From the NCBI GenBank assembly GCA_019637875.1, contig JAHBUW010000003.1:62001-126000 (forward strand): a stretch of 64,000 nucleotides of DNA. Reading direction: 5' to 3'. Shown here piece after piece: positions 1 through 64,000 of this stretch. Origin of the DNA: Pseudobdellovibrionaceae bacterium (GTDB taxonomy: Bacteria; Bdellovibrionota; Bdellovibrionia; Bdellovibrionales; Bdellovibrionaceae). Numbering within the stretch: the first letter of the stretch is position 1; every line of letters starts with the position of its first letter. Both the position numbers and the translations under genes were made by a program. The notes beneath the pieces were generated by a model, which was given only the letters and a program-made list of their open reading frames with translations, ran no database searches and was not told the origin of the DNA.

Positions 1-299
1 CGACCGCGCGTGTCCTTCCCACCCTTATCGTCTTTGCCCTTTTTCTTGTCCGGTATGACCAGCGGTTTGCTGGCGATGGTCAGCTTCTGCCCGACCTCGA
101 GCTTCATCGGATTCTGCAGATTCGAGGCTTTAATCAAAGCGGCCTCGGTGGTCCCGAACCTTTTCGCGATGGAGGACAGGGTGTCGCCCTGACGAACCCT
201 ATAGGTTGTGAAGTTTTGGAATGCGAGACCGATGGCGAGCAGACCGCCGAAAACCAACACCGTCGCGATATGTTTGTTCAAGAGTCCCCCTCGGGACAT
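1..299 (-). CDS. LysM-domain membrane-anchored protein (3' end outside window)
   Basis: The N-terminus is a short cytoplasmic stretch and one hydrophobic segment (IATVLVFGGLLAIGLAF), followed by a LysM domain beginning YRVRQGDTLSSIAKRFGTT and ending VGQKLTIASKP. A Lys/Asp/Gly-rich tail then runs out of the window. LysM domains bind the GlcNAc backbone of peptidoglycan, so the protein is probably held in the inner membrane with LysM in the periplasm. An ATG at 299 has no good ribosome site. A TTG at 281 follows a strong GAGGGGGA and would give NKHIATVLVF as the start, and may be the real one. What the missing C-terminus adds is unknown. Confidence 0.8.
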   Translation of the reverse strand, partial: MSRGGLLNKHIATVLVFGGLLAIGLAFQNFTTYRVRQGDTLSSIAKRFGTTEAALIKASNLQNPMKLEVGQKLTIASKPLVIPDKKKGKDDKGGKDTRG

Positions 300-388
300 G
301 ATCCCGGATTTCCACGGAGGTCTCTAGTGGCGGTCTCATTTCGAAACGTCGAGGAGAGTCGATTCCCGCTCTTGAGCACGAACCTTAA

Positions 389-439
389 GGCGGACTATGC
401 CGCCCACCGGTTGATCTTGCGCAGGCGGACTACGCCGCC
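389..439. repeat. Twin hairpin at the 3' end of the PilZ gene
   Basis: The hairpin GGCGG-6 nt-CCGCC occurs twice, at 389-404 and 424-439, inside an almost identical direct repeat 35 bp apart (GCGGACTAYGCCGCCCAC). On the minus strand the upstream copy carries the TAG stop of the PilZ gene in its loop; the second copy follows in the spacer before the LysM gene. There is no T-run, so a classical terminator is not evident. It may attenuate transcription or stabilise the 3' end. Confidence 0.6.
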
Positions 440-1623
440 CACGACTGCTCACGCATCCAGGCGATGAATTCGACCATGGCGGGACTGTCCATGAATTGAA
501 GATGGTAACGGCCGTCCGCTTGGTCTTCGACCTGACTGGCCAGCAAGTGAAAGGGCGCACGGTTCTTCGGCATCAATACGACCTGCGCGTAACCCACTAA
601 ACTGTCCGGAAGCGGGTCCTTCGTGCGGATGCCGCCTTCGGAAACGTCCAAGGTCCACGTGCTGAACTGCTCGGTCGTCGTCTGTACGATGACCGGCATC
701 TGAATCGCGTAACGTTCGCTCTTACGAAGGGCGGCTCCGCCTTCACGCGGTGGCGGCGTCTTCAAATGACGATCCATGGGTTTGACCGAAGTCACCTCGG
801 TGCGCTCTTCGCGGCTACCCACCGGCGCGCGCGTGAGTTCCGTGAACTCCGGGGCGGGTGTTTCTTCGTCGATGGAGTCATTGAAACCCGGCGGCGGCGG
901 AACGATCTTCCCGCTGGGGGTCACGAGCTTCGGCGGGGCCGTGGGTTTCAGCACCGGCACCGTCGTCGGGATCGCGTGCACCGCGAGCGGCACCGGCTCG
1001 GGGATCGTCACCACACCCGGTGCGGGCGGCGCCGACAAGACCTCGGGCAAAGCCTCCTTCATTTCGGGAGGTTCCGCCTTCGGCGCGGGTTGCTGTCGGG
1101 TTTGGAACTCGGGATTCACCGACAATTTCGGGGCGCTCGTGGTACGCATCAAATCCGATAGACTCGGCGCCTTCGCGGCTTCGGCAAGCACGGGATGCGT
1201 CAGTTCCGCACGGCCCGCCCAAGTTTCATTCGTCGCGGGAGCCGGTGTCTCGGCCGACCGTTTTTTCGATTTTTTAGAATTCGCGGAGATCGCCGGCCGT
1301 TCGGCGGCGGGCGACGGAGTCGCGGCCGGCTTCGCGGTGGGTTTCGCCGCGGCCACCTGCGGGTCCACGAACAAAATGGGAACCAACGGCACCGGAGGCG
1401 GCGTCTGCGTTTCCACGCGCGGCGTGCGGAAGGGCAAACACTCGGTGTCGTCCAAGCCCTTCCAGTCGTTCCATTCTTCGGTCCAGAATAAAAGATCAGC
1501 ATCCGCCGAACGCGGACGCGAAGCCAGAATGGCAAGAACCTCTCCGAAGCTCAGATTCCGCAGAATCCAATTTTCCTTCAGATCGGTCAGGCAGAAGTGA
1601 GTACGGTCACGACCCGGTTTCAA
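430..1623 (-). CDS. GYF-like / PilZ-domain protein, putative c-di-GMP effector
   Basis: This 397-residue protein has two folded ends joined by a long Pro/Ala/Thr/Lys-rich linker (about residues 70-285). Residues 17-57 (WILRNLSFGEVLAILASRPR, then WTEEWNDWKGLDD) resemble the GYF_2-type domain found in bacterial regulators. Residues 295-397 look like PilZ: KSERYAIQMPV, then LDVSEGGIRTKD, which resembles the D/NxSxxG c-di-GMP motif, preceded by basic residues. PilZ proteins bind c-di-GMP and act on motility, polysaccharide or gliding. No membrane segment or signal peptide is seen, so it is probably cytoplasmic. The LysM gene lies downstream on the same strand. The PilZ call is fairly secure; the GYF call is weaker. 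Confidence 0.8.
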   Translation of the reverse strand: MKPGRDRTHFCLTDLKENWILRNLSFGEVLAILASRPRSADADLLFWTEEWNDWKGLDDTECLPFRTPRVETQTPPPVPLVPILFVDPQVAAAKPTAKPAATPSPAAERPAISANSKKSKKRSAETPAPATNETWAGRAELTHPVLAEAAKAPSLSDLMRTTSAPKLSVNPEFQTRQQPAPKAEPPEMKEALPEVLSAPPAPGVVTIPEPVPLAVHAIPTTVPVLKPTAPPKLVTPSGKIVPPPPGFNDSIDEETPAPEFTELTRAPVGSREERTEVTSVKPMDRHLKTPPPREGGAALRKSERYAIQMPVIVQTTTEQFSTWTLDVSEGGIRTKDPLPDSLVGYAQVVLMPKNRAPFHLLASQVEDQADGRYHLQFMDSPAMVEFIAWMREQSWAA

Positions 1624-1650
1624 CTTCCTCGATCCCCATCAAACGTCCCG

Positions 1651-1676
1651 GGCGGCGAATTTGGACGATCGCCGCC
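1651..1676. other. Perfect inverted repeat between coiled-coil and PilZ genes
   Basis: GGCGGCGA at 1651-1658 pairs with TCGCCGCC at 1669-1676 across a 10-nt loop. It lies in the 77-bp gap between the coiled-coil gene and the PilZ gene, both read on the minus strand. No T-run follows on the minus strand, so it may be a Rho-assisted or weak terminator or a protein-binding site. Confidence 0.4.
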
Positions 1677-1700
1677 AGGGGTTTCAGCTCACCGCGCGCC

Positions 1701-3050
1701 TTAACCGCGCTTCGGCGACTTCTTCACCGTCGATGCCCCATTTTTCTTGGGTGCCGCCGGAGCTTTTTCGGTTTTCTTTTTGATCACCGCGCCACCCACC
1801 GAGGCCGGAGCCCGCTTGGGTTTCGCTTCTTCTTTTTTCACGACTTGTTTCTTCACGGGCTTGTCGGCCGCCAGCATCTGCGCCGTTTCGGCACGGATCT
1901 TCTCGGTCTCGGCGCGCATTTTTTCGGTCTCGACTTCCGAAGCCAAAGTTTCCTTCTTGATACCGACCTGGTCGACGCCCATTTTCGCGCGCTCCACCAT
2001 GGTCGCCCAGTGTTGCTTCTCGGTCTTCGCTTTCTCGAGCTCCGCGTTCAGACGCGCGATCTCTTCTTCCGAACGGCGTTTTTCGCCTTCGAGCTGCGCG
2101 ACTTGGTTTTTCAGGCGCGCTTCTTCGGCCTGAATCACCGCGCGCTCTTTCAAGAGCTCGGCTTTCGACTTCTCGTTTTGCAGCTTGGTCTGTTGGACTT
2201 CGCGTTTGAAAGTTTCCAGTTGAGCTTGCTGTTTATCCAGCTGGCGGCGCTCGCCTTCCACGCTGTCTTTCACTTCTTTCAACTGCTGGTTCACGACGCG
2301 GAGTTGCTCTTCAGAAAGCTTTTGCTCTTGAGCCGCGCGGTCTTGCTGGGCCTTAAGCTTCACCTTTTCCGATTCGCCGCGGGCGATTTCGGCTTGCGAA
2401 CGTTGTTTTTCGGCGTTCGACTTCGCGACCTGCGCCTGCGACTGGGCGACGGTGCGCGCGGTCTCGGCTTTCGAACGTTCCAGAGCGAGCATCGCATCGC
2501 GCTCGGCTTGGCGTGCGGTCTGCGCTTGGCTCATCGCTTCTTTCGCGGCTTCGGTCGCTTCGCGGGCTTTTTTGTCTTCTTCCTTCGCGCGTTCGGTCAT
2601 GTCGCGTGCGGTGTCCTCCGCTTTTTTCTTCGCGTCCAAGGCTTCGCCACGGCTGGCTTTCGCCTTCTCGGTGCGCTCCTGTTGCATGCCGACTTGTTTC
2701 TTCAGCAGCTCGGTCCGCTCTTCCGCCGAAGCTTTTTGACGGTTGAATTCTTCCGTTTCGGCTTTATGTTTAGCGGCTTCGTTTTCCGATTTGGCGATAT
2801 CACGGCGGTGCTCGGCTTCGCTCGCACGCGCTTTCGCCAGGGCGGATTGGTGCTCTTTCTGAGCGGCGTTGCGACGCGACTTATCTTCTTCCGCGCGACG
2901 TTTCGTTTCTTTCGCTTCCGCCAATGCGGCATCGGAATCGGCCATCGCCTCTTCCGCTTCGATCGAAAGGTCCGTTTGCGCCAGAACCGGCGACGTCATC
3001 GTCAGCAGCGCGCTCAAAACTAAGATCAGATTACGGTTCATGGTACCCAT
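1701..3050 (-). CDS. Exported Ala/Glu/Lys-rich coiled-coil protein
   Basis: After a signal peptide (NLILVLSALLTMTSPVLAQ), almost all of the 449 residues form one continuous heptad-rich coiled coil dominated by Ala, Glu, Lys, Arg and Gln (for example KAEEDKSRRNAAQKEH-like blocks). The last 60 residues are a basic Pro/Ala/Lys tail ending KKSPKRG. It was started at the ATG at 3050 because CGGAGG lies 8 nt upstream; a second ATG is at 3041. The composition recalls TolA domain II and other periplasm-spanning rods, but no TolA C-terminal domain is seen. It is probably a periplasmic or surface structural protein; its function is unknown. Confidence 0.75.
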   Translation of the reverse strand: MGTMNRNLILVLSALLTMTSPVLAQTDLSIEAEEAMADSDAALAEAKETKRRAEEDKSRRNAAQKEHQSALAKARASEAEHRRDIAKSENEAAKHKAETEEFNRQKASAEERTELLKKQVGMQQERTEKAKASRGEALDAKKKAEDTARDMTERAKEEDKKAREATEAAKEAMSQAQTARQAERDAMLALERSKAETARTVAQSQAQVAKSNAEKQRSQAEIARGESEKVKLKAQQDRAAQEQKLSEEQLRVVNQQLKEVKDSVEGERRQLDKQQAQLETFKREVQQTKLQNEKSKAELLKERAVIQAEEARLKNQVAQLEGEKRRSEEEIARLNAELEKAKTEKQHWATMVERAKMGVDQVGIKKETLASEVETEKMRAETEKIRAETAQMLAADKPVKKQVVKKEEAKPKRAPASVGGAVIKKKTEKAPAAPKKNGASTVKKSPKRG

Positions 3051-3145
3051 CGCAAAAACCTCCGTGATTATCCACATCCCTCCTTTCGGCGAGGTGAGGC
3101 GAACGGATAAGGCCTCGGAATGATTTTTCACGAGGTGTCATTGCA

Positions 3146-3175
3146 GTTCGACAATTTCGGAAACTTCTGTCGAAC
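3146..3175. promoter_or_regulatory. Operator-like palindrome upstream of the coiled-coil gene
   Basis: GTTCGACA at 3146-3153 and its exact complement TGTCGAAC at 3168-3175 are separated by 14 nt. The pair lies about 100 bp upstream of the coiled-coil start and 325 bp upstream of the kinase start. The spacing suits a dimeric regulator, though it could equally be a stem in a transcript. No regulator in the window is linked to it. Confidence 0.4.
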
Positions 3176-3189
3176 GGGGGTCTAGGTCC

Positions 3190-3440
3190 TCTTTTGGAGT
3201 TTGCGGGTTCCCGTCGAAACCCTGATCACTCCCTCGGTTTCGCGAAAGAACGGTGAAAGCCGCGAGGGTGGCGGCGCCGAGGGACGCCGCTGGTCGTCCC
3301 TGTCCAAGGCCTGAACAGCCCGAACTCCAATATATGCGTTCTCGAGCCGCCAAAGCCTGGCCTCAAGCTTGCTCTTAGGTAAGGTACCCCCCCATAGCGA
3401 CCTGGTCCCCCACCCCCCAACCAGGTCGCTTTCTTTTTTC
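3190..3440 (+). ncRNA. Candidate small RNA ending in an orphan terminator
   Basis: The 450 bp between the divergent coiled-coil and kinase genes contain no convincing coding frame, yet end in a strong plus-strand terminator. The sequence before it can fold. GGAGTTTGCGGG (3196-3207) can pair with CCCGAACTCC (3319-3328), enclosing a CCCTCG/CGAGGG hairpin and a GCGGCG-8 nt-CGCCGC hairpin. No tmRNA, RNase P, SRP or 6S consensus was recognised. The 5' end and promoter were not identified; the boundaries are approximate. It could instead be a long leader that attenuates the kinase gene. Confidence 0.3.
3396..3439 (+). terminator. Strong Rho-independent terminator with no gene before it
   Basis: AGCGACCTGGT (3396-3406) pairs perfectly with ACCAGGTCGCT (3420-3430) over 11 bp around a C-rich loop, followed by TTCTTTTTT. 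It reads in the plus direction, but no plus-strand coding gene lies in the preceding 3.3 kb, and the histidine-kinase gene begins just downstream. Confidence 0.85.
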
Positions 3441-3499
3441 CTCCCGCCTGTTCCCAATTGCCCGTTGAAGTTCATGCCGAAAATGCTAGCGATAGAGGG

Positions 3500-6415
3500 A
3501 TGTTCCCAACGTTCCGGCGCTCGATGCCGACCCTCATTACGATTCTTGCGGTCGCCGCGATCCTCGTTTTGAAAGTGGTCCTGCTGGAGCTCTTGCAATT
3601 CGACTCGCCGATCCTGCTGTTCTTCAGCGCGATCGCCTTTTCAGCTTGGTACGGCGGACAACGTCAGGGTTTTCTGGCGACCGGGTTGTCCGTGGGTTTC
3701 ATCATCTTGTACCTGATGAACTACCGTGAAATCGAAGTGCACCTGTGGGCGGTTCGCCTGCTGATGCTGTCTTTGGACGGCATCGTGATTTCACTCGTCT
3801 GCGGGAAAATGCACCGCGCGTCCGCGCGCGCGCAAAGCCTGGGACGCGAGGCGCAACTCAACAGCGAACGTTTCCACAAGATTTTCACTTCGGACATGAT
3901 CGGCATCGTCATCAGCGACACCGAGGGCAACATCGAAGAAGCGAACGACTACTTCCTCAAACTCGTCGGCTACACGCAGGCGGACCTTCAGGCCAAACGC
4001 CTGTCCTGGAAAATGCTGACGACCCCCGACACGCTCGACGCCAGTCTGAAAGCCCTGCGCGAAGTTTTGGAGTCCGGGACCGCGCAACCCTTCGAAAAAG
4101 AATACTTGCGGTCCGATGGACGCCGCGTGATCTGTTCGGTTGCGGCGACGCGGGTGAATGAATCGCAAATGGTGGGTTTCATCCTGGATCTGACCGAATC
4201 CAAACGCGTGCAAACGGCGCAGCTCAGCGAATCGCAGATCTTCCTGGATTCCGTCGTCGAGAACATCCCGAACATGATTTTCGTGAAGGACGCGAACAAC
4301 TTGCGCTTCGTTCGCTTCAACAAAGCGGGGGAAGAGCTGTTAGGCCTGGACAGTGACAACCTTCTGGGTCGGAACGATTTCGATCTTTTCCCGCCCGAGC
4401 AGGCCGAACACTTCACCAAAGCGGACCGCGAGGTCTTGCGCGGGCACGCCACCGTCGACATCCCGGAAGAACCGATCTCGACGCCGCAGGGGATCCGTAT
4501 CCTCCACACGAAGAAAATCCCGGTGTACGATCAGGACGGCGAAGCGCAATACCTGCTCGGCATTTCGGAAGACATCACCGAAAAGAAAAAAGCCGAGAAG
4601 CAAAAAATCGAACTCTTGCAATCCGAGCTGGCACTCACCGAAGCCGAAAAAACCGCCCAGCGCCTGGCCTTCCTGACCGAGGCGAGCGCCGCGCTGAACC
4701 GCTCGCTCGACATCCACGCCATGCTGAACACCTTCGCCCGGGTCATGATCCGCGAAATGGCCTCGACCTGCGTGATCGACATCTTGAGTGAAGACGGCGA
4801 AAGTTTCGACCGCTTGGCCGTGACCCGCGGCAGCCGCTCGGGAACGAACGAGGCCATCGACAGCCACGTCGTCGCCGATTTTCAGAGACTTCCGTTCGAC
4901 CTCCCCGCCGAAGACCGCGCGCGAACGAACGGCGAAATCGGACCGCGACCGACGCTACGTCACGGGCGCGTGCAATTGCATCCCGAACTCGAGGAAGGCG
5001 CGATCTGCCAGGCGCTCACGCCGTGTCCCGAACAGGGCGCGGCCCTGAACCGCGCCGGAGCGAAGTCGCTTTTGGTCGTCCCGATTCTTTACGGCACGCG
5101 CATCCTCGGCGCGATCACGCTGATCGCTCCCGACGCCGACCGCGTGTTCGACGAACTCGACATCTCGCTGTCGCAAGATCTGGCGAAACGCGCGGCCTTC
5201 GCGATCGAAAACGCGAATCTCTTCAGTCGTGCGAACGAAGCCTCGCGGGCCAAGTCCGCTTTTTTGGCCAACATCAGTCACGAAATCCGCACGCCTTTAG
5301 GCGCGATGATCGGTTTCGCGGAATTAAGCCTGGAAGAAGGGTCTTTAAATCCCGCGCAAAGCGAACACATTCAAAAGATCGTCAAAAACGGTCAGCAGCT
5401 TTTGCGCATCGTGAACGATGTCCTCGATATTTCGAAAGTTGAATCCGATCACCTGCAGGTCGATCGTGTCGACTTTTCGCTACCGCGCCTTTTGGACGAA
5501 GTGATCTCGCTCTTGCGCAATCAGGCCGAATCGAAAGGGCTGAGGCTCTCGCTGGAAAAATCCGCGAACCTTCCCGAGTCGGTCTCGACCGATCCCTTGC
5601 GCCTGCGCCAAATCCTGATCAACATGATCGGCAACGCGATCAAGTTCACCGAGCGCGGTTCGGTGCAGGTCCTTGCGTCCGTTTCGGCCCGGAGCTCGGG
5701 CGACGCGGCGACGCTCGTCTTCCGCATTCTCGATACGGGCCTGGGCATCGACGACACCCAAGCGCGCCGCTTGTTCGAACCTTTCGTGCAGGCCGACGAG
5801 TCGATGGCGCGCAAGTTCGGCGGCACCGGTTTGGGTCTTCACTTGTCGCGCAAACTCGCGCGGCTTCTGGGCGGCGACGTGGAACTTGAAAGCAGTCGTC
5901 CGGACGCGGGCTCGACCTTCCGGGTCACGATCGACGTGCAACTTCCCTTGGTGAGCCCGCCAAAAGATGCTCCCGCCCCCGCGGCCGGCGCGCACGCCAA
6001 ACTCCGGGGTCGGCTCTTGGTCGTCGAAGACTCCGTCGACAACCAAATCCTGATTCAAGCCTTCCTGGCCGGCGAAGACCTGCAAATTGATTTGGCCGAA
6101 AACGGACGCGAAGGCCTGGAAAAGGCGCTGGCCACCGCGTACGACTTGATTCTGATGGACATCCAGATGCCCGTCATGGACGGCTTCGAGGCGATCAAGC
6201 AGCTGCGCGCCCACGGGCACTTCGGCCAGGTCGTGGCCCTGACCGCGCACGGCATGAAGGGCGACCGCGAACGCTGCCTGGAGCAAGGTTTTAACGACTA
6301 CCTCTCCAAGCCCATCTCGCGCCAGTCCTTGGTCGAATGCGTGAAGGCGAATCTGCCGCAGGGCACGCCGAAGGACCAAAGCTCGTCCCCGGGACTCGAA
6401 ACCGATCTGCACTAA
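3500..6415 (+). CDS. Membrane-bound hybrid sensor histidine kinase (PAS-PAS-GAF-HisKA-HATPase-REC)
   Basis: This 971-residue two-component sensor has a DUF4118-like membrane domain with about four helices (10-105), two PAS domains (about 115-235 and 245-370), a short coiled coil and a GAF domain (about 400-580). Next come HisKA with phospho-accepting His594 in ISHEIRTPLG, HATPase_c (NMIGNAIKFTERG, DTGLGIDD, GGTGLGL) and a C-terminal receiver with Asp887 in LILMDIQMPVMDG and a Lys in LSKPIS. It autophosphorylates and passes phosphate to its own receiver; no HPt domain or partner regulator is nearby. The start is uncertain: ATG at 3500 was used, but TTG 3458 and ATG 3524 are possible and none has a clear ribosome site. 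The amidase gene follows 17 nt downstream. Confidence 0.9.
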   Translation: MFPTFRRSMPTLITILAVAAILVLKVVLLELLQFDSPILLFFSAIAFSAWYGGQRQGFLATGLSVGFIILYLMNYREIEVHLWAVRLLMLSLDGIVISLVCGKMHRASARAQSLGREAQLNSERFHKIFTSDMIGIVISDTEGNIEEANDYFLKLVGYTQADLQAKRLSWKMLTTPDTLDASLKALREVLESGTAQPFEKEYLRSDGRRVICSVAATRVNESQMVGFILDLTESKRVQTAQLSESQIFLDSVVENIPNMIFVKDANNLRFVRFNKAGEELLGLDSDNLLGRNDFDLFPPEQAEHFTKADREVLRGHATVDIPEEPISTPQGIRILHTKKIPVYDQDGEAQYLLGISEDITEKKKAEKQKIELLQSELALTEAEKTAQRLAFLTEASAALNRSLDIHAMLNTFARVMIREMASTCVIDILSEDGESFDRLAVTRGSRSGTNEAIDSHVVADFQRLPFDLPAEDRARTNGEIGPRPTLRHGRVQLHPELEEGAICQALTPCPEQGAALNRAGAKSLLVVPILYGTRILGAITLIAPDADRVFDELDISLSQDLAKRAAFAIENANLFSRANEASRAKSAFLANISHEIRTPLGAMIGFAELSLEEGSLNPAQSEHIQKIVKNGQQLLRIVNDVLDISKVESDHLQVDRVDFSLPRLLDEVISLLRNQAESKGLRLSLEKSANLPESVSTDPLRLRQILINMIGNAIKFTERGSVQVLASVSARSSGDAATLVFRILDTGLGIDDTQARRLFEPFVQADESMARKFGGTGLGLHLSRKLARLLGGDVELESSRPDAGSTFRVTIDVQLPLVSPPKDAPAPAAGAHAKLRGRLLVVEDSVDNQILIQAFLAGEDLQIDLAENGREGLEKALATAYDLILMDIQMPVMDGFEAIKQLRAHGHFGQVVALTAHGMKGDRERCLEQGFNDYLSKPISRQSLVECVKANLPQGTPKDQSSSPGLETDLH

Positions 6416-6432
6416 GCGGACAATCGAAGGAT

Positions 6433-7233
6433 ATGCCCTCTTCGCCCCTTGCCCGGATCGCCGGATTCGCCGTCTGTTTGCTCGCGTTCAGTCTGCCCGC
6501 GAAAGCCACCGTCATCGCTCCTCTGCACATCATGGTGGATCCCGGTCACGGCGGCATGGATGCGGGCGCGGTGGCGGGCGGCACGCGCGAAGCGGACCTC
6601 GTCCTCGCAATCGCGCAGCGGCTGGAAAGAAAGCTCATCGAGAGTCCCGAATTCAAAGTCAGCCTGACCCGTCGGACGGATGAGCGCGTGGCGCTGAACG
6701 AGCGCGTCCGCAAAGCCGAGATGGCGCAGGCGGATCTGTTCATTTCTTTGCACGCGAACTCCAACGGCGACGCGCGCGTGCGCGGGATGGAGATTTACTT
6801 TCAGAACCACTTGCCGCCGGACGAAGAGACGCTTCTGCTCGCGGCCTTGGAGAATCAGAAAGAGCTGCTCCGCGAGTCGGTGAAGAACCGCAGCGCGAAC
6901 CTTTCGAAGAAAAACGACGTCGCCATGATCGTCGAAGATCTGCGCCGCTCTTCGCGCGTGCGCACCTCGCGCCGTTTGAGTCTGGAACTCGCCAACACCT
7001 GGGAGCCCGCCACGACCAACGAGGCCGCGACCACCCGGACGATTCGTCAAGCGCCATTTCATGTCGTCTCGCGAATTTCCATTCCCTCCGTGCTGATCGA
7101 GCTGGGCTTTTTGACCAATAAAAAGGACCGCGAAGAGCTCAAAGACGCCGTCGTGCAGGCCCGCATCGTCGACAACCTGTACGCGGGGCTTCTGGAGTAT
7201 AAAAAGCGGATGGATCAAAGCACCGCCCCTTGA
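6433..7233 (+). CDS. N-acetylmuramoyl-L-alanine amidase (Amidase_3, AmiC-like)
   Basis: A secreted zinc amidase of 266 residues that would cut the amide bond between MurNAc and the stem peptide in the periplasm. A signal peptide (ARIAGFAVCLLAFSLPAKA) leads directly into the catalytic domain. IMVDPGHGGMDAGAV has the first zinc His, the Glu ligand is in GTREADLVLAIA, FISLHANSN has the second His, and SVLIELGFLTNKKD has the catalytic Glu. There is no AMIN domain or SPOR/LysM targeting module, so localisation signals are unclear. It follows the sensor kinase by 17 nt and may share its transcript. Confidence 0.9.
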   Translation: MPSSPLARIAGFAVCLLAFSLPAKATVIAPLHIMVDPGHGGMDAGAVAGGTREADLVLAIAQRLERKLIESPEFKVSLTRRTDERVALNERVRKAEMAQADLFISLHANSNGDARVRGMEIYFQNHLPPDEETLLLAALENQKELLRESVKNRSANLSKKNDVAMIVEDLRRSSRVRTSRRLSLELANTWEPATTNEAATTRTIRQAPFHVVSRISIPSVLIELGFLTNKKDREELKDAVVQARIVDNLYAGLLEYKKRMDQSTAP

Positions 7234-7258
7234 ACCGCTCCGCCCGGCATGCCATATC
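7230..7258 (+). promoter_or_regulatory. Predicted leaderless promoter of rph
   Basis: The -35 box TTGAAC (7230-7235, overlapping the amidase stop) and -10 box CATATC (7253-7258) are 17 nt apart. The -10 box ends 6 nt before the rph ATG, which has no Shine-Dalgarno site, so transcription would begin at or next to the start codon. Confidence 0.5.
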
Positions 7259-7264
7259 TGGGGC

Positions 7265-7996
7265 ATGAGACTTGATCGCCGCGAACCGAACCAACTCCGT
7301 CCCGTTAAAATCACGCCCCACGTTCTCGACTACGCTGAAGGCAGCGTGCAGGTCGAATTCGGCGGCACCAAAGTCATCTGCACCGCGAGCTACGAGGGCA
7401 TGGCGCCCAAGTGGCTTCAAGGTTCGGGCGAAGGCTGGATCACCGCCGAGTACGGCATGCTCCCCCGCGCGACCCACTCGCGCGTGAAACGGGACCGCAC
7501 GCAATCGAGCGGCCGCACCCAAGAGATCTCGCGCCTGATCGGACGTTCGCTCCGCGCGGCGGTCGACCTGCGCAAACTCGGCGAGCGCCAGATCACCGTC
7601 GACTGCGACGTCATCCAGGCCGACGGCGGCACCCGCACCGCGGCCATCACCGGCGGCTTCGTGGCGCTGGCCTTCGCGCTCAAAAAACTCGTCGACGTTT
7701 CGGAAATCCGTGAGCTGCCGCTCATCAATTACATCTCGGCGGTCAGCGTGGGTTTGCAGCACGGCAAACCGATCCTGGATCTGAACTACGAGGAAGACTC
7801 CTCGATCCACACGGACATGAACTTCGTCATGACCCACGATGGACGTTTCATCGAGATCCAAGGCACGGGCGAAAAGACCGCGTTCAGCCGTGACGAGCTC
7901 AACTCGATGATCGACTTCGCGACGATCGGCTGCCGCGATCTGTTCATGACCCAGGAAGAGCTGATCAAATCCTTCTTCCCGCTGCCGCGCCGGTAG
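7265..7996 (+). CDS. rph: Ribonuclease PH
   Basis: This phosphorolytic 3'-to-5' exoribonuclease trims tRNA 3' ends, using phosphate to release nucleoside diphosphates. The 243 residues cover the full RNase PH fold. MRLDRREPNQLRPVKI is the family's N-terminal signature; VQVEFGGTKVICTAS, GWITAEYGMLPRATH and the phosphate-site region SSGRTQEISRLIGRSLRAA follow, and QADGGTRTAAITGGFVAL carries the catalytic acidic region. Its length is normal. rdgB starts 8 nt downstream; the rph-rdgB pair is common in bacteria and probably one transcript. Confidence 0.96.
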   Translation: MRLDRREPNQLRPVKITPHVLDYAEGSVQVEFGGTKVICTASYEGMAPKWLQGSGEGWITAEYGMLPRATHSRVKRDRTQSSGRTQEISRLIGRSLRAAVDLRKLGERQITVDCDVIQADGGTRTAAITGGFVALAFALKKLVDVSEIRELPLINYISAVSVGLQHGKPILDLNYEEDSSIHTDMNFVMTHDGRFIEIQGTGEKTAFSRDELNSMIDFATIGCRDLFMTQEELIKSFFPLPRR

Positions 7997-8004
7997 GTCC
8001 CGAC

Positions 8005-8604
8005 ATGGAAATCTGGATCGGCACGACCAACAAAGGCAAACTTTCGGAGCTGCGGCTGCTCTTCGACAAACACATCCCCGGGATCGTGGTGAAGAGCCTG
8101 TCCGAGCTTCCCTCTTACGTGCAGCCCCCGGAAAACGGCCAGACGTTCCTGGACAACGCCCGCATCAAGGCGCGTTCACTCAAAGCCATGAAGCCCGGCG
8201 TCTGGGTCATGGCCGAAGATTCCGGCCTTGAAGTCGATCTGCTGAACAAACTCCCCGGCATCCACTCGGCTCGTTACGCCGGACCGAAGGCTTCGGATTC
8301 GGAAAATGTCGCCAAACTGCTGAAGATGGTGCAGCTGAAATCCACGGGCGCGACCTCGCGCACGGCGCGCTTTTACTGCTCGCTCGTCGCTTTCGATCCG
8401 TCGGGCGCCGAGCACGTCTTCGACGGCGAAATGAAGGGCGCGATCGCGAAGGCCCCGGTCGGACAACTCGGCTTCGGCTACGACCCCGTCTTCGTCCCCG
8501 AAGGTAAAACCAAGACCCTGGCCGAGCTGGGCCCGGGCTACAAAAACACCCACTCCCACCGCGCGGCCGCGGCGTCCAAACTCATCGCCGTGATGAAGGC
8601 TTAA
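8005..8604 (+). CDS. rdgB: XTP/dITP pyrophosphatase (RdgB/HAM1)
   Basis: A house-cleaning enzyme that hydrolyses dITP, XTP and ITP to the monophosphate and pyrophosphate, keeping deaminated purines out of DNA. At 199 residues it has normal length. The N-terminus IGTTNKGKLSELRLLF holds the TxNxxK substrate motif, EDSGLEVDLLNKLPGIHSAR the catalytic and metal-binding region, GQLGFGYDPVF the base-recognition loop and HSHRAAA the C-terminal signature. It is the second gene after rph and probably shares its promoter. Confidence 0.95.
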   Translation: MEIWIGTTNKGKLSELRLLFDKHIPGIVVKSLSELPSYVQPPENGQTFLDNARIKARSLKAMKPGVWVMAEDSGLEVDLLNKLPGIHSARYAGPKASDSENVAKLLKMVQLKSTGATSRTARFYCSLVAFDPSGAEHVFDGEMKGAIAKAPVGQLGFGYDPVFVPEGKTKTLAELGPGYKNTHSHRAAAASKLIAVMKA

Positions 8605-8621
8605 CTCCGGACTGGACTTAC

Positions 8622-8644
8622 GACCGTGGCCTTCGGCCACGGTC
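8622..8644. other. Perfect 10-bp hairpin after rdgB
   Basis: GACCGTGGCC, a TTC loop and GGCCACGGTC form a perfect hairpin 18 nt after the rdgB stop. There is no T-run, so it is probably a Rho-assisted stop or 3' stabiliser for the rph-rdgB mRNA. Confidence 0.45.
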
Positions 8645-8791
8645 CAAACCACTGGCGCATCTAGCGACAAACCTGGGGTCGCGTCCATATAGACCCGCCG
8701 CAAATCTCTCTCTAAAGTTGGATAAGCACGTCACTTGAGCGCTCCCCAAGAGCGACACATCCGCGCAGATCCGCGCATCTGGAGAGGTTTC

Positions 8792-9565
8792 ATGACCAAG
8801 CAGCTTGTTTTGATGTCGGTACTCACCTTGTCGATCACCGCTTTCGCGAAGCCCCGTCCCGAGCTGAACGAAGCCCAACTGGGAAAACACTTCGAGTTCC
8901 GCGCGAAAGCCCACAAAACGGCGAAAGCCGCTTCGCAAAACCGTAAGCCCGCTTCCAGTGATGAAGTGAACGATATGGCCGATGCGGCCCAACAGGCCGA
9001 GCAGCGCCAGATCCTCGCGGACTTCCGCAAATCGGTCGGGACCTCGTTCCAGATTCTCGAGAAGCTGGGCCAATTCGGAGACAACGGCGCCGTCGCGCGA
9101 ATCCCCGAACTTCTCGCGAAACAGATCGCGAACAAAAAATCCCTGACCTACAAAGCCTTGCGCTACCAGCAAATCTCCTCGATCGACGGTCGTAACTCGG
9201 ATGGCGGCTTCAGCTTCCCCGTCGAGGCGAAAAACATCGCGGTCCTGGGCCCCATCGGCGAAAACGTCGACCTGCGCGAACGCTGCCAATATGACGAAGT
9301 CAAAAAAGAAGAGACCAGCTGCTCGCAGGGCTGGCGCTCATTGAACTACCTGGCGACCGTACATGCGGAAAGCTGCCACAATTCAGGCTGCGATACGACT
9401 CCGGCGATGTTCCAGGTCGCGGTCGCTTACATCCCCGCCGTCTTCGACAGCTCGGTGATGGAAGAGAACGCGAAACCGAAGCTTCTGAAGCGCGCCCGCT
9501 ACGAGGTCACCGTCGAAGCGCTGGTCAGCGTATCGACGATCGACCTGCCGTCGTCATCGAACTAA
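8792..9565 (+). CDS. Secreted protein of unknown function
   Basis: Not recognised as a known family. The 257-residue protein has a signal peptide (KQLVLMSVLTLSITAFAKP), an Ala/Lys/Gln-rich helical first half (residues 20-110) and a more globular second half. The latter has five cysteines between residues 165 and 220 (RCQYD, TSCSQ, ESCHNSGCD), suggesting disulphides outside the cytoplasm. GGAGAGG sits 5 nt before the chosen ATG. It stands alone between a hairpin and a strong terminator, so it is probably a monocistronic envelope or secreted protein. Confidence 0.75.
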   Translation: MTKQLVLMSVLTLSITAFAKPRPELNEAQLGKHFEFRAKAHKTAKAASQNRKPASSDEVNDMADAAQQAEQRQILADFRKSVGTSFQILEKLGQFGDNGAVARIPELLAKQIANKKSLTYKALRYQQISSIDGRNSDGGFSFPVEAKNIAVLGPIGENVDLRERCQYDEVKKEETSCSQGWRSLNYLATVHAESCHNSGCDTTPAMFQVAVAYIPAVFDSSVMEENAKPKLLKRARYEVTVEALVSVSTIDLPSSSN

Positions 9566-9588
9566 TCCGTCTCTAGGAACGAAAAAAC

Positions 9589-9620
9589 GAAAAACGCCGC
9601 AGAATCTGCGGCGTTTTTTT
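9589..9620. terminator. Bidirectional Rho-independent terminator
   Basis: AACGCCGCAG (9593-9602), an AAT loop and CTGCGGCGTT (9606-9615) form a 10-bp stem. Seven Ts follow on the plus strand and A-rich sequence precedes it, giving Ts on the minus strand. It ends the secreted-protein gene and could also stop minus-strand transcription of the STAS gene. Confidence 0.9.
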
Positions 9621-9638
9621 GTTTCAGCGGTGCCGCTC

Positions 9639-9721
9639 TTGCCGTCGCCGCTGAAAGCGTCACGCGCGAGCGGGACGCCGAACTACAACGGCGCTGTTTA
9701 TTGCCGTCGCCGCTTAAAGCG
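9639..9721. repeat. Duplicated 21-bp segment at the 3' end of the STAS gene
   Basis: TTGCCGTCGCCGCT(G/T)AAAGCG occurs at 9639-9659 and 9701-9721 with one mismatch. The second copy contains the STAS-gene stop codon in the TTAAA loop of a CGCCGC/GCGGCG hairpin (9708-9724); the first lies just downstream of the gene. Confidence 0.6.
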
Positions 9722-10121
9722 GCGCCGGTCCCTCGTACAAGCCGGCGGGGCGGCGGTAGAAGTCGCGCAGCGAGAGCTCCGCCAGCGACCGGACGTGGTT
9801 CATCCGGTGCAGGCCCACGAAAACCTCGATCGCGCGGCGAACCGAGTCGGTCGGCGCGATGAGGACGAAGTCGCCCCCGTTTTTACGGGAGTCTTCCGAC
9901 CAACGATAAATTTCCTGCAGAACGCGCAAATTGATGGATTCAGTCGCCGACAGATCCAGCCCCACCTTGCTCAAACTCCGGTAAGGAGCCAGGGCTTCCA
10001 GCAGCTGACGCTCGTTAAAAGCGTTAAACAGCCCGTCCAAATGCAAAATAGTCCACTCGGAGAACTCCGAGACTTTCAGGCTAAAGCTCATGCCCCAGTT
10101 CCGCTCCAATTCTTTGAGCAT
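9714..10121 (-). CDS. STAS-domain protein (anti-sigma-factor-antagonist-like)
   Basis: A 135-residue single-domain protein. After a short N-terminus the STAS pattern is visible: WTILHLDGLFNAFNERQLLEAL, then KVGLDLSATESINLRVLQEI where the conserved phospho-Ser/Thr region lies, then GGDFVLIAPTDSVRRAIEVFVGLHRM. STAS proteins act in partner-switching with HPK-like kinases and phosphatases; no such partner is nearby. Met11 (10091) is an alternative start and would give MSFSLKVSEF, more typical of the family. It is transcribed away from prs. Confidence 0.7.
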   Translation of the reverse strand: MLKELERNWGMSFSLKVSEFSEWTILHLDGLFNAFNERQLLEALAPYRSLSKVGLDLSATESINLRVLQEIYRWSEDSRKNGGDFVLIAPTDSVRRAIEVFVGLHRMNHVRSLAELSLRDFYRRPAGLYEGPAPL

Positions 10122-10156
10122 GTCAAACTAATCCCATGCAAAAAATGACGTCCTTC

Positions 10157-10185
10157 TTGCCCCAACGCCCGCGCTCCGCTAGGGT
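10157..10185 (+). promoter_or_regulatory. Predicted leaderless promoter of prs
   Basis: TTGCCC (10157-10162) and TAGGGT (10180-10185) are separated by 17 nt. The -10 box ends 8 nt before the prs ATG, which lacks a ribosome-binding site. Confidence 0.5.
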
Positions 10186-10193
10186 TCCGGGCC

Positions 10194-11150
10194 ATGACGA
10201 CGGGCTTAAAGATTTTCTCGGGAAGTTCGAATCCTAAACTCGCGCAAAAAATCGCGCAGGCGGCCGGGGTTGAACTCGGATACTGCCAGCTCAGCCAATT
10301 CGCCGACGGCGAAGTTCAGGTCGAGATTCACGAGTCGGTCCGCGGCGAAGACATCTTCATCATCCAGTCGACCTGCCCGCCCGCGAATCAAAACTACATG
10401 GAGCTCTTCATCATGATCGACGCCCTTCGCCGGGCCTCCGCGAAGTCGATCACGGCGGTGATTCCCTACTACGGTTATGCCCGTCAGGACCGCAAAGTTG
10501 CTCCCCGCGCGCCGATCTCGGCGAAGCTGATGGCGGATCTGCTGACCACCGCCGGCGCCAGCCGCGTGGTTTCGGTGGATCTGCACGCCGCCCAGATCCA
10601 AGGTTTCTTCAACGTTCCCGTGGATCACTTGTTCGCGATTCCGACGCTGGCCCGCGCGTGGCGCGAAACCTACGGTTGGGGCCCTGAGTTCGTGGCGGTC
10701 AGCCCCGATGCGGGCGGCGTCGAGCGCACCCGCGCCTTCGCGAAACGCCTCGAGTGCCCGCTCGCCATCATCGATAAACGCCGCTCGGGACCGAACGAGG
10801 CGAAAGCCCTTCACCTGATCGGGGACGTCACCGGCAAAACCGCGATCATCGTGGACGATATGGTCGACACGGCGGGAACCCTGACCCAAGCGGTCGAAAG
10901 CCTCTACAAAAACGGCGCGGCGAAGGTCTTCGCGCTGGCGACCCACCCGGTCCTTTCCGGCCCCGCGGTCAGCCGCCTGATCGAAAGCCCCATCGAAAAG
11001 CTCTGGGTGACCGACACGATTCCGCTCTCGGAAGCTGCTAAGAATAGCGGCAAACTTGAGGTCGTCAGCGTGGCGCCCCTCTTGGCCGAAGCGATCAAGC
11101 GGATCCACGGCAACACCTCGGTGTCGTCGCTTTTCGACGAATCGACGTAA
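10194..11150 (+). CDS. prs: Ribose-phosphate pyrophosphokinase (PRPP synthetase)
   Basis: This cytoplasmic enzyme makes PRPP from ribose 5-phosphate and ATP for purine, pyrimidine, His, Trp and NAD synthesis. The 318 residues match class I length. Visible signatures are FADGEVQVEIHESVRGEDIFI, the ATP-site region IPYYGYARQDRKVAPRAPIS, SVDLHAAQIQGFF, the flexible catalytic loop IDKRRSGPNEAKAL and the PRPP-binding loop AIIVDDMVDTAGTL. It has its own promoter and is followed by weak hairpins before rplY. A divergent second homologue lies at 25618-26538. Confidence 0.97.
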   Translation: MTTGLKIFSGSSNPKLAQKIAQAAGVELGYCQLSQFADGEVQVEIHESVRGEDIFIIQSTCPPANQNYMELFIMIDALRRASAKSITAVIPYYGYARQDRKVAPRAPISAKLMADLLTTAGASRVVSVDLHAAQIQGFFNVPVDHLFAIPTLARAWRETYGWGPEFVAVSPDAGGVERTRAFAKRLECPLAIIDKRRSGPNEAKALHLIGDVTGKTAIIVDDMVDTAGTLTQAVESLYKNGAAKVFALATHPVLSGPAVSRLIESPIEKLWVTDTIPLSEAAKNSGKLEVVSVAPLLAEAIKRIHGNTSVSSLFDEST

Positions 11151-11194
11151 ACCCTCGACAATCAGGGGTTTTCGGAATTTCGGATGTCCGAAAA
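11148..11194 (+). terminator. Weak terminator and inverted repeat after prs
   Basis: Starting at the prs stop codon, AAACCCT pairs with AGGGGTTT (one bulge), followed by four Ts. Immediately after, TTTTCGGA (11169-11176) and TCCGAAAA (11187-11194) form a perfect 8-bp inverted repeat just upstream of the rplY promoter, so it may be a terminator or an rplY operator. Confidence 0.5.
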
Positions 11195-11201
11195 ATGCTT
11201 C

Positions 11202-11231
11202 TTGAACTTTGCGGGGACTTGCCTCTATAAC
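11202..11231 (+). promoter_or_regulatory. Predicted rplY promoter
   Basis: TTGAAC (11202-11207) and TATAAC (11226-11231) are 18 nt apart and lie 37 nt before the rplY ATG, which has GGAG as ribosome site. It would drive the rplY-pth-ychF-amidase operon. Confidence 0.6.
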
Positions 11232-11267
11232 CAAGTCCTTCGATTCTGACCTATTCTGGAGTGATTT

Positions 11268-11933
11268 ATGAGCCAACAGCGCTTTGATTTGAACGTTGAA
11301 TCCCGTCAGCCCGGCAAAGGCACAAGCCGCGGTCTTCGCAACAGCCGCCGCGTTCCCGCAGTCGTTTACGGCTCGGTGAAAAGCCAGCCCATCACTCTCG
11401 AAGAAGGCGCGATCCGCAAATACAACGTCCGCGCGTTCGAGAACGCCCTCTTCACTCTGAAAAGCGAAGACAAAGCCCTGAACAACGTCGTCGTTCTGAT
11501 GAAGTCGGTTCAAGTTCACCCGCTCACTCGCAATCCCCGCCACGTCGATCTGTTTGCCCTCGACCTGAAAAAGGCCGTCCGCATCTCGATCGAAATCAAA
11601 GTGGAAGGGAAAGCGGCAGGGATCGCGGACGGCGGTCTGTTGAACGTCGTCAACCGTCAGATCGAAATCGAATGTCTCCCCACCGAAATCCCCGACGGGA
11701 TCACCGTTGACGTTTCGGCTTTGGGCGTTGGCGATTCGCTCCACGTTTCGGACCTCACTTTGCCCGAAGGTGTGAAACTGATCTCGAGCCCCGATACAAC
11801 GATCGCGGTCGTCAATCTTCAAGAAGAAGAAGCGGCAGCGACTCCCGCAGCCGATGCAGCGGCAGCTCCCGCCGCGGCGGCAGCAGCTCCCGCGAAGGGC
11901 GCAGCGGCTCCCGCAGCTCCGGCGAAGAAGTAA
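11268..11933 (+). CDS. rplY: 50S ribosomal protein L25 (Ctc/TL5 form)
   Basis: This 5S-rRNA-binding protein of the large ribosomal subunit has the long two-domain form. Residues 1-95 are the L25 domain (RGLRNSRRVPAVVYG, VVVLMKSVQVHPLTRNPRHVDL). Residues 96-190 are the TL5 C-terminal beta domain (IECLPTEIPDGITVDVSALGVGDSLHV, then LPEGVKL). The last 30 residues are a low-complexity Ala/Pro tail ending APAKK, probably disordered. It heads the rplY-pth pair that is conserved in many bacteria; pth begins 15 nt downstream. Confidence 0.96.
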   Translation: MSQQRFDLNVESRQPGKGTSRGLRNSRRVPAVVYGSVKSQPITLEEGAIRKYNVRAFENALFTLKSEDKALNNVVVLMKSVQVHPLTRNPRHVDLFALDLKKAVRISIEIKVEGKAAGIADGGLLNVVNRQIEIECLPTEIPDGITVDVSALGVGDSLHVSDLTLPEGVKLISSPDTTIAVVNLQEEEAAATPAADAAAAPAAAAAAPAKGAAAPAAPAKK

Positions 11934-11948
11934 TTTCCGGAGGCCGGC

Positions 11949-12581
11949 ATGAATCGGCACTGGATGATTGTGGGCCTGGGAAATCCAGGCCCCGAATACG
12001 CATTTACCCGTCACAATATCGGATTCATCGCGGTCGATCTTTGGGCCCAGGCTTTGGGCGTCCAGCGCTGGTCGACCGAATCCAAAGCTTTGATCGCCAA
12101 AGCCAAGTGGGCTGATCGCGATGTCCTTTTCGTCAAACCTCAGACCTTCATGAACCGTTCGGGCGAAAGCGTCCAACCGCTCATGGCCTATTACAAAATC
12201 CCGCTCGAGAATTTGCTCGTCGTCCATGACGAACTCGATTTCCCGTTCCAGACGATGAAGCTGCAGAAAAACCGCGGCGCCGGCGGACACAACGGGATCA
12301 AGTCGATCTCGGAGCGCCTCGGAACCCAGGACTACATCCGCATGAAGGTCGGTATCGGCCGCCCCGCGCATCCCGAAATGGAAGTCCACGCGCATGTCCT
12401 GGGTAAATTCTCGAATGAAGAGGGTCAGAAATTGGCCGAGTTCCTCGACTGGTGCGGGGACGGAGCCGAATCCCTTTTACAGGACGGTTTTCCCAAGGCA
12501 TCTTCACTGTTCAACGGCGCGATGAAGGTTGGCGCGGCTTCGGCCGCGACGAAATCCGCGCCCGCCCCCAAGAAGGAGTAA
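11949..12581 (+). CDS. pth: Peptidyl-tRNA hydrolase
   Basis: Releases peptide from prematurely dropped peptidyl-tRNA in the cytoplasm. The N-terminal MIVGLGNPGPEYAFTRHNIGF has the substrate Asn and catalytic His22. FVKPQTFMNRSGESV and LLVVHDELDFPF (with the conserved Asp) are intact, as is NRGAGGHNGIKSI. At 210 residues it is slightly long because of an Ala/Lys-rich tail (about residues 190-210). GGAGG lies upstream of the ATG, and ychF follows after 7 nt in the same operon. Confidence 0.96.
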   Translation: MNRHWMIVGLGNPGPEYAFTRHNIGFIAVDLWAQALGVQRWSTESKALIAKAKWADRDVLFVKPQTFMNRSGESVQPLMAYYKIPLENLLVVHDELDFPFQTMKLQKNRGAGGHNGIKSISERLGTQDYIRMKVGIGRPAHPEMEVHAHVLGKFSNEEGQKLAEFLDWCGDGAESLLQDGFPKASSLFNGAMKVGAASAATKSAPAPKKE

Positions 12582-12588
12582 TTACCCG

Positions 12589-13686
12589 ATGGCTTTGCAA
12601 GTCGGTATCGTCGGTCTGCCCAACGTCGGCAAATCCACTTTGTTCAACGCTCTCACTTCGACCAAAAAAGCGGAAGCCGCGAACTATCCCTTCTGCACCA
12701 TCGATCCGAACGTCGGTGTCGTCACCGTTCCGGATCCGCGCCTGGATCAGATCACTCAATTCATCAAGCCCCAGACGGTCGTCCCCACGATCATCGAGTT
12801 CGTCGACATCGCGGGCCTGGTGAAGGGCGCCTCGCAAGGCGAAGGCCTCGGCAACCAATTCCTGACCCACATCCGTCAGACCGACGCGATCGTGCAGGTC
12901 GTCCGCTGCTTCGACGATCCGAACGTCATTCACGTTTCGGGTTCGGTCGATCCTTTGCGCGACATGGAGATCATCAATACCGAGCTGATGCTCGCGGATC
13001 TGGACAGCGTCGACAAAAAGCTGAAGCGCATCGAAAAGATGGCGAAGTCGGACCCGAAAATGAAAAACGAATTCGAGTGCACCCGCAAGGTTCACGAAGT
13101 TCTCGGCAAGGGCCTCCCCGCGCGCGCGGCGGATCTGGATGAAAACGAACGTCCGTTCCTGCGCGATATGCATCTGCTCACCGCGAAGCCCGTCCTTTAC
13201 GCCTGCAACGTTTCCGAAGAGGATATGGCCAAAGGCGGAAACGCCTGGGTCGAGCAGGTCCGCGCCCGCGCGAAAGAGGAAGGCAACAACGTCGTCGTGA
13301 TCTGCTCGGCGATGGAAGCCGAGATTTCGACGCTGCCGAAAGAGGAACAAGCCGACTTCCTGGCCTCGATGGGTCAGACCGAACCCGGATTGAACCGCCT
13401 GATCCTGGCGGCTTACGAGCTACTGGGCCTGCAGACCTATTTCACCGCCGGTGAAAAAGAAGTCCGTGCGTGGACGATCCGTGCGGGCACGAAAGCCCCG
13501 CAAGCCGCGGCCGTCATCCATACCGATTTCGAAAAAGGTTTCATCCGCGCCGAAACTTATCACTGCTCGGACCTCTTCGCGCTGAAGTCGGAGTCCGCGG
13601 TGAAAGATGCCGGTAAATACCGCTCGGAAGGCAAAGACTACGTCGTGAAAGACGGCGACGTTTTATTCTTCCGCTTCAACGTTTAA
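12589..13686 (+). CDS. ychF: Redox-regulated ATPase/GTPase YchF (OLA1 family)
   Basis: An Obg-related P-loop NTPase of 365 residues that binds ribosomes and usually prefers ATP. G1 is GIVGLPNVGKST, G3 is FVDIAGLVKGASQGEGLGNQFL and the G4-equivalent is LYACNVSEED. The C-terminal TGS-like domain includes LQTYFTAGEKEVRAWTIRAG and the terminal FRFNV typical of the family. AAGGAG at the end of pth serves as ribosome site. The gene order pth-ychF is widespread. Confidence 0.96.
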   Translation: MALQVGIVGLPNVGKSTLFNALTSTKKAEAANYPFCTIDPNVGVVTVPDPRLDQITQFIKPQTVVPTIIEFVDIAGLVKGASQGEGLGNQFLTHIRQTDAIVQVVRCFDDPNVIHVSGSVDPLRDMEIINTELMLADLDSVDKKLKRIEKMAKSDPKMKNEFECTRKVHEVLGKGLPARAADLDENERPFLRDMHLLTAKPVLYACNVSEEDMAKGGNAWVEQVRARAKEEGNNVVVICSAMEAEISTLPKEEQADFLASMGQTEPGLNRLILAAYELLGLQTYFTAGEKEVRAWTIRAGTKAPQAAAVIHTDFEKGFIRAETYHCSDLFALKSESAVKDAGKYRSEGKDYVVKDGDVLFFRFNV

Positions 13687-13695
13687 AGGTGAGTC

Positions 13696-15177
13696 ATGTC
13701 CCTGAGCGAAATCTCCGCCACCGAAATCGCCCGTCGGATTAAACGCCGGGATATCTCGTGTCTGGAAGTCACGGAGTACTTCGTTCAGGAGCAAAAGCGC
13801 TGGAATCCTAAAATCAACGCGGTCGTCGAGAACCGCTGGTCCGACGCGCTCGAGGACGCGCGCGAAAAAGATCGCGAGCTCGCGAGCGTCGACGATCCCC
13901 AATCGCTCCCCGTCCTCTTCGGCGTGCCGATGACGATGAAAGAGATGCTGCAGGTTCAGGGCTACCGCTCAACCCTGGGATCCATTCATCGCCGTCGACT
14001 CGTGCAAACCCGCGACGCTTCGGTCGTCGGGCGCATGCGCCAGGCCGGCGTCACGATCCTGGGCACGACGAACGTTCCCGAGCTGGGCTTCTGGTTCGAA
14101 TGCGAAAACCCCGTTTACGGCCGCACCGTGAATCCCTTCGACCTGACCCGCACCGCGGGCGGAAGCTCCGGCGGCGAGGCCGCGATGATCGCCGCGGGCG
14201 GAAGCCCGATCGGTCTGGGCTCGGACGTCGGCGGGTCGATCCGGATGCCCGCCGGGATGTGCGGGGTCTTCGGTCACAAACCCTCGAACCGCATCGTTCC
14301 CATCACCGGCCACTACCCCGCTTCGTTCGACGTCATCGAATCGCTGAAAGATCCCCGTTACCCGCTGACCTGTTTGGGACCGCTCGCCCGCTCCAGCGAG
14401 GATTTGTGGACGATCATGCGTCTGCTCATCGGTCCGGACGGTTTGGATCAAGAGGTGAAACGCGACTTCAAACTCGGCGCGCCCGTCGAGGATTGGTCGG
14501 ACGCCACCGTCTGGATTTTGCCCGAGCCCTCGATGATGGGCGTGGGCGGAACCTCGAACACGATGGCGCAGGCCGTGCGTTTAGCGGGAAGTTATTTCGA
14601 GTCGCTCGGCGCGCGCGTGCGCGAAATGAAACCCGACGTTCTACGGAACGCGGCCTTCCTGTGGTCGGCGGGACTCAGCGAGGTGCAAGGACGGACCTTC
14701 GAAGTCGCCCTTTTCAATGAAGGCCACGCGAACTTACCCGTCGAAATCTTCCGCAGTCTGTTCGGCATTCGCAACTACACGATGCCCGCCTTGATGACGG
14801 TCGTGACCGAACGTCTGATGGGCGCGAATAAAAGCGAGTGGGAGGGCGTGAACGCCGCCCGGGTCGCGGAACTGCATGCGATGCGCGAAAAATTCAATGC
14901 CTTGCTGCGCGGGAAAAACATCTTCATTTTGCCGACGCATCCCCGCGAGGCTCCGAAAAACGGTTCGACCGTGCGACGTCCTTTGGATTTCGCGATGACC
15001 GGCGTTTTCAATGCGTTGGGACTTCCCGCCACGGCGGCGCCCGTCTCTTGGGAAAACGACCTTCCGCAAAGCGTGCAGATCATCTCGGCCTGGGGACAGG
15101 ATCATATGACCCTGTCCGCGGCGCAGGTTCTGGAAAGCGCGTTCGGCGGCTCGCGCCGCCCGGCCTTTCCGACTTAA
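13696..15177 (+). CDS. Amidase-signature-family hydrolase
   Basis: This 493-residue amidase has the Ser-cisSer-Lys triad: Lys in VPMTMKEM (near residue 81), the cis-Ser in TAGGSSGGEAAMIAAGGS and the nucleophile in SDVGGSIRMPAG. The C-terminal part (MTGVFNALGLPATAAPVSW) also matches. It resembles stand-alone or fatty-acid-amide-hydrolase-like members more than GatA, and no gatB or gatC is adjacent. The true amide substrate is unknown. It is the last gene of the rplY operon, 9 nt after ychF, and converges with the next gene with 3 nt between stops. Confidence 0.88.
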   Translation: MSLSEISATEIARRIKRRDISCLEVTEYFVQEQKRWNPKINAVVENRWSDALEDAREKDRELASVDDPQSLPVLFGVPMTMKEMLQVQGYRSTLGSIHRRRLVQTRDASVVGRMRQAGVTILGTTNVPELGFWFECENPVYGRTVNPFDLTRTAGGSSGGEAAMIAAGGSPIGLGSDVGGSIRMPAGMCGVFGHKPSNRIVPITGHYPASFDVIESLKDPRYPLTCLGPLARSSEDLWTIMRLLIGPDGLDQEVKRDFKLGAPVEDWSDATVWILPEPSMMGVGGTSNTMAQAVRLAGSYFESLGARVREMKPDVLRNAAFLWSAGLSEVQGRTFEVALFNEGHANLPVEIFRSLFGIRNYTMPALMTVVTERLMGANKSEWEGVNAARVAELHAMREKFNALLRGKNIFILPTHPREAPKNGSTVRRPLDFAMTGVFNALGLPATAAPVSWENDLPQSVQIISAWGQDHMTLSAAQVLESAFGGSRRPAFPT

Positions 15178-15180
15178 CGA

Positions 15181-15636
15181 TTACAGACAGCTGGCGGCGA
15201 AAACGCCATTCGAGCAACCCGACGCCACCGCGGTCACCCGCAGTTGGTCCGAGCAGCATTTGGCCGCAAAGATATGATAGGACGAGTGGACGTTCGAAGG
15301 CGCGTTCGACGTGATCGTCACCCCCGTCGAGATACCCTCGATCTCCGAGGCATTCGTCGCGCAGAAGTTATAGGCGGTGCCGATGAGGCTTCCCGACTTG
15401 AAGGGCTCTTCGCCCGCATCCAGACAGGACTTGGCCACGGTGTTCTGGGTCGAAGTGCCGCCCCCACCGGTGTTTTGAGTCTGCGTTTGGGTTTGCGTCT
15501 GCGTTTCGATGAGTGCGGCCTGTTCCAGTTCGGTGACGCGCGCGTCGCTGTAGACGGGCTCGGCACAGTTTTGAAAGGCAATGATCAACGCGAACGATCC
15601 CACGACGAAAAGGCTCTTCCTTACGACTTCTTTCAT
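15181..15636 (-). CDS. FQNC-type lipoprotein of unknown function
   Basis: This 151-residue lipoprotein starts MKEVVRKSLFVVGSFALIIA and has the lipobox AFQNC, where the Cys would be lipidated. FQNC rather than the usual L-A-G-C is recurrent in Bdellovibrio-like secretomes. A QTQTQTQTQ tract and Gly-rich linker (about residues 45-65) precede a Cys-containing domain (KSCLDAGEE, NFCATNASEIEG, AAKCCSDQLRVTAVASGCSNG). The ATG at 15636 has a GGGGGA ribosome site. A second FQNC lipoprotein is at 55487-57070. No function can be assigned. Confidence 0.75.
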   Translation of the reverse strand: MKEVVRKSLFVVGSFALIIAFQNCAEPVYSDARVTELEQAALIETQTQTQTQTQNTGGGGTSTQNTVAKSCLDAGEEPFKSGSLIGTAYNFCATNASEIEGISTGVTITSNAPSNVHSSYHIFAAKCCSDQLRVTAVASGCSNGVFAASCL

Positions 15637-15827
15637 CAGTCCCCCCGACTTCCGGTTCGAAATTGCAACCTGGGTGCCGGTCCGAGACGTCTTATTTTCG
15701 CGCGCGCCTGTCATAAAAGTGACTCTGATTGATCTATCGACAGACCGGTTTTCCCGGGGTGAGACGTTTTCCTAGGGTTTCGCCATCGAACTTTGCTACT
15801 CTTAAAGAGGGGATCAGGAGGCTTGCG

Positions 15828-16871
15828 ATGTTGGGACGCGTGCTCGTTTTTTCGATGCTGGTCATGGGTGGAATCGCCGGTCGGGTCGCCCCGGCCCACG
15901 CCGCGGACGTTCCCCCACCCCTTGAAACCGCGATCCTGAAGGCCAAAACTCTAAAAGACTTCTATCAACGTCTGAAGTTTTCCGAAGCCGACATCAAAGT
16001 CGCGGCCGATATCGTGGGCCGGGATTTCCTCAGCCCCCTGCCGACCGTCCGCAAAGATAAAGACGGCGCGTTCACCTTTACGACCTCCGGTCAGCAAATC
16101 CGTTTGCAGTTCGGCGCACGGGGTTCGCATGAATTCACCGTCGATGGCCAGCGCTTCGAAGTTCGCGCGACCGAGTCCCTTGGCGACGCTTTGAAACGAA
16201 ACCTCGCGCAAGCCCGCGGACCCACCGCGTACCACCATCCCTGGAGCGAGATTTTTCTTCCCCGCGCGCACGCGTTTTTACCCCTTGTCGGCGCCGCGGT
16301 CGTCGCCATCATCGGGACCGGGGGTTACATCTTCTACGAAAAATACAGCGCCACCGAAGCCGCCTGTGATGAGTTCAACACCGCCGTCAATAGCTGCAAC
16401 GAGCCCCTGCGCCAACTGGCCGCTTTGATCCGCAAGTGCCGCAAGACCCAAAAGCCTGAACTCGAGCGCCAGCTTCGGCGGGCCGAACAACGCGTCCGCC
16501 ACGCCGAAACCCGCGGGAACGATCCGCAGGCCGCCGCGCGCGCCCGCGCGGAGCTCAAAGCCCTGAGTGATCAAATGGCGTTGAACGAGAACCCCGCAAA
16601 CCCCGCCCCCTGCACGCTGACCGACGACGAACGCGAGGAAGACGCCTTCACCGGCGCCGAAAGCGCGGCTTCGGGCGTTTACTGGGAAGTGCTTTCCAAG
16701 ATTCAAAATCGCGGGGCCCGCGGATCGACACGGATGATGTGCGCGAACGAACGCCGCGCGATGAGCCGCTGCGTGGAGCAGCTGAAAAAAGCGGGCACGA
16801 TCTTGAACATGGAGTTCATGGTCGACCGCGTTCGCGAAGCCCCCGCCGCCCCGAACGAGGGACGGGACTAG
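15828..16871 (+). CDS. Exported protein of unknown function with a membrane segment
   Basis: Not recognised. The 347 residues begin with a signal peptide (VLVFSMLVMGGIAGRVAPAHAADV). A mixed alpha/beta region (20-130) follows, then one hydrophobic segment near 145-165 (FLPLVGAAVVAIIGTGGYIF), a Cys-rich helical region (ACDEFNTAVNSCNEPL, LIRKCRKT) and charged helices to the end. CAGGAGG lies 5 nt before the ATG at 15828. It could span the inner membrane with both ends in the periplasm or be re-inserted after cleavage. It converges with the permease genes. Confidence 0.65.
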   Translation: MLGRVLVFSMLVMGGIAGRVAPAHAADVPPPLETAILKAKTLKDFYQRLKFSEADIKVAADIVGRDFLSPLPTVRKDKDGAFTFTTSGQQIRLQFGARGSHEFTVDGQRFEVRATESLGDALKRNLAQARGPTAYHHPWSEIFLPRAHAFLPLVGAAVVAIIGTGGYIFYEKYSATEAACDEFNTAVNSCNEPLRQLAALIRKCRKTQKPELERQLRRAEQRVRHAETRGNDPQAAARARAELKALSDQMALNENPANPAPCTLTDDEREEDAFTGAESAASGVYWEVLSKIQNRGARGSTRMMCANERRAMSRCVEQLKKAGTILNMEFMVDRVREAPAAPNEGRD

Positions 16872-16875
16872 GCGA

Positions 16876-16907
16876 CCTAACGACGACTTAACGACGACGA
16901 CTTAACG
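16876..16907. repeat. Tandem repeat across the permease stop codon
   Basis: On the minus strand TTAAGTCGTCGTCG is followed directly by TTAAGTCGTCG and TTAGG. The first unit encodes the C-terminal Leu-Ser-Arg-Arg-Arg of the DppC-like permease; the TAA stop is at the unit junction. It probably arose by slippage or short duplication. Confidence 0.6.
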
Positions 16908-17658
16908 TCACGAGCCGAAACGCCAACAGCGTCGCGAAGAGCAGGAACGTCGGCCCCCACAGGACGTGCGTCGTCGCCGACATGACCCGCCAGCCCTCGA
17001 CGAACACTTGCCCGAGACTCGGTTGCGGTGGCTGCACACCGAACCCGAAGAAGCTAAGCGACGCCTCGGCCAGAATGAAACCCGGCACCTGCAAGAGCAA
17101 AAGAATCCACACTGAACCTTGGATGTTCGGCCAAATGTGTTTGTAAAGAACGCGCGACCTCCCCGCGCCGAGCGCGACGGCCGCATCGGCGTAAAGCATC
17201 TGACGTTCCCGCAAGGTCAATACGCGCGTCTGGCGCGCGATCTCGAACCATCCCGACAGGCCGAGCGCGAGTCCCAAAGTCGCGACGTTCCCCGGAAAGA
17301 GCAGCCCCACCACGAGGCCCAGCACGATCGTCAGCAGAAGGTCGGGCACCGATTCCAAAACCTCGATGATCCGCATCAGGATCAAATCCGTGCGCCCGCC
17401 CATCCAACCGGCCCAGGTGCCGAGCCCCACTCCGATCACGCCCGCGATCATCGCGGACAAAAGCGCGAGCGCGAGCGAAAACCCGTAGCCTTGCAGACTG
17501 CGCCAGAAGAGGTCGCGCCCCAGCGAATCCGTACCCCAAAGATGTTCGGGGCTGGGCCCTTGCAGGATGTTCGTGACGTCCGTCGGTAGCGGCGTCACTT
17601 GGGTAGAGACCACGCCCAAAACGATGAGTCCCAAAAGCGTGATGAGGACGGCTTTCAC
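16888..17658 (-). CDS. ABC transporter permease, DppC/OppC type
   Basis: An inner-membrane permease of 256 residues with an N-terminal helix and a periplasmic segment containing the family phrase EHLWGTDSLGRDLFWRSL. About five further helices follow, with the cytoplasmic EAA loop near VALGAGRSRVLYKHIWPNI. It would pair with the upstream DppB-type permease to import peptides, nickel or similar ligands. The GTG start overlaps the upstream stop by 4 nt. No ATPase or binding-protein gene is in the window, so the substrate is open. The C-terminus is shaped by the tandem repeat at its stop. Confidence 0.9.
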   Translation of the reverse strand: MKAVLITLLGLIVLGVVSTQVTPLPTDVTNILQGPSPEHLWGTDSLGRDLFWRSLQGYGFSLALALLSAMIAGVIGVGLGTWAGWMGGRTDLILMRIIEVLESVPDLLLTIVLGLVVGLLFPGNVATLGLALGLSGWFEIARQTRVLTLRERQMLYADAAVALGAGRSRVLYKHIWPNIQGSVWILLLLQVPGFILAEASLSFFGFGVQPPQPSLGQVFVEGWRVMSATTHVLWGPTFLLFATLLAFRLVTLSRRR

Positions 17659-18578
17659 GTCTCACCCCGCGTAAGCTCGATGCGCGGGTCGACCCGGACG
17701 AGCAAAAGATCGACGACGAGCTGCGAGGCGAACGCGACCGCTCCGGTCGTCAGCGCGACGCCGAGGACCACCGGATAGTCACGCGCGGTGAGCCCCTCCG
17801 CGAAGAGCGAGCCCATCCCCGGGATCGCGAAGACGACCTCGACGAAAAATGAACCCGCAAGCAGCTGCGCGAACAACGTTCCCAACTGCGCGAGCACCGC
17901 CACCGAAGCCTCGGGAAAAATCCAACCGAAAGAGATGCGCTTTTCGGAAAAACCCAACGAGCGCGCGGTGCGGGCCGCGTCCGAGCGGCGCAAACGCTCG
18001 AGCTCCAGGGCGAGAATCTGCCCCAGCCGCAGCGAGGGGCGCACGCTCATCGCGATCACCGGCAAAACGTAACCCCACGCGGATTCGATGCGGGCCACGG
18101 GGAACCAGCCGAGTTTCAGCGCGAACAAATCCACCAAAAGCGGCGCGAGCACGAGCCCCGGCAGCGCGAAGCCGAGCAGCGCGACGCCCATGCCCGCCCG
18201 GCGCAGCCTTGCGGACCTCGTCGAGATGAACGCGAAAAGCAGAAGCCCCGCTAAGCTCAGTGCGAACGACAATCCCGCCAGGCTCGCCGTCGGCACCCAA
18301 CGCTCCGCGAGCAGGCGCGCGACCGGCACTCCGGGTGAGTCGTAACTCACGCCGAAATTTCCTTGAGCGAGACCCGACAGATAATTGAAGTATTGCGTGA
18401 GTGGAGGTGCTTGCAGCCCGACCTGGGCTTCGAAGGCGGCGCGCACCGCCGGGTGCAGCGCCTCATCGTTCAGGAATGGGGAACCGGGAAGAAATCGCAG
18501 CAGAAAAAAACAGACCGTCGCCAGAACCCAAAGCGACAAAAGACTGAGCGCAATCCGCTGGACTAAATATCTTCCCAT
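17655..18578 (-). CDS. ABC transporter permease, DppB/OppB type
   Basis: This 307-residue permease begins MGRYLVQRIALSLLSLWVLATVCFFLLRFLPGSPF, the usual DppB opening (first helix then the LxGDP-like periplasmic start). FGVSYDSPGVPVARLLAERWVPTASL and the EAA-like loop ARSLGFSEKRISFGWIFPEA follow, ending in a helix pair. Its first 16 nt overlap the end of the lytic-transglycosylase gene, suggesting translational coupling in one operon slt-like-dppB-dppC. The link might mean uptake of muropeptides released by the transglycosylase, which is inference only. Confidence 0.9.
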   Translation of the reverse strand: MGRYLVQRIALSLLSLWVLATVCFFLLRFLPGSPFLNDEALHPAVRAAFEAQVGLQAPPLTQYFNYLSGLAQGNFGVSYDSPGVPVARLLAERWVPTASLAGLSFALSLAGLLLFAFISTRSARLRRAGMGVALLGFALPGLVLAPLLVDLFALKLGWFPVARIESAWGYVLPVIAMSVRPSLRLGQILALELERLRRSDAARTARSLGFSEKRISFGWIFPEASVAVLAQLGTLFAQLLAGSFFVEVVFAIPGMGSLFAEGLTARDYPVVLGVALTTGAVAFASQLVVDLLLVRVDPRIELTRGET

Positions 18579-21067
18579 GTCTCCTTCATTGGCACGGGCT
18601 CGAGAATGCGGATCAAAATCGGCTGTGTCAACTCGGGAAAGACGTCGCTTTGATTCGAGTACAGGCTCGCGTAAACCTGATAATTCGTGATCACTTTTTT
18701 AACGTAGTTACGGGTTTCCAGGAACGGAATGTGTTCGATGAACTCATCCAGCTCGAGCGTGCCGAAGCGGTTCAGCCAGGTCTTCACGCGATGGGGACCG
18801 GCATTGTAACCCGCAGCCATCAGCGCGCGATTGGATTCAAAGGTCCGCGATAGACGTTGCAGGTAGCGCGTGCCCAAACGGATCGCGACCGGCGGTTCGA
18901 GCAGCGTTTGCGGCGCGAAACCGCGCTCGCCCATCAGCTCCGAGATTTTTTCGCCCGTTTTCGGCATGACCTGCATGAGGCCCAGGGCGCCGACCGGCGA
19001 AATCGCGTCGCGTTTGAACGCGGATTCGGCGCGCATGATCGCCCACACCATGTCCTTCGGGACCTCGAAGCTCTTCGACGATTCCGAGACGAACTTGTCG
19101 TAGGCCTTCGGGTACGCGCTTTCCCACAACGCGCGCTGGGCGTCCCAACCTTCGCGACGTTGCTGGATGAACCGGTGGGTTGCGATCGCGGCGCTGCGGT
19201 GGAACTGCTCGATTTTTTCGTACTCGGCGGTCAGTTGGCGCAGGTAATCGCGGTTCGCTGTCTTGCGTTCGATGTCGTAAAGTTCCCACTTCGCGAGTTC
19301 GACCAAACCCAAACTGATCAAACGCCGCGCGCGCTCGAACTTCTGCACGATGAAGGGGCTCGGCGAAGTCGACAAGTTGACGGGCTCGTCCACGATCTCG
19401 ACGCTTTTTTGATCGCTGGTTTCCCCGCCCTCTTCATTCGCTTGCAGGTCCCCGGTTTCTTCCAGCGGGTTCATGCTGATCGCGTCTTCGGGACTTTCGA
19501 TCGAACCTTCGGCCATCGAGGTCGCCCAGCGGTTCGAATCGAAGTTCATCAGGATGGGACGTTGGCTCGCGGGCATACGCGAAGAACTGACCGAGGCCAT
19601 CCAGCGCGCGATCCGGCGCGGCTGCATCTGCTCGATGGACTTCAAACGCTGACGGGCCGCCAGGGCGTAATAGCCCTCGCCGCCTTGACGGGTGATGGTT
19701 TCGAAGAGCGTGCGTGCCTGCTCGAAATTTTTCAGGCGCAGCTGACTCATCGCCATCCAGTATTCCACGCGGTCCGCGGTCTGGTGACGATGCCGGAAGC
19801 GGCGCGAGCTCATTTTTTCGCGCAGGTCGCCGAAAGCTTTGTAAGCGCGGTCGTAGTTCCCTTTCAGGTAGCTGATCCAGGCCAAATGCCATTCGGCATC
19901 GAGCGCGAGTCCCGAACCGCCGTTCTCGGTCAGGAACTGACGGAAGCGACGGGTCGCGCCGTCGTAGTCTTGATACTGGTAACTCATGAACGCCGCTTGG
20001 AACAGCGCCTGGCGTCCGCGCTGGGACTTCGGCGTCATGCGGTGAATGTTCATGTAAGCGCCGATCGACGTCGCCGAATCGCCCGCCCGCGCCGCCGCGG
20101 AAGCGATGACGCCCAGATAGTTCAAATCACCTTTGCGCTGTTGGTAGTAGGGCGCGAGCAACTCCAATGCCTGCGTGACTTCCCCCTCGTGCAGGAAATA
20201 GTGCGCTTTCAAACGGTCGATCTCGAAACTGCGCTGCCCTTGGGCGCGCTTCTCGACTTTGTCGATCTCGGCTTTCGCGCGACTCGCCTGCCCCGACAGC
20301 ATCAGGTTGCGGTTGCGATCCAGCAGATCGTCCCAGCTGAACGCGCAGAGGGTTTCCTTGTTGCCCATTTTATTTTCGTCCGAGAAAGGCCCCCAGTCCT
20401 TCACCTCGGGCATATCCGGAAAATCGCGGTAAATGCGCGTCACGCGACGGCAGAAGTCGCGCGTACGGCCCAACCCCCGCTCGCTGAGGGCGAGGTTCCA
20501 CAGGACACCCGCGTAGTCCGCCTCGTTGCGCACGCGTTTTTCAAGACCCGCGAGAAGCTTCTGCGCGTCGCCGAAGCGACCTTCCACGAGCGCGATCTGC
20601 GCGAGCAGAATCTGCGCGTCGTTATACACTTTCCGGCTGGTATCTTTCTTGTCGATTTTTTCGGCGAACGCGCGCGCCTCTTTGATGCGGCCCTGATGGT
20701 AGTCGCTTTGCGCGGACAGGAGGTTCACGTAGTCGGTCCACAGGCCCGGGCGTCCGAGCAGCGGCTTCACCGACTCGGTGACTTTCGCCCATTCCTTTTT
20801 TTCGGCCAGAACGAAGGCGCGCGCCAATTGCAGGAACTCGGTTTCGCTGGCGGGTTGACGCTTCAGTTCCGTGTCGATGTTTTTCAGCGCTTCATCCCAT
20901 TTATTTTGGGTGAAAAATTGGCTCAGGGTGTAGGCGGGCTCATAAGTCGCGGCGACGCCGGTCGTCGCGGCTTTCTGCGCGAGGACGAGCGAGGGCGAAA
21001 GCACCGGCAAAAGTAGGCCCGCCAAAAGCGGGGCGCACCGAAGCGCGCGGAGAGGCTGCTTCAACAT
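18563..21067 (-). CDS. Soluble lytic murein transglycosylase with TPR-rich N-terminus
   Basis: A periplasmic muramidase-like enzyme of 834 residues that cleaves the MurNAc-GlcNAc bond, forming 1,6-anhydro-MurNAc. The signal peptide (ALRCAPLLAGLLLPVLSPSLVLA) is followed by a helical superhelix of TPR-like repeats (about 45-640). The GH23/SLT domain is at about 665-815: VPKDMVWAIMRAESAFK with the catalytic Glu, GALGLMQVMPKTGE, and ALMAAGYNAGPHRVKTWL. A stretch near 510-560 is acidic and low in complexity. It is longer than E. coli Slt70. It is divergent from radA and overlaps the permease gene downstream. Confidence 0.92.
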   Translation of the reverse strand: MLKQPLRALRCAPLLAGLLLPVLSPSLVLAQKAATTGVAATYEPAYTLSQFFTQNKWDEALKNIDTELKRQPASETEFLQLARAFVLAEKKEWAKVTESVKPLLGRPGLWTDYVNLLSAQSDYHQGRIKEARAFAEKIDKKDTSRKVYNDAQILLAQIALVEGRFGDAQKLLAGLEKRVRNEADYAGVLWNLALSERGLGRTRDFCRRVTRIYRDFPDMPEVKDWGPFSDENKMGNKETLCAFSWDDLLDRNRNLMLSGQASRAKAEIDKVEKRAQGQRSFEIDRLKAHYFLHEGEVTQALELLAPYYQQRKGDLNYLGVIASAAARAGDSATSIGAYMNIHRMTPKSQRGRQALFQAAFMSYQYQDYDGATRRFRQFLTENGGSGLALDAEWHLAWISYLKGNYDRAYKAFGDLREKMSSRRFRHRHQTADRVEYWMAMSQLRLKNFEQARTLFETITRQGGEGYYALAARQRLKSIEQMQPRRIARWMASVSSSRMPASQRPILMNFDSNRWATSMAEGSIESPEDAISMNPLEETGDLQANEEGGETSDQKSVEIVDEPVNLSTSPSPFIVQKFERARRLISLGLVELAKWELYDIERKTANRDYLRQLTAEYEKIEQFHRSAAIATHRFIQQRREGWDAQRALWESAYPKAYDKFVSESSKSFEVPKDMVWAIMRAESAFKRDAISPVGALGLMQVMPKTGEKISELMGERGFAPQTLLEPPVAIRLGTRYLQRLSRTFESNRALMAAGYNAGPHRVKTWLNRFGTLELDEFIEHIPFLETRNYVKKVITNYQVYASLYSNQSDVFPELTQPILIRILEPVPMKETWEDI

Positions 21068-21077
21068 TATTTCTTCC

Positions 21078-21105
21078 TTGAATCAGGTTGAGGCTCACCT
21101 ATTAT
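21078..21105 (+). promoter_or_regulatory. Predicted radA promoter with very short leader
   Basis: TTGAAT (21078-21083) and TATTAT (21100-21105) are 16 nt apart. Transcription would start about 6 nt before the radA ATG, which has no ribosome site. Confidence 0.55.
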
Positions 21106-21118
21106 CCAAACACCTAAA

Positions 21119-22531
21119 ATGGCGAAATCGAAGTCCAAAACCATCTTTGTCTGTCAAAATTGCGGGGCGCAGCGGCCCCGTTACGAAGGTCGGTGTTCCG
21201 ACTGCGGCGAATGGAACACTTACGTTGAAGAACGCGTGTCCTCCGCCCCGGCCCCCGCGGTCGGTGATCGCAGCTGGCTTCGCCCCGACGCGCCCAAGGC
21301 CGGTGACCTCTTCACCCTGGACCAAAATCCAGCGGAGCAAAGTTTAAAGCGCTGGTCCACCGGCATGGGTGAACTCGACCGCGTGTTGGGCGGCGGCCTG
21401 GTCCGGGGCGGCTTCGTGCTTTTGGGCGGAGCGCCCGGCATCGGGAAGTCGACCATCCTCATGCAGATGGCGGGCGGCCTTTCGCAAAACGCCGAAAAAA
21501 TCATTTATGTTTCGGCCGAGGAAAGCGTCGAGCAGACCGCGCACCGGGCCCAGCGCCTGGGGGTGCGCGCGAAGAACGTCGCCATCGTTTCGGAAGCGCG
21601 GATGGAGAGCATCCTCTCGCTGTGCGAATCCGAGCGTCCCGACGTGTTGATCGTCGACTCGATCCAGACCGTTTACCTGGAGAGCGTGGACTCGGCCCCC
21701 GGCAGCGTTTCGCAGGTGCGCGAAAGCGCGGCGCAGCTCTTGACGCTGGCCAAAGCGCGCGGCGTTTCGGTTTTCCTGATCGGCCACATCACGAAGGACG
21801 GCAACATCGCGGGCCCCAAGGTCCTCGAGCACATGGTCGACTGCGTCCTGTCCTTCGAGGGCGAAAGCACGCAGCAGTTCCGCCTGTTGCGCGCGCTGAA
21901 AAACCGCTTCGGCGCGGCCCACGAACTGGGCGTTTTCGAGATGGCCGGCATCGGACTGCGCGAGGTCGCGAACCCCTCGGAGCTTTTCCTAGAGGAAAAG
22001 CGTGATTCAAATTTGGGTTCGGCGGTCTACGCCTCGGTCGAGGGGACCCGCCCCCTGTTGTGCGAAATCCAGGCGCTGACCGTCGCGAGCCCCATGGCCA
22101 ACCCGCGCCGGACCACCCTCGGCGTCAGCCAGACGCGCGTGCACATGCTGCTCGCGGTCCTGGAACGTCATCTGGAAATTCAGCTGTCCAACCAGGACGT
22201 CTACGTGAACGTCGTCGGGGGACTCGATCTGGAGGATCCGAGTTCGGATCTGGCCGTGGTCGCGGCGCTGCTTTCGACCGAAGGACGCCAGGAGCTGCCG
22301 CCGAAATGCGTCTTCTTCGGTGAGGTCGGGCTGACCGGGGAAGTGCGCGCGACCAGCTTCGCCGAACAGCGGCTGCGTGAAGCGCAGAAGCTGGGCTTCA
22401 AACACGTCTTCCTTCCCGCTTCGAATCAGAAATTCCTGAAGTCCATCGTCGAGGATTCGCCCCTGAAGTTCCATTGGATTCGGAATCTGCGTGAATTTCC
22501 GGGAATTTTGTTTTCTGATAAAAGAAAATAA
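21119..22531 (+). CDS. radA: DNA repair protein RadA (branch-migration ATPase)
   Basis: This RecA-like helicase of 470 residues processes recombination intermediates. The zinc finger is CQNCGAQRPRYEGRCSDC (residues 12-29). Walker A is GGAPGIGKSTILMQMAGG, the B-strand region is DVLIVDSIQTVY, the RadA-specific KNRFG motif is present, and the C-terminal Lon-protease-like domain includes VYVNVVGGLDLEDPSSDLAVVAALLS. Length and motif order are standard. It is divergent from the transglycosylase gene; the cNMP-binding gene follows 21 nt downstream and probably shares the transcript. Confidence 0.97.
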   Translation: MAKSKSKTIFVCQNCGAQRPRYEGRCSDCGEWNTYVEERVSSAPAPAVGDRSWLRPDAPKAGDLFTLDQNPAEQSLKRWSTGMGELDRVLGGGLVRGGFVLLGGAPGIGKSTILMQMAGGLSQNAEKIIYVSAEESVEQTAHRAQRLGVRAKNVAIVSEARMESILSLCESERPDVLIVDSIQTVYLESVDSAPGSVSQVRESAAQLLTLAKARGVSVFLIGHITKDGNIAGPKVLEHMVDCVLSFEGESTQQFRLLRALKNRFGAAHELGVFEMAGIGLREVANPSELFLEEKRDSNLGSAVYASVEGTRPLLCEIQALTVASPMANPRRTTLGVSQTRVHMLLAVLERHLEIQLSNQDVYVNVVGGLDLEDPSSDLAVVAALLSTEGRQELPPKCVFFGEVGLTGEVRATSFAEQRLREAQKLGFKHVFLPASNQKFLKSIVEDSPLKFHWIRNLREFPGILFSDKRK

Positions 22532-22552
22532 ATTCTGCCAGGAGTTTTCCGG

Positions 22553-22927
22553 ATGTCCCTGAACGAGAACGAAGAAGTTCACCGCGAAGTTTATAAGCCC
22601 GGCGAATACATTTTTTTCGAAGGCGATATCGACTTCCACTTCTACATCATCGAATCGGGTCAGGTCTCGATCTTCACGAAAGGTCAGGACGGCCGGAAGA
22701 TCACGATCACCGAAGTGAACGAAGGCGAAAGCTTCGGCGAGTTCGCGCTACTGGATCGCAAACCGCGCTCGGCCTCGGCGCAAGCGGTGACCGAAACGAC
22801 CGTCTTCAAGATCAGCGAAAAAGGTTACGAGGAGCTTCTGCAGGAACTTCCCGTGTGGGCGTCGACCATGCTGAAGAGCTTCGCGGATCGCCTGCGTAAG
22901 ATGAACGCGGTTCTCGCCCAACTCTAG
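22553..22927 (+). CDS. Cyclic-nucleotide-binding-domain protein
   Basis: A stand-alone 124-residue CAP-like effector domain. The beta-roll is visible as VYKPGEYIFFEGDIDFHFYI, then GQVSIFTKGQDGRKITITEV. The phosphate-binding cassette region is GESFGEFALLDRKPRSASAQA, with Glu and Arg at the positions used for cyclic-nucleotide phosphate and ribose. Helices run to the C-terminus, but there is no DNA-binding domain. It probably works by protein contact. CAGGAG precedes the ATG, and it sits between radA and a small membrane protein in an apparent operon. Confidence 0.85.
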   Translation: MSLNENEEVHREVYKPGEYIFFEGDIDFHFYIIESGQVSIFTKGQDGRKITITEVNEGESFGEFALLDRKPRSASAQAVTETTVFKISEKGYEELLQELPVWASTMLKSFADRLRKMNAVLAQL

Positions 22928-22936
22928 GAGCGGTGG

Positions 22937-23290
22937 ATGCAGTCCTGCAGTCCCCTTCAACTTTTGCAGTGGCCTTTGATCGTGCTGATCTCGGTCGTGC
23001 TGCTGATCTTGTCGGTCTACTACCGGCGCTTGGGATGGCGACTTTACACGGTCCTGGGCCTCTTCGGCGCCGTCGCCTGCATGGTGCTGACCTATGCCTT
23101 TTATAGGCTCGCGCTCCTCGGACACGAATTGGACTCGCAGCTCACGACCATCGAAAGCGCCTTCCCGCCCGTCTCGGAAGAGTGTTTTGAGACCTCCTTG
23201 GGCCTTTCGGCGCTGCCCTTCGCGATTTTGGCGGTCACCTACCTCTACCAATTTCTGCGCCGGCGGCGGCGCAAATCGCGGGCCTTATAG
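22937..23290 (+). CDS. Small membrane protein of unknown function
   Basis: The 117-residue protein has three predicted transmembrane helices: LIVLISVVLLILSVYY (about 14-30), YTVLGLFGAVACMVLTYAFY (37-57) and LPFAILAVTYLYQFL (92-107). It ends in an Arg-rich cytoplasmic tail (RRRRRKSR). TAGGAG lies 6 nt before the ATG. It starts 9 nt after the cNMP-binding gene and could be its membrane partner. No family was recognised. Confidence 0.7.
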   Translation: MQSCSPLQLLQWPLIVLISVVLLILSVYYRRLGWRLYTVLGLFGAVACMVLTYAFYRLALLGHELDSQLTTIESAFPPVSEECFETSLGLSALPFAILAVTYLYQFLRRRRRKSRAL

Positions 23291-23345
23291 ACGGCCTAAA
23301 ATCCTTTGTCTGGGAATTTTCCGCGCGGGACCTTACAACCCTGGC

Positions 23346-24314
23346 ATGCGCATCCCCCTTCTTCTCGCCACGCTGATCCTGACGACCGCGGCCCATGCGG
23401 CGGATGCCCGCCGCTTCACCCCGACCGGGCCCGATGAGCATCCCGCGCAGATTCTGCTCGATTCGCCGAGCGGTCGTTGCAGCGCGAACGTCATTTCGGA
23501 CGCGGGGCATGTGTTGACCGCGCGCCACTGCCTGATGCGCTGTTTGGTCGCGAGTGGCGTCTTTGAATTCCGTAAGGACAGCGGTTTCTTCCTGCAGTTC
23601 CTGAAACCGGAACGTTTGGGCGTCGCGACCTGCGAACTGGAGCTCGACGGGAAAGTCCGCACGGCGACCGTGATCGCGACCGCCCCCGGCTTTCTGTCGC
23701 AGATGGAAGAGCGCGGCTTCCGCGCGATCAATCCGGAACGTTACGACGAGTTGGTCGCCCTGGGTTTCACCAGTCGCGGCGACTTCGTGATCCTAGAGGT
23801 CCCGGAACTGGCGGGACGTCCCTGCCGTCCCTTGGCCCGCGAACTTCCGCGGGCGGGCGAGCCCGTGGCGAGCGCGAGCTTTCCGAGCGCGACGACTCGT
23901 CCCGACGGGGCGAACTCGGACGGCGTCGCGAAATACCGAACCGCGGGCCGCGTGACTTCGGGGATCGCCGACAATGCGTGTTTGCAAGAATGGGCGAAGA
24001 CGGCGGCCCCCGCCGAATACGATCGCCGCCTGAAATCGCTGCGCGAAAATTTCGACGAGCCCGGCAGCTTCATGACCGACACCGACGCCGTTCCCGGCTC
24101 GAGCGGATCGGGAATCTGGAACGAACGCGGCGAGATCGTGGGAATTTTGACGAATGCCTACCGTCACGCGGCGACGACGAATCGGAACACCGACGAACCC
24201 AACGCGCGCTACTGCGCAGGTTCGAGCCTCGCGCTTTCGGGCGCGCGGATCTATGAGCTCATCGAAGCGCTCGCCCCCGGTTGGGACGCGCGCCTGCGCT
24301 GCACTTCGAACTAA
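23346..24314 (+). CDS. Secreted trypsin-like / V8-type serine protease
   Basis: After a signal peptide (RIPLLLATLILTTAAHAAD) the 322-residue protein shows a chymotrypsin-fold protease. The catalytic His is in VISDAGHVLTARHCLMRC, the Asp is probably in the SRGDFVILEVPEL stretch, and the nucleophile Ser is in DAVPGSSGSGIWNERGEIVGIL. GSSGSG is closer to glutamyl-endopeptidase-like S1B enzymes than to classical GDSGGP. No pro-domain or membrane anchor is evident. TACAAC ends 6 nt before the ATG and may be a leaderless -10 box. It overlaps the convergent dehydrogenase gene by 4 nt. Confidence 0.82.
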   Translation: MRIPLLLATLILTTAAHAADARRFTPTGPDEHPAQILLDSPSGRCSANVISDAGHVLTARHCLMRCLVASGVFEFRKDSGFFLQFLKPERLGVATCELELDGKVRTATVIATAPGFLSQMEERGFRAINPERYDELVALGFTSRGDFVILEVPELAGRPCRPLARELPRAGEPVASASFPSATTRPDGANSDGVAKYRTAGRVTSGIADNACLQEWAKTAAPAEYDRRLKSLRENFDEPGSFMTDTDAVPGSSGSGIWNERGEIVGILTNAYRHAATTNRNTDEPNARYCAGSSLALSGARIYELIEALAPGWDARLRCTSN

Positions 24315-25306
24315 AGATGGGAGACGATGGCGGCGGTGAAACTTTTCGTGTTGCCGCGACCGCCCAAGTCCCCCGTGCACACTTGCGGATCCTGAAGCGC
24401 CTTGAAAAGGGCGTTCTCGACCGCGCGCGCTTTGTCGATCTCGTGCACGTGCTGCAGCAGCATGACCGCGCTTTGTAGGAGCGCCGTGGGATTGGCCTTC
24501 CCCTGCCCCGCGATGTCGGGCGCGGACCCGTGCACGGCTTCGAAGACCGCGATGTCGTTCCCGATATTCGCGCCGGGGACGATCCCCAAACCGCCGACCA
24601 GTCCCGCGCACAGATCGCTCAAAATATCGCCGTAAAGATTTTCGGTGACGATGAGTTCGAACTGCTCGGGCTTCGTCACGAGCTGCATGCAGCAGTTGTC
24701 GACGATGACGTCGTAAGTTTGAATGTGCGGATAGCTCGCGCCGACCTCTTGGCAGACCTTCAAGAAAAGTCCGTCGGACATTTTCATGATGTTCGCTTTG
24801 TGCACGATCGCGACTTTCTTCTTTCCGAGTTTCGTCGCGAGCTCGAAAGCGTATTTCGCGATGCGGGTCGAACCTTTGCGCGTGATCCTTTTGATGCTTT
24901 CGGCGGTGTCGTCATCCACCATACGTTCGATGCCGGCGTAGAGGTCTTCGGTGTTCTCGCGCACGATGACAAGGTTCGCCTTCGCGTTCACGGTCTTGAT
25001 GCCGGGCGGGCTGATGACGGGACGCACGTTCGCGTAGAGCTCGAACTTCTGGCGCAAGGTCACGTTGATCGATTTGTGACCGCCGCCGGTCGGCGTGCTG
25101 GTCGGTCCCTTGATCGCGAGTTTGGATTTTTCAATGGAAAGCAGGGTCGAATCCGGCAGCAGGCTGCCGTGTTTCGCGAGCGCCATTTCGCCCGCATCCG
25201 CGAACTCGTAGTTGAACGGCGCCTTCACGGCCTTCAGGACGTCGACGACCGACGTCATCACTTCGGGACCGATGCCATCTCCGGGAATCACGGTCAGGGT
25301 CTTCAT
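24311..25306 (-). CDS. Isocitrate dehydrogenase, NAD-type (isopropylmalate-dehydrogenase family)
   Basis: A cytoplasmic oxidative decarboxylase of 331 residues. TVIPGDGIGPEVM opens the Rossmann-like fold; the substrate region includes GHKSINVTLRQKFELYANVRP and NTEDLYAGIERM. VAIVHKANIMKMSDGLF carries the catalytic Lys, and VIVDNCCMQLV and TENLYGDILSDL the metal Asp residues. FEAVHGSAPDIAGQGKANPTALL completes the signature. The Ser/Asn pattern after GGGHKS suits isocitrate better than isopropylmalate. With sucAB-lpdA at 38-44 kb it would supply the oxidative TCA branch. Homoisocitrate or tartrate dehydrogenase is a less likely alternative. Confidence 0.88.
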   Translation of the reverse strand: MKTLTVIPGDGIGPEVMTSVVDVLKAVKAPFNYEFADAGEMALAKHGSLLPDSTLLSIEKSKLAIKGPTSTPTGGGHKSINVTLRQKFELYANVRPVISPPGIKTVNAKANLVIVRENTEDLYAGIERMVDDDTAESIKRITRKGSTRIAKYAFELATKLGKKKVAIVHKANIMKMSDGLFLKVCQEVGASYPHIQTYDVIVDNCCMQLVTKPEQFELIVTENLYGDILSDLCAGLVGGLGIVPGANIGNDIAVFEAVHGSAPDIAGQGKANPTALLQSAVMLLQHVHEIDKARAVENALFKALQDPQVCTGDLGGRGNTKSFTAAIVSHL

Positions 25307-25383
25307 GGGCTTCTCACTTTCTGGGCGCAGGATCGCACCCCCCGATTTTCGGTGGCGCGCGGGCTCGGCGCAAGCAGTCTTTC

Positions 25384-25583
25384 AAGCGGACCGCCTTGAG
25401 GCTTGCTTAAGAACCCGGAAGAACGGGCAAAGTCTTCTTTCCTGTTTGGCTGGGGCACGGCCCTCCTGGCCTCTGCCGCAGGTCCATACGCCATCCAGGC
25501 GCTGCGGAGGCCCCATCCAAACAGGAAAGAAGACTTTGCCCGTTCCTCGAGATTTGGATCGCAAGCCTCAAGACGGCCCGCTT
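25384..25583. repeat. 200-bp nested inverted repeat
   Basis: Outer arms of about 22 bp (25384-25406 and 25561-25583, CTTGAGGCTTGC core, two mismatches) enclose a 14-15 nt unpaired step. A perfect 29-bp inner stem (25421-25449 with 25517-25545, containing AAAGTCTTCTTTCC) follows, and then a 67-nt apical part that itself pairs GGCCTC/GAGGCC and CGCAG/CTGCG. No T-run or transposase gene is present. It fills the gap between the isocitrate dehydrogenase start and the second PRPP-synthetase gene, its right end touching the -35 box of the latter. It may be a MITE/REP-like repeat or a structured RNA. Confidence 0.9.
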
Positions 25584-25611
25584 GGCATTTGTACGGAAGT
25601 CGAGGCATGAT
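25582..25611 (+). promoter_or_regulatory. Predicted leaderless promoter at the edge of the inverted repeat
   Basis: TTGGCA (25582-25587) and CATGAT (25606-25611) are 18 nt apart, and the -10 box ends 6 nt before the ATG at 25618. The -35 box overlaps the last two bases of the 200-bp inverted repeat. Confidence 0.45.
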
Positions 25612-25617
25612 CGATTC

Positions 25618-26538
25618 ATGATTCTATTCACGATGCCGGGATATGAAGAGTTGGGGCGAAAAGTGGGCGCGGGACTTTCGGCGCGCGAAGGTCGTGTGGA
25701 AGTGCGGCGTTTTCCGAACGATGAACGCTACCTCAGAATTCTGACTTCGGTCCGCGAAGAAGACGTCATTTTGCTGGGCGGAACGATCAACGACGCCGCG
25801 ACGCTCGACCTCTTCGATCTGGGCTCGGGGCTGGTGACCGATGGTTGCCGCTCGCTCAAGATCGTCGTGCCGTTTTTCAGCTATTCGACGATGGAACGCG
25901 CCGTGAAGCCCGGCGAGGTCGTCACCGCGAAGACGCGCGCCCGTCTGCTGTCGGCCATTCCCGCCGCTCCCTTCGGCAATCAGGTTCTTTTGATGGATCT
26001 GCACTCTGAGGGGATTCCGTTTTACTTCGAAGGCACCGTCCGAACGCAGCACTTGTACGCGAAACCCGTCGTGCACGCCGAAGCCCGTCGTTTGGGCGGT
26101 GACAACTTCGTTTTGGGCGCGGTCGATGCGGGACGGGCAAAGTGGGTCGAGTCGCTGGCCAACGACATGAACGTCCCCGCGGCGTTCGTTTATAAAAAAC
26201 GCGGTGACGACGGTGCGGTTTCGGTCTCGGGTACGAATACGCCGGTGGCGGGACGACACGTCGTTATCTACGACGACATGATCCGCTCGGGCTCGTCACT
26301 CCTGCAAGCGTGCCGCGCTTACCGCGATTCGGGAGCAACGGGCATTTCGGTGATCACGACCCACGCCGATTTCACGAATGACGCGGTCACGAAACTTAAA
26401 GCCAGTGGCTTGATTCGGGAACTCGTGTGCACCGACACGCATCCGAAAGCCTTCCAAACTCGCGACGCGTTTTTGACGGTGGTGTCCGTCGCGCCCGTCC
26501 TCATCGAGGCTTTACGCAAGCCGACGCACGACGCCTGA
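25618..26538 (+). CDS. Divergent ribose-phosphate pyrophosphokinase homologue
   Basis: A 306-residue protein with both halves of a PRPP synthetase. The N-half has RRFPNDERYLRIL and the ATP-site-like VPFFSYSTMERAVKPGEV, where classical enzymes have YYGYARQDRK. VLLMDLHSEGIPFYFEG matches the DLH region, and HVVIYDDMIRSGSSLLQA is a good PRPP-binding loop. The catalytic flexible loop KRRSGPNEA is replaced by YKKRGDDGAVSVSG, so classical activity is uncertain. It may be a divergent-class PRPP synthetase or a phosphoribosyltransferase-like regulator. A canonical prs is at 10194-11150. The 200-bp inverted repeat lies just upstream. Confidence 0.75.
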   Translation: MILFTMPGYEELGRKVGAGLSAREGRVEVRRFPNDERYLRILTSVREEDVILLGGTINDAATLDLFDLGSGLVTDGCRSLKIVVPFFSYSTMERAVKPGEVVTAKTRARLLSAIPAAPFGNQVLLMDLHSEGIPFYFEGTVRTQHLYAKPVVHAEARRLGGDNFVLGAVDAGRAKWVESLANDMNVPAAFVYKKRGDDGAVSVSGTNTPVAGRHVVIYDDMIRSGSSLLQACRAYRDSGATGISVITTHADFTNDAVTKLKASGLIRELVCTDTHPKAFQTRDAFLTVVSVAPVLIEALRKPTHDA

Positions 26539-26562
26539 GGGGCTTCCGACTCAAGCCGCTCA
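26536..26562. terminator. Bidirectional hairpin joining two stop codons
   Basis: TGAGGGGCTT (26536-26545) pairs with AAGCCGCTCA (26553-26562), 9 of 10 bp. The first three bases are the TGA of the plus-strand PRPP-synthetase homologue and the last three, read on the minus strand, are the TGA of the lipid-kinase gene. There is no T-run, so termination strength is unknown. Confidence 0.55.
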
Positions 26563-27459
26563 ATCCGGAACGACCATCCGGAGCGCGCCGGGCAGCGCGG
26601 TCACGTGAAATGGCGACTGCATGTGGAAGAGCTCGCCGTCGAGGGCGACGTCCATGGATTTTCTTTTCGTCGCAATCTCCAGATCCGCCGCGCAGTAGGA
26701 CTCGACGTTTTCTTCTTTTTCGATGGTGTGGGTGATCCCGCGCCAGAAGATTCTCAGCATCTCGAGGGAACCGACGGGCTTCATGGTGACCACGGCCAAA
26801 AGATCCCGCTTCATGCAGCGACTCACGTCGAAGGCCAGATCCCGCAGCTGAAGCGCGTTGTTACCGATGAAGATCATCGGCGTCCGCTCGCGGTGGGGTT
26901 GGCCATCCACGACCATCCGTGCGTCGAGCAAGCGATCACGACGCAGCAACGAGCGCAAGGTCGATAGGATCGCGACGATGCGGCGACGACCGAAAATTTT
27001 GGTATTCTGCTCGCGCTCGCGGATGGATTTCGCGTAGCGCCCAAGACTCGCGTTGATCAAAAAGACGTGACCGTTCACCTCGCCCAAACGCACCGCCCGC
27101 GTACGCCCCGTGAACGCCAGGCGCAGCGCCTGCTCGGGATCTTCGGGAATCCGGTGACCGCGCGCGAAGAAATTGAACGTGCCGATGCCGACCGCCGCGA
27201 AGTCGACGTCTTTGTGCGCGGCCTCTTGGGCGACGCCCCGGATGGTGCCGTCCCCGCCCGCCGCGATCACCACGCCCCGATCTTCGACCGCGCTTTGCAC
27301 CGCACGTCGGATCATCGCCGGGAATTCCTCGGCGGAATTCGCCGCGTGAATAAGGAGCTGAATGCCGAGCTCATCGGCGATCTTTTGCGCCATCTCGGGA
27401 AGCGCGGCGCCGAGACCTTTGCCGGATTTCACGTTGGCGATCAGGTGGGCGCGTCTCAT
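26560..27459 (-). CDS. Lipid kinase of the diacylglycerol kinase catalytic family (YegS-like)
   Basis: This 299-residue protein has the DAGK-catalytic N-domain: LIANVKSGKGLGAALPE, then the nucleotide motif VVIAAGGDGTIRGVAQEA, then VGIGTFNFFARGHRIP. The beta-rich C-domain contains FIGNNALQLRDL, DGELFHMQSPFHVTALP and terminal Val-rich strands. The family phosphorylates diacylglycerol, sphingosine or phosphatidylglycerol; the substrate here is unknown. Its ATG overlaps the stop of the outer-membrane-protein gene (TAATG), so the three genes MAPEG, OMP and kinase form an operon. Confidence 0.9.
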   Translation of the reverse strand: MRRAHLIANVKSGKGLGAALPEMAQKIADELGIQLLIHAANSAEEFPAMIRRAVQSAVEDRGVVIAAGGDGTIRGVAQEAAHKDVDFAAVGIGTFNFFARGHRIPEDPEQALRLAFTGRTRAVRLGEVNGHVFLINASLGRYAKSIREREQNTKIFGRRRIVAILSTLRSLLRRDRLLDARMVVDGQPHRERTPMIFIGNNALQLRDLAFDVSRCMKRDLLAVVTMKPVGSLEMLRIFWRGITHTIEKEENVESYCAADLEIATKRKSMDVALDGELFHMQSPFHVTALPGALRMVVPD

Positions 27460-28181
27460 TAGAAGGAGTACCCGACGTTGAGTTGCAGAAACGACAGACG
27501 CGGGATCTTCGCGGCCGTATTGAGCGTGTCGGCGATGAAACCTTTTTTGTCGCCGTCCGCGTTCGACGACAGGAAGGCCGAGTCGGTGTTCGCGACGATC
27601 AGCGGGTACGCGATGCGCGCGTAGTCCACGCCGAAGCTCACTCCGTTACGCAGCTTCCAGTTCTGTCCCAGACCCAGCACGAGCGCCCAGCTTTGCGTCT
27701 GCGCGACGTCGATGGATCCGGCCCCGGTCGCCATGTCGACGTAACGGTTGCCGATCTTGATGAGCGTGTTCTCTTGCGAAACGCCGATCAAATAGTGGAA
27801 CGACGACCGCGTGCCGTAGCTGCGCAGGACCGCGCTGTAGGAGGTCTCGGTGTAGCGTCCGAGCTCGGCCGACAACCAGCCGGCCGAAAGCCCGCCGCTC
27901 ATCGCGCTCAGCTCGATCGTGTACTCGGGGTCGAAGGCGTAACTGACGTTCACGCCCGGTTTCAACGGCACGAACAGCGAGATCGTCGTCAGATCGAAGC
28001 TCACGTTCCATGGACGAAGCAGGCGGTCCATCCCGGTCTGCGGAGTGAAGGGGCTCGGCGCCACCGGGACATCCACCACCGTCGGCAAAGGCTCGGGGGG
28101 AACCGGGGCGGAGGGCGCCGTTTGAGCGTTCACGTTCAACGCCGTGAACAGAAGCGCGAAAAGTAGGCTTTTGCGGAACAT
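27459..28181 (-). CDS. Outer-membrane beta-barrel protein
   Basis: After a signal peptide (KSLLFALLFTALNVNAQ) and a Pro-rich stretch (20-45), residues 55-240 alternate in beta-strand pattern with aromatic girdle residues. The protein ends LNVGYSF, with the C-terminal Phe used by the BAM machinery. About eight strands fit 240 residues, so a small OmpA/OmpW-like barrel is likely; its role is unknown. GAGG lies 6 nt before the ATG. It follows the MAPEG gene by 12 nt and is coupled to the lipid-kinase gene. Confidence 0.75.
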   Translation of the reverse strand: MFRKSLLFALLFTALNVNAQTAPSAPVPPEPLPTVVDVPVAPSPFTPQTGMDRLLRPWNVSFDLTTISLFVPLKPGVNVSYAFDPEYTIELSAMSGGLSAGWLSAELGRYTETSYSAVLRSYGTRSSFHYLIGVSQENTLIKIGNRYVDMATGAGSIDVAQTQSWALVLGLGQNWKLRNGVSFGVDYARIAYPLIVANTDSAFLSSNADGDKKGFIADTLNTAAKIPRLSFLQLNVGYSF

Positions 28182-28193
28182 GAAGGACCTCTT

Positions 28194-28595
28194 TTAGAAA
28201 TTGATAAACATCGATGCCGCGATCAGCACGATTCCGAGGAGCGACGCCGCCCACGCCAAACTCCGCACGACCATGATCCCCATCGCGTAGACGGGGAAAT
28301 AGATCAGCCGCGCCGTGAAGTAAAGAATCGCGCCGAACGCGCTCAAGTTGTCGCCCAGCCCCGACATCTGCACGCAGGCCACGGCGGCGACGAAGAAAGG
28401 GAAGGTCTCTAGAAAATTCTGGTGCGCGCGCTTCACCCGCCCCGCGAGACCGGGAAGCGGCTCCGGAGGCACATCACGGTTGGAGAGATTCCAAGCGACC
28501 CCGCGGGCCCGGGTCTCGAGCTGGGTGGCCAGCAAAAGTTGCACGATCCCCAGAAAGATCGAGAAGGTCAGCATGTTCAGTTCGGTGGAGACCAT
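28194..28595 (-). CDS. MAPEG-family membrane protein
   Basis: A 133-residue inner-membrane protein with four predicted helices and the MAPEG signature RVKRAHQNFLETFPFFVAA, followed by YFTARLIYFPVYAMGI. Eukaryotic members are glutathione transferases or leukotriene synthases; bacterial ones are mostly uncharacterised. GAGAGG precedes the ATG at 28595. It is the first gene of the apparent MAPEG-OMP-lipid-kinase operon, a mixture that hints at envelope lipid work. Confidence 0.88.
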   Translation of the reverse strand: MVSTELNMLTFSIFLGIVQLLLATQLETRARGVAWNLSNRDVPPEPLPGLAGRVKRAHQNFLETFPFFVAAVACVQMSGLGDNLSAFGAILYFTARLIYFPVYAMGIMVVRSLAWAASLLGIVLIAASMFINF

Positions 28596-28675
28596 CGTGT
28601 TTTCCTCTCAAGAATCCAAACTTGCAAAGCCGCGCCACCCGGCGCGACTCCCAAATCTCCACGCTTTAAGGAAAT

Positions 28676-30163
28676 TTAGGCCTTCGCGCGGGTGACGGCG
28701 GCCTGCCACTCTTTCAGGCGCACGCTCCGTTGCTTGGCGCTCCACTTCACCTTGAAGTCGCGGTCGATCTTCCAAACCTTGCGGAGCTCCTCCAGGTTTT
28801 TCCAGAAACCCGTGCCCAAGCCCGCCAGGAAGACGGCGCCCATCGCGGTCGTTTCGATGTTTTGCGGGCGCTCGACGGTCACGCCCAGCATGTCCGCCTG
28901 CATCTGCATGAGCGTGCCGTTCGCGGTCGCGCCGCCGTCGACTTTCAGTGACGGGAGTTTACGCCCCAGATCTTTTTGCATCGCGAGCAGGATCTCGACG
29001 TTTTGCATGGCCATACTTTCAAGCGTTGCGCGCGCGAGGTGCGCCTTCGTCGTTCCGCGCGTCAGTCCAGTGATCAGGCCGCGCGCCTCGGGCCACCAGT
29101 AGGGCGCGCCCAAACCCGTCAGCGCGGGGACGAACTGCACGCCGAGCGTGTCGTTCACTTCGTTCGCGAGCGCTTCGACCTCGGCCGAAGTTTTGATCAG
29201 CCCCAGTCCGTCGCGCAGCCACTGCACGGCCGCGCCGCAGACGAAGGCGCCGCCCTCGAGCGCGTACTGCATTTTCTGACCCGGCAGACGCCACGCGACC
29301 GTCGTCAAAAGGCCCGCCTTCGAGGACTTCATTTGCGCGCCGGTATTCATGAGCAGGAAACTTCCGGTCCCGAAGGTGCACTTCGCCTCGCCCGCTTTGA
29401 AGCACGCCTGTCCGAAAAGCGCGGACTGCTGATCGCCCGCGATGCCCGCGACGGGAATCCCGTCCGGCAAAAAGCCCACGCCTTTCGTATGACCGAAAAC
29501 TCCCGAAGAGTCCGCGATCTCGGGCAGGCAGGCTGCCGGGACTTTGAAGAGCTTCAAAAGGTCGTTGTCCCACGCACCCGTTTTGATATTCATGAGCATC
29601 GTGCGGCTGGCGTTACTAACGTCCGTCTTGTGGGACGCGCCTTGGGTCAGGCGCCACAGGACGAAGCTGTCCATCGTTCCGGCGAGCGCCGCTCCGCTGG
29701 CGGCCTTTTCTTTCAGCCCCGCGACGTTTTCCAGAAGCCACTGCATCTTGGTCGCCGAGAAGTAGGGGTCGATCACGAGTCCGGTTTTGGATTTGATCTT
29801 GGGTTTGAGCCCCTTCTTTTTCAATTTTTCGCAAAGATCGGAGGTCCGGCGGTCCTGCCAGACGATGGCGTTGTGAAGGGCGCGGCCGGTTTTCTGATCC
29901 CAGAAGACGACCGTTTCGCGTTGGTTCGTGATGCCGATGGCGGCGATCTCGTTGCGGGCGTTGGGGTGCGCCTTGAACATCCGGTCCGCCGCCGTTTCGA
30001 TCGAGCGCCAGATCTCTTCAAGGTCGTGCTCGACCCAACCGGCCTTCGGGAACTGCTGCGGAAAGTCCTGGCTTTCCGCGGCGACGATCTGCCCCGCGTG
30101 GTCGACGAGCAGCACCTGGCTTCCGGTCGTCCCCTGATCGATGGCCATGATGTATTTCGACAT
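28676..30163 (-). CDS. glpK: Glycerol kinase
   Basis: Phosphorylates glycerol with ATP to glycerol 3-phosphate in the cytoplasm. The 495-residue protein shows IMAIDQGTTGSQVLLVD (ATP and substrate site), GWVEHDLEEIWRS, AIGITNQRETVVFWD, NAIVWQDRRT, GIAGDQQSALFGQACF, CTFGTGSFLLMNTG, and FVPALTGLGAPYWWPEARG. The start at 30163 follows AGGAGGGGGC. No glpF or glpD is adjacent. The glycerol 3-phosphate product could feed the acyltransferase encoded divergently next door. Confidence 0.97.
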   Translation of the reverse strand: MSKYIMAIDQGTTGSQVLLVDHAGQIVAAESQDFPQQFPKAGWVEHDLEEIWRSIETAADRMFKAHPNARNEIAAIGITNQRETVVFWDQKTGRALHNAIVWQDRRTSDLCEKLKKKGLKPKIKSKTGLVIDPYFSATKMQWLLENVAGLKEKAASGAALAGTMDSFVLWRLTQGASHKTDVSNASRTMLMNIKTGAWDNDLLKLFKVPAACLPEIADSSGVFGHTKGVGFLPDGIPVAGIAGDQQSALFGQACFKAGEAKCTFGTGSFLLMNTGAQMKSSKAGLLTTVAWRLPGQKMQYALEGGAFVCGAAVQWLRDGLGLIKTSAEVEALANEVNDTLGVQFVPALTGLGAPYWWPEARGLITGLTRGTTKAHLARATLESMAMQNVEILLAMQKDLGRKLPSLKVDGGATANGTLMQMQADMLGVTVERPQNIETTAMGAVFLAGLGTGFWKNLEELRKVWKIDRDFKVKWSAKQRSVRLKEWQAAVTRAKA

Positions 30164-30225
30164 GCCCCCTCCTCGTTTCGGTTGGGTGACATCTTCATGA
30201 ACAGGGCGAAGCGCGGTCAACAAAG

Positions 30226-30254
30226 TTGTCCCCGTCAGGCCCCCGTGTTAGCGT
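30226..30254 (+). promoter_or_regulatory. Predicted leaderless promoter of the acyltransferase gene
   Basis: TTGTCC (30226-30231) and TAGCGT (30249-30254) are 17 nt apart. The -10 box ends 7 nt before the ATG at 30262, which has no ribosome site. Confidence 0.5.
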
Positions 30255-30261
30255 GACGGTC

Positions 30262-31032
30262 ATGAAGAACTTCTTCGGCAAAACCGGCGAAAAGCTGTTC
30301 AAGCTCAAAGAGCTCGATCGCGAGACCCTGACCTACCGGGTTCTGCCGCACCTTTTGATGGAGATCATGCGGAAGTACTTCCGTCTGGAAGTCGAAGGGG
30401 CCGAGAATATTCCCCGTCGCGGGGCCGCGATCATCGCGCCGAACCATTCGGGCTATTCGGGTTTCGATGCCCTTTTGCTCGCGCACGTCGTGCACAACCA
30501 GGCGAAGCGGATTCCGCGCGTCCTCACCCATCACTTCTGGTTTTTGACGAAAACGACCGCGATTCCCGCGCAGAAGATGGGTTTCACCGAGGCGACCTAC
30601 GAAAACGGCGTGCAGGCGCTGTCGAAAAACAACGCCATCATCATCTTCCCCGAAGGTGAGCAAGGAAACTTCAAACCCACCAGTCGCGCGTACCAGTTGC
30701 AGGACTTCAAGCGCGGCTTCATCCGTATGGCGATCGAAACGCAAAGCCCGATCGTTCCCTGCCTGGTCATCGGCGCGGAAGAGACGCACATCAATTTGTC
30801 GCAGCTGAAGTTCACGAAGTTCCTGCGCGGAACGGTTTTGCCCCTGCCGCTGAACGTGATCCCTTTACCGGTGCGGTGGCGGATGAAGTTCTTGACCCCC
30901 ATCTATCTGCCCTACAAGCCGTCGGCCGTGAACGACCGCGAGCTGATGCACGATATCGCGACCGAGATTCAAGAGCTCATGCAAGACGCCATGAACGATG
31001 AGCTCAAAAAACGTGGGAAGATGTTCTTCTAA
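30262..31032 (+). CDS. PlsC-like lysophospholipid acyltransferase
   Basis: A 256-residue acyltransferase of the LPLAT superfamily. PNHSGYSGFDALLLAHV carries the catalytic His and Asp, though spaced H-x6-D rather than the usual H-x4-D, and IIIFPEGEQGNFKPTS is the FPEG motif for the acceptor phosphate. FKRGFIRMAIETQSPIVPCLVIGAEET matches the third and fourth blocks. No signal peptide is seen; it is probably a peripheral inner-membrane protein. The spacing resembles the subgroup near diacylglycerol acyltransferases, so the acceptor is uncertain. It is divergent from glpK and converges with a protease gene, sharing bases between stop codons. Confidence 0.85.
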   Translation: MKNFFGKTGEKLFKLKELDRETLTYRVLPHLLMEIMRKYFRLEVEGAENIPRRGAAIIAPNHSGYSGFDALLLAHVVHNQAKRIPRVLTHHFWFLTKTTAIPAQKMGFTEATYENGVQALSKNNAIIIFPEGEQGNFKPTSRAYQLQDFKRGFIRMAIETQSPIVPCLVIGAEETHINLSQLKFTKFLRGTVLPLPLNVIPLPVRWRMKFLTPIYLPYKPSAVNDRELMHDIATEIQELMQDAMNDELKKRGKMFF

Positions 31033-31994
31033 AGACCCGCGGTGAGCGCGACGAGCGTTTCCTTGATCCAGGTTTCGAGCGTTTCGCCGTTTTCCGCCCG
31101 GTAGGCGAACTTCAAGAAGTAACCCCGATTGCGACAGATGTCGCGGCCCTGGTTCGTGACGTAACTCGCGACCCCGATCAGCACCCAACGGTCGTCGATC
31201 TTCGTCAACGCCGGTGCGCCCGAATCGCCGTAGCAGATTCCTTTCGAGGCTTGGAAGCTATCAAAATGCATCGCGCTTTCCTCGCGCGGTGAGCGGGTCA
31301 ACGTCACCTCGCGCAACGGTCCAGCGCCGTGCAGAAGCAGATTGCGCGCCCCCTCCACGACGTCGAGGGTACCGCCCTCGGCGCCGAAGCCGGCGGTCGT
31401 GAGCTGAGGCATGGAAACGAAGTCGGGATTGAACGCGCGGAACCCGACCGGCGTCGTCCCCGCCGGAGCGTCTTCGTCGAGCAGGATCAAGGCGACATCG
31501 TAGGCCAGACGTTCGCGGTCGCGCGGGTCTTCGCGCAAAAGGTCGTCCCACCGCTTCGGACGGACAATGCCAAGCGCGCGGCGAGTGTGATCGAACGCGA
31601 CTTGAAGCTTTTCGTTTTCTTCGTTCGCGTAAGCGAATTCGCGCGTGCGAAAACGCAGCTGCGCGGAGTTGACGAACAGTTCGGGCGTATCCATGCAGTG
31701 ACCGGCGGTCAGGACGACGCGCGGGTGAATCAAAGTACCGGTGCAATGGATCTCGCGGTCGTTCACGCCGATGGATTCGATCGCGACGACAAAATTCAGA
31801 AGGTCGCTCCCTTTCTCGACTTCGGTTCCGCCGAAGATCCGCGACGACTGTGCGGGATCAAGCACCACTTCCCCAGGCCCGCGAACGTCCGTCTCTGCGC
31901 AGGCCATAAGCCCCGCGAAGGCGAAAAGCAGAAGGAAAGGCCGCCCGGCGGCAATGAGAGTTCTGAGCATCGCCATCGAGTTTCGCAAATTCAC
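31029..31994 (-). CDS. Trypsin-like (S1) serine protease lipoprotein
   Basis: The N-terminus ends in a lipobox-like LLFAFAGLMAC (Cys at about 32), which predicts lipid anchoring. The S1 domain then begins with a processed-like RIFGGTEVEKGSDLL. The triad is complete: His in VVLTAGHCMD, Asp in LAYDVALILLDED, and Ser in GICYGDSGAPALTKID, with Ala in place of the second Gly of GDSGGP. It ends with the usual amphipathic ETWIKETL helix. At 321 residues it is an externally acting protease. A second S1 lipoprotein lies at 33365-34312, with a secreted protein between them. Confidence 0.9.
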   Translation of the reverse strand: MNLRNSMAMLRTLIAAGRPFLLLFAFAGLMACAETDVRGPGEVVLDPAQSSRIFGGTEVEKGSDLLNFVVAIESIGVNDREIHCTGTLIHPRVVLTAGHCMDTPELFVNSAQLRFRTREFAYANEENEKLQVAFDHTRRALGIVRPKRWDDLLREDPRDRERLAYDVALILLDEDAPAGTTPVGFRAFNPDFVSMPQLTTAGFGAEGGTLDVVEGARNLLLHGAGPLREVTLTRSPREESAMHFDSFQASKGICYGDSGAPALTKIDDRWVLIGVASYVTNQGRDICRNRGYFLKFAYRAENGETLETWIKETLVALTAGL

Positions 31995-32251
31995 GCCCCC
32001 AGCGCAGCTGTCAGATCCCCGACGGCGTTTTCTACACGGCCGAACTCACCAGCGATATCAATATCTTACGCTGCATCCGCAAGCCCAAAAGTGGCACCCG
32101 CCCCGGGAGGTGAAGGACCATCGGTCCCGGCCCGCGCCGCGGGCGGACCGAGGGCCGGTGATCAATCTGATTCATCACAAACATAGCTCCAATGAAGTAG
32201 GCGAATGACCCCGATCCCGCTAAATCCGGACGCATCCGAAGGGGGTTCACG
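31995..32251. other. Intergenic region with GC-rich hairpin
   Basis: No coding frame is supported in these 257 bp between divergent genes. CGGTCC-CCCGC (32122-32135) pairs with GCGGG-GGACCG (32139-32150) as an interrupted hairpin without a T-run. GAAGGGGG near 32238-32245 is the ribosome site of the next gene. No clear promoter was found. Confidence 0.35.
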
Positions 32252-33193
32252 ATGTTTGCGAAACTGATGATGGCGACGATGGTAACGGTGACGGGCGTGG
32301 CCGCGATGGCCCAAACGAAGGATGAGGGGCCGGCGGCGAAACTCATCAGCGAGCAGAAGATGCGCGTGCTCGTGCAGATCCGTCCCGAGGATTTCAAATG
32401 CAAAGAAGCGCATGACGCCGGCTTCGGCCGCTGGGTCCCCGCGCGGATCAGCTTCGGTCCGACCGATGGTGACACGGGCTGGTGGCGCAACAAGATCACC
32501 GACTACGACGAGCGCCTGACCCGCATTTCGGTCTTCGCGCGCGAGATCGAGGCGCCCGAAACCTGCGCGGACTACGCCGCGCGCCTCCCCCGCCGCAATG
32601 AGTACATGGAATTCACCCGCAAAGTTTGGGGCCAAGCCGGACCGCACTGGCGCGATCAAAACGCCCGCGGCGAAGTCGTCGAGGTCGTCACGATGAAATT
32701 AAGTTCGGGACTGGAGCTGCAAGGCCGCAACCTGTGGACGGATTGGATCATCCCGCTCGAGCAGTGGAATCCGAACGTGGATTTCGACAACGGATTGATC
32801 AACGAGTTCCAACGGCACGAGCAAAAACTGCGGGTCACCGGTCAAGGCGTCGGCGGCTTCAGCTGCCGCGCGGTCGCGGGCCACGCCGAGATGGTCTACA
32901 AACTTCACCGCGAAGACGACACCAACGTCCGCGAACTGCGCCGGATGCACCCGACCCTGCAGGACTGCTGGGATGCGGTCACGACGCTGACCCAGTCGCT
33001 CGAGGCGCAGGGCCGCACTTGGCTGAACCTCGAACACGACGTCAAACGCACGCTCTGGACAACGTTCCGTCAGCTGGTCTTCACCTGCGACACGATCCGC
33101 GCCGAACGTTTGGAGTTGGAACTCGAAGGTCTGAAATTCGCCGGCACCGCGTTCATCTCGCTGCGCGAGGGTTCGCATGAGTGCCGCCGTTAA
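32252..33193 (+). CDS. Secreted protein of unknown function
   Basis: Not recognised. The 313-residue protein has a signal peptide (AKLMMATMVTVTGVAAMAQ) and a mainly alpha/beta body. The five Cys (DFKCKEAHD, ETCADYAARL, GFSCRAVAGH, QDCWDAV, VFTCDTIRAE) plus a final Cys in SHECRR could form disulphides. GAAGGGGG precedes the ATG. The last 17 nt overlap the first possible start of a 56-residue protein. Its place between two S1-protease lipoproteins suggests a joint extracellular role, for example an inhibitor or substrate, but that is only positional. Confidence 0.72.
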   Translation: MFAKLMMATMVTVTGVAAMAQTKDEGPAAKLISEQKMRVLVQIRPEDFKCKEAHDAGFGRWVPARISFGPTDGDTGWWRNKITDYDERLTRISVFAREIEAPETCADYAARLPRRNEYMEFTRKVWGQAGPHWRDQNARGEVVEVVTMKLSSGLELQGRNLWTDWIIPLEQWNPNVDFDNGLINEFQRHEQKLRVTGQGVGGFSCRAVAGHAEMVYKLHREDDTNVRELRRMHPTLQDCWDAVTTLTQSLEAQGRTWLNLEHDVKRTLWTTFRQLVFTCDTIRAERLELELEGLKFAGTAFISLREGSHECRR

Positions 33194-33347
33194 GCCGGAG
33201 TCGGAAATGTCACTGAGTGAGATTTTGAATCAAAACGCGCCGGGAACACCGGCGCGCGATCTTTCCCCGGACGAGGTCTTCCCCGCCGACGAGGACGCCG
33301 AGAAAATCCGCGCCCTCATCCGCCAGATCCTGCCCGACGGGCTTTAG
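33177..33347 (+). CDS. Small acidic protein (56 residues)
   Basis: A short frame not seen by length-limited gene finders. MSAAVKPESEMSLSEILNQN is followed by a Pro/Asp/Glu-rich middle and a C-terminal amphipathic helix AEKIRALIRQILPDGL. Two starts are possible, both with good ribosome sites: 33177 (GAGGG, 6 nt) inside the end of the secreted-protein gene, and 33207 (GGAG, 6 nt), giving 46 residues. Overlap suggests translational coupling. It has no signal peptide or membrane segment. Function is unknown. Confidence 0.6.
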   Translation: MSAAVKPESEMSLSEILNQNAPGTPARDLSPDEVFPADEDAEKIRALIRQILPDGL

Positions 33348-33364
33348 CGCCCGACGACCGCTTT

Positions 33365-34312
33365 CTACCGACGGAAGGGATTCGGGGCCGAATAGGTCCC
33401 GCGTAGCTTCTCGTAAGTCTCCATCAACCACTCGCGATAGTACGAGACGCTCGTGTGGACGACGTAGCTTTTGCAGGTGGTGACGGTGGGATCCCAAACG
33501 AACGAGGCGACCCCGATCACCTTCGCGACGCCACCTTCGATGACGACCGCGGGACCGCCGCTGTCACCGCGACAGAGCGAGCCTTCGGATTTCTGATTGA
33601 AGATCAAACGGCGCGAAGCCGGATTGTTCATGATGCCCTGATTAGGCACGCGATTTTGCGGGCGCAGCTTCGCGATCCGCAAGTAAGGCTGATCGCCTTC
33701 GGCGTCTTCGTAGTCGGTCGTCCGACCGTAACCGGCGCCGAAGATTTCGCGATCGTCATCCAAGCTGGGCAGATCGTTCGCGACGTCCATCGCGCGGGTT
33801 TCCCAAGGCGCGTCCGACGACAACTTCACGAGCGCGAGGTCCACGCCCCCGCTGTTCGAGGTCGACCAGTCGGGGTGCAAAATGATCTTTTCGGCCTTAC
33901 GGATGTTCGTCTGATCTTTCTTCGAAAGCGCGCACAAGGGATCGTTCCCGAAAACGACCGCCAAACGTTCGGCACGCGTCGATTCGAGCCCCCCGTCCAC
34001 GCAGTGCGCGGCCGTCAGGACGATGTCGCGGCTGATCAGCGTGCCCGTGCACAGCGAAGCGCTGTCGGAGCCTTTCGACAATTGATGAACCAGGAAGACG
34101 AGGCTTTTGCTCAGTCGCCCTTGGCTCGTGAGCTTCTGTCCGTTGATGACGCCCGGACCGTCCCATTCACCCTCGGTGCATTGGTAAGGTTTCGGATTCG
34201 GTACTTTGTCGGTGTACGACGTTTCCGTCGACCCCAAGTTCACGTGGCAAGCCCCCAGAAAAAGTGGCAATCCCGCGGCAAGCCCCATCATCAACAACTG
34301 ACGTTTCCCCAA
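33365..34312 (-). CDS. Trypsin-like (S1) serine protease lipoprotein
   Basis: A 315-residue lipoprotein protease. The TTG at 34312 was chosen because GGAGG lies 6 nt upstream and it yields a compact lipoprotein signal (QLLMMGLAAGLPLFLGAC). The S1 domain has the full triad: His in DIVLTAAHCVDGG, Asp in GGVDLALVKLSSD, and Ser in SLCRGDSGGPAVVIEGG, plus the late VIGVASF strand. The region between Cys and the domain (HVNLGSTETSYTDKVPNPKP) is a flexible linker. It is related in plan to the protease at 31029-31994, but the sequences differ, so recent duplication is unlikely. Confidence 0.9.
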   Translation of the reverse strand: MGKRQLLMMGLAAGLPLFLGACHVNLGSTETSYTDKVPNPKPYQCTEGEWDGPGVINGQKLTSQGRLSKSLVFLVHQLSKGSDSASLCTGTLISRDIVLTAAHCVDGGLESTRAERLAVVFGNDPLCALSKKDQTNIRKAEKIILHPDWSTSNSGGVDLALVKLSSDAPWETRAMDVANDLPSLDDDREIFGAGYGRTTDYEDAEGDQPYLRIAKLRPQNRVPNQGIMNNPASRRLIFNQKSEGSLCRGDSGGPAVVIEGGVAKVIGVASFVWDPTVTTCKSYVVHTSVSYYREWLMETYEKLRGTYSAPNPFRR

Positions 34313-34438
34313 AAAAAACCTCCACACGACATCACTGAAGAAGGCGCAGAGTAAACGATGAAGGCCGTATTTCGACACTGTCAGTTTTCCGACGTGGCCA
34401 TCTTTTCAACCGAAGGAATTCGGGGGCTTAGATCGCCC

Positions 34439-35413
34439 TCAGGGCGTTAAACGGAGGCGGCCGATGCTTTCGCCCGACCAATTGGTCAAAGGTTCCGCCT
34501 GCCAGGCTTCCAGTTCCGAGCGGAGTGCGGAACTTTCGCTGAAACGACGGCCCATCTCCATGACCGCGAATTCACTCGCGCGGGAGTTGCCGTCCTCCAC
34601 TTTCAGATAGAAGGACACGCCGTTTTTCAGATTCAGACCGAGGTAATTGCCCTCGGCACCGGTTTTCACGAGCCACTCTCCGCGCGCGACTTGCATGAAG
34701 CGCGTGCAGAAGCCCTTCGGTCCGGCCACCATCTCGGGGTAAGCAAGTACGGCGTCCACGACCCGCTGGATACGCGCGTCGGTTTTCACCTGACCCGCGA
34801 ACGCGGTGGTCAGGCGCAACAGGTTTTCCACGGGGACGAGCGAAGTCGGAATGCCGCAGCCGTCGATCCCCCAAGGCAGGCGGTCCCAATCGATGCCGCT
34901 CATCTCGGAGTGCAGACGGCGCAGCTCGACTTGGAGCGGATGGGCGAAGTCGCCGTAGCCCTGGGCGCTCCAGCCGCGCTCGCGACAGACGTGCAAAAAG
35001 GCGGTGTGTTTCCCCGAGCAGTTGTTGTGCAGACGGCAGACCGGTTTATCTTCGAGGATCAAGCGGCGCTGTTCATCCGCATCCCGCGGCGTTTGCGGTC
35101 CGCAGATGAGATCGTCGTCGTGAAATTTCTCAGCCGCGTGCCAGTCGCGCAGAACGTCCAGATGCAGTCGCGCCGCCCAGTGCGAGCTGGAGGCCAGCGA
35201 AAGACGACGACGTTCGCGGTCATTCTGAGGCGCATGCACGTCCGCGAACAGCATCGCCTGCATGGGCTTGATGGCAGAGCGCGGGAACGTCGGACGCGAC
35301 AGATCGCCGTGCCGCCACAACGCTTGCCCCGAAGTATCGACGGCGATCAGGTGAACCTGATGACGGGACTCGACTTCTTCGCCGCGGAGGACTTCAACGC
35401 CCAGAGTTTTCAT
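34439..35413 (-). CDS. Asparaginase, AnsA/asparaginase II type
   Basis: A cytoplasmic 324-residue asparaginase of the rhizobial type-II (PF06089-like) family, unrelated to E. coli AnsB. Conserved blocks are RHGDLSRPTFPRSAIKPMQA with the Ser-x-x-Lys catalytic pair, LASSSHWA, LHNNCSGKHTAFLHVCRERG, WGIDGCGIPT, VAGPKGFCTRF and VKTGAEGNYLGL. It would release ammonia and aspartate from asparagine. Its ATG overlaps the TGA of the pilin-like gene by 4 nt (ATGA), so the two are probably translationally coupled despite unrelated functions. Confidence 0.9.
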   Translation of the reverse strand: MKTLGVEVLRGEEVESRHQVHLIAVDTSGQALWRHGDLSRPTFPRSAIKPMQAMLFADVHAPQNDRERRRLSLASSSHWAARLHLDVLRDWHAAEKFHDDDLICGPQTPRDADEQRRLILEDKPVCRLHNNCSGKHTAFLHVCRERGWSAQGYGDFAHPLQVELRRLHSEMSGIDWDRLPWGIDGCGIPTSLVPVENLLRLTTAFAGQVKTDARIQRVVDAVLAYPEMVAGPKGFCTRFMQVARGEWLVKTGAEGNYLGLNLKNGVSFYLKVEDGNSRASEFAVMEMGRRFSESSALRSELEAWQAEPLTNWSGESIGRLRLTP

Positions 35414-35661
35414 TTGGATTTGTTGGGATCGTCACGGCCGATCTCTTTGTTGATGTGATCCCAACGGTAAAGGAGCGCCCCGGGTGAATCCGGATTTCGC
35501 GAAACGAGCGATTTGATGATGATCGCGGCGATCCCCATCGAAACCGTCAACAGCAGAATGTATTCGAGAATCGCCTGACCTTTAGAGCGGCGCTTCGTGG
35601 TGAGCTTCGACGGGCAAAGGCCACTGGGCGAGGCAGTGGGCCGCGCCTTCAAGGACTTCAT
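35410..35661 (-). CDS. Small pilin-like protein (Flp/TadE-like N-terminus)
   Basis: An 83-residue protein with KGQAILEYILLLTVSMGIAAIIIKSLV, a single hydrophobic helix. The E-Y after a basic stretch resembles Flp/TadE pilins and is preceded by a Gly that could be a prepilin-peptidase site. The C-terminus is short and polar (GALLYRWDHINKEIGRDD). The start at ATG 35661 is tentative: the frame stays open upstream, and it overlaps the next gene by 80 nt in another frame. No tad/flp assembly genes are nearby. It is coupled to the asparaginase start. Confidence 0.6.
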   Translation of the reverse strand: MKSLKARPTASPSGLCPSKLTTKRRSKGQAILEYILLLTVSMGIAAIIIKSLVSRNPDSPGALLYRWDHINKEIGRDDPNKSK

Positions 35662-35992
35662 GGAGTTTTTCGTCTTCGAAGGGTCCATTAATAGCCAGCA
35701 GTGTATCCTCACCCCACTGTTCTTCAATCAGAAACTGACGCTTCCCTTCGAAGGACATTTGGAAGGCGTCGGCGCTGGGATACAGCATGATCAGCAGGTT
35801 GGTGCCGTGCGCGCGGTGGCAGTTCTTGGCCTTTTCCACCTCGGCCGGGAACTTCTGCTGCAGGCTGAAATAGACCTTCAGCGCGATGTTCTCGTGAACC
35901 TGCGCGAAATAGATCCGGAACGGCCCGTCGAAAATTGCCGAGTTAAAAGCCGGGTTGAAATACTTCGAAGTCATCAGTCCTGAGGACGTCAT
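35582..35992 (-). CDS. Conserved-looking cytoplasmic protein of unknown function
   Basis: This 136-residue protein starts at an ATG with GGAGGGG 5 nt upstream. It has an alpha/beta pattern without signal peptide or membrane segment: FRIYFAQVHENIALKVYFSL, NLLIMLYPSADAF and RQFLIEEQWGEDTLLAI. It is not assigned to a family. It ends within the pilin-like frame and probably shares a transcript with it and asparaginase. The overlap of 80 nt between different frames is unusual; either the pilin-like start is wrong or translation is coupled. Confidence 0.65.
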   Translation of the reverse strand: MTSSGLMTSKYFNPAFNSAIFDGPFRIYFAQVHENIALKVYFSLQQKFPAEVEKAKNCHRAHGTNLLIMLYPSADAFQMSFEGKRQFLIEEQWGEDTLLAINGPFEDEKLHEVLEGAAHCLAQWPLPVEAHHEAPL

Positions 35993-36243
35993 GAGTTCCC
36001 CTCCGCCACATCTTCCGTGATGTCTCGAGCCTAAAAAGCAAAATCGAAGTCGCGCAAATGGTATTTAAGATGATTTCAGAAAATTGACATTTTGGCATCG
36101 CAGAGCGTCGCAATTGAGAGGTGAGCTTCTTAACCTGATTCTGAAGTCCCCGAGATGACTCCTTAAATGGAAGTCAGACGAGACGTCGACTTTGGACAAC
36201 GGATCAGGCTCACTTGCCCAGCACTTAAGCCGGTCGCTTGGAA

Positions 36244-37464
36244 TCAAGAATCGATGCGACGCCCTTCACGGAACACCTGCGGCTCAAGTCGAGCCCCCGC
36301 CGCGTAGAAGTGATCTGTCGGGGCGGCCCCGGTCGCGAAGAAGTCGGCGTTTTTTCCCGGCTCCAAACTTCCCAAGGAGTCCGACAAACCGAGGGCCGCG
36401 GCGGCCCCGAAGGTGAAGGCGCTGAAAACCTCGGGCAAAGTCATCTTCATTTGCAGCCGGGCGAGCAGTCCCACTAACTGGAGATCGAGCGTGGGGCTGG
36501 TCCCGGGATTGTGATCGGTCGCGAGCGCCACACGCGCACCGCGATCAATCAGCGCGCGGGCCGGTGGATAGGCGCACTTCATATAGAGGTCCGCCGCCGG
36601 CAGAAGAACCGGGGTGATGTTCGTCCGCGCGATCTTCTCGATCAGCGCGTCGTCGATCTGAATCACGTGATCGATGGAAAGCGCGCCGAGCTCAAGCCCC
36701 AGCTCACTCCCACCCGACAGCGTGATTTGATCCGCGTGAATCGTGATCTGGAACCCGAGTTCGCGCGCCCGGGCCAAATACGCGCGGCTGTCCGCGGACT
36801 CGAAGAATCCTTTTTCGACGAAGATGTCCACCCGGTCCGCCAGCTTTTTCCGACGGATGACCGGCAAAACACTTTCGGCCAGGTACTTCAGATACTCCGG
36901 CGTCGTTTTGAATTCGGGAGGGCGCGCGTGCGCCCCCAGAAAGGTCGGAACGATGCGCGCGGGGCCGAGTTCGGCCGCGACCTTCAGGCACTTCACTTCA
37001 TCTTTCAGGTTGAGCGCATAGCCCGATTTCACTTCGATCGTCGTCACGCCCTGATTCACGAGCTCGCGCACACGCTTTTCGGCCTCGGCGCGCAGTTTCG
37101 CGGGCGACGCTTTGCGGGTCTTCGTCATCGTGGAGAGGATGCCTCCCCCCCGCGCCGCGATCTCCTGGTAGCTGACGCCCGAGTTGCGCCACTCGAATTC
37201 CTCGGCGCGGTCCCCGGCATAGATCAGATGCGTGTGCGGATCGAGGAACGCGGGATAGACGTTTTGACCTTTCAGATCGACGTCCCGATGTTTCCGGAAT
37301 TCGCGGGGCAAACGACGCTCCGGCCCGACCCAGCGCACCACTCCCTTGTCCACGACCATAGCGGCCCGAGGGATCGGCGTGAAATCGGCGTCCGTGACCC
37401 CGCGGCCGTCTTTGGCCGCGATGTCCTGAAACGTATAAAGCGTTTTGATGCCCCGGAAGATCAA
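36244..37464 (-). CDS. hutI: Imidazolonepropionase
   Basis: Third enzyme of histidine breakdown, hydrolysing 4-imidazolone-5-propionate to N-formimino-glutamate. The 406 residues form a metal-dependent amidohydrolase: [20 protein letters not shown] holds the first metal His pair, [16 protein letters not shown] the mid-barrel motif, [26 protein letters not shown] the later His residues, and [10 protein letters not shown] the catalytic Asp. The start is a TTG overlapping the gpmA stop (TTGA), with AAGGGA upstream. hutU lies 20 kb away at 57078-58730; hutH and hutG are not in the window. Confidence 0.95.
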
Positions 37465-38210
37465 GCGTTCGCTTTCCCTTGGCTCGCGACTTTCTCCTGT
37501 GCGGCGGCGATGGCCGCGGCGTCGCCGAGGTAATATTTGCGGATGAAGTTGTTTTTTTCATCCAGCTCGTACACGAGCGGAACCCCCGTGGGGACGTTCA
37601 CTTCCATGATCTGCTCGGGCGTTAACTTCTCGATGTGCTGAATGAGCGCGCGGAGCGAGTTCCCGTGGGCCGCGACCAGAATTTTGCGACCGGTGTCGAG
37701 CTGCGGCAAAATCTCGTTCTGCCAGAGCGGAACGACGCGGGCGACGGTGTCTTTCAATGACTCCCCGGCCGGAAGCTGGCCTTTGCTGACGTTTTGGTAC
37801 TTCGGATCGAACTGGGGATGGCGGGGATCATCGGTCGAAAGGGCCGGCGGAGGCGTATCGTAGCTCCGACGCCAGATTTTGACCTGCTCTTCACCATGAC
37901 GGGCCGCGGTCTCGGATTTGTCGAGTCCGGTGAGCGCGCCGTAGTGACGTTCGTTCAGGCGCCACGACTTTTCGACGGGAATCCACAAAAGGTCCATTTC
38001 GTCCTGGATCAGCCAAAGGGTGGTGAGCGCACGCCGCAAAACTGAGCAGTACGCCATATCGAAGCGGAAGCCCTCTTTCTTCAGAAGCTTTCCCGCGTCT
38101 CGAGCTTCCGCTCGACCTTTTTCGGACAGATCCACGTCCTGCCAACCGGTGAAGCGGTTTTCTTTATTCCACGTACTCTCGCCGTGACGGACGAAGACGA
38201 TTTGGCGCAT
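37461..38210 (-). CDS. gpmA: 2,3-bisphosphoglycerate-dependent phosphoglycerate mutase
   Basis: Interconverts 3- and 2-phosphoglycerate in glycolysis. The 249-residue protein starts [20 protein letters not shown] with phospho-acceptor His9. [35 protein letters not shown] with the catalytic Glu, and [17 protein letters not shown] with the second His follow. The length matches the cofactor-dependent dPGM type. GGGAG lies 7 nt before the ATG. The hutI gene is coupled by overlap even though the pathways are unrelated. Confidence 0.97.
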
Positions 38211-38344
38211 GCGAACACTCCCTTTGTCGGTGCTCCGAAATGCTACCTTTTCTAGGAGCTTCGAGCTAGGATTGATGGGCAACTTTATAGAGTGAGAAGA
38301 CCCTCTTTCCAAGCTTCAATGCAAGCGTCAATGCGAGGCTCAAC

Positions 38345-41095
38345 ATGAATTCCCAAACCCCGAAAAATTCCCGCACGGCGGTCAACCGCGACAACGCTCC
38401 GTACATCGAGTCGCTGTACCGGCAGTTCCAAACCAATCCCGACTCGGTGTCGCCGGATTGGAAAGCCTTTTTTGAAGGCGTGGACTTCGCCACCGACCGC
38501 CCCATGGGACTTTCGGACAAAGAACTCGACGTCTACGGACTGATCAACGCGTACCGCAACTACGGGCACTTCGAGGCGAACACCGATCCGCTCGCGAACT
38601 CGTCGAGCCCCTCCGAGCAGCTTTCGCTCTCGCGGTTCAATCTGACCGAAGCGGACCTCGATGCGAAATTCCAAATCGGCGCGGTGATCGGCAAGCCCGA
38701 CGCCACCCTACGCGACATCATCGCGCACATGCGCGCCTGCTACTGCGGAACCTTGACCGTGCAGGTCGCGGAAGCCCTTCCCGAAGTGCGCAACTGGTTC
38801 ATCCGCGAGTTCGAGCAGAACCGCGAAGCCTTGAAGTTCACGCCCGAACAAAAAAAGGGAATCTTCCAGACGCTGAACAAAACGGATGTCTTAGAGAAAT
38901 TCATCCACGCCCGCTACGTCGGCGCGAAACGTTTCTCGGTGGAGGGCGCGGACGCCATGCTGCCCATGCTCGACACCATGGCGACCCACGCCACCGCTCG
39001 CGGCGTCGAGGAAATCCTGGTCGCAATGGCGCACCGTGGACGCGTGAACGTGCTCGCTAACTTCATGGGCAAAAAACCCGATTACATTTTCTCGGACTTC
39101 AACGGCACCACCGAGACTTCGATCCCGATCGAGGACTACGATGGCGACGTGAAGTACCACATGGGTTACCAGATCGAAAAACCCACGCCCAACGGTCCGA
39201 TTCAACTGGGCCTCGCTTACAATCCCTCACACTTGGAAGCCGCGAATCCCGTGATCTTGGGAATGGCGCGTGCGGCTCAACGTCGCCGTAAAGACACGAA
39301 AGAGCGCAAAAAGGTCGTCCCCGTGTTGATCCACGGTGATGCCGCATTCGCGGGCCAAGGTGTCGTCGCCGAGACCTTCCAGATGTCGCAAGTCAAAGGC
39401 TACACCGTCGGCGGAACCATCCACTTGGTGATCGATAACCAAGTCGGTTTCACGACGAGCCCCGAAAACGGTCGTTCGTCGCACTACTGCACGGACATCG
39501 CGAAGATTCTCGCGACTCCGGTCATGCACGTGAACGGTGACGACGTCGAAGCCGGTGTCCGCGCCATGGAACTGGCTTTGCGTTTCCGCCAAGAATGGGG
39601 CCGCGACATCGTCGTGAACCTGATCTGCTACCGCCGCTTCGGTCACAACGAAGGCGACGAACCCGCATTCACGCAACCGCAGATGTACGACATCATCCGC
39701 AAGCACCCGACTCCGCGCGAAGTCTACGCGAAGAAGATCATGCGTGAAAACGTGATCGACCAAGCCTTCGTGGACGGCCAATTCAACGAAGAGATGGATC
39801 GCCTGCAGAAGATCTACGAAAATACAAAACAGCAGCCCCCGAAAATCGAACCCTTCAAATTCGAAGGCTTCTGGAAAGGTCTGCGTAAGGCGAAGTCGGA
39901 CGACTTCGACAAACCGACCGACACGACCTTCCCCATCGAAAAGCTGAAGATGATCGGCAACGTGATCGGCTCCGTGCCCGCGAATTTCACGCCCCATCCG
40001 AAACTTCTGAAGCTGCTCGAGACCCGTAAAAAAATGGCGAACGGCGAAGACCCGCTCGACTGGGGTACGGCCGAGCTTCTGGCGTACGGCTCCCTTTTGA
40101 CCGAAGGCACCAGCGTGCGTCTGACCGGACAAGACTGCGTCCGCGGAACCTTCACTCACCGTCACGCGGCCCTTTACGACGTGAAGACCGGCGAACCCTA
40201 TGCGGCCCTCGATACCCTCGAAGGCGATAAGGTCGAGTTCTGCGTTTACGACTCGATTCTGTCGGAGTACGCGGTCCTCGGTTTCGAATACGGAAACGCG
40301 GTTTGCGATCCGACCTTCCTGACACTCTGGGAAGCGCAGTTCGGCGATTTCGCCAACGGCGCGCAGATCATCATCGATCAGTTCTTGGCTTCGGGTGAAT
40401 CGAAGTGGCAGCAGATGAACGGCCTCGTTCTGCTTTTGCCCCACGGTTACGAAGGTCAGGGCCCCGAGCACAGCTCGGCCCGCCTTGAGCGCTTCTTGCA
40501 GCTCTGCGGTCAGAACAATATGCAGGTCGCGAACTTGACGACGCCCGCGCAGATCTACCACGCGCTTCGCCGTCAGATCCGCCGTCAGTTCCGTAAGCCT
40601 TTGGTGATCATGTCGCCGAAATCCCTTCTGCGTCACCCGCGCGCGACTTCGACTTTGGAAGAACTCGCGAAGGGCACCTTCCAAGAAGTGATTCCGGAAT
40701 CGATCCTGAAAGATCCGAAGAAGGTCGAAACCGTCGCGCTCGTCAGCGGGAAGCTTTATTACGAACTTCTCGAAGAACGCGAAAAGCAAGGCAACGACCG
40801 GACGGCGATCGTGCGCGTGGAACAGCTCTACCCGACTCCTTCCAAACAGATCGCGGCGGCGCTGAAACAGTACCCGAATCTGAAGAACTTGGTGTGGGTC
40901 CAGGAAGAGCCGAAGAACATGGGCGCTTACCAGTACATCTACTTCCGTCTGTCCGAGCTGCTGATCCGCGAAGGCATGACGAAGTTGGCTCTGCACTATG
41001 TTGGCCGTGGCGAACGTTCGTCACCGGCGACCGGTTCGCAGTACCGCCACAAGATCGAACAAGCTGAAATTTTGAAGAACTGTTTTACCATCTAA
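38345..41095 (+). CDS. sucA: 2-oxoglutarate dehydrogenase E1 component
   Basis: The thiamine-diphosphate-dependent decarboxylase of the oxoglutarate dehydrogenase complex, 916 residues. The N-terminus [22 protein letters not shown] is the E1o-specific lead. [49 protein letters not shown], the [14 protein letters not shown] region and [11 protein letters not shown] with [13 protein letters not shown] form the cofactor site. The C-terminal transketolase-like half includes [21 protein letters not shown]. It is followed by sucB and lpdA in a compact operon giving the whole complex. GAGG precedes the ATG. Confidence 0.97.
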
Positions 41096-41148
41096 GTCGG
41101 AAGGACGACTGCGGCCCCGCCGCATTCGTCCCCTCAAGGAGAATCATC

Positions 41149-42420
41149 ATGAAAGTCGACGTCAAAGTCCCCCAGGTGGGCGAATCGATCACCGAAGCAA
41201 CGGTCGGTCAGTGGATGAAAAAAAATGGCGAAGCGGTCAAGCGGAACGAAGTTCTGCTCCTGCTTGAAACCGACAAGGCTTCGGTGGAAGTCGTCGCCGA
41301 GAATGACGGTGTTCTGACCATCGCGGTGGAAGCCGGTAAAACCATTCCGATCGGCAGCGTGATCGGCTCCATCGACTCGGACGGAAAGGCGAGCGCGTCG
41401 GCCGCTCCCGCCGCGAAGGAAGCGGCTCCCCAGCCCGCGGCTGGCGCTTCGGCGAAATCCGAGCCGCAGCCGGCCGCACCCGTCGCTTCAGGGTCCGCGG
41501 TGATCCACCCCGATCTGAAAGGTCACCTGAGCCCCGCGGTTCAGAAGATCGTTTCTGAGCGCGGCCTGGACGCATCGTCGGTGACCGGCACGGGCCGTGA
41601 CGGCCGCCTGACGAAAGAAGATGTCATGAACGCTCCCGCTGGTGGCGGCGGCGCGGGCACGGAAACCGTGAAACCCGCAACGCAACAGGCTCCCGCGAAG
41701 GGCGGAACCACGTCGGCGAAAGGACCGCAGCAGCGCGTCCCCATGACGACCATCCGTAAACGCATCGCCGAGCGCCTCGTCCAGTCGCAGCAGTCGACGG
41801 CGACCCTCACGACCTTCAATGAAATCGATATGTCGAAGGTCATGGAGCTGCGGGCGAAGTACAAAGACAAATTCAAAGAGCAGTACGGACTGTCTTTGGG
41901 CTTCATGGGCTTCTTCGTGAAGGCCTCGGTCCAAGCGCTGAAGGCCGTTCCTGCCGTGAACGCATTCATCGAAGGCACGGACCTCGTTTACAACAACTAC
42001 GTGAACGTGGGCGTTGCGGTCGGAACGGAAAAGGGTTTGATCGTCCCCGTCGTGAAAAACGCGCAGGACATGTCGATCGCGCAGATCGAACAGGCGATCC
42101 GCGATTACGCATTGAAAGCGCGTGACGGCAAAATCTCGATCGACGATATGAGCGGCGGCACTTTCACCATCTCGAATGGCGGCGTGTACGGTTCGCTGAT
42201 GTCGACCCCGATCCTGAATCCCCCGCAATCGGGGATCTTGGGCATGCACAAGATCGAAGAGCGCGCGGTCGTCGTGAACGGCAAGATCGAAGTCCGCCCC
42301 ATGATGTACGTGGCGCTCTCCTACGATCACCGCGTGATCGACGGCAAAGAGGCCGTGACCTTCTTGGTGAAAATCAAAGAAGGCGTCGAGGACCCGGAAC
42401 GTCTGTTACTGGAAATCTAA
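41149..42420 (+). CDS. sucB: 2-oxoglutarate dehydrogenase E2 (dihydrolipoamide succinyltransferase)
   Basis: The core of the oxoglutarate dehydrogenase complex; it transfers succinyl from lipoamide to CoA. The 423 residues contain an N-terminal lipoyl domain with Lys43 in [14 protein letters not shown] and an Ala/Pro-rich linker (about 85-120). The peripheral-subunit-binding domain ([32 protein letters not shown]) and a second Ala/Gly linker follow. The catalytic domain ends [13 protein letters not shown] with the active-site His. AAGGAG lies 8 nt before the ATG. Confidence 0.97.
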
Positions 42421-42445
42421 TACGTCTAATTTGAAGGACTAGAAA

Positions 42446-43855
42446 ATGTCGGAACAACAGTTTGATATCGTCATCATTGGCGGCGGTCCCGGTGGATATA
42501 CGGGCGCCATCCGCGCGGCGCAGTTGGGTTTCAGCGTCGCGATCGTGGAAAAAGACAAAACTCTCGGCGGCACCTGCCTGAACGTGGGTTGCATTCCTTC
42601 GAAGGCCTTGCTCGAAAGTTCGGAGTACTATCACCTGGCCGCGCACGACTTCAAAGCCCACGGGATCGAAACCGGCGGCGTGAAGTTCGACCTCGCGAAA
42701 ATGATGTCGCGCAAAGAGGGCGTCGTCCGTCAGCTGACGAATGGGGTCGCCTTCTTGATGAAAAAGAACAAAGTCACCCACTTCACCGGCTTCGGCCGCA
42801 TCGTGAAAGCGGGCGTCGTCGAAGTGACGAACGCCGCGGGCGAGAAACAAACTCTCAATACCAAAAACATCGTCTGCGCGACCGGCTCGGTCGTCGCGGA
42901 GCTGCCGGGATTGAAGTTCGACGAGAAAAAGATCGTCTCTTCCACCGGCGCGTTGGAGCTGGATAAAGTTCCCGAGCACCTGATCGTCGTCGGTGGCGGC
43001 GTGATCGGCCTCGAGTTGGGTTCGGTCTGGCTGCGCCTGGGCGCGAAGGTCACGGTCGTCGAGTACGCCGAGAACATCTGCCCGTTCCTGGACGCGCAGG
43101 TGGGCGCGCAGCTGCGCAAGTCCCTGGAAAAGCAAGGCATGGTCTTCACGACGAAGGCGAAAGTCACCGGCTCGAAGATCAACGGCGACGTCGTGGAGCT
43201 GTCCTACGAGGACATGACCGACAATTCGCAAAAGACCCTGCAAGGCAACGTCGTGCTGGTTTCGACCGGTCGTCGCCCCTTCTCGAAGGGCCTGGGCCTG
43301 GAAGAGCTCGGCGTCGAGATCGACAAACGCGGCTTCGTGCAGATCGACAAGCACTACCGCACGAATGTTCCCGGCATCTACGCCATCGGTGATCTGGTCC
43401 CCGGACCGATGCTCGCGCACAAAGCCGAGGAAGAGGGCGTCGCGGTCGCCGAGATCCTCGCGGGTCAAGCGGGCCACGTGAATTACCACACGGTTCCTTC
43501 GGTCATCTACACCTTCCCCGAGGTCGCCTCGGTCGGTTACACCGAGGAAGAGGTGAAGGCGAAGGGCCTCGCGTACAACGCGGGTCAGTTCCCCTTCATG
43601 GCGAACGGCCGTGCGAAGGCATTGGGTTTCACCGACGGCTTCGTCAAGATCATCGCGGACGCCAAGTCCGACAAGATCATCGGGGCGCACATCATCGGTC
43701 CGCGCGCCTCGGAACTTCTGCACGAGATCGTCGTGGCGATGGAGTTCGGCGGCTCGTCGGAAGACCTCGCCCGCAGCTTCCACGCGCACCCGACCTTGAA
43801 CGAAGTCGTGCGCGAAGCGGCCCTCGCGGTCACGAAGCGCGCCCGTCAGATGTAG
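42446..43855 (+). CDS. lpdA: Dihydrolipoyl dehydrogenase (E3)
   Basis: The FAD-dependent disulphide oxidoreductase that reoxidises dihydrolipoamide with NAD, 469 residues. The FAD site is IVIIGGGPGGYTGAIRAAQ. The redox pair is Cys44 and Cys49 in GGTCLNVGCIPSKALL. The NAD site is LIVVGGGVIGLELGSVWLRLGAKVTVVE-like, and the second FAD block is GIYAIGDLVPGPMLAHKAEEEG. The C-terminal HAHPTLNE holds the catalytic His-Glu. It is the last gene of the suc operon and is followed by a strong terminator; it may also serve pyruvate dehydrogenase. Confidence 0.97.
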   Translation: MSEQQFDIVIIGGGPGGYTGAIRAAQLGFSVAIVEKDKTLGGTCLNVGCIPSKALLESSEYYHLAAHDFKAHGIETGGVKFDLAKMMSRKEGVVRQLTNGVAFLMKKNKVTHFTGFGRIVKAGVVEVTNAAGEKQTLNTKNIVCATGSVVAELPGLKFDEKKIVSSTGALELDKVPEHLIVVGGGVIGLELGSVWLRLGAKVTVVEYAENICPFLDAQVGAQLRKSLEKQGMVFTTKAKVTGSKINGDVVELSYEDMTDNSQKTLQGNVVLVSTGRRPFSKGLGLEELGVEIDKRGFVQIDKHYRTNVPGIYAIGDLVPGPMLAHKAEEEGVAVAEILAGQAGHVNYHTVPSVIYTFPEVASVGYTEEEVKAKGLAYNAGQFPFMANGRAKALGFTDGFVKIIADAKSDKIIGAHIIGPRASELLHEIVVAMEFGGSSEDLARSFHAHPTLNEVVREAALAVTKRARQM

Positions 43856-43915
43856 TCGGTTTCGCTCTCGAAATCTCAATCTAAGACGCCGGGCTGGCTT
43901 ATGGGCCCGGGGATG

Positions 43916-43950
43916 AACGCCGGGCTGAAAAACAGTTCGGCGTTTTTTTT
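43916..43950 (+). terminator. Rho-independent terminator of the suc operon
   Basis: AACGCCG (43916-43922) pairs with CGGCGTT (43938-43944); an inner CTG/CAG extends the stem around an AAAAA loop, and eight Ts follow. It lies 61 nt after the lpdA stop. Confidence 0.9.
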
Positions 43951-44022
43951 CGAGTTGTTTCAATTCGCCCCAAAACCGGAATTTCTCGGGCCCCCGTGTG
44001 GGCGCGTGGCTACGCTGAATGA

Positions 44023-45108
44023 ATGGGCCTGGCACTTCGGGGATTGATCGCCTTCACGCTGATTTCCACTCTGTTCGCGAGCCGACGGACGCTATCGCCG
44101 ACGGGTTCGGACGAAGAGCGTATGGCCTACTACTACGCGCTCGTGGTCGAAGCTGCCGGCGCCTACCAACGCGATTTCCGTGCTTTCGATCGCGAGCGCA
44201 CCGACGTCGCCCGGCAAGCCGCCGAGATTTTGCGACGTCCGCAACAGCTTCGCGCAATGAAGGATCAGGTGCGCCGAAACCCCGACCACGCGTCCGCCGA
44301 GCGCCACCTCCTGCGCTCGGAAATTCTGTATCAAGAGCTGAAACTCGCCACCGAGAAGAATCTGTTCCTAGAGAAATTCCCCGCGCTCGGACATGTCTTC
44401 ACGGGTTACGAGAATCCCTACGGCGAACCCTTCGCGGCCGAGGGCTTGCCGACCGGAGCCGTCCTCGCGACGATGAAATACCAGTCGGGCTATCTGACGC
44501 CCTATATGTTGGCCCTGCCCGTGCATTGCGTACGGCCAGACTTTTGGAGCGATGCCAGTTGTATCTACGACGTGCCGCGGGCCTGCCAGGACTTCTACAC
44601 CAGCCGCGAGCGCCAGCTGACCTACTGGCAGCTCACCGAAGACCTCGCGTTGCGGGAACAGACCACGAATCCCGATGAGGGCGAGATCGATCGCCTCGCG
44701 CGGCAGCTAGCGGCCCTCACCCCGAGATCGCGCGAAGCCGCGCGTTTGACGGCGAAGGCCACGCTCGGACTCTGTGGTTTGGCCGCGATGACGGGGCTTG
44801 ATTTTTCGGCCGAGAAAATTCAGATCACCTACTCCCAATGGCCCGGTTGGACCAACGACATTCCCGACGGTTTCGACGAGGCGCTCGAATACCGGGCCGA
44901 GGTCTGCGGGCACTTCTCGGGCGAACGTCGTCTGAACTTGCAATCCTTGATGGTCTCGGAGCTCGCCCCGCACGCATCGATGCGCACGCTGGAGCTTTTC
45001 GCGTCGCTCACCGCCTGCGAGAGAAAAGGCGTGGCGAAAGCCAAAGACGTCAATCCGATACCTGAAGACATCGAGCTGCGCCCCTCCCGCAAACCCGCGG
45101 CGAGGTAG
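44023..45108 (+). CDS. Exported protein of unknown function
   Basis: Not recognised. The 361-residue protein begins with a hydrophobic segment (LALRGLIAFTLISTLFA) that could be a signal peptide or anchor. A charged helical region (45-120) and a more compact part follow, with Cys in VHCVRPDFW, SCIYDVPRACQDFY, LGLCGLAAM and AEVCGHFSG. No ribosome site is present; TACGCT ends 6 nt before the ATG and could be a leaderless -10 box. The C-terminus Arg-stop (AGG-TAG) merges with the palindromic repeat that follows. Confidence 0.65.
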   Translation: MGLALRGLIAFTLISTLFASRRTLSPTGSDEERMAYYYALVVEAAGAYQRDFRAFDRERTDVARQAAEILRRPQQLRAMKDQVRRNPDHASAERHLLRSEILYQELKLATEKNLFLEKFPALGHVFTGYENPYGEPFAAEGLPTGAVLATMKYQSGYLTPYMLALPVHCVRPDFWSDASCIYDVPRACQDFYTSRERQLTYWQLTEDLALREQTTNPDEGEIDRLARQLAALTPRSREAARLTAKATLGLCGLAAMTGLDFSAEKIQITYSQWPGWTNDIPDGFDEALEYRAEVCGHFSGERRLNLQSLMVSELAPHASMRTLELFASLTACERKGVAKAKDVNPIPEDIELRPSRKPAAR

Positions 45109-45171
45109 CCGCTCACTTCTTGAAACGCGACGCGTTTCAAGAAGTGAGCGGCTGGGCGCCCCCGGCTACCT
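45103..45171. repeat. Palindromic repeat, copy A, spanning two stop codons
   Basis: A 69-bp near-palindrome begins AGGTAGCC and ends GGCTACCT. Its core is a perfect inverted repeat of 23 bp per arm (45107-45129 and 45131-45153, inner CTTCTTGAAACGCG) around one central base. The outer ends contain the TAG stops of the convergent genes 44023-45108 and 45166-45642. The inner 29 bp recur identically in copy B. There is no T-run; it can act as a bidirectional transcription end or be a mobile palindrome. Confidence 0.85.
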
Positions 45172-45642
45172 CACGAGACAGAGCGTGAGGCCGCGGATAT
45201 TTCCGATCTCGAATTGGACGAGGTGCGTGCCCGTGTGGCGGAACTCGATCCAGGTCGAATCCCGATCCCCCAGCTCGATACGCACATCCTCGACGGGACC
45301 GAACTGCGGATCGGTCGCGGACTTCGCGCCCCACTTCGAATCTTTGGTGATGACCGCGAACGCCCGGCGCGGCCCGAGATGCGCGGTCTCGAAATCCAGC
45401 TCGATCAGATCCGCATTGTAAGAGCCGCGCAGAAACTGGCGACTGACCGTCCGTTTGACCGCTTTCAACCGGCAATCGCGATTCTCGACCCAACGATCGG
45501 GCCCGAGCTTGCGCTCCAGATCGATCATCACGGCCGGAGTCACCACCCGCGTCGCCTTCGGTGACGAAGCGACGACTTCAAAAGCCTGAGCCGAAGAGAG
45601 AAAAAGAAAAGACCCCACCAAAGACATCAGCAAGTGCTTCAT
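45166..45642 (-). CDS. Small secreted protein of unknown function
   Basis: A 158-residue protein with a signal peptide (HLLMSLVGSFLFLSSAQAFEV). The mature part is beta-rich: VVTPAVMIDLERKLGPDRW, DLIELDFETAHLGPRRAFAVI and VEDVRIELGDRDSTWIEFR suggest a beta-sandwich fold, with a lone Cys pair possible (NRDCRL, TLCLVR). GGGAGG lies 9 nt before the ATG at 45642. It is flanked on both sides by the same palindromic repeat and ends AGG-TAG-CCG like both neighbours. No family was recognised. Confidence 0.68.
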   Translation of the reverse strand: MKHLLMSLVGSFLFLSSAQAFEVVASSPKATRVVTPAVMIDLERKLGPDRWVENRDCRLKAVKRTVSRQFLRGSYNADLIELDFETAHLGPRRAFAVITKDSKWGAKSATDPQFGPVEDVRIELGDRDSTWIEFRHTGTHLVQFEIGNIRGLTLCLVR

Positions 45643-45670
45643 GGTCCAAGACCTCCCAAGCCACCCGCTC

Positions 45671-45701
45671 ATTGTAAAATCAAAGCTTGTGATGACCGCA
45701 A
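45671..45701 (-). promoter_or_regulatory. Predicted promoter of the small secreted protein
   Basis: Read on the minus strand, TTGCGG (45701-45696) and TACAAT (45676-45671) are 19 nt apart and lie about 28 nt before the ATG at 45642. Confidence 0.4.
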
Positions 45702-45830
45702 TCAGAAACGCACAAGGCTTCCATGATTCCCAAAGCAGGAGGAATAAGTTCGAAACTGTCGAGCAAACAGCCGCAAGGTTGCTGCCTCGCCGCACCAATT
45801 CCCACTCTAAAACGCAGTAAAAAACACACC

Positions 45831-45864
45831 AAAAATCCGTGAAGGCCCACCGAAAGGGACCTTC
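45831..45864 (-). terminator. Rho-independent terminator after speB
   Basis: On the minus strand GAAGGTCC pairs with GGGCCTTC (one G-T wobble) around CTTTCGGT, then ACGG and TTTTT. The stem shares bases with the outer edge of palindrome copy B, so the two structures compete. Confidence 0.65.
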
Positions 45865-45890
45865 TTGAAACGCGACGCGTTTCAAGAAGG
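45860..45890. repeat. Palindromic repeat, copy B
   Basis: A perfect inverted repeat of 15 bp per arm around one base (45860-45874 and 45876-45890). The central 29 bp (CTTCTTGAAACGCG, A, and complement) are identical to copy A, 735 bp away. It lies 6 bp past the speB stop, and on the minus strand the speB end reads AGG-TAG-CCGCT before it, as at copy A. Confidence 0.85.
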
Positions 45891-45896
45891 CAGCGG

Positions 45897-46925
45897 CTAC
45901 CTCCGGCCTTGCGCCACCGCGATCATGATTTGGAAGAGCATGCGGGCGCCGACGTTGCCGTCCCACTCGTCGCCCTCGGGGGCGGGGGCAACTTCGACGA
46001 GATCGCCGCCAACGACTTTGCGGCCCGAGCGGACGACCGCTTGGATCAGGGCCGTGGCTTGCGCCATTTCCAGACCGCCGGGAACGGGCGTTCCGGTGTT
46101 GGGGCAGAGCTTGGGATCAAGACCATCGATGTCGAAGCTGATGTAGACCTGCGGTCCGAGCTTCGCGACGATGCGGTCGCAGATCGACTTCCACGATTCC
46201 CCCTCGTACTCGGCGTTTTTCAAATCCCAGTCGAAGAAGGTGTGGATGCGGTCGTCGTTTTTGATCAGGTTGATTTCAAATTCCGAAACGTCGCGGATGC
46301 CGACTTGGACCAAACGGTCGACGCCTTTCAACTTCAAGACGTTGAACATGATGGAGGCGTGACTCTGTTCGAAGCCTTCGTAAGCGTCGCGGAGATCCGC
46401 GTGAGCATCGAAGTGCAGAACGCTCAAGCCCGGAAACTTCGCCGCGTGGGCCTCGATGGGGCCGAGCGGGACGCTGTGGTCCCCGCCCAGAGTCAGCACG
46501 GCCTGGCCCTGGTCCAGAAGCTTCGCGACTTCTTTGCGTGACCACTCTTGCAGCTCAACGCCGCCGCGGTTCGCGGCCTCGCGGATCTTCGTCATCTCGG
46601 CGGTGCCGCGGTCCTCGCCCTGTTCGAGGGCGCTGATGTACTGCGCGGTCTGCTTACGCAAAGAGGCGCTGCGCTCGCGCCACTGTTCCGGCACCGGGAT
46701 CGTCCCGATTTTCAACGAGCCCACGTCATCCAGATAAGGCGAGTACAGATCCAGCTGCGTACTGGCGTTCAGGACCGAATCCGGTCCGTCGACCGTGCCC
46801 GGGCGGTACGAGGTCGTCACGTCCCACGGAATCGGAAAAACGACGATATCGGCGTCTTTCGCTTCGATGTCCAAACCCAAATAATTGCCATTCTTCAAAC
46901 CGACATCGCTGACATCGAGGCTCAT
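45897..46925 (-). CDS. speB: Agmatinase / arginase-family ureohydrolase
   Basis: A manganese ureohydrolase of 342 residues. The metal ligands are in [12 protein letters not shown] (His), [15 protein letters not shown] (Asp-His-Asp) and [20 protein letters not shown] (Asp-Asp). [15 protein letters not shown] and [18 protein letters not shown] complete the family pattern. It would most likely convert agmatine to putrescine and urea, because its ATG overlaps the SpeDE stop by 4 nt and SpeDE needs putrescine. Arginase or formimidoylglutamase activity is possible, since hut genes occur in this genome. A central insert (about 90-120) lengthens it relative to E. coli SpeB. Confidence 0.88.
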
Positions 46926-48226
46926 GCCCGGGGCTCCTGTGTTTTATCATCTTGCAAAAGACGTTGGACGAATCCCGGCAACGCGAACGCCTGCGCGTGG
47001 ATGCCGTCGTTGTAATAGTTCAATTTCTGCGCGCGCGCGAAAGCGTCGACCGACTGCAAATCGACATCGGCGATGGGGTGGCGTGCGGCCTTCGTTGCCA
47101 AATGCACGCTCCACATCCCCGTGGGGTAGGTCGGTGCGAAGAACAGCGCCACGTGCGCACGCTCCGCACCGAAACGCTTTTCCAAAGTCAGGTGCAGATC
47201 GCGGAAGGCCTCTTCGTGAAAGAGCGGCGATTCACCCTGCGCGGCCAAAACCCCTTGATCGTTCAAGATGCGGTGACAGTGCGCGAAGAACTCGGCGCTG
47301 AAAAGACCCTTCGCCGGCCCCACGGGATCCGAGCCATCGACGATGACGACGTCGTACACACCGGCGGCCGCATCCTGCACGAAGCGGATGCCGTCCTCCA
47401 AATGCAATTTCAGTTTCGGCGAAGCGAACCCCTCCGCCATGCGCGGGAAAAAGGTCTTGGCGGCCTCGATGACCTCGCCGTCGATTTCGACCAAGTCGAT
47501 CCGCTCCAAAGACGCGTAACGGAGAAGCTCGCGCAACGTCCCGCCGTCCCCACCCCCAATCACGAGGGCGCGTTTCGGCGCGCGCAAATTCTGGAGCGCG
47601 GGATGCACGAGCATTTCGTGGTAGTGCGATTCGTCGCGCTCGGTGCACATGATGGCGTTGTCCAAAGCCAAAACGCGACCGTACTTTTCGCTTTGGAAAA
47701 CGCGCACCGTTTGAAAGTCGGATTTTTTCTGGTGCAACATCGCGCCCTGATACTTCAAGGACAGTGCTTGGTGTTCGTCACGGTCCGTAAACCAAACCGA
47801 ACGCTGGAACACCGGCGCGGGCGCGGCTGCCGCCGCCGGACGCACCGTCTTCGGCGTGAAGTCCGAACGGTTCAGCAGATTCAGCGAACCCCGGTGCATT
47901 TCCAGCGCCGAGTGATCCACAGCCTCAAAAATCTTTTTCAGGTAATCGAACGAAATCCAAGGATCGACGCTGTCGCCGCAGGTGAACAGATCCACCGCCG
48001 CGTAGCCGTACTCGGGCCAGGTGTGGATCGCCAAGTGGCTTTCCTGGATCACCACGACGCCCGAGACGCCGAAAGGTGAAAAATGGTGGAAGCTCGAATT
48101 GACGACGGTCGCGCCGGCCTCACGGGCGGCGTGAACCATGCCCTGCTCGACTTTCGAAACGTCGTCGAGCACTTCCGAATTGCAACCGCTGAATTCAACC
48201 AGAATATGGCGTCCGAGTGCGTTCAT
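46922..48226 (-). CDS. S-adenosylmethionine decarboxylase / spermidine synthase fusion
   Basis: One 434-residue chain holds two consecutive spermidine enzymes. Residues 1-115 are a prokaryotic AdoMet decarboxylase ([49 protein letters not shown]). The Ser of [11 protein letters not shown] would become the pyruvoyl group by self-cleavage, and that cleavage would also split the fusion. Residues about 145-430 are spermidine synthase ([73 protein letters not shown]). The start at 48226 fits a leaderless promoter; ATG 48232 is the alternative. speB follows by overlap. Confidence 0.93.
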
Positions 48227-48233
48227 GCGCATT

Positions 48234-48262
48234 CGGATAGACGCAAACTAAGTGAGTTTCAA
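48234..48262 (-). promoter_or_regulatory. Predicted leaderless promoter of the polyamine operon
   Basis: On the minus strand TTGAAA (48262-48257) and TATCCG (48239-48234) are 17 nt apart. The -10 box ends 7 nt before the ATG at 48226, and no ribosome site exists. It occupies the 37-bp gap after the neighbouring gene. Confidence 0.55.
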
Positions 48263-48263
48263 G

Positions 48264-49409
48264 TCATTCTTCCGAGGGATTTTCCGTCACGGAATCCATG
48301 GTCCAAAGCTCGGTCGCGCAGTCGCCCGCAAGCTCTTGAGCGCGCACCCAGGCGAGCCAGGTGGCGACGCGCTCCATCTTGGATTGGGCCGATGGCGTCA
48401 GATTTTTCCGAAGATGCCCCGCCCAATTGAACTCGTTTTTCGCGGGTTTCGCGTTCACGCTGGCCGGACGCCGATCTGCCGTTAAAAGCATCGCCCAGGA
48501 CAACTCTCCGGGCTGAATCCGCGCCGAATCCTCATTGCGCTTTTCGACGAAATTGCGCGCGACTTCGATGGCGCGCGGGGCGTCCTCGAAATACGCGAGC
48601 AGATGCGTGAAATAGCGCAGGATCATTCGATCCTCGATGCGGGTGTCGAGTTCAGCCAGATTCGCATCGATCAAAGCGGGTTCCCAAAGATCCGTGATTT
48701 CTTGCGTGACCGCTTGGAAACGTTGGGCCGCCGCGAGCAAAACGATCAGCGATTCTTGGGCGGTTTCGGTCGCTCCGCAAGCTTGGGGAGCTTCGGGCGG
48801 GGTCGTTTTGTTGAAAAGCGCGCCCAACCGGCGGCACGAGTTCTTGTCGCTCGATTTCAATCGCGCGATCTCCCCGGGCCACTGACTTTGGAAGGCGTTC
48901 CAGTCCTGTTCACGCAGAAGCCCCGTGGTCCGCGCGTCGTCGAGCGCCATGAGGGAAAGACGCGGTCCGGTTTGGCTCGCGATCAAAGGCAGAAATTCGC
49001 GTTGCGCGATCTCGAAGCAGTCCGTGACGTCGAGCATGACGTTGTAAGTGACGAGGAGCTCTTCATCACGTGCGCAGCTATCCGTTTCCCCGGCGCAAGC
49101 GCCTGACGAGATGGACGGCAGCGCCGTGCTCGCGGCGCTCAGGCAGCGCTGCTGCACGTCCCCGCCATGACGGTAACGGGCGGCGCGAAAGATGGGCGGA
49201 AAGTCTTTCCAGAGCTTCATGTTGCCGGGCTCGCAGGATGCGGGCGCGCCCTTCCCCCAGAGCTTTTCATCGGTCAGGAAGTTCAAGTTCCAAGACGCCG
49301 GCGTCGGTTGACGGTCCGTTCCTGAAAGCGTCAGCGCGTGATAACCGCCGGCCACCAAAATGGACGACGTGACAAAGGCGAAAATAGCCCAGATCGGACG
49401 CACGGACAT
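48264..49409 (-). CDS. Exported protein of unknown function
   Basis: Not recognised. The 381-residue protein has one N-terminal hydrophobic segment (PIWAIFAFVTSSILVAGGYHAL), a signal peptide or anchor. The body is mostly helical with Cys-containing loops (ASCEPGN, QRCLSAAST, GACAGETDSCARDEE, NSCRRLGALF, GDCATELW). GGAGG lies 6 nt before the ATG. It is transcribed ahead of speDE on the same strand but with a promoter between. Divergent from a small lipoprotein gene, with a palindrome between the two. Confidence 0.65.
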   Translation of the reverse strand: MSVRPIWAIFAFVTSSILVAGGYHALTLSGTDRQPTPASWNLNFLTDEKLWGKGAPASCEPGNMKLWKDFPPIFRAARYRHGGDVQQRCLSAASTALPSISSGACAGETDSCARDEELLVTYNVMLDVTDCFEIAQREFLPLIASQTGPRLSLMALDDARTTGLLREQDWNAFQSQWPGEIARLKSSDKNSCRRLGALFNKTTPPEAPQACGATETAQESLIVLLAAAQRFQAVTQEITDLWEPALIDANLAELDTRIEDRMILRYFTHLLAYFEDAPRAIEVARNFVEKRNEDSARIQPGELSWAMLLTADRRPASVNAKPAKNEFNWAGHLRKNLTPSAQSKMERVATWLAWVRAQELAGDCATELWTMDSVTENPSEE

Positions 49410-49468
49410 CGCTTCCTCCTAGGCTACTTATCAGGAGAAACGTCTGGAAAATTGAGTCCAATTCCACG

Positions 49469-49489
49469 CCCGTCTCGGATCGAGACGGG
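49469..49489. promoter_or_regulatory. Palindrome between divergent envelope-protein genes
   Basis: CCCGTCTCG, GAT, CGAGACGGG: 9-bp perfect arms, placed midway between the starts at 49409 and 49527. Both flanking genes carry the sequence GATAAGT a short distance before their ribosome site or start, so a shared operator with mirrored -10 boxes is conceivable. Confidence 0.4.
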
Positions 49490-49526
49490 ATCTGCAGAAA
49501 TCCCCGATTCTGCCGATAAGTGAGCT

Positions 49527-49799
49527 ATGACGTTGAAGGCGGGTTCGATTCTGCTGTTGGGGGCATTGCTGGCGCTGCTTGCGGGCTGCGCGCCGCCGAT
49601 CGTCGAAGACCTGCGTTTTCAAAACGTCCCGCTTTCGAACAAACTTTCGGCGCAAATTTCGAATGGGGGGCAACCCCTGTCCGTGTCACCGACGTTCAAA
49701 GTCGTGAACGGGATCATCTCGATGAATAACGGTCAGACCGGATCCTCCAGCCCGTCATTCAAAATGACCGGCGGGATCACCTACGTCCCCGCCCAGTAA
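49527..49799 (+). CDS. Small lipoprotein of unknown function
   Basis: A 90-residue protein with a clear lipoprotein signal (GSILLLGALLALLAGC). The mature part is beta-like with a repeated pattern: ISNGGQPLSVSPTFKVVNG, then NNGQTGSSSPSFKMTGG, similar 20-residue units. No ribosome site is obvious; GATAAG ends 6 nt before the ATG. Its TAA directly abuts the stop of the convergent TPR lipoprotein gene (TAATTA). Function is unknown. Confidence 0.65.
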   Translation: MTLKAGSILLLGALLALLAGCAPPIVEDLRFQNVPLSNKLSAQISNGGQPLSVSPTFKVVNGIISMNNGQTGSSSPSFKMTGGITYVPAQ

Positions 49800-50513
49800 T
49801 TACGGCGACTTTTTCTCGGCCTTCTTTTGGGCCAACCACACTTGATTGTTTTTGTAGAGCTGATTGTTCGGCTCAAGCGTCAACGCCAACGTCAGATGCT
49901 GCTGAGCCTTATCGAGCTGATTCGACAAGATGTAAGCCGTCGCGATGTTGTTCTGGGCTTTACCGTAGTCCGCGTCGCTCGCTTTCACGCGGGCCCACAC
50001 TTCGACGGCGTTCGTGTAATCTTGCAGATTGTAGAACTCAAACCCCATGGCCATGAAGTCGGCCGCGGTCGCATCCTTCTTGTCGAAGAGGGACTTTTTG
50101 CGATCGTGCAGACCTTCTTTGGACTCTTTCAGTCGGCCTTCGGTCCACGCCAAATTATTGCGCGCCAGCTGGAAGTTCGGTTCGAGTTCGACCGAGCGAC
50201 GGCAATGATCGACCGCTTCGCCGTGACGTCCCTGCGCGTTCAATTCCGCGCAGATATTGTTCCAAGCCAGCGGAGAGTTAGGGTTCATGTCCTTCGCCTT
50301 CACGTACATCTCCAAGGCTTGATCGCGCATGCCGCGATTGGCGTACTCCAACCCCAAAGAGATGTGGTTCTCGAAGCTCGGCGCCGACTTCAAGTTCGCC
50401 TCGGCCGCCGCCAAAGTATCGACCGGCGCCGCGGTTTCGTTTTTCTTCGTGCATGCGGAGTTCACCAACAGCAAGACGCTCGCGCTCAACAACCAGAGTT
50501 TCATCTTCTTCAT
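49800..50513 (-). CDS. TPR-repeat lipoprotein
   Basis: A 237-residue lipoprotein (signal KLWLLSASVLLLVNSAC, Cys at 21). It has four or five tetratricopeptide repeats: SFENHISLGLEYANRGMRDQ, PLAWNNICAELNAQGRHGEA, FMAMGFEFYNLQDYTNAVEV and AQNNIATAYILSNQLDKAQQ. TPRs mount protein complexes, so it is probably a periplasmic or outer-membrane scaffold. It is the last gene in a minus-strand run with a glycosyltransferase, a TMTC-like membrane protein and an acetyltransferase, ending 3 nt after the glycosyltransferase stop. Confidence 0.82.
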   Translation of the reverse strand: MKKMKLWLLSASVLLLVNSACTKKNETAAPVDTLAAAEANLKSAPSFENHISLGLEYANRGMRDQALEMYVKAKDMNPNSPLAWNNICAELNAQGRHGEAVDHCRRSVELEPNFQLARNNLAWTEGRLKESKEGLHDRKKSLFDKKDATAADFMAMGFEFYNLQDYTNAVEVWARVKASDADYGKAQNNIATAYILSNQLDKAQQHLTLALTLEPNNQLYKNNQVWLAQKKAEKKSP

Positions 50514-50516
50514 TTT

Positions 50517-51254
50517 TTACCTCTTGATTCCGAGTCCCAAAAGAACGAACGGACGAATCATCGACCACCAGCCCACGACGGGCTGAATCTTACTGCGCCG
50601 TCCTTCGCCCAGATGATCGTAACGGATCGTGACCGGAAGTTCTTTGATCTTCAGTTTCGCCGTCCGCACGGCATGATAATGAATGTAATATTCGAGTTCG
50701 TAACGATTCAACCACTCTTGATCGATATCGATGCGCGGGTTCTGCAGAAAGTCGATGCGGTACGCGCGCAGTCCGCAGGTCGCGTCCGTGAACCAACGTC
50801 CCAAAAGCACGCTCACGCCCAACGAAAAAACCGGGATCGCGAATTTGCGGAAAGTGGGAAGTCCCGGGCTTTTCCCCAGATCCAGGAAGCGGCTTCCCTG
50901 AACGTACTGGACCTCACCGTTTTGGACGGGACCGAAAATTTTCGGAAATTCCGCGGGGACCATTTTGCCGTTGGAAGAGCTGATCAACACCCACTCGCAG
51001 CCTTGCGTTGACGCGTGACGAATCCCCGTCCGGATCGCCGCGCCGATGCCTTGATTTTTGCCATGGCGTAGAACGGTGAATCCCAGTCTTTCCGCGACGG
51101 CGTCCGATCCGTCCGTCGAGCCGTCATCCACGACGACCATCTGCTCCAGCGGTAATGTCTGTCGGCACTCGTTCAGAAAACGCTCGATCTCTTCGCCTTG
51201 ATTGTAATTGGCGATGATGACCATACCTTTTTGCGTTTTCTGGGATGCGTTCAA
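50517..51254 (-). CDS. Family 2 glycosyltransferase
   Basis: This 245-residue enzyme has a GT-A fold: GMVIIANYNQGEEIERFL, MVVVDDGSTDGSDAVAERL, the GKNQGIGAAIRTGI loop, and CEWVLISSSNGKMVPAEFPKI where the usual DxD is SSN-like. TDATCGLRAYRIDFL and YELEYYIHYHAV are as in dolichol-phosphate-mannose-synthase-like enzymes. It would transfer a sugar from a nucleotide donor to a lipid carrier or similar acceptor. The TTG start at 51254 was chosen for its GGAG 6 nt upstream; it lies 20 nt after the TMTC-like gene. A start at 51326 would overlap that gene. Confidence 0.82.
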   Translation of the reverse strand: MNASQKTQKGMVIIANYNQGEEIERFLNECRQTLPLEQMVVVDDGSTDGSDAVAERLGFTVLRHGKNQGIGAAIRTGIRHASTQGCEWVLISSSNGKMVPAEFPKIFGPVQNGEVQYVQGSRFLDLGKSPGLPTFRKFAIPVFSLGVSVLLGRWFTDATCGLRAYRIDFLQNPRIDIDQEWLNRYELEYYIHYHAVRTAKLKIKELPVTIRYDHLGEGRRSKIQPVVGWWSMIRPFVLLGLGIKR

Positions 51255-51273
51255 AGAAGACTCCACGGTCGGC

Positions 51274-52971
51274 TTAAAGAGCGGACTGCAGACCGATGAG
51301 CGACGGATCGTTACCGAAAGTTTCAAGGCTCTCGTTCAAGATTTCACGCGCACGCGATTTGTTGCCCGTATTCAAGTGTAAGCGGATCAGCAGAGTCCGA
51401 ACAAAGAGATTTTTACCTTGAGCCGCCTGATCCGCTTGCTCGGCGTACGGGATCGCCTCGGTCAGGCGACCGCGCGCGAACATGAACTCCGCGTAATACC
51501 GGCGGGCGTTGACTCCGGCGAAGTCGGCCTCGATGGCGCGTTTGTACAAGCTCTCGGACAGCTGCTCTTCGCCGCGCGAAACCCCGACCAAAGCCCGATT
51601 GATCAGGCAGTAAGAATAGCGCGGTTCGATCGCCAAACACGCATCCAGGATCTGGGCCGCGCGGTCCCACTCGGACCGGTGCATGTAGTTGAGCGCGGCG
51701 TTGTTGTGCGCCCGGACCGAGTCCGGATTCTTCGCGATCGTGTCTTCCCACAGATTCACGTTACTGGACCAGGTCACGTTGCGGGCCATCGTCCATCCCG
51801 CGTAGCCCACGATCACCAGCACCACGAAGGCCCGTCCCGCGACGCCCTTCTGGCGCAGCCAGTGGATGAGCGGGAACGAAAGCCCCGCGAACCCCAGGTA
51901 AGCCAAAAACGCGCGGTGATCGTTGACCGGCTCGGCCAGAACCAAAATCGAAGACGCGGGGGAGATCGCGCCGAAAAACCAGAAAAGGCAAAGCGCCAAC
52001 AAGGGCGCGCGGCGAATGTAGAAGATCGCGACCGTCAGCAGGATCAAGTTCGCCGCGACCGACAGAATGACGCTCGTATCTCGCCACGAAGTCGCGAAAC
52101 CGAACTGCAGATTGTCCGCGTTCAAATCGTAGGACACGAAGTACATCGCCATGTAGCGCAGGTAAGCGCGGAACTGGGTCGCGAAATAGATCCAACGATC
52201 CATTGAGCCGCGCGCCAAGTCCGAAGTCGGCTCGAACATCGAGACGATCAAGGCGAGCGCCAAGGCCCCGCTGACCACGTAGCCCAAATAAACGCCGAGA
52301 TCGCGCCAGCCGAACCGCAAACGCCCTTCGCGGTAACGAAGGTAGATCTCGATCAACGGAATCATTCCCAAGATCGTGATGCCTTCCTCTTTCGACATCA
52401 TCGCGAAGAAAACCCCGACGACCGAAATGACCCAACGCCACCACCGCCCGTCCTCACGGAAACGCAAGTACTGGTACAAACTGAAGGCGACGAACATCCC
52501 CGCCATGAGCGTCGAGGTCGCGGCGATGTAAGAGACGACCTGCGTATGGACCGGATTGACCAGGAAGAAAAGCCCCCCCAGAAGAATCACGGCCGCGGGA
52601 AGCTCCGGCAAAAGCCTGCGCCAGATCAGGGTGAAGAAGGTCGCGACGAACGAGAAAAACAGGATTTTGAAAGCGTGGAAGGGCCAGGTTTCCCCCTGAC
52701 CGAGCTGCCAGCTGGTCCAGGTGTACATGGCCTGCATCGGCCGGTAACCCCAGTTGTCGGGACTCGACGAGTAGTAGCGCGCCGACGTCCACAGCTTAAA
52801 GAAATTCGCGGGATTCTGGATCGCATCGTTGGACTGCACCGTGTGCGCGTCGTCCAGAATGAAAGGCCCTTGCAACGAGGGCAGATAACATAAAAACGAA
52901 AGCCCGAGCGCGCAGAGCCAGAGCTTCAAGTTAAAGCGGGTGAGGTCCGGGGTGGTGAAACGGAAGCTCAT
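51274..52971 (-). CDS. Multispanning TMTC-like membrane protein with TPR domain (putative GT-C glycosyltransferase)
   Basis: A 565-residue integral protein. About ten transmembrane helices occupy residues 15-400. The first loop carries GPFILDDAHTVQSND, where the ILDD pair occupies the place of the GT-C acidic motif, and YRPMQAMYTW. SMSKEEGITILG-like and EPVNDHRAFLAYLG loops follow. Residues 410-565 form about four TPRs (SVRAHNNAALNYMHRSEWDR, YSYCLINRALVGVSRGEEQL). This plan matches TMTC/DUF1736 protein O-mannosyltransferase relatives. With the adjoining GT2 and acetyltransferase genes it suggests a surface glycosylation path. The ATG overlaps the acetyltransferase stop by 4 nt. Confidence 0.8.
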   Translation of the reverse strand: MSFRFTTPDLTRFNLKLWLCALGLSFLCYLPSLQGPFILDDAHTVQSNDAIQNPANFFKLWTSARYYSSSPDNWGYRPMQAMYTWTSWQLGQGETWPFHAFKILFFSFVATFFTLIWRRLLPELPAAVILLGGLFFLVNPVHTQVVSYIAATSTLMAGMFVAFSLYQYLRFREDGRWWRWVISVVGVFFAMMSKEEGITILGMIPLIEIYLRYREGRLRFGWRDLGVYLGYVVSGALALALIVSMFEPTSDLARGSMDRWIYFATQFRAYLRYMAMYFVSYDLNADNLQFGFATSWRDTSVILSVAANLILLTVAIFYIRRAPLLALCLFWFFGAISPASSILVLAEPVNDHRAFLAYLGFAGLSFPLIHWLRQKGVAGRAFVVLVIVGYAGWTMARNVTWSSNVNLWEDTIAKNPDSVRAHNNAALNYMHRSEWDRAAQILDACLAIEPRYSYCLINRALVGVSRGEEQLSESLYKRAIEADFAGVNARRYYAEFMFARGRLTEAIPYAEQADQAAQGKNLFVRTLLIRLHLNTGNKSRAREILNESLETFGNDPSLIGLQSAL

Positions 52972-53570
52972 GAAGCGCGTTTTTCGAGTCCCCGGACTTT
53001 CTCCTGGGCGATCTGTAAGACTTTGGGGTTCAGGTGTTTATGACAGCAAGGACGGATCAGCTCATCCACCCATGAAATCAAAGGCAAAGTCGTTTCGCCG
53101 CACGCGCAGATGCGGTGGGTTTGCTCGGCGGGAACGCCGGTCACCAAACAAAATGGCGGAACGTCCTTCGTCACGACGGCGCCCGCGCCGATCATGGCGA
53201 ACGCGCCGATACGGATTCCGCAGCGGATGATCGCGCCCGCCCCGATGGACGAACCGTCGTCCAAAAAAGTCGAAGTGATTTCCCAGTTGTCGCGGCCCAC
53301 GCGTGGATGCTGGTCGTTCGTAAATACGACCCCGGGACCGACGAAGCACCAACTGCCGACTTCGACGCCCTTGTAGATGTTCACGCCGTTCTGCACACGG
53401 GTACCGGCGCCGACGATCACGTCCGCATCGATGTAAACATCTTTACCAATCGAGACGGAGTGTCCCAGGCGAGCGCCTTGGCGAACATGTGCCAAATGCC
53501 ACACTTTGACTTCGTCCTCAAGGATCGCGCCCTCTTCCACGAATGCAGATGCATGTACGAATTTGGCCAC
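52968..53570 (-). CDS. Left-handed beta-helix acetyltransferase (sugar N-acetyltransferase-like)
   Basis: A 200-residue hexapeptide-repeat protein: VHASAFVEEGAILEDEVKVW, HSVSIGKDVYIDADVIVGAG, SIGAGAIIRCGIRIGAFAMI and GAGAVVTKDVPPFCLVTGVP. The repeat I-G-x-x-x and the loop FTNDQHPRVGRDNWEIT resemble WbpD/WlbB-type UDP-amino-sugar N-acetyltransferases. A Cys-x-Cys near ICACGETTLP and CCHKH at the C-terminus are unusual and might bind zinc. The GTG at 53570 follows AGGAGG by 5 nt. It leads the four-gene minus-strand run acetyltransferase, TMTC-like, GT2, TPR lipoprotein. Confidence 0.85.
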   Translation of the reverse strand: MAKFVHASAFVEEGAILEDEVKVWHLAHVRQGARLGHSVSIGKDVYIDADVIVGAGTRVQNGVNIYKGVEVGSWCFVGPGVVFTNDQHPRVGRDNWEITSTFLDDGSSIGAGAIIRCGIRIGAFAMIGAGAVVTKDVPPFCLVTGVPAEQTHRICACGETTLPLISWVDELIRPCCHKHLNPKVLQIAQEKVRGLEKRAS

Positions 53571-53784
53571 GAAGCCTCCTGTTACGACATATCCCGTATG
53601 ATTCAATTTTGCCGGGCGTGACTCGTAATTCACAAGGCCAGTTGCCCTCGCCCTAGGCGGCGGCCCAGTGGGAAGCGCCGAAATTCCGAGCGTAAATCCA
53701 ATCTTAGCTTCGGGTAGGACCTAGGACTGAATTTTGATTGGGGGATACTCAAAACCCATTTGTATTTTCTATTCTGAATTCCAC

Positions 53785-55368
53785 ATGACCCGGATGGCGG
53801 CTTGGCTTGGGAGTTTCGTCCCGGCCTTTATTTTGTTTTTTCATTTGTCGGCGCAGGCCGTGACCGAGGACACGCGAAGCATTCGCGTTTCGGTCCCGCG
53901 CTCCTCGGCCGACAAATCTTACGACGTCGAATTCTCGACCACCCGTGAGTTCACCGACGGCACCATCGTCCTCAAGAAAACCGGTAAATCGCCTTTTTAC
54001 CTCGTGCTGGAGCCCGGCGTGTACTACATGCGCTGGCGCGAAGAGAAAACCTCCGGCGCCCCGGGGACGTGGCTTTCGCAAGGGGTCTTCTACCGCAAAC
54101 ACCCGGCCCCCCGCTTCACCGGTTTGAAGTCCTCGTACACCGGCGGTCCCGTCCAAGTGCGGTGGGAGGCGGTCCCCGGCGTGACGTGGTACCTGATCGA
54201 TCTCGAAGGCCCCGGCGTGAAACTGAAAAACTACGTGCGGGCGCAAGAGATCGTCATGGAAACCCCGGCCGAGGGTAAGTACACGGTGCGGGTCTCGAGC
54301 GCGATCTCGGAACAGTTCCCGCCCGACGCCACCGAAATGTCCGAAGACCGGGTGAAAGCTTTCGTCGGCACGACATCGAAAGACAGCACCTTCTTCGTCG
54401 GCGCCGCGGCCGAGGTCCACCGCCGCGCGATCAACCAGACTTTTCCTTTGGGACGCATCCCCTTCTCGAAAACGCCTTACACGTTTTCGTGGGAGCCGGT
54501 CCCGAAAGGCCGGAGCTATAAAGTCACCTTGTACCAGCAAAAGGACGGCGACTCGTTGATGATCAGCGAGTCCCCGAATGTGACCGCCGCCTTCAGCCAA
54601 CAGATCGCGGGGGTTTTGAGCGCGGGGGACTACCGCTGGACGGTCGAAACCCAAACCGACGACGCGATCTACTTCGGCGAATCCTCATTCACCGTCGAAG
54701 ACCCCAAAACCTTCGTGAACGGAACGCAGTTCGCGGTGCACTTGCGCTCGGGACGTTTCAACTACTCGACGTCGCTGGTCGGCGCCGAAACCGCCTTCGG
54801 CTCGAACATCAACGGCTTCGACGTCACCTACGCCTACGCGCCGTCGGAATCACGCACTTACGAAATCGCCTATTCGTCGGATTCGATCATCCTGCGGGGT
54901 TATCTTTCGAACTTCGAACGCATCACGCTTCAGCAAAAACGCATCGGCAAAATCACCAACGAATCGCACTACAGCCTGAACTGGGGTTACCAGTACGACT
55001 CGAGCTTCGAATTTCTGGCGCGGACCAACGCCGAATTCGAAACCGGAAACTCGAAACGCCACGCGATCTCGTTTGGCGGCGAGTACGGAATGCAACTGAA
55101 TCCGAAAACGGTCCTCGCCTTCGAAGGCGAACTGCAACTGACGTTCATGACCCAGGGTGGAGCGCTCAGCTCCAACACGATGGGCGCAACCATGGGCGGT
55201 TATGATTTCGGGATCAAAGCGGTTTATCTGATCGATCACCCGCTCGCGCTGTCCTTGGGCGTGCACTATATGCAGGACGCCTACGGCTACACCGCCGGGA
55301 ACAACCAGGACGTGAGCATCAAACACAGCCGCCTGCTCGGCAAAGTCGGCTTCGTTTACGTGTTCTGA
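53785..55368 (+). CDS. Outer-membrane protein with N-terminal beta-sandwich domains
   Basis: A 527-residue exported protein (signal LGSFVPAFILFFHLSAQAV). Residues about 30-330 look like repeated fibronectin-III-like beta-sandwiches (VQVRWEAVPGVTWYLIDLEG, PYTFSWEPVPKGRSYKVTLY, GDYRWTVETQTDDAIYFGES). The last 200 residues alternate as membrane strands with aromatic caps and end KVGFVYVF, a beta-barrel C-terminus. FNIII-plus-barrel proteins occur in predatory and gliding bacteria, but no specific function is evident. TATTCT ends 9 nt before the ATG; no ribosome site is present. Confidence 0.72.
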   Translation: MTRMAAWLGSFVPAFILFFHLSAQAVTEDTRSIRVSVPRSSADKSYDVEFSTTREFTDGTIVLKKTGKSPFYLVLEPGVYYMRWREEKTSGAPGTWLSQGVFYRKHPAPRFTGLKSSYTGGPVQVRWEAVPGVTWYLIDLEGPGVKLKNYVRAQEIVMETPAEGKYTVRVSSAISEQFPPDATEMSEDRVKAFVGTTSKDSTFFVGAAAEVHRRAINQTFPLGRIPFSKTPYTFSWEPVPKGRSYKVTLYQQKDGDSLMISESPNVTAAFSQQIAGVLSAGDYRWTVETQTDDAIYFGESSFTVEDPKTFVNGTQFAVHLRSGRFNYSTSLVGAETAFGSNINGFDVTYAYAPSESRTYEIAYSSDSIILRGYLSNFERITLQQKRIGKITNESHYSLNWGYQYDSSFEFLARTNAEFETGNSKRHAISFGGEYGMQLNPKTVLAFEGELQLTFMTQGGALSSNTMGATMGGYDFGIKAVYLIDHPLALSLGVHYMQDAYGYTAGNNQDVSIKHSRLLGKVGFVYVF

Positions 55369-55486
55369 ACACGGACACATTTTGAGACAGGGTTTCCGCG
55401 ATTCGAGACAAGCCAAGCAACCCTCTGTGAAAAATCCGTAGCCTCCCCTATCATCAAATCTCTTGGTCTCGGGGAAGGGGAAAGAC

Positions 55487-57070
55487 GTGAAACGCAGATT
55501 ATCGTCCGCGAATGCTCGGTATCTGTTGGTACCCACCCTCCTTCTGACCTGCCTGATCCCGTTTCAAAACTGCGCGGAAGTCAGCTTCGAGCAGGATTCC
55601 GCCTCGCTTCAATCCTCACTGGAAGTCGGCCCAGAAGAAGACCATATTCCCGTTGTCCCGGAGATCGTCGCTACGCCAACGCCGAAGCCGGTGACGCCCG
55701 TTCCAACGCCGACGCCAAAGCCGCCGAGCGGTCCGTTTGCCTGGAAGACGGGGGCATATGGCGCTTGCGGGGCCGCTTGCGGAAAGGGCCTCCAATTCCG
55801 CAATGTCGAATGCCGGGATGAGTCGACTAACCTGCAGGTCGCGGAAACCTACTGCGCTGGCATCGCGAAGCCCGCAGCCCAACTTGCTTGCCAGGTGGCG
55901 AACCCCAGCTGCAAGACATGGATCCGCAGCGCGGCCGACTTCATAAACCTGAAGGCCGGTCCCGGCGAATACGCCTGCGTCGAGGACGACATCGACTTCA
56001 AAGGCGCCGTCGTCGACGGGCGTTTCGCCACGAATCTTTCGAATCAAACCGTCGACGGCTGCGGGCACACGCTCAAGAACCTCGCGTTCCGTACGCGCGG
56101 GTTGTTCGGCGCGATCACCTCGACGACGATCCGACGGCTCACGGTGGTCGACGCCGACGTGAACGTCACGGCGAGCCCGTCCTTCTCTGAAGCCGCGCAT
56201 TTCGGCACGATCGCCAACACGATCGCCGAGTCGTCACTGGTCGAGGACGTCGAAGTCCGCACGTCGCGAAAATTCCAGGTCAAGATGAACGGCTTCGCGA
56301 CGTGGTGTGCGGGCATCGTCGGCATCGCATCGGGCGGAACCTTCCGGCGGATCAAGTTCCAAGCGGGCGAAGTGGACTTGCAGTGTTATTTCGCCGGTGG
56401 TTTCGCCGGCCGCATTTTCCCGGTCAACTCGTCCGTGAAAGCTTCAGAGATCGGGCTGTCATGGACCCGCCTCTCCTATCTCGGCAGCGGCCACAGCGTA
56501 TCCGGCGTCGGCATGGTCGACGGAGTTTTCGGCGGATTCGTCGGCCGTTTCTTCGGCTATCACCCCGCCACCGACGAACTGCGATCGATCCAGGTTCACG
56601 GGAACGTCCAAATCACCGGCGTCGCCGGCTCGGTCGGCGGGGTCATTGGACAGATCTTTCAGACGGTGATCGAGCACCCGCCTTTACTCCAATCGCTCTC
56701 CTACACGGGAACCATCGAACGTCGGCAGTCCTTCTCTTGCGTCGGGCAGAACCCCGGCGTCGGCGGTCTTCTAGGTCATTTCTTTCCGAAGACCGGTACG
56801 AATGTCCCGGTGGTGATCCGGCAGTCGTCGTTCACAGGCACCCTCCGCATTCACGAATGCGATCCTCCCATCGGACACTCGGCGCTGACCGCCCAGGGAT
56901 TCAAGATGAACGCGGGCCTTGGGATCGGCAGCGCGCGCGATCACGAGGACATGATTCAGCTGAAGGATTTCAACTCGGTCGGAAACGTCCTGGTAGAGGT
57001 CCCTGGACGAGGCGTGACGACCACGTCCTCGGTCCCCCGCTACCCGGTGATCTGGAAAGTCGGTCCGTAA
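55487..57070 (+). CDS. FQNC lipoprotein with thrombospondin-1-like and repeat-rich beta-helix region
   Basis: A 527-residue surface lipoprotein. The signal ARYLLVPTLLLTCLIPFQNC uses the FQNC lipobox. A Pro/Thr linker (about 55-85, TPTPKPVTPVPTPTPKP) leads to a TSP1-like domain of about 60 residues (AWKTGAYGACGAACGKGLQF, then RNVECRDES and further Cys). The rest is beta-rich, with Gly-rich turns such as FGGFVGRFFG and GGVIGQIF that recall GLUG or beta-helix proteins. The GTG at 55487 has a GGGGAAGGGGA ribosome site. TSP1 domains are rare in bacteria and usually bind glycans or proteins, so adhesion to other cells is plausible. Confidence 0.75.
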   Translation: MKRRLSSANARYLLVPTLLLTCLIPFQNCAEVSFEQDSASLQSSLEVGPEEDHIPVVPEIVATPTPKPVTPVPTPTPKPPSGPFAWKTGAYGACGAACGKGLQFRNVECRDESTNLQVAETYCAGIAKPAAQLACQVANPSCKTWIRSAADFINLKAGPGEYACVEDDIDFKGAVVDGRFATNLSNQTVDGCGHTLKNLAFRTRGLFGAITSTTIRRLTVVDADVNVTASPSFSEAAHFGTIANTIAESSLVEDVEVRTSRKFQVKMNGFATWCAGIVGIASGGTFRRIKFQAGEVDLQCYFAGGFAGRIFPVNSSVKASEIGLSWTRLSYLGSGHSVSGVGMVDGVFGGFVGRFFGYHPATDELRSIQVHGNVQITGVAGSVGGVIGQIFQTVIEHPPLLQSLSYTGTIERRQSFSCVGQNPGVGGLLGHFFPKTGTNVPVVIRQSSFTGTLRIHECDPPIGHSALTAQGFKMNAGLGIGSARDHEDMIQLKDFNSVGNVLVEVPGRGVTTTSSVPRYPVIWKVGP

Positions 57071-57077
57071 GCTTCGC

Positions 57078-58730
57078 CTACAGCCAGAGCGATTTGACGT
57101 TGCGTTCGCGGGCCACCGCGATCGCGTCTTCGTAGCCCGCGTCCACGTGGCGGAAGATGCCCATCGCGGGATCCGCCGTCAGCACGCGCTCCAAACGTCG
57201 TGCGGCCGCGTCGGTGCCGTCCGCGACGATGACCTGACCCGCATGCTGCGAATAGCCCATCCCCACGCCGCCGCCGTGATGGAGCGAAACCCAGCTCGCG
57301 CCGCAAGCGGTGTTCACCATCGCGTTCAAGAGCGGCCAGTCGCTGACCGCATCCGAACCGTCTTTCATCGCTTCGGTTTCGCGGTTGGGCGACGCCACGC
57401 TACCGCAGTCCAAGTGATCGCGGCCGATGACGATCGGCGCGCGCACTCGGCCCGACTTTACGAGTGAGTTGAAAAGCAGTCCCGCTTTCGCGCGCTCGCC
57501 GTACTCCAACCAGCAGATCCGCGCCGGCAGGCCCTGGAACTTGATCCGCGCTTGGGCCATATCCAGCCAGTGGTGCAGATCACGTTTACCGGGGAAAAGC
57601 TCGCGAAGCGCGTCGTCGGTGACCTGGATATCCTTCGGATCACCCGACAGCGCGACCCAACGGAAAGGACCGCTGCCGCGACAGAAAAGCGGACGGATGT
57701 ACGCGGGCACGAAACCCGGGAAATCGAACGCGTCCTTCACGCCGTGCTCCAGCGCGCGGGCGCGCAGGTTGTTGCCGTAATCGAAAACGATCGCGCCCCG
57801 TTTTTTCAGCTCCAGCATGCCGCGCACGTGCTTCGCCATGCTGTCGTAGGTTTTTTCCAAGTAGGCTTTTTGATCGCGTTTGCGGAACTCCGCCGCGCTT
57901 TCCACCGAGTAGCCTTCGGGGATGTAACCCACGAGCGGATCGTGCGCCGAAGTCTGATCGGTCACGAGCTCGGGAACCAGGCCCTTCTCCATCAACTCCC
58001 AGATGACGGTGGCGGCGTTTCCCTGCAGCGCGATCGAGCGCGCCTGTCCTTCGGCTTTGTACTTCGCGACTTTCGCGAGCGCGTCGTCGAGATCCTTCGC
58101 GACCTCGTCGACGTATTTCGTTTCGAGGCGTTTCTGAATGCGCGTGGGATCGACTTCCACCGCCAACACGACGGCACCGGCGAAAACGCCCGCGAGCGGC
58201 TGCGCGCCGCCCATGCCGCCCAGGCCCGCGGTGTAGATCAGCTTTCCGCGCAGCGAACCGCCGAAGTGCTGACGGGCCGCCTCGTTGAAAGTTTCGTAAG
58301 TGCCTTGGATGATGCCTTGGGTGCCGATGTAGATCCACGAGCCCGCGGTCATCTGCCCGTACATCATCAGACCTTTGCGATCGAGTTCGTTGAAGTGCTC
58401 CCAGTTCGCCCAGTGCGGAACCAGATTCGAATTCGCGAGCAGCACCCGGGGCGCGTCCATGTGGGTGCGCACGATGCCGATCGGCTTCCCGCTTTGCACG
58501 AGAAGAGTCTCGTCATCGGCGAGCGTTTTCAGCGCGTTCAAAATTTTGTCGAAGGATTCCCAGTTGCGGGCGGCTTTCCCGATCCCCCCGTACACGACGA
58601 GGTCTTCGGGTCTTTCGGCGACGGCGGGATCCAGATTGTTCTGGATCATGCGGTAGACCGCTTCTTGAACCCAGCCTTTACAGCTGAGGTTGGTACCGGT
58701 GGGGGATTTGACGACTCGGGGTTCCGACAT
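57078..58730 (-). CDS. hutU: Urocanate hydratase
   Basis: Second enzyme of histidine breakdown, adding water to urocanate with tightly bound NAD. The 550-residue protein has [102 protein letters not shown] and [20 protein letters not shown]-like [19 protein letters not shown]. The length is typical. It stands alone here, with hutI 20 kb away. GGAGAG precedes the ATG. Confidence 0.97.
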
Positions 58731-58794
58731 AGCACTCTCCGCAGATAAGAGGCGCTATGATTAGGACGGCAGGCGATTTTGTCAATCGCGAGGC

Positions 58795-58878
58795 TTAGTA
58801 GAAGCTATAGAACGCCCAGATAAAGACGAATCCGGAAAGTCCGACCCCGAAGGCCAAGCGATAAAAATGTTGCACCAT
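58795..58878 (-). CDS. 27-residue single-helix membrane peptide
   Basis: A very short frame starting MVQHFYRLAFGVGLSGFVFI and ending WAFYSFY. It is one transmembrane helix with aromatic ends. GGAGG lies 7 nt before the ATG, and a perfect TTGACA is about 60 nt further upstream, though no good -10 box at 17 nt was found. Such tiny proteins often stabilise a larger membrane complex (as CydX or KdpF do), but no such partner adjoins it. It lies alone between hutU and the flippase gene. Confidence 0.5.
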   Translation of the reverse strand: MVQHFYRLAFGVGLSGFVFIWAFYSFY

Positions 58879-58959
58879 GACCAGTCCTCCGCACTCCCGG
58901 CCTCGAAAAGCCAAGGGATGCCGTTTTAGGCACCGGGATTGTCAAAAACTTGAACAATC

Positions 58960-58978
58960 ATCCCTCCTCAAGAGGGAT
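58960..58978. terminator. Short hairpin after the flippase gene
   Basis: ATCCCTC, CTCAA, GAGGGAT: a 7-bp stem 35 nt past the flippase stop. On the minus strand it is followed by GATTGTT rather than a clean T-run, so it is a weak terminator at most. Confidence 0.4.
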
Positions 58979-59013
58979 TTCGGTCCCGGTGCGACCTTCA
59001 CGGAGAGTGAATT

Positions 59014-60162
59014 TCAAAAGCCGGGCCGTACGCCTCGCGTCAGTTTCGGGCGCAGGAAAAGGCCGCCCATCAGCAAAGCGTCGGTCACCAACACGCCCAG
59101 ATAGAAATTCTCGAGGGACGGCGTGAGCGCCCAGGCGAGCGCGAACTGCGCGCTCCAAAGACCGACGACGCTCGCCGCGAGCTTCCACTCGCCACGACTG
59201 ACTTCCGTTTGCGTGACCAGAAACAAAAACGTCAGCGTCGAGATATGCAAAACGCCCAAAGCCACCCAGTGCGCGGGCGCGATGCGCGCGGGAAAGAAAA
59301 ACCAAGCGCCCAACGCGATGAGCGCACCGACCCCGACGACCGGCAAAAAGCGCGCGGGCTGCGTCCGTCCGCCGCCGGCCTGCACTTGTTTGGAAATCAA
59401 CAGCTGCGCGAAGATCAGAATCAAAAAGAAGAAAGCTTTGTAAACCAAAGCCACGCTACCGAAGCGTCCCAGATCCTCGGGCCCCAAGAGATGCCCGGCC
59501 GCCAGCAGATCGAATTGCGGAGCCGCCGCGGTGACGATCGCCAAGAGCAGGCTCGTCGCGAAGACCTCTTTGCGGATGGGGCTCGCCACGTGTTTGGCGT
59601 CCGCGTCCTCGCGGTCCACCAGAAACGCGATCCAAAGTCCCGCCGGCACGCCCCAGACGACGCCCGCGTAGACCGCATCGCGCAGCTGCTCCGGGGGCGC
59701 GCCGATCCACCACATCACCGCCGGAATGCCGAGCTTCACGACGGCCGCGACCGCGAGCACCACCGAAATCAGGATGAGCCGACCGCGCGCGAGCGCCCGT
59801 CCGAACACGATCCCCTGCAGGCAAGCCCAGAACCAGCCGATCGCCGTCACGCCGACCCAGGCCTGCATCGACTGCGCGAAACCCGCGAGGGCGACCGTCA
59901 AAAGTAAAATCGGGATCGCCAACCGCGGGCGGAACAAGCGTCGGAACAGGGGCTGCGCGGGACCGTCCAGCGTCGCGAGCGCCTGCACCCAGGTGGCCAC
60001 GAGCAGCGTCAGCGCGAACTGCGCGAACCACACCGACCACGCGCCGAAGTCCTCCAGACTTAAGATCTGGCGCGCGAGCAGCTGGTAAACGTAGTGAAGC
60101 GCGCCGACCCCGGCTTGGATCACGACGAAGATGAAGGACGGGCTCAGCAGCTTCTTCAACAC
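59014..60162 (-). CDS. MOP-superfamily (Wzx/MATE-like) membrane exporter
   Basis: A 382-residue integral membrane protein with about ten to twelve helices. The start FIFVVIQAGVGALHYVYQLLARQILSLEDFGAWS is typical of polysaccharide-flippase (PST) proteins: a helix pair, then a LxxxxFGxW motif. The mid part VTAAAPQFDLLAAGHLLGPEDLGRF shows the second repeat. At about 380 residues it is shorter than usual (about 420-480). The GTG at 60162 follows GAGG and lies 8 nt after the TIGR02147-type regulator, so both are probably one transcript. Confidence 0.75.
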   Translation of the reverse strand: MLKKLLSPSFIFVVIQAGVGALHYVYQLLARQILSLEDFGAWSVWFAQFALTLLVATWVQALATLDGPAQPLFRRLFRPRLAIPILLLTVALAGFAQSMQAWVGVTAIGWFWACLQGIVFGRALARGRLILISVVLAVAAVVKLGIPAVMWWIGAPPEQLRDAVYAGVVWGVPAGLWIAFLVDREDADAKHVASPIRKEVFATSLLLAIVTAAAPQFDLLAAGHLLGPEDLGRFGSVALVYKAFFFLILIFAQLLISKQVQAGGGRTQPARFLPVVGVGALIALGAWFFFPARIAPAHWVALGVLHISTLTFLFLVTQTEVSRGEWKLAASVVGLWSAQFALAWALTPSLENFYLGVLVTDALLMGGLFLRPKLTRGVRPGF

Positions 60163-60170
60163 GGAAGACC

Positions 60171-60983
60171 TCAATATTCGAAAAAGTCGATATTCAGACA
60201 ACGCACGACTTCGGCTTCACTGGGCGCGACCATTTGCGTGATCCGCGAGATGAACTCGGGCAGCTCTTCGCGGATTTTCTGCGCGACTTCGCTCGACATA
60301 TTCATCGGGCCCGTGAAGAACAAATTTTGATCGTCGGCGAACACCATTTTCTGGAAGGCCTGGATGCGCCAGTTCTGATGGTGCTTCACCACCAAGAGCG
60401 ACTTCGCGGGCACATGGGTCCACGCGGGCCCGAAAGCGAGATGCGCGCCTTCACGGATCACGAGGTTCCGCGACAACAGGAACTCCAGGATCTTTTCGAC
60501 TTGAAAAACCGGAAGGCCCAAACGCTCGGCCAGGTCCGTGGCGCCCTCGTAACGGTGAAGCGCGCACAAATTGCGGATCCCCGCGTACATCCAGCTCGAG
60601 TAGTAGATCGCCTTGTCCTCGTCGGACAATTCTTGCCGGTCGTGCAGATCGAGTTTTTTCTCGAGGGAACGGTTCTTCTTCTGCTCGTCGACGATGCGGC
60701 GCTTGAGTTTTTCCTTCAGGTTCGCCGAACCCGATTTCTGAAACTCCACCAGCAGCAGAAAAAACTGCGCTTCGTGATCGTCCAGGTGCAAGTAGTCGCA
60801 AAGATCCGCGGCCATTTCGAGGCTCAGGTGTTTTTCACCGCGAAAGACCTGACTCATCAGGGTCGTGGAAACGCGAAGGGCCAGGGCCATGCGGCGGTAT
60901 TCGCCGTGGCCCTGTTTCGGGAGGGATTCGATCCGCTCGTTGACGTAGCGTTTGTAATCCTGAAAGCGGAACACCGGAGTCAC
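60171..60983 (-). CDS. TIGR02147-type transcriptional-regulator-like protein
   Basis: A 270-residue protein matching the TIGR02147/DUF4423 plan known mainly from Bdellovibrio-like and Fibrobacter genomes. An N-terminal FRFQDYKRYVNERIESLP leads to an HTH-like region (EYRRMALALRVSTTLMSQVFRG then KHLSLEMAADLCDYLHL). ASWMYAGIRNL-like YYSSWMYAGIRNLCALHRYE and a C-terminal part (QVEKILEFLLSRNLVI, MNMSSEVAQKIREELPEF) follow. It probably binds DNA. The start is GTG at 60983; GTG 60974 is possible. The flippase gene follows by 8 nt. No target site was identified. Confidence 0.85.
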   Translation of the reverse strand: MTPVFRFQDYKRYVNERIESLPKQGHGEYRRMALALRVSTTLMSQVFRGEKHLSLEMAADLCDYLHLDDHEAQFFLLLVEFQKSGSANLKEKLKRRIVDEQKKNRSLEKKLDLHDRQELSDEDKAIYYSSWMYAGIRNLCALHRYEGATDLAERLGLPVFQVEKILEFLLSRNLVIREGAHLAFGPAWTHVPAKSLLVVKHHQNWRIQAFQKMVFADDQNLFFTGPMNMSSEVAQKIREELPEFISRITQMVAPSEAEVVRCLNIDFFEY

Positions 60984-61030
60984 CCCTAGAGTTGACCAGG
61001 ACGTGCGCGTTTCTGTGAACCATTCGTTTC

Positions 61031-61053
61031 ACCCGACGCGACCGAAGTCGGGT
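61031..61053. promoter_or_regulatory. Inverted repeat between regulator and lipoprotein operon
   Basis: ACCCGAC (61031-61037) and GTCGGGT (61047-61053) form a perfect 7-bp repeat with a 9-nt spacer, between the divergent TIGR02147 gene and the lipoprotein operon. It could be an operator for the nearby regulator. Confidence 0.35.
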
Positions 61054-61109
61054 TTAAACGATCTGGATGGCACGCGCCTTGGACTAAGGAAGGTCCAGAG
61101 GAGCCCCAA

Positions 61110-62306
61110 ATGCGGCGTGTTTGGTTTATGGCTGTCTTTCTTTTGATCGGGTGCGGCCCATCGGGGGCACCGGTGCGTGAAGAGATTCAGGCCGCGACCG
61201 CCCGTCCCCCCGTCCCCACGCGCCCGCAGAAAACGCCCGAAACCGCGCCGACCGGTCCCGTCGCCACCCCTGCCGTCCCCGCCCCGACCGACGCGCCCAC
61301 GGGCACCGACTTCCGCGAGTCCAGCGCGATCGGCGCCGCTTTCGAGATCATCGAACTGAACCGGAGCGAGCTGAGCGACGCCAAGGCCCCCATCGAGAAA
61401 CTCGCCGCGCGTTTGGAACCCGTTCTTCCCGGTTTCAGCCGTCAGCTCCGCTGGGTGCTGAGCCGCCCCTTCGAAGCCTACCGCGGCTCATTGACCGCGC
61501 TTTTACGTGAGGCCCCGCTGAAACTGCTGACCCGCATGGAGCAAACAAAAATGCCGGGCGAAGTTCTGCACCACGAACGCGGATTGATCTTCGCGTACGA
61601 AAAATGGGCGAACGAGACGGCCTCGGCCCGCGGTCTACGCGTGATGATCGCGGTGCTCGATCACCTCTTGCAGTTCGAGAGCGGTGAAAAGCTCTATTGC
61701 CTGTCCTACAGCGCGAACGAAAAGAACTGCACAGGCGCTTGGGACGTGCACTCGCGGCAGACGAAGCCTTCGAAGTACGCGGCGCTGGCGCCCGTCGCCG
61801 AAGCGCTTCTTTCCGGCAACGAAGCTTTCTACACGCCGACGGCGATCATGGAATTTTTGAAACCTTATGGTTTCCAAGCGCCTTACCTGACGCATTCGAT
61901 CTCCACCGGCGAGTCGGTACTCGCGATGCTCCGCGAACTCGACGGTCAGGCCCTCAGCCCCGTGAAAGTCACCGGCGATCACGAAAAGGACTACGCCGCC
62001 GTCACCGAGTGTCGCTTCCGTCTGCAAGCCCAATCGCTGGAAGTCACTCTGGGCGACGCGCGCTGGGATCTGCAATGGTCCTTCAAACCCGAAGAGCGTT
62101 TTGAATCCTACCGCGACTCCGAAAAGCCCGAAGTTTACCGCTTCTACGTCCACGGCATGAGCGCGGCCCCGGCCCCCGTCGGCGCTTACGCCGAAATCCA
62201 AATCGCCCGTTCTCCCGTAAAATACGTTCGTCTGCAGTTGAACGAGCTCGCGGCGGGCCAAGTGAAGGCGCGCGCGTCGACGATTGAATGCGGAGGAACG
62301 CCGTGA
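61110..62306 (+). CDS. Lipoprotein of unknown function
   Basis: A 398-residue lipoprotein (signal VWFMAVFLLIGC, Cys at 15). A Pro/Thr/Ala-rich linker (about 25-68) leads to a helical region around 80-170 and a mixed C-terminal domain with ECRFRLQAQSLEVTLGDARW and a final Cys in STIECGG. GAGGAG lies 6 nt before the ATG. It shares its plan (lipobox, Pro linker, late beta region) with the next gene, with which its stop overlaps by 4 nt. No family was recognised. Confidence 0.72.
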   Translation: MRRVWFMAVFLLIGCGPSGAPVREEIQAATARPPVPTRPQKTPETAPTGPVATPAVPAPTDAPTGTDFRESSAIGAAFEIIELNRSELSDAKAPIEKLAARLEPVLPGFSRQLRWVLSRPFEAYRGSLTALLREAPLKLLTRMEQTKMPGEVLHHERGLIFAYEKWANETASARGLRVMIAVLDHLLQFESGEKLYCLSYSANEKNCTGAWDVHSRQTKPSKYAALAPVAEALLSGNEAFYTPTAIMEFLKPYGFQAPYLTHSISTGESVLAMLRELDGQALSPVKVTGDHEKDYAAVTECRFRLQAQSLEVTLGDARWDLQWSFKPEERFESYRDSEKPEVYRFYVHGMSAAPAPVGAYAEIQIARSPVKYVRLQLNELAAGQVKARASTIECGGTP

Positions 62307-63673
62307 CGAAGTTCGTAGCGTTTCTTCTGCTTTCCCTCGTGACCCTCGCCGCGTGCACGCCCCGTCAAGACGGCGGTTCGGCCATTCAATCCATCCCGGG
62401 TCGCGTGGCCTCGCCCGCACCCGGTCCCGCGACACCTTCAATTCCGGCCACACTGCCCGCCGCGACCGGCCCGGTCACCACCGGCGTGGGCGGTGGCGAT
62501 TTGGGAGGCGGGAACGGCATTCTCGGCAAACCTTTAGAGACCTACCGCATCCGTATCGACCATACCGAAGAGTTCCGCGACTTCCTGCAACCGGTCTTGA
62601 TGCGCGTCGAGAAAAAGCTTCCGCTACTCGCCCTCGAGATGTGGCACGTGATCCAACGTCGCGCTTGGTACTTCGTGCCGGTGAAATTGCAAACGCTGCC
62701 CGCGGACCTCATCGCGGTGGGTTTCGCGACCGAACAGCTCGCGCTGCAGACCCATCAATCCGTTTGGTTCGACATGGATGAATTCCGCAAGATGGACCGT
62801 CGCGCACGGGCGCAGCTGCTGCTTCATGAAGTGGTGATGGGGCTAAAGATCCTGAACTTCTCTTCGTATTCGGATCAGTGCGAAGCGCGGCGGGTCCGCG
62901 CGAGCGAAACCATGCAGTGTTCGTACATCGACCGCGTGAAACTTCCCGCCGGTTTCGACGAATTCTTCCGCGCGCAAAAAGTCGAGCTGTCGCGCGCGGA
63001 TTACGACGCCATCCGTTTCATCACCACGGAACTCTTCGACGGCAAGGAACCCGCGGACAACGCCGCCTTGGTGGATCTGCTCGCGCCCGTGCGCAAATAC
63101 CCCGCCGACATCGAAATCCAGATGCTCGAGGCGGCGACCCAAGGAACGATCCCTTTGCAAAGTTTGATCGAATCCATGAACTATCTTTTGCGCCAGAACA
63201 TCACGGGATTTTTCAGCTCGAACCAAGACATCAAACGAGGTCAACGCGCCAACCAGCGCTGCCATCTGGAGCTTTCGTTCGACGAACGTAAAAAAGTCGG
63301 CTTGGCCCGCTTGCGCCTGGAACCCTTGGCGGAAAACCTCGCGGAGGAAGTTTACGAATTCCGGATCAAAGACGAAGAGCAGTCGACTCAAGCCGACGAC
63401 CGCAAATTCTGGATGCAGAATATTCTGGTGGAGGCGAAAGACGAGCCCACGATCGGCGACGAACGTTGGGAGCTGGAAATCTCGCGTTCCATCACGGGCG
63501 TGCAGCAGTACTCCTTGTCGCGCTCGAAATACGTCCGCGACCACGGTTTCCAAAAGCAGCTCAACGCGATTCCGAGCTGGTCGCAGGACGGAAGTTTCAT
63601 CCCGACGCCCACGGGCTTCAAAGCTTCGGGCGTGATGTGCTTCCCGACGCGTAGTCTGTACCTCGAACTCTAA
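62303..63673 (+). CDS. Lipoprotein of unknown function with metzincin-like HEVV
   Basis: A 456-residue lipoprotein. The GTG at 62303 overlaps the previous stop (GTGA), has GGAGG 7 nt upstream, and yields KFVAFLLLSLVTLAAC. A Pro/Ala/Thr linker and a Gly-rich GVGGGDLGGGNGILG segment precede a body with ARAQLLLHEVVMGLKIL. HExxx there resembles the first half of a zinc HExxH but lacks the second His, so peptidase activity is not supported. The C-terminal half has a CHLELSF...MCFP domain like the preceding protein. It is the second of three tandem lipoprotein genes. Confidence 0.72.
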   Translation: MTKFVAFLLLSLVTLAACTPRQDGGSAIQSIPGRVASPAPGPATPSIPATLPAATGPVTTGVGGGDLGGGNGILGKPLETYRIRIDHTEEFRDFLQPVLMRVEKKLPLLALEMWHVIQRRAWYFVPVKLQTLPADLIAVGFATEQLALQTHQSVWFDMDEFRKMDRRARAQLLLHEVVMGLKILNFSSYSDQCEARRVRASETMQCSYIDRVKLPAGFDEFFRAQKVELSRADYDAIRFITTELFDGKEPADNAALVDLLAPVRKYPADIEIQMLEAATQGTIPLQSLIESMNYLLRQNITGFFSSNQDIKRGQRANQRCHLELSFDERKKVGLARLRLEPLAENLAEEVYEFRIKDEEQSTQADDRKFWMQNILVEAKDEPTIGDERWELEISRSITGVQQYSLSRSKYVRDHGFQKQLNAIPSWSQDGSFIPTPTGFKASGVMCFPTRSLYLEL

Positions 63674-63714
63674 ATTAGTTTGCCAAGCCTCGCGACCGCA
63701 AGGAGGCTTTGCTC

Positions 63715-64000
63715 ATGAAAGCCTGCATCCCCCTTCTTTGCGTTTCGCTTTTGCTACAAGCTGGTGTCACGGCTTGTGTCACCTCCCCCGTCCGCCGCCA
63801 AGAGATCGTGCGCCTGAGCGCCGATCGCCGCTGCGGGGACCTGCTGGATATGGCCGATTGGGACCGCGAGGAAAGCCTGCTCGCCACGACTCAAGAGCTT
63901 CTGGAAGCGCGTTGCCATCCCGAGAGCTTGAAACTCGGCGGATTGTTACGCGACCGGTTGCGCGACAAGGATTACTCGGTCACGGCCGAAGCGCTTTCGG
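63715..64000 (+). CDS. Lipoprotein (3' end outside window)
   Basis: The first 95 residues are seen: a signal CIPLLCVSLLLQAGVTAC with the lipobox Cys at 20, then a polar helical region (RRQEIVRLSADRRCGDLLDM, ESLLATTQELLEARCHPES, GLLRDRLRDKDYS) with two further Cys. AAGGAGG lies 7 nt before the ATG. It is the third lipoprotein in a row on the plus strand, 41 nt after the previous one. It is open to the window end; function unknown. Confidence 0.7.
   Translation, partial: MKACIPLLCVSLLLQAGVTACVTSPVRRQEIVRLSADRRCGDLLDMADWDREESLLATTQELLEARCHPESLKLGGLLRDRLRDKDYSVTAEALS

Follow-up and report, generated by a model that had tools for sequence, protein, structure and literature searches.

The analyzed stretch of DNA, 64,000 nucleotides from a Pseudobdellovibrionaceae bacterium (hereafter, the window), contains a nested inverted repeat between two divergent genes. 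A mechanical search located its arms and gave a 202-bp element at 25383-25584, the place where the sequence-only reading had seen it. The features of this locus are as follows.

24311-25306, minus strand: isocitrate/isopropylmalate-type dehydrogenase gene on the left, divergent from the prs-like gene
25383-25406, plus strand: left outer arm, CAAGCGGACCGCCTTGAGGCTTGC, 24 nt, 92% complementary to 25561-25584 with two mismatches
25407-25420, plus strand: left side of an asymmetric internal loop at the junction of the outer and inner stems
25421-25449, plus strand: left arm of the inner stem, 29 bp, perfect
25450-25516, plus strand: repeated and conserved tip, 67 nt, of which about 60 nt are common to 13 other copies (80-94% identical)
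25451-25456, plus strand: basal stem of the tip, TGGGGC, partner of 25510-25515
25459-25471, plus strand: tip hairpin A, GGCC-CTCCT-GGCC
25476-25507, plus strand: tip hairpin B, CCGCAG...TA-CGCC-ATCCA-GGCG-CTGCGG
25517-25545, plus strand: right arm of the inner stem, partner of 25421-25449
25546-25560, plus strand: right side of the internal loop
25561-25584, plus strand: right outer arm, partner of 25383-25406
25582-25611, plus strand: weak promoter-like (sigma-70-like) site of the prs-like gene, TTGGCA-18-CATGAT, 9/12 matches
25618-26538, plus strand: ribose-phosphate diphosphokinase (prs-like) gene on the right, starting 34 bases beyond the window copy

The architecture described in the sequence-only reading was recovered in all its parts, namely the perfect 29-bp inner stem, the outer arms with two mismatches, and an apical 67 nt that pairs again by folding into two small hairpins. 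The inner arms can be taken as 39 nt each (25418-25456 and 25510-25548) at 95% complementarity. The folding z-score was about -13 on both strands, and none of 200 shuffles folded equally well. The inverted repeat in the window is real and far beyond chance. The KSSFLFGW-like peptide encoded on both strands is, as had been proposed, a consequence of the symmetry. A T-run terminator and a target duplication, both reported absent from the window copy, were looked for there and neither is present. At the right end, said to touch a promoter, the final 3 bases of the repeat indeed fall inside the weak sigma-70-like site. The gene that follows had been named the second PRPP-synthetase gene, and this assignment holds; the first such gene, at 10212-11102, is a paralogue 28% identical to the prs-like gene adjoining the hairpin. 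A role of the window copy in the expression of its two divergent neighbours (prs and icd) is possible.

The window copy belongs to a dispersed family. A 200-base search of its own genome gave 15 matches, one of which was the element matching its own opposite strand, and the 69-nt tip alone as query returned the same 14 places. A covariance model built from 13 aligned copies found 14 in the genome with E values from 1e-25 to 1e-16, the next match having an E value of 0.16. The sequence-only reading had suggested searching for further copies with the 29-bp arm. Such copies exist, but that query would miss the family because the tip is common to the copies and the arms are not. Across the phylum, 46 of 369 genomes were positive at E<=1e-6, with only three outside Bdellovibrionales, and 52 of the 141 Bdellovibrionales genomes were positive at E<=1e-3. 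Related bacteria carry well over 150 copies of this tip-conserved repeat. No Rfam family reached its gathering score; the sole match, mir-8791 (26 bits, cut-off 85), was rejected as a chance miRNA-type match. Two narrow tip patterns found no match in viral contigs and matched Bdellovibrio MAGs among genome contigs, and a Nocardioides match to these patterns was rejected, being without covariance-model support. Nothing relevant was found in the literature searched for Bdellovibrio palindromic repeats.

Alignment of 13 own-genome copies showed a common tip with invariant ACGGCC..TCC..GGCC, CCGC, TACG and GCGGAGG segments, whereas the stems differ. The tip forms a T- or Y-shaped three-way junction of about 60 nt, composed of a basal stem and two hairpins with nTCCn loops. 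The hairpin A loop retains TCC in 155 of 162 copies, and hairpin B carries TCG or TCA in its place in 37 of 161 scored copies. The asymmetric internal loop of the window copy is seen again in other own-genome copies. On the named structure, 95.8% of alignment cells were paired. Changes on both sides were found at 19 of 33 structure pairs (8.0 in shuffles), including 16 of 19 stem pairs. Compensatory cells numbered 57, whereas shuffles gave 13.7 and sliding the partners left no more than 8. None of the 57 was a G-U pair. The stem, about 20-80 bp long, has an almost unconstrained sequence but is paired in each copy. Variants of the tip were also observed. The own-genome copy L013 (G000:C1:228489) has an extra insertion of about 14 nt at the junction of hairpin B and the basal stem, and in L077, L080, L073 and L083, from several genera, an extra hairpin replaces the hairpin B bulge to give an enlarged tip.

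The arms are largely specific to each locus. Within one genome, copies whose tips are 95-100% identical often have arms that match little or no better than at random (G121 and G100), and by 30-45 nt from the tip the resemblance between arms is no greater than in shuffled sequence. Three copies in genome G127 have only about 74 nt of tip in common. Two of these are 96% identical over the 74-nt block with nothing common beyond it, and their arms pair over 82 bp with no mismatch and over 50 bp with 4 mismatches. The 82-bp arms of L175 (G127:C4:91801-93103) are 100% identical and form a perfect palindrome. The left arm of this copy includes the final codons of a gene for an OppC/DppC permease (oppC-like; ...GDGLRDAFDPKMKK*), a C-terminus that is native by alignment with solved OppC/DppC. 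The right arm repeats the left exactly in inverted orientation, directly behind the stop of the convergent gene. Overlap of the left arm with a coding end was rejected as a general rule; under strict alignment only L175 was convincing, and many looser overlaps were dropped as alignment spill-over. At the orthologous Bdellovibrio loci L070/L071 and L179/L181, flanks and tips are near-identical and changes are clustered in both arms. These clustered changes and the inverted copy at L175 are marks of fold-back copying between arms. Template switching is reported to create and maintain hairpins (Monttinen and Loytynoja 2022, PMC8794818). Other copies have more in common. The own-genome copies L010, L011 and L012 have similar arms, and outer feet are partly common among copies in G010 and G121, which indicates that whole-element movement also occurs.

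Copies tend to follow stop codons closely and in a fixed orientation. With genes called by a heuristic based on simple amino-acid composition, a gene pointing at the element with its stop within 80 nt was found on the left at 44 and on the right at 12 of 121 copies. Over 162 copies, left arms most often begin 0-40 nt after a stop codon, whereas the distances on the right show no peak. Inverted pairs in Bdellovibrio and others are nearly all plus then minus, with each element behind its own gene. In three Bdellovibrio genomes (L147, L179 and L181) the gene preceding the element ends in ...DEIPF, a sequence resembling the acidic tip of a single-strand DNA-binding protein, a putative identity. 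The inverted pairs at these loci are kept across species with differing arms.

The mismatches in the stems are biased toward one strand. In the plus orientation, the part of the stem up to about 40 nt from the tip had 125 A·C mismatches against 40 G·T (p about 2e-11 with pairs treated as independent, which related copies are not fully), and farther out the counts were 83 and 80. An A·C excess on the plus strand means that wobble pairs are retained on the minus strand. The excess was present for every orientation of the neighbouring genes and is therefore a property of the element rather than of upstream-gene transcription. Collection of copies with the covariance model would itself produce a bias in the opposite direction. 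The simplest reading is that the minus strand folds, either as single-stranded DNA or as RNA; a mutational cause is an alternative.

Evidence for movement as a unit comes from the window's own genome. Nine copies there have ends related to GAAACTG(G/C)(A/C)CCC, and exact 9-bp direct repeats lie directly outside the ends of L008, L009, L010, L012 and L013 (TGAAAGGCT, TATCGAGTA, AAACTAGAA, TTTTTATTT and CTTCATTTC, respectively). A length-specific exact scan of about 120 copies gave 9-bp duplications at 4, all in this genome, and 0 in displaced controls; the scan found none in other genomes. The duplications at GAAACTG-type ends show that this subgroup moved as whole elements through a staggered cut, in a MITE-like manner. 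No autonomous transposon with these ends was found in the genome, where GAAACTGSMCCC end pairs occur only at hairpins, and exact 12-mer ends are confined to hairpins plus one lone site. An autonomous IS with GAAACTGGCCCC ends was likewise not found in this genome. In relatives, no close inverted pair of such ends was seen apart from the hairpins. The window copy, located by chance between two divergent genes, would be an older or resident copy that has no target duplication.

A transposase gene is associated with the family at one place. In G010 (L035), a 182-aa RAYT-type Y1/HUH transposase gene is bracketed by oppositely oriented copies. Its relative in the window's genome (L106) is 29% identical and has no copies around it, and about 29 other RAYT loci of this subfamily have no flanking copies. 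The RAYT was rejected as a general mobiliser, with Y1_Tnp in 112 of 140 order genomes irrespective of element presence. The related subfamily is found in 81 order genomes (140 scored for Y1_Tnp), and the element-bearing genomes G127, G020 and G069 are without it. RAYT presence is uninformative because its spread is independent of the element and it is absent from some element-bearing genomes. Two other RAYT-type genes were observed in the window's genome. One, at L104:1115-1950 (G000:C8:177833-178105), lies between inverted repeats of about 50 nt with GGTACC...palindromes and forms a REPtron-like unit of its own, which has no relation to the hairpin family. The other, at L105 (G000:C7:6332-6661), is TIRtron-like, having on its two sides, at 1337-1359 and 2118-2140, the arms of a perfect 23-bp inverted repeat, TAGCCGCTCACTTGTTGAAACGC.

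The sequence-only reading had offered a non-autonomous mobile element, a cruciform regulatory site or a long structured RNA. The first is the best supported, owing to the 14 genome copies, the 9-bp target duplications at five of them and the compensatory stem changes. The other two are weaker candidates; neither a promoter leading into the element, nor a terminator, nor any sign of a transcript turned up. On balance, we lean toward the window feature being a member of a non-autonomous, REP/MITE-like family of dispersed DNA hairpins in which the tip is recognized and the arms are copied from each other or from the flanks. The tip would be recognized by a protein, probably on the folded minus strand, and the stem would need only to pair, its sequence being otherwise free. 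Such a strong hairpin may then undergo fold-back copying by template switching, one arm being made from the other or from flanking DNA. Arm copying at the DNA level would keep the arms perfect and give every locus its own arms. We infer that this copying is the rule across the family. A narrower version, which we regard only as tentative, has the tip of about 60-75 nt as the sole mobile or templating unit. It would land behind a gene, and synthesis would fold back and make an inverted copy of the neighbouring DNA, yielding a palindrome of its own for each locus on one strand. Several observations stand against the preferred hairpin-copying explanation. No mobilising enzyme was found for the window's genome, RAYT linkage is seen at L035 only, target duplications are confined to the window's genome and missing at the window copy, and clear inverted copying of native DNA is confined to L175. 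Strong tip constraint together with long neutral drift of paired arms could mimic locus-specific arms, copies in G121 and G010 do have outer feet in common, and the A·C/G·T asymmetry is not predicted from plain arm copying.

An ordinary MITE would be inserted by a transposase together with its arms, and in old copies the tip would be constrained while drifting arms were kept paired by selection for folding, with no copying from flanks. The 9-bp duplications and common GAAACTG-type ends in the window's genome fit this account, as do the similar arms of L010, L011 and L012, the partly common feet in G010 and G121, and the retention of orthologous copies at the same locus across Bdellovibrio species. 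We nevertheless consider it doubtful, given unrelated arms on identical tips, G127 copies alike over only 74 nt, and a right arm at L175 that exactly mirrors a native gene end. Chance or an assembly artefact, which had been the expectation should no second copy and no compensatory change turn up, is scarcely credible. The draft assembly comprises 30 contigs, but 13 further copies and compensatory changes were found in it, and the same tip and covarying paired stems occur in many genomes, including single-contig ones.

Two readings place the function in RNA. A structured minus-strand RNA, such as a CsrA-binding sponge, would present GGA in the two hairpin loops within CA(N)GGANG. Of 162 tips, 135 have this motif on the minus strand and 3 on the plus strand, although it is partly a by-product of loop conservation and of the C-G pair that closes the loop. 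The genome carries csrA, and the tip-proximal mismatch bias corresponds to minus-strand G·U in all gene contexts. We find a sponge unlikely all the same, as neither promoter-like sites into the element nor terminator T-runs are in excess, hairpin B departs from TCC in the TCG and TCA copies, the usual upstream gene would transcribe the opposite strand, wobble cells are rare, and Rfam holds no family with a credible score. Sense-strand selection behind stops, as proposed for REPs, would instead make the repeat an mRNA 3'-end element acting as a stabiliser or in translation-end or read-through control. The strong fixed-orientation placement and the inverted pairs, each member behind its own gene, agree with such a role, which is still quite improbable; the strand favoured by the wobble bias is the antisense one, the window copy has divergent genes on its two sides and stands behind neither, and there is no T-run.

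The family resembles several known systems in part. Like GTAG- or CGTC-tagged REP/REPIN sequences, the copies are intergenic, mostly behind genes, hairpin-forming and often in inverted pairs. REP/REPIN sequences, however, measure 20-40 bp, whereas these hairpins span about 90-200 bp with a three-way tip and have no general RAYT link. A REP hairpin carries an unpaired GTAG or CGTC at its foot; here, with both strands counted, about 20 of 162 tips contain GTAG, and CGTC has no fixed place. Bacterial MITEs share with the own-genome subgroup 24-bp ends, a 9-bp target duplication and the lack of an internal gene. Terminal inverted repeats are present in the hairpins with ends that vary by subgroup, but no autonomous partner was found, and family-wide conservation lies in the tip rather than the ends. 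The T-shaped inverted terminal repeat of AAV also has a long stem and a tip of two small hairpins; this likeness is of shape only, and no kinship in sequence or genes is implied. The nearest published arrangement to L035 of G010 is the TIRtron, in which long TIRs surround a RAYT-like gene (Di Nocera 2013, PMC3733652). In both, the inverted repeats on the two sides of the RAYT-type gene are long and in part self-complementary. TIRtron TIRs also form a moderately abundant dispersed family, often in inverted pairs as seen in G010. The hairpin family differs in bracketing a RAYT at one locus only and in its conserved tip and free arms, and the GGGGWSAS motif, present in some TIRs only, occurs in 2 of 162 copies. 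Template-switch hairpins (PMC8794818) and the conserved-arm palindromes of nematomorph mitochondria (PMC6649704) resemble the family in perfect arms, clustered both-arm changes and an inverted local copy, but are not seeded by a single conserved repeated tip.

Repeats are usually recognized by conserved ends or stems, whereas this family has a conserved tip and paired arms that vary by locus, a pattern that holds within one genome and between species. The hairpins provide a large set of covarying sequences in which wobble pairs are biased to one strand, and a warning that compensatory changes by themselves are no proof of a functional RNA. The family thus offers a natural test bed for the origin and upkeep of long bacterial palindromes, by selection for folding or by copying between arms.

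Follow-up and report, generated by a model that had tools for sequence, protein, structure and literature searches.

Why do three neighbouring genes end on the same codon, the same stop and the same following triplet? In the window, that is, the whole 64,000-nt stretch of DNA analysed here, AGG TAG CCG is read at 45108 (+), 45166 (-) and 45897 (-), as a preliminary description had pointed out. The identical 29-bp core that it reported in two palindromes, A and B, is present at 45116-45144 and 45861-45889; the spacing, given there as 735 bp, is 745 bp from start to start, with 716 bp between the cores. The palindromes had also been said to flank one small gene, but A lies between two convergent gene ends and B belongs with the agmatinase gene, at its end. 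Copy A measures 47 nt as a perfect inverted repeat (45107-45129 / 45131-45153, 23/23 complementary, one central base) and copy B spans 31 nt (arms 45860-45874 / 45876-45890, 15/15 complementary). The features concerned are as follows.

44023 to 45108, + strand: gene for an uncharacterised 361-aa protein, ends AGG TAG
45102 to 45129, + strand: arm A-left, short form, head towards the gene at 44023-45108 (model match C3:107105-107132)
45105 to 45108, + strand: GTAG of arm A-left, its TAG being the stop of that gene
45107 to 45153, no strand: palindrome A, two head-to-head arms of 23 bp each, one base between
45131 to 45172, - strand: arm A-right, long form (one 14-bp insert), its head facing the small gene (model match C3:107128-107153)
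45169 to 45166, - strand: GTAG of arm A-right, its TAG being the stop of the small gene
45166 to 45642, - strand: small gene, 158 aa, product probably secreted, ends AGG TAG
45841 to 45864, - strand (that of agmatinase): terminator-like hairpin directly after arm B, weak, at shuffle level, overlapping the edge of B
45860 to 45874, + strand: truncated second arm of palindrome B, headless, away from gene ends (model match C3:107861-107877, E 0.046)
45876 to 45903, - strand: arm B, GCTGCC variant of the short form, its head facing the agmatinase gene (model match C3:107873-107900)
45899 to 45897, - strand: TAG of arm B, the stop of the agmatinase gene
45897 to 46925, - strand: agmatinase gene, 342 aa, ends AGG TAG

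Searches of Pfam and NCBIfam returned no match for the 361-aa protein. The small gene at 45166-45642, missed by a simple codon-usage caller, is probably a real gene: its N-terminus is signal-peptide-like as judged by eye, and a homologue is found in one relative (G008; 32% identity, E 5.1e-12).

What, then, is being repeated? Previously the palindrome had been taken as the unit, yet the unit is a single arm, AAGGTAGCC followed by zero to two 14-bp inserts and GCTCACTTSTTGAAAYGC. The arm is directional, as is seen when all copies are read in the direction of the gene; written that way, it starts with (A)AGGTAGCC, continues with 0, 1 or 2 inserts resembling GGGGCGCCTAGCCG and closes with GCTCACTTSTTGAAAYGC, for a length of ~28-44 nt that comprises a head of 17 nt with an imperfect hairpin (AAGGTAGCCGCTCACTT) and the tail STTGAAAYGC. 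A palindrome arises where two arms meet head to head, and tight palindromic pairs are found at five loci in addition to the truncated pair B. Within the window, a 21-base pattern allowing up to three mismatches matches only copies A and B (shuffled windows: mean 0.02; 0/100 reached two). In the G000 genome as a whole (3.98 Mb, 30 contigs), 13 copies of the half-site CTTCTTGAAACGCG were counted versus 0 of the reversed control. A search of genome contigs for the whole palindrome gave 0 matches. A model built from 29 distinct arms recovers 33 arms at 20 loci, with 32 matches at E <0.001 and one at 0.0135 that completes a pair, and the dispersed repeat family proposed earlier is thus real. Six weaker model matches (E 0.046 to 0.74), including the truncated half of copy B and a diverged second arm at L207, stand outside these counts. 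Among 59 genomes, the strict arm pattern is confined to G000, there the sole member of its genus, and its reversed control, too, gave 0; chance similarity of the copies was ruled out by these reversed controls and the window shuffles. GTAG (or GTGG) stands at one end of 28 of the 33 arms (26 by script, 2 by eye). Bare AAAAGGTAGC shows no excess (19 occurrences vs 25 in the reversed control) and bare AAGGTAGCCG occurs 20 times vs 12 in the control, so that the head by itself is not diagnostic.

Two side observations concern the make-up of the repeats. At L206 (C1:328133-328181), an arm carries two 14-bp inserts, and the insert therefore acts like a short tandem repeat within the element; both convergent genes there have the TAG of the foot as their stop. 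Other palindromes near arms at L001, L009, L010 and L033 (AAGGTACCTTCTTCC..., GGTAGCAGGTACTTTCC...) look like further related repeat families.

Which enzyme might have spread the arms? Pfam Y1_Tnp (PF01797) has two matches in G000, at C7 and C8, both over the cut-off, with NCBIfam REP_Tyr_transpos remaining below its own (55.7 bits vs 80). The C7 gene (C7:6299-6940) lies between inverted arms at C7:6167 (+) and C7:6945 (-) that are identical over 21 bases. The sole PDB match of its product is E. coli TnpA-REP (4er8, E 2.6e-8), and an HUH motif (NHFH) and a Y...NP motif (YVYRNP) are kept in 13 aligned relatives, Y...NP being given in sections of PMC6006769 as the class 2 RAYT signature. Judged by its sequence, C7:6299-6940 encodes a REP-associated tyrosine transposase (RAYT). 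We consider it very likely that the palindromes consist of copies, placed head to head, of a REPtron's terminal repeat; in a REPtron, such a RAYT, a member of the HUH family, is accompanied by inverted flanking repeats. A second RAYT, 56% identical to the C7 protein, is encoded at 5504-6157 (-) of L092 (C8:172000-184000). Its flanks bear a different palindrome family (GGTACCACGTACCGCG etc., GGTACCACGTACCGCGNGCGGTACGTGGTACC-like), the pattern of which is matched without mismatch at 20 genomic sites, the two flanks included.

Relatives of the RAYT were detected in 89 of 143 genomes of the class (E 1e-20); the named matches belong mostly to Bdellovibrionales, Bdellovibrionaceae, Bdellovibrionota or Bacteriovoracaceae, and a few are labelled just 'bacterium', 'Oligoflexia' or 'Deltaproteobacteria'. 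For a survey of their flanks, 80 of 221 loci were kept, 74 of which had enough flanking sequence. Inverted flank repeats (score at least 14) accompany 62 of these 74 genes as compared to 1 of 444 shuffles, and flanks paired across loci scored as high as 18, which would be expected of repeats that resemble each other from locus to locus. The repeats of these relatives are mostly headed AAGGTRCC, not the textbook GTAG: the motifs of the up-flank repeats, which may co-occur, were GGTGCC in 20, GGTACC in 17 and GTAG in 10 (n = 62). A matching head NNGGT-N9-CTT on both flanks was present at just 24 of the 74 loci, and these, together with G000, supplied the 29 distinct heads of a pairing test. Head positions 6 and 12 pair in 29/29, through five pair types (A-T, G-C, T-A, G-T, C-G), which 0/5000 shuffles reach, and positions 8 and 10 in 22/29 (1/5000 shuffles), bearing in mind that related sequences may exceed such shuffles without any structure; at positions 7 and 11, pairing in 15 of the 29 heads was no excess over the shuffles. 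Since G4 and T5 were set in the search, the test does not extend to pairs 4-14 and 5-13; for pairs 1-17 to 3-15, the search pattern itself dictates the pairing in part or entirely. Going by sequence comparison, five pair types at one head position would be hard to get without pairing. The G000 head AAGGTAGCCGCTCACTT fits this clade fold, with mismatches at 4-14 and 5-13.

How closely are the arms tied to stop codons? A same-strand ORF stop (ORF of at least 60 aa) falls at -25 to +3 of the foot in 28 of 33 arms, as opposed to 530 of 8911 random positions at the same loci (5.9%) and 4/33 arms when these are read in the opposite direction, in agreement with the initial placement of copies at gene ends. 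With codon-scored genes, 24 of 30 arms sit at a gene end. Most stops start 3 to 9 nt ahead of GTAG or coincide with its TAG; this TAG is the stop in 11 arms by script and in one more with its foot re-placed. Two of the eleven are doubtful, namely C16:74211, where a better-scored frame ends in TAA a few bases earlier, and C1:271203, which involves a 76-aa ORF upstream of another gene's start. Once these are removed, the repeat supplies the stop codon in about ten cases, as the preliminary description had proposed. TAG is the stop of 12 of the 53 codon-scored genes in the window. Among the arms with no gene end on their own strand are the one to the left of the transposase gene and others located upstream of gene starts. 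The relatives that carry AAGGTGCCTGG repeats have an ORF stop within 25 nt of 11 of the 34 copies (two of those genomes being closely related), so that the stop-codon rule is weaker there. A related repeat, AAGGTGCCTGGTGACTTTTTACA, has 18, 18 and 9 matches in G033, G036 and G062, all of one other genus (L146-L175); several of its copies directly follow a stop TAA, and others follow a terminator.

Did the repeat create these gene ends, or come to them? Agmatinase is present in 39/39 genomes searched (G000 included), and the arm is absent from the gene end in 29/29 orthologues (30 loci inspected, 29 orthologous). Most orthologues stop within a few residues of the G000 protein, one (L120) having a long extra tail, and the nearest (61% identity) aligns up to the last G000 residue, whereby truncation of the gene end was ruled out. 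Since the orthologues lack a repeat and yet end near the same position, the repeat appears to have come to an existing gene end and to have replaced the stop in place. No empty site was seen in the other genomes searched, all of them from outside the genus. For the earlier idea of a repeat that inserts at gene ends and supplies their stop, the outcome is mixed: many copies exist, but the agmatinase C-termini are about the same without it. For the small gene, the C-terminal ends differ (CLVR vs CLMDL in the G008 homologue).

Alternatively, the arms may be a functional 3'-UTR signal that is kept by selection, for translation termination or mRNA stability, with a transposon origin that is secondary or past. 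Their tight placement and constant direction relative to the gene would suit such a role, as would the preservation of the head in single arms whose distal half has decayed. However, the RAYT itself lies between two arms, one of which has no gene end, the agmatinase orthologues all lack the arm, and selection against gene damage would equally give insertion at unrelated gene ends. We regard a 3'-UTR signal as improbable, although it is compatible with the REPtron reading and does not exclude it.

Neighbouring arms less than 1 kb apart are arranged head to head in 12 of 13 pairs. Both arms of a tight pair have the same sequence over 21 bases in 4/5 cases vs 7% of 514 between-locus pairs, suggesting that such a pair originated, or undergoes correction, as one unit. 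Upon folding, the perfect hairpins of tight pairs are stable and many single arms are without a stable hairpin of their own. The repeat had earlier been said to supply a bidirectional hairpin, and ordinary bidirectional intrinsic terminators, alike by convergence or duplication, would explain why perfect GC-containing hairpins occur between convergent genes at A and four other tight pairs. Yet no T-run adjoins the hairpins of A or B and a separate intrinsic terminator follows downstream of 7/30 arms (9/600 shuffles), on which grounds terminator identity was rejected. Moreover, the unit is a single arm of conserved sequence, often without a hairpin, and the sharing of 21-28 bases at 20 loci is not terminator-like. 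Terminators are thus very unlikely to be what is repeated here. That the arms are MITE-like remains of another mobile element, with the RAYT nearby by coincidence, is hardly credible despite fitting inverted-repeat ends and low copy number, because, with 33 arms in 4 Mb, chance is very unlikely to have placed an identical, inverted pair of arms within ~130 bp of one RAYT, and related RAYTs show the same flanking arrangement.

How would a REPtron bring about three identical gene ends? By analogy with E. coli and other REPtrons, for which binding and cutting of the repeat as single-stranded DNA by the RAYT is described in parts of PMC8266576, the transposase may have used single-stranded DNA to spread arms and head-to-head pairs through the genome. 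Copies would survive where genes stay unbroken, that is, at the stop codon with the head towards the gene. Because the head of this lineage reads AAGGTAG, an in-frame insertion would make AGG-TAG the new last codon and stop. In the gap common to two convergent genes, two arms would form a perfect palindrome.

In our judgement, the G000 repeats represent the known REP/RAYT system in a form specific to their lineage, the clade head motif and the low-copy, arm-like form making them a variant of a known pattern. REPINs (Bertels and Rainey 2011) are reportedly two inverted REPs that act as one unit with near-identical halves. The tight pairs likewise consist of two inverted repeats with near-identical halves; unlike in REPINs, many arms stand alone, and in several pairs a host terminator or a long spacer lies between the two arms. 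Going by sections of Nunvar 2010 (PMC2817692) and Di Nocera 2013 (PMC3733652), GTAG REPs share with the G000 system a RAYT between two inverted repeats, dispersed extragenic copies mostly near 3' ends, head-to-head dimers and termini that often provide the TAG stop. TAG-providing REPs at 3' ends having been published already (parts of PMC3733652), the main pattern is known. Against these sources, the G000 system differs in its arm-like unit, whose 17-nt head is an imperfect hairpin and whose tail is long, in relatives that carry AAGGTRCC heads without GTAG, and in copy number, 33 arms being far below the >100 copies that are usual for REPs in the relevant part of PMC2817692. It also resembles the TIRYT/TIRtrons covered in portions of PMC3733652 and PMC6006769 (subclass 2.1), in having a RAYT-like gene, longer terminal inverted repeats that are no textbook hairpins and a moderately abundant repeat family. 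Unlike in those accounts, the GGGGWSAS consensus of many TIRs is not visible in G000 arms, and the G000 RAYT proteins measure ~213 aa whereas subclass 2.1 proteins are, in the pertinent section of PMC6006769, among the longest. Within the open-licence literature, we found neither a description of REPs in this phylum nor GGTGCCAGGCACC, and 'Bdellovibrio' is absent from the main text of PMC3733652 and PMC6006769. Tentatively, Bdellovibrionota might have their own, undescribed REP/RAYT class, with an AAGGTRCC-type start, a 17-nt hairpin head in which 6-12 is always paired, a tail ending near GCGTCA and no GT[AG]G guide, whose copies sit on stop codons and whose recognition motif is, in this lineage, the stop of host genes.

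The same end on three neighbouring genes is explained by a known, little-studied class of domesticated transposases, and the RAYT class is extended to the phylum of predatory bacteria, with a different head motif. With their tight placement on stop codons, the arms are a clean natural set in which to ask whether REPs target gene ends or just persist there, and whether structure at the stop codon alters translation.
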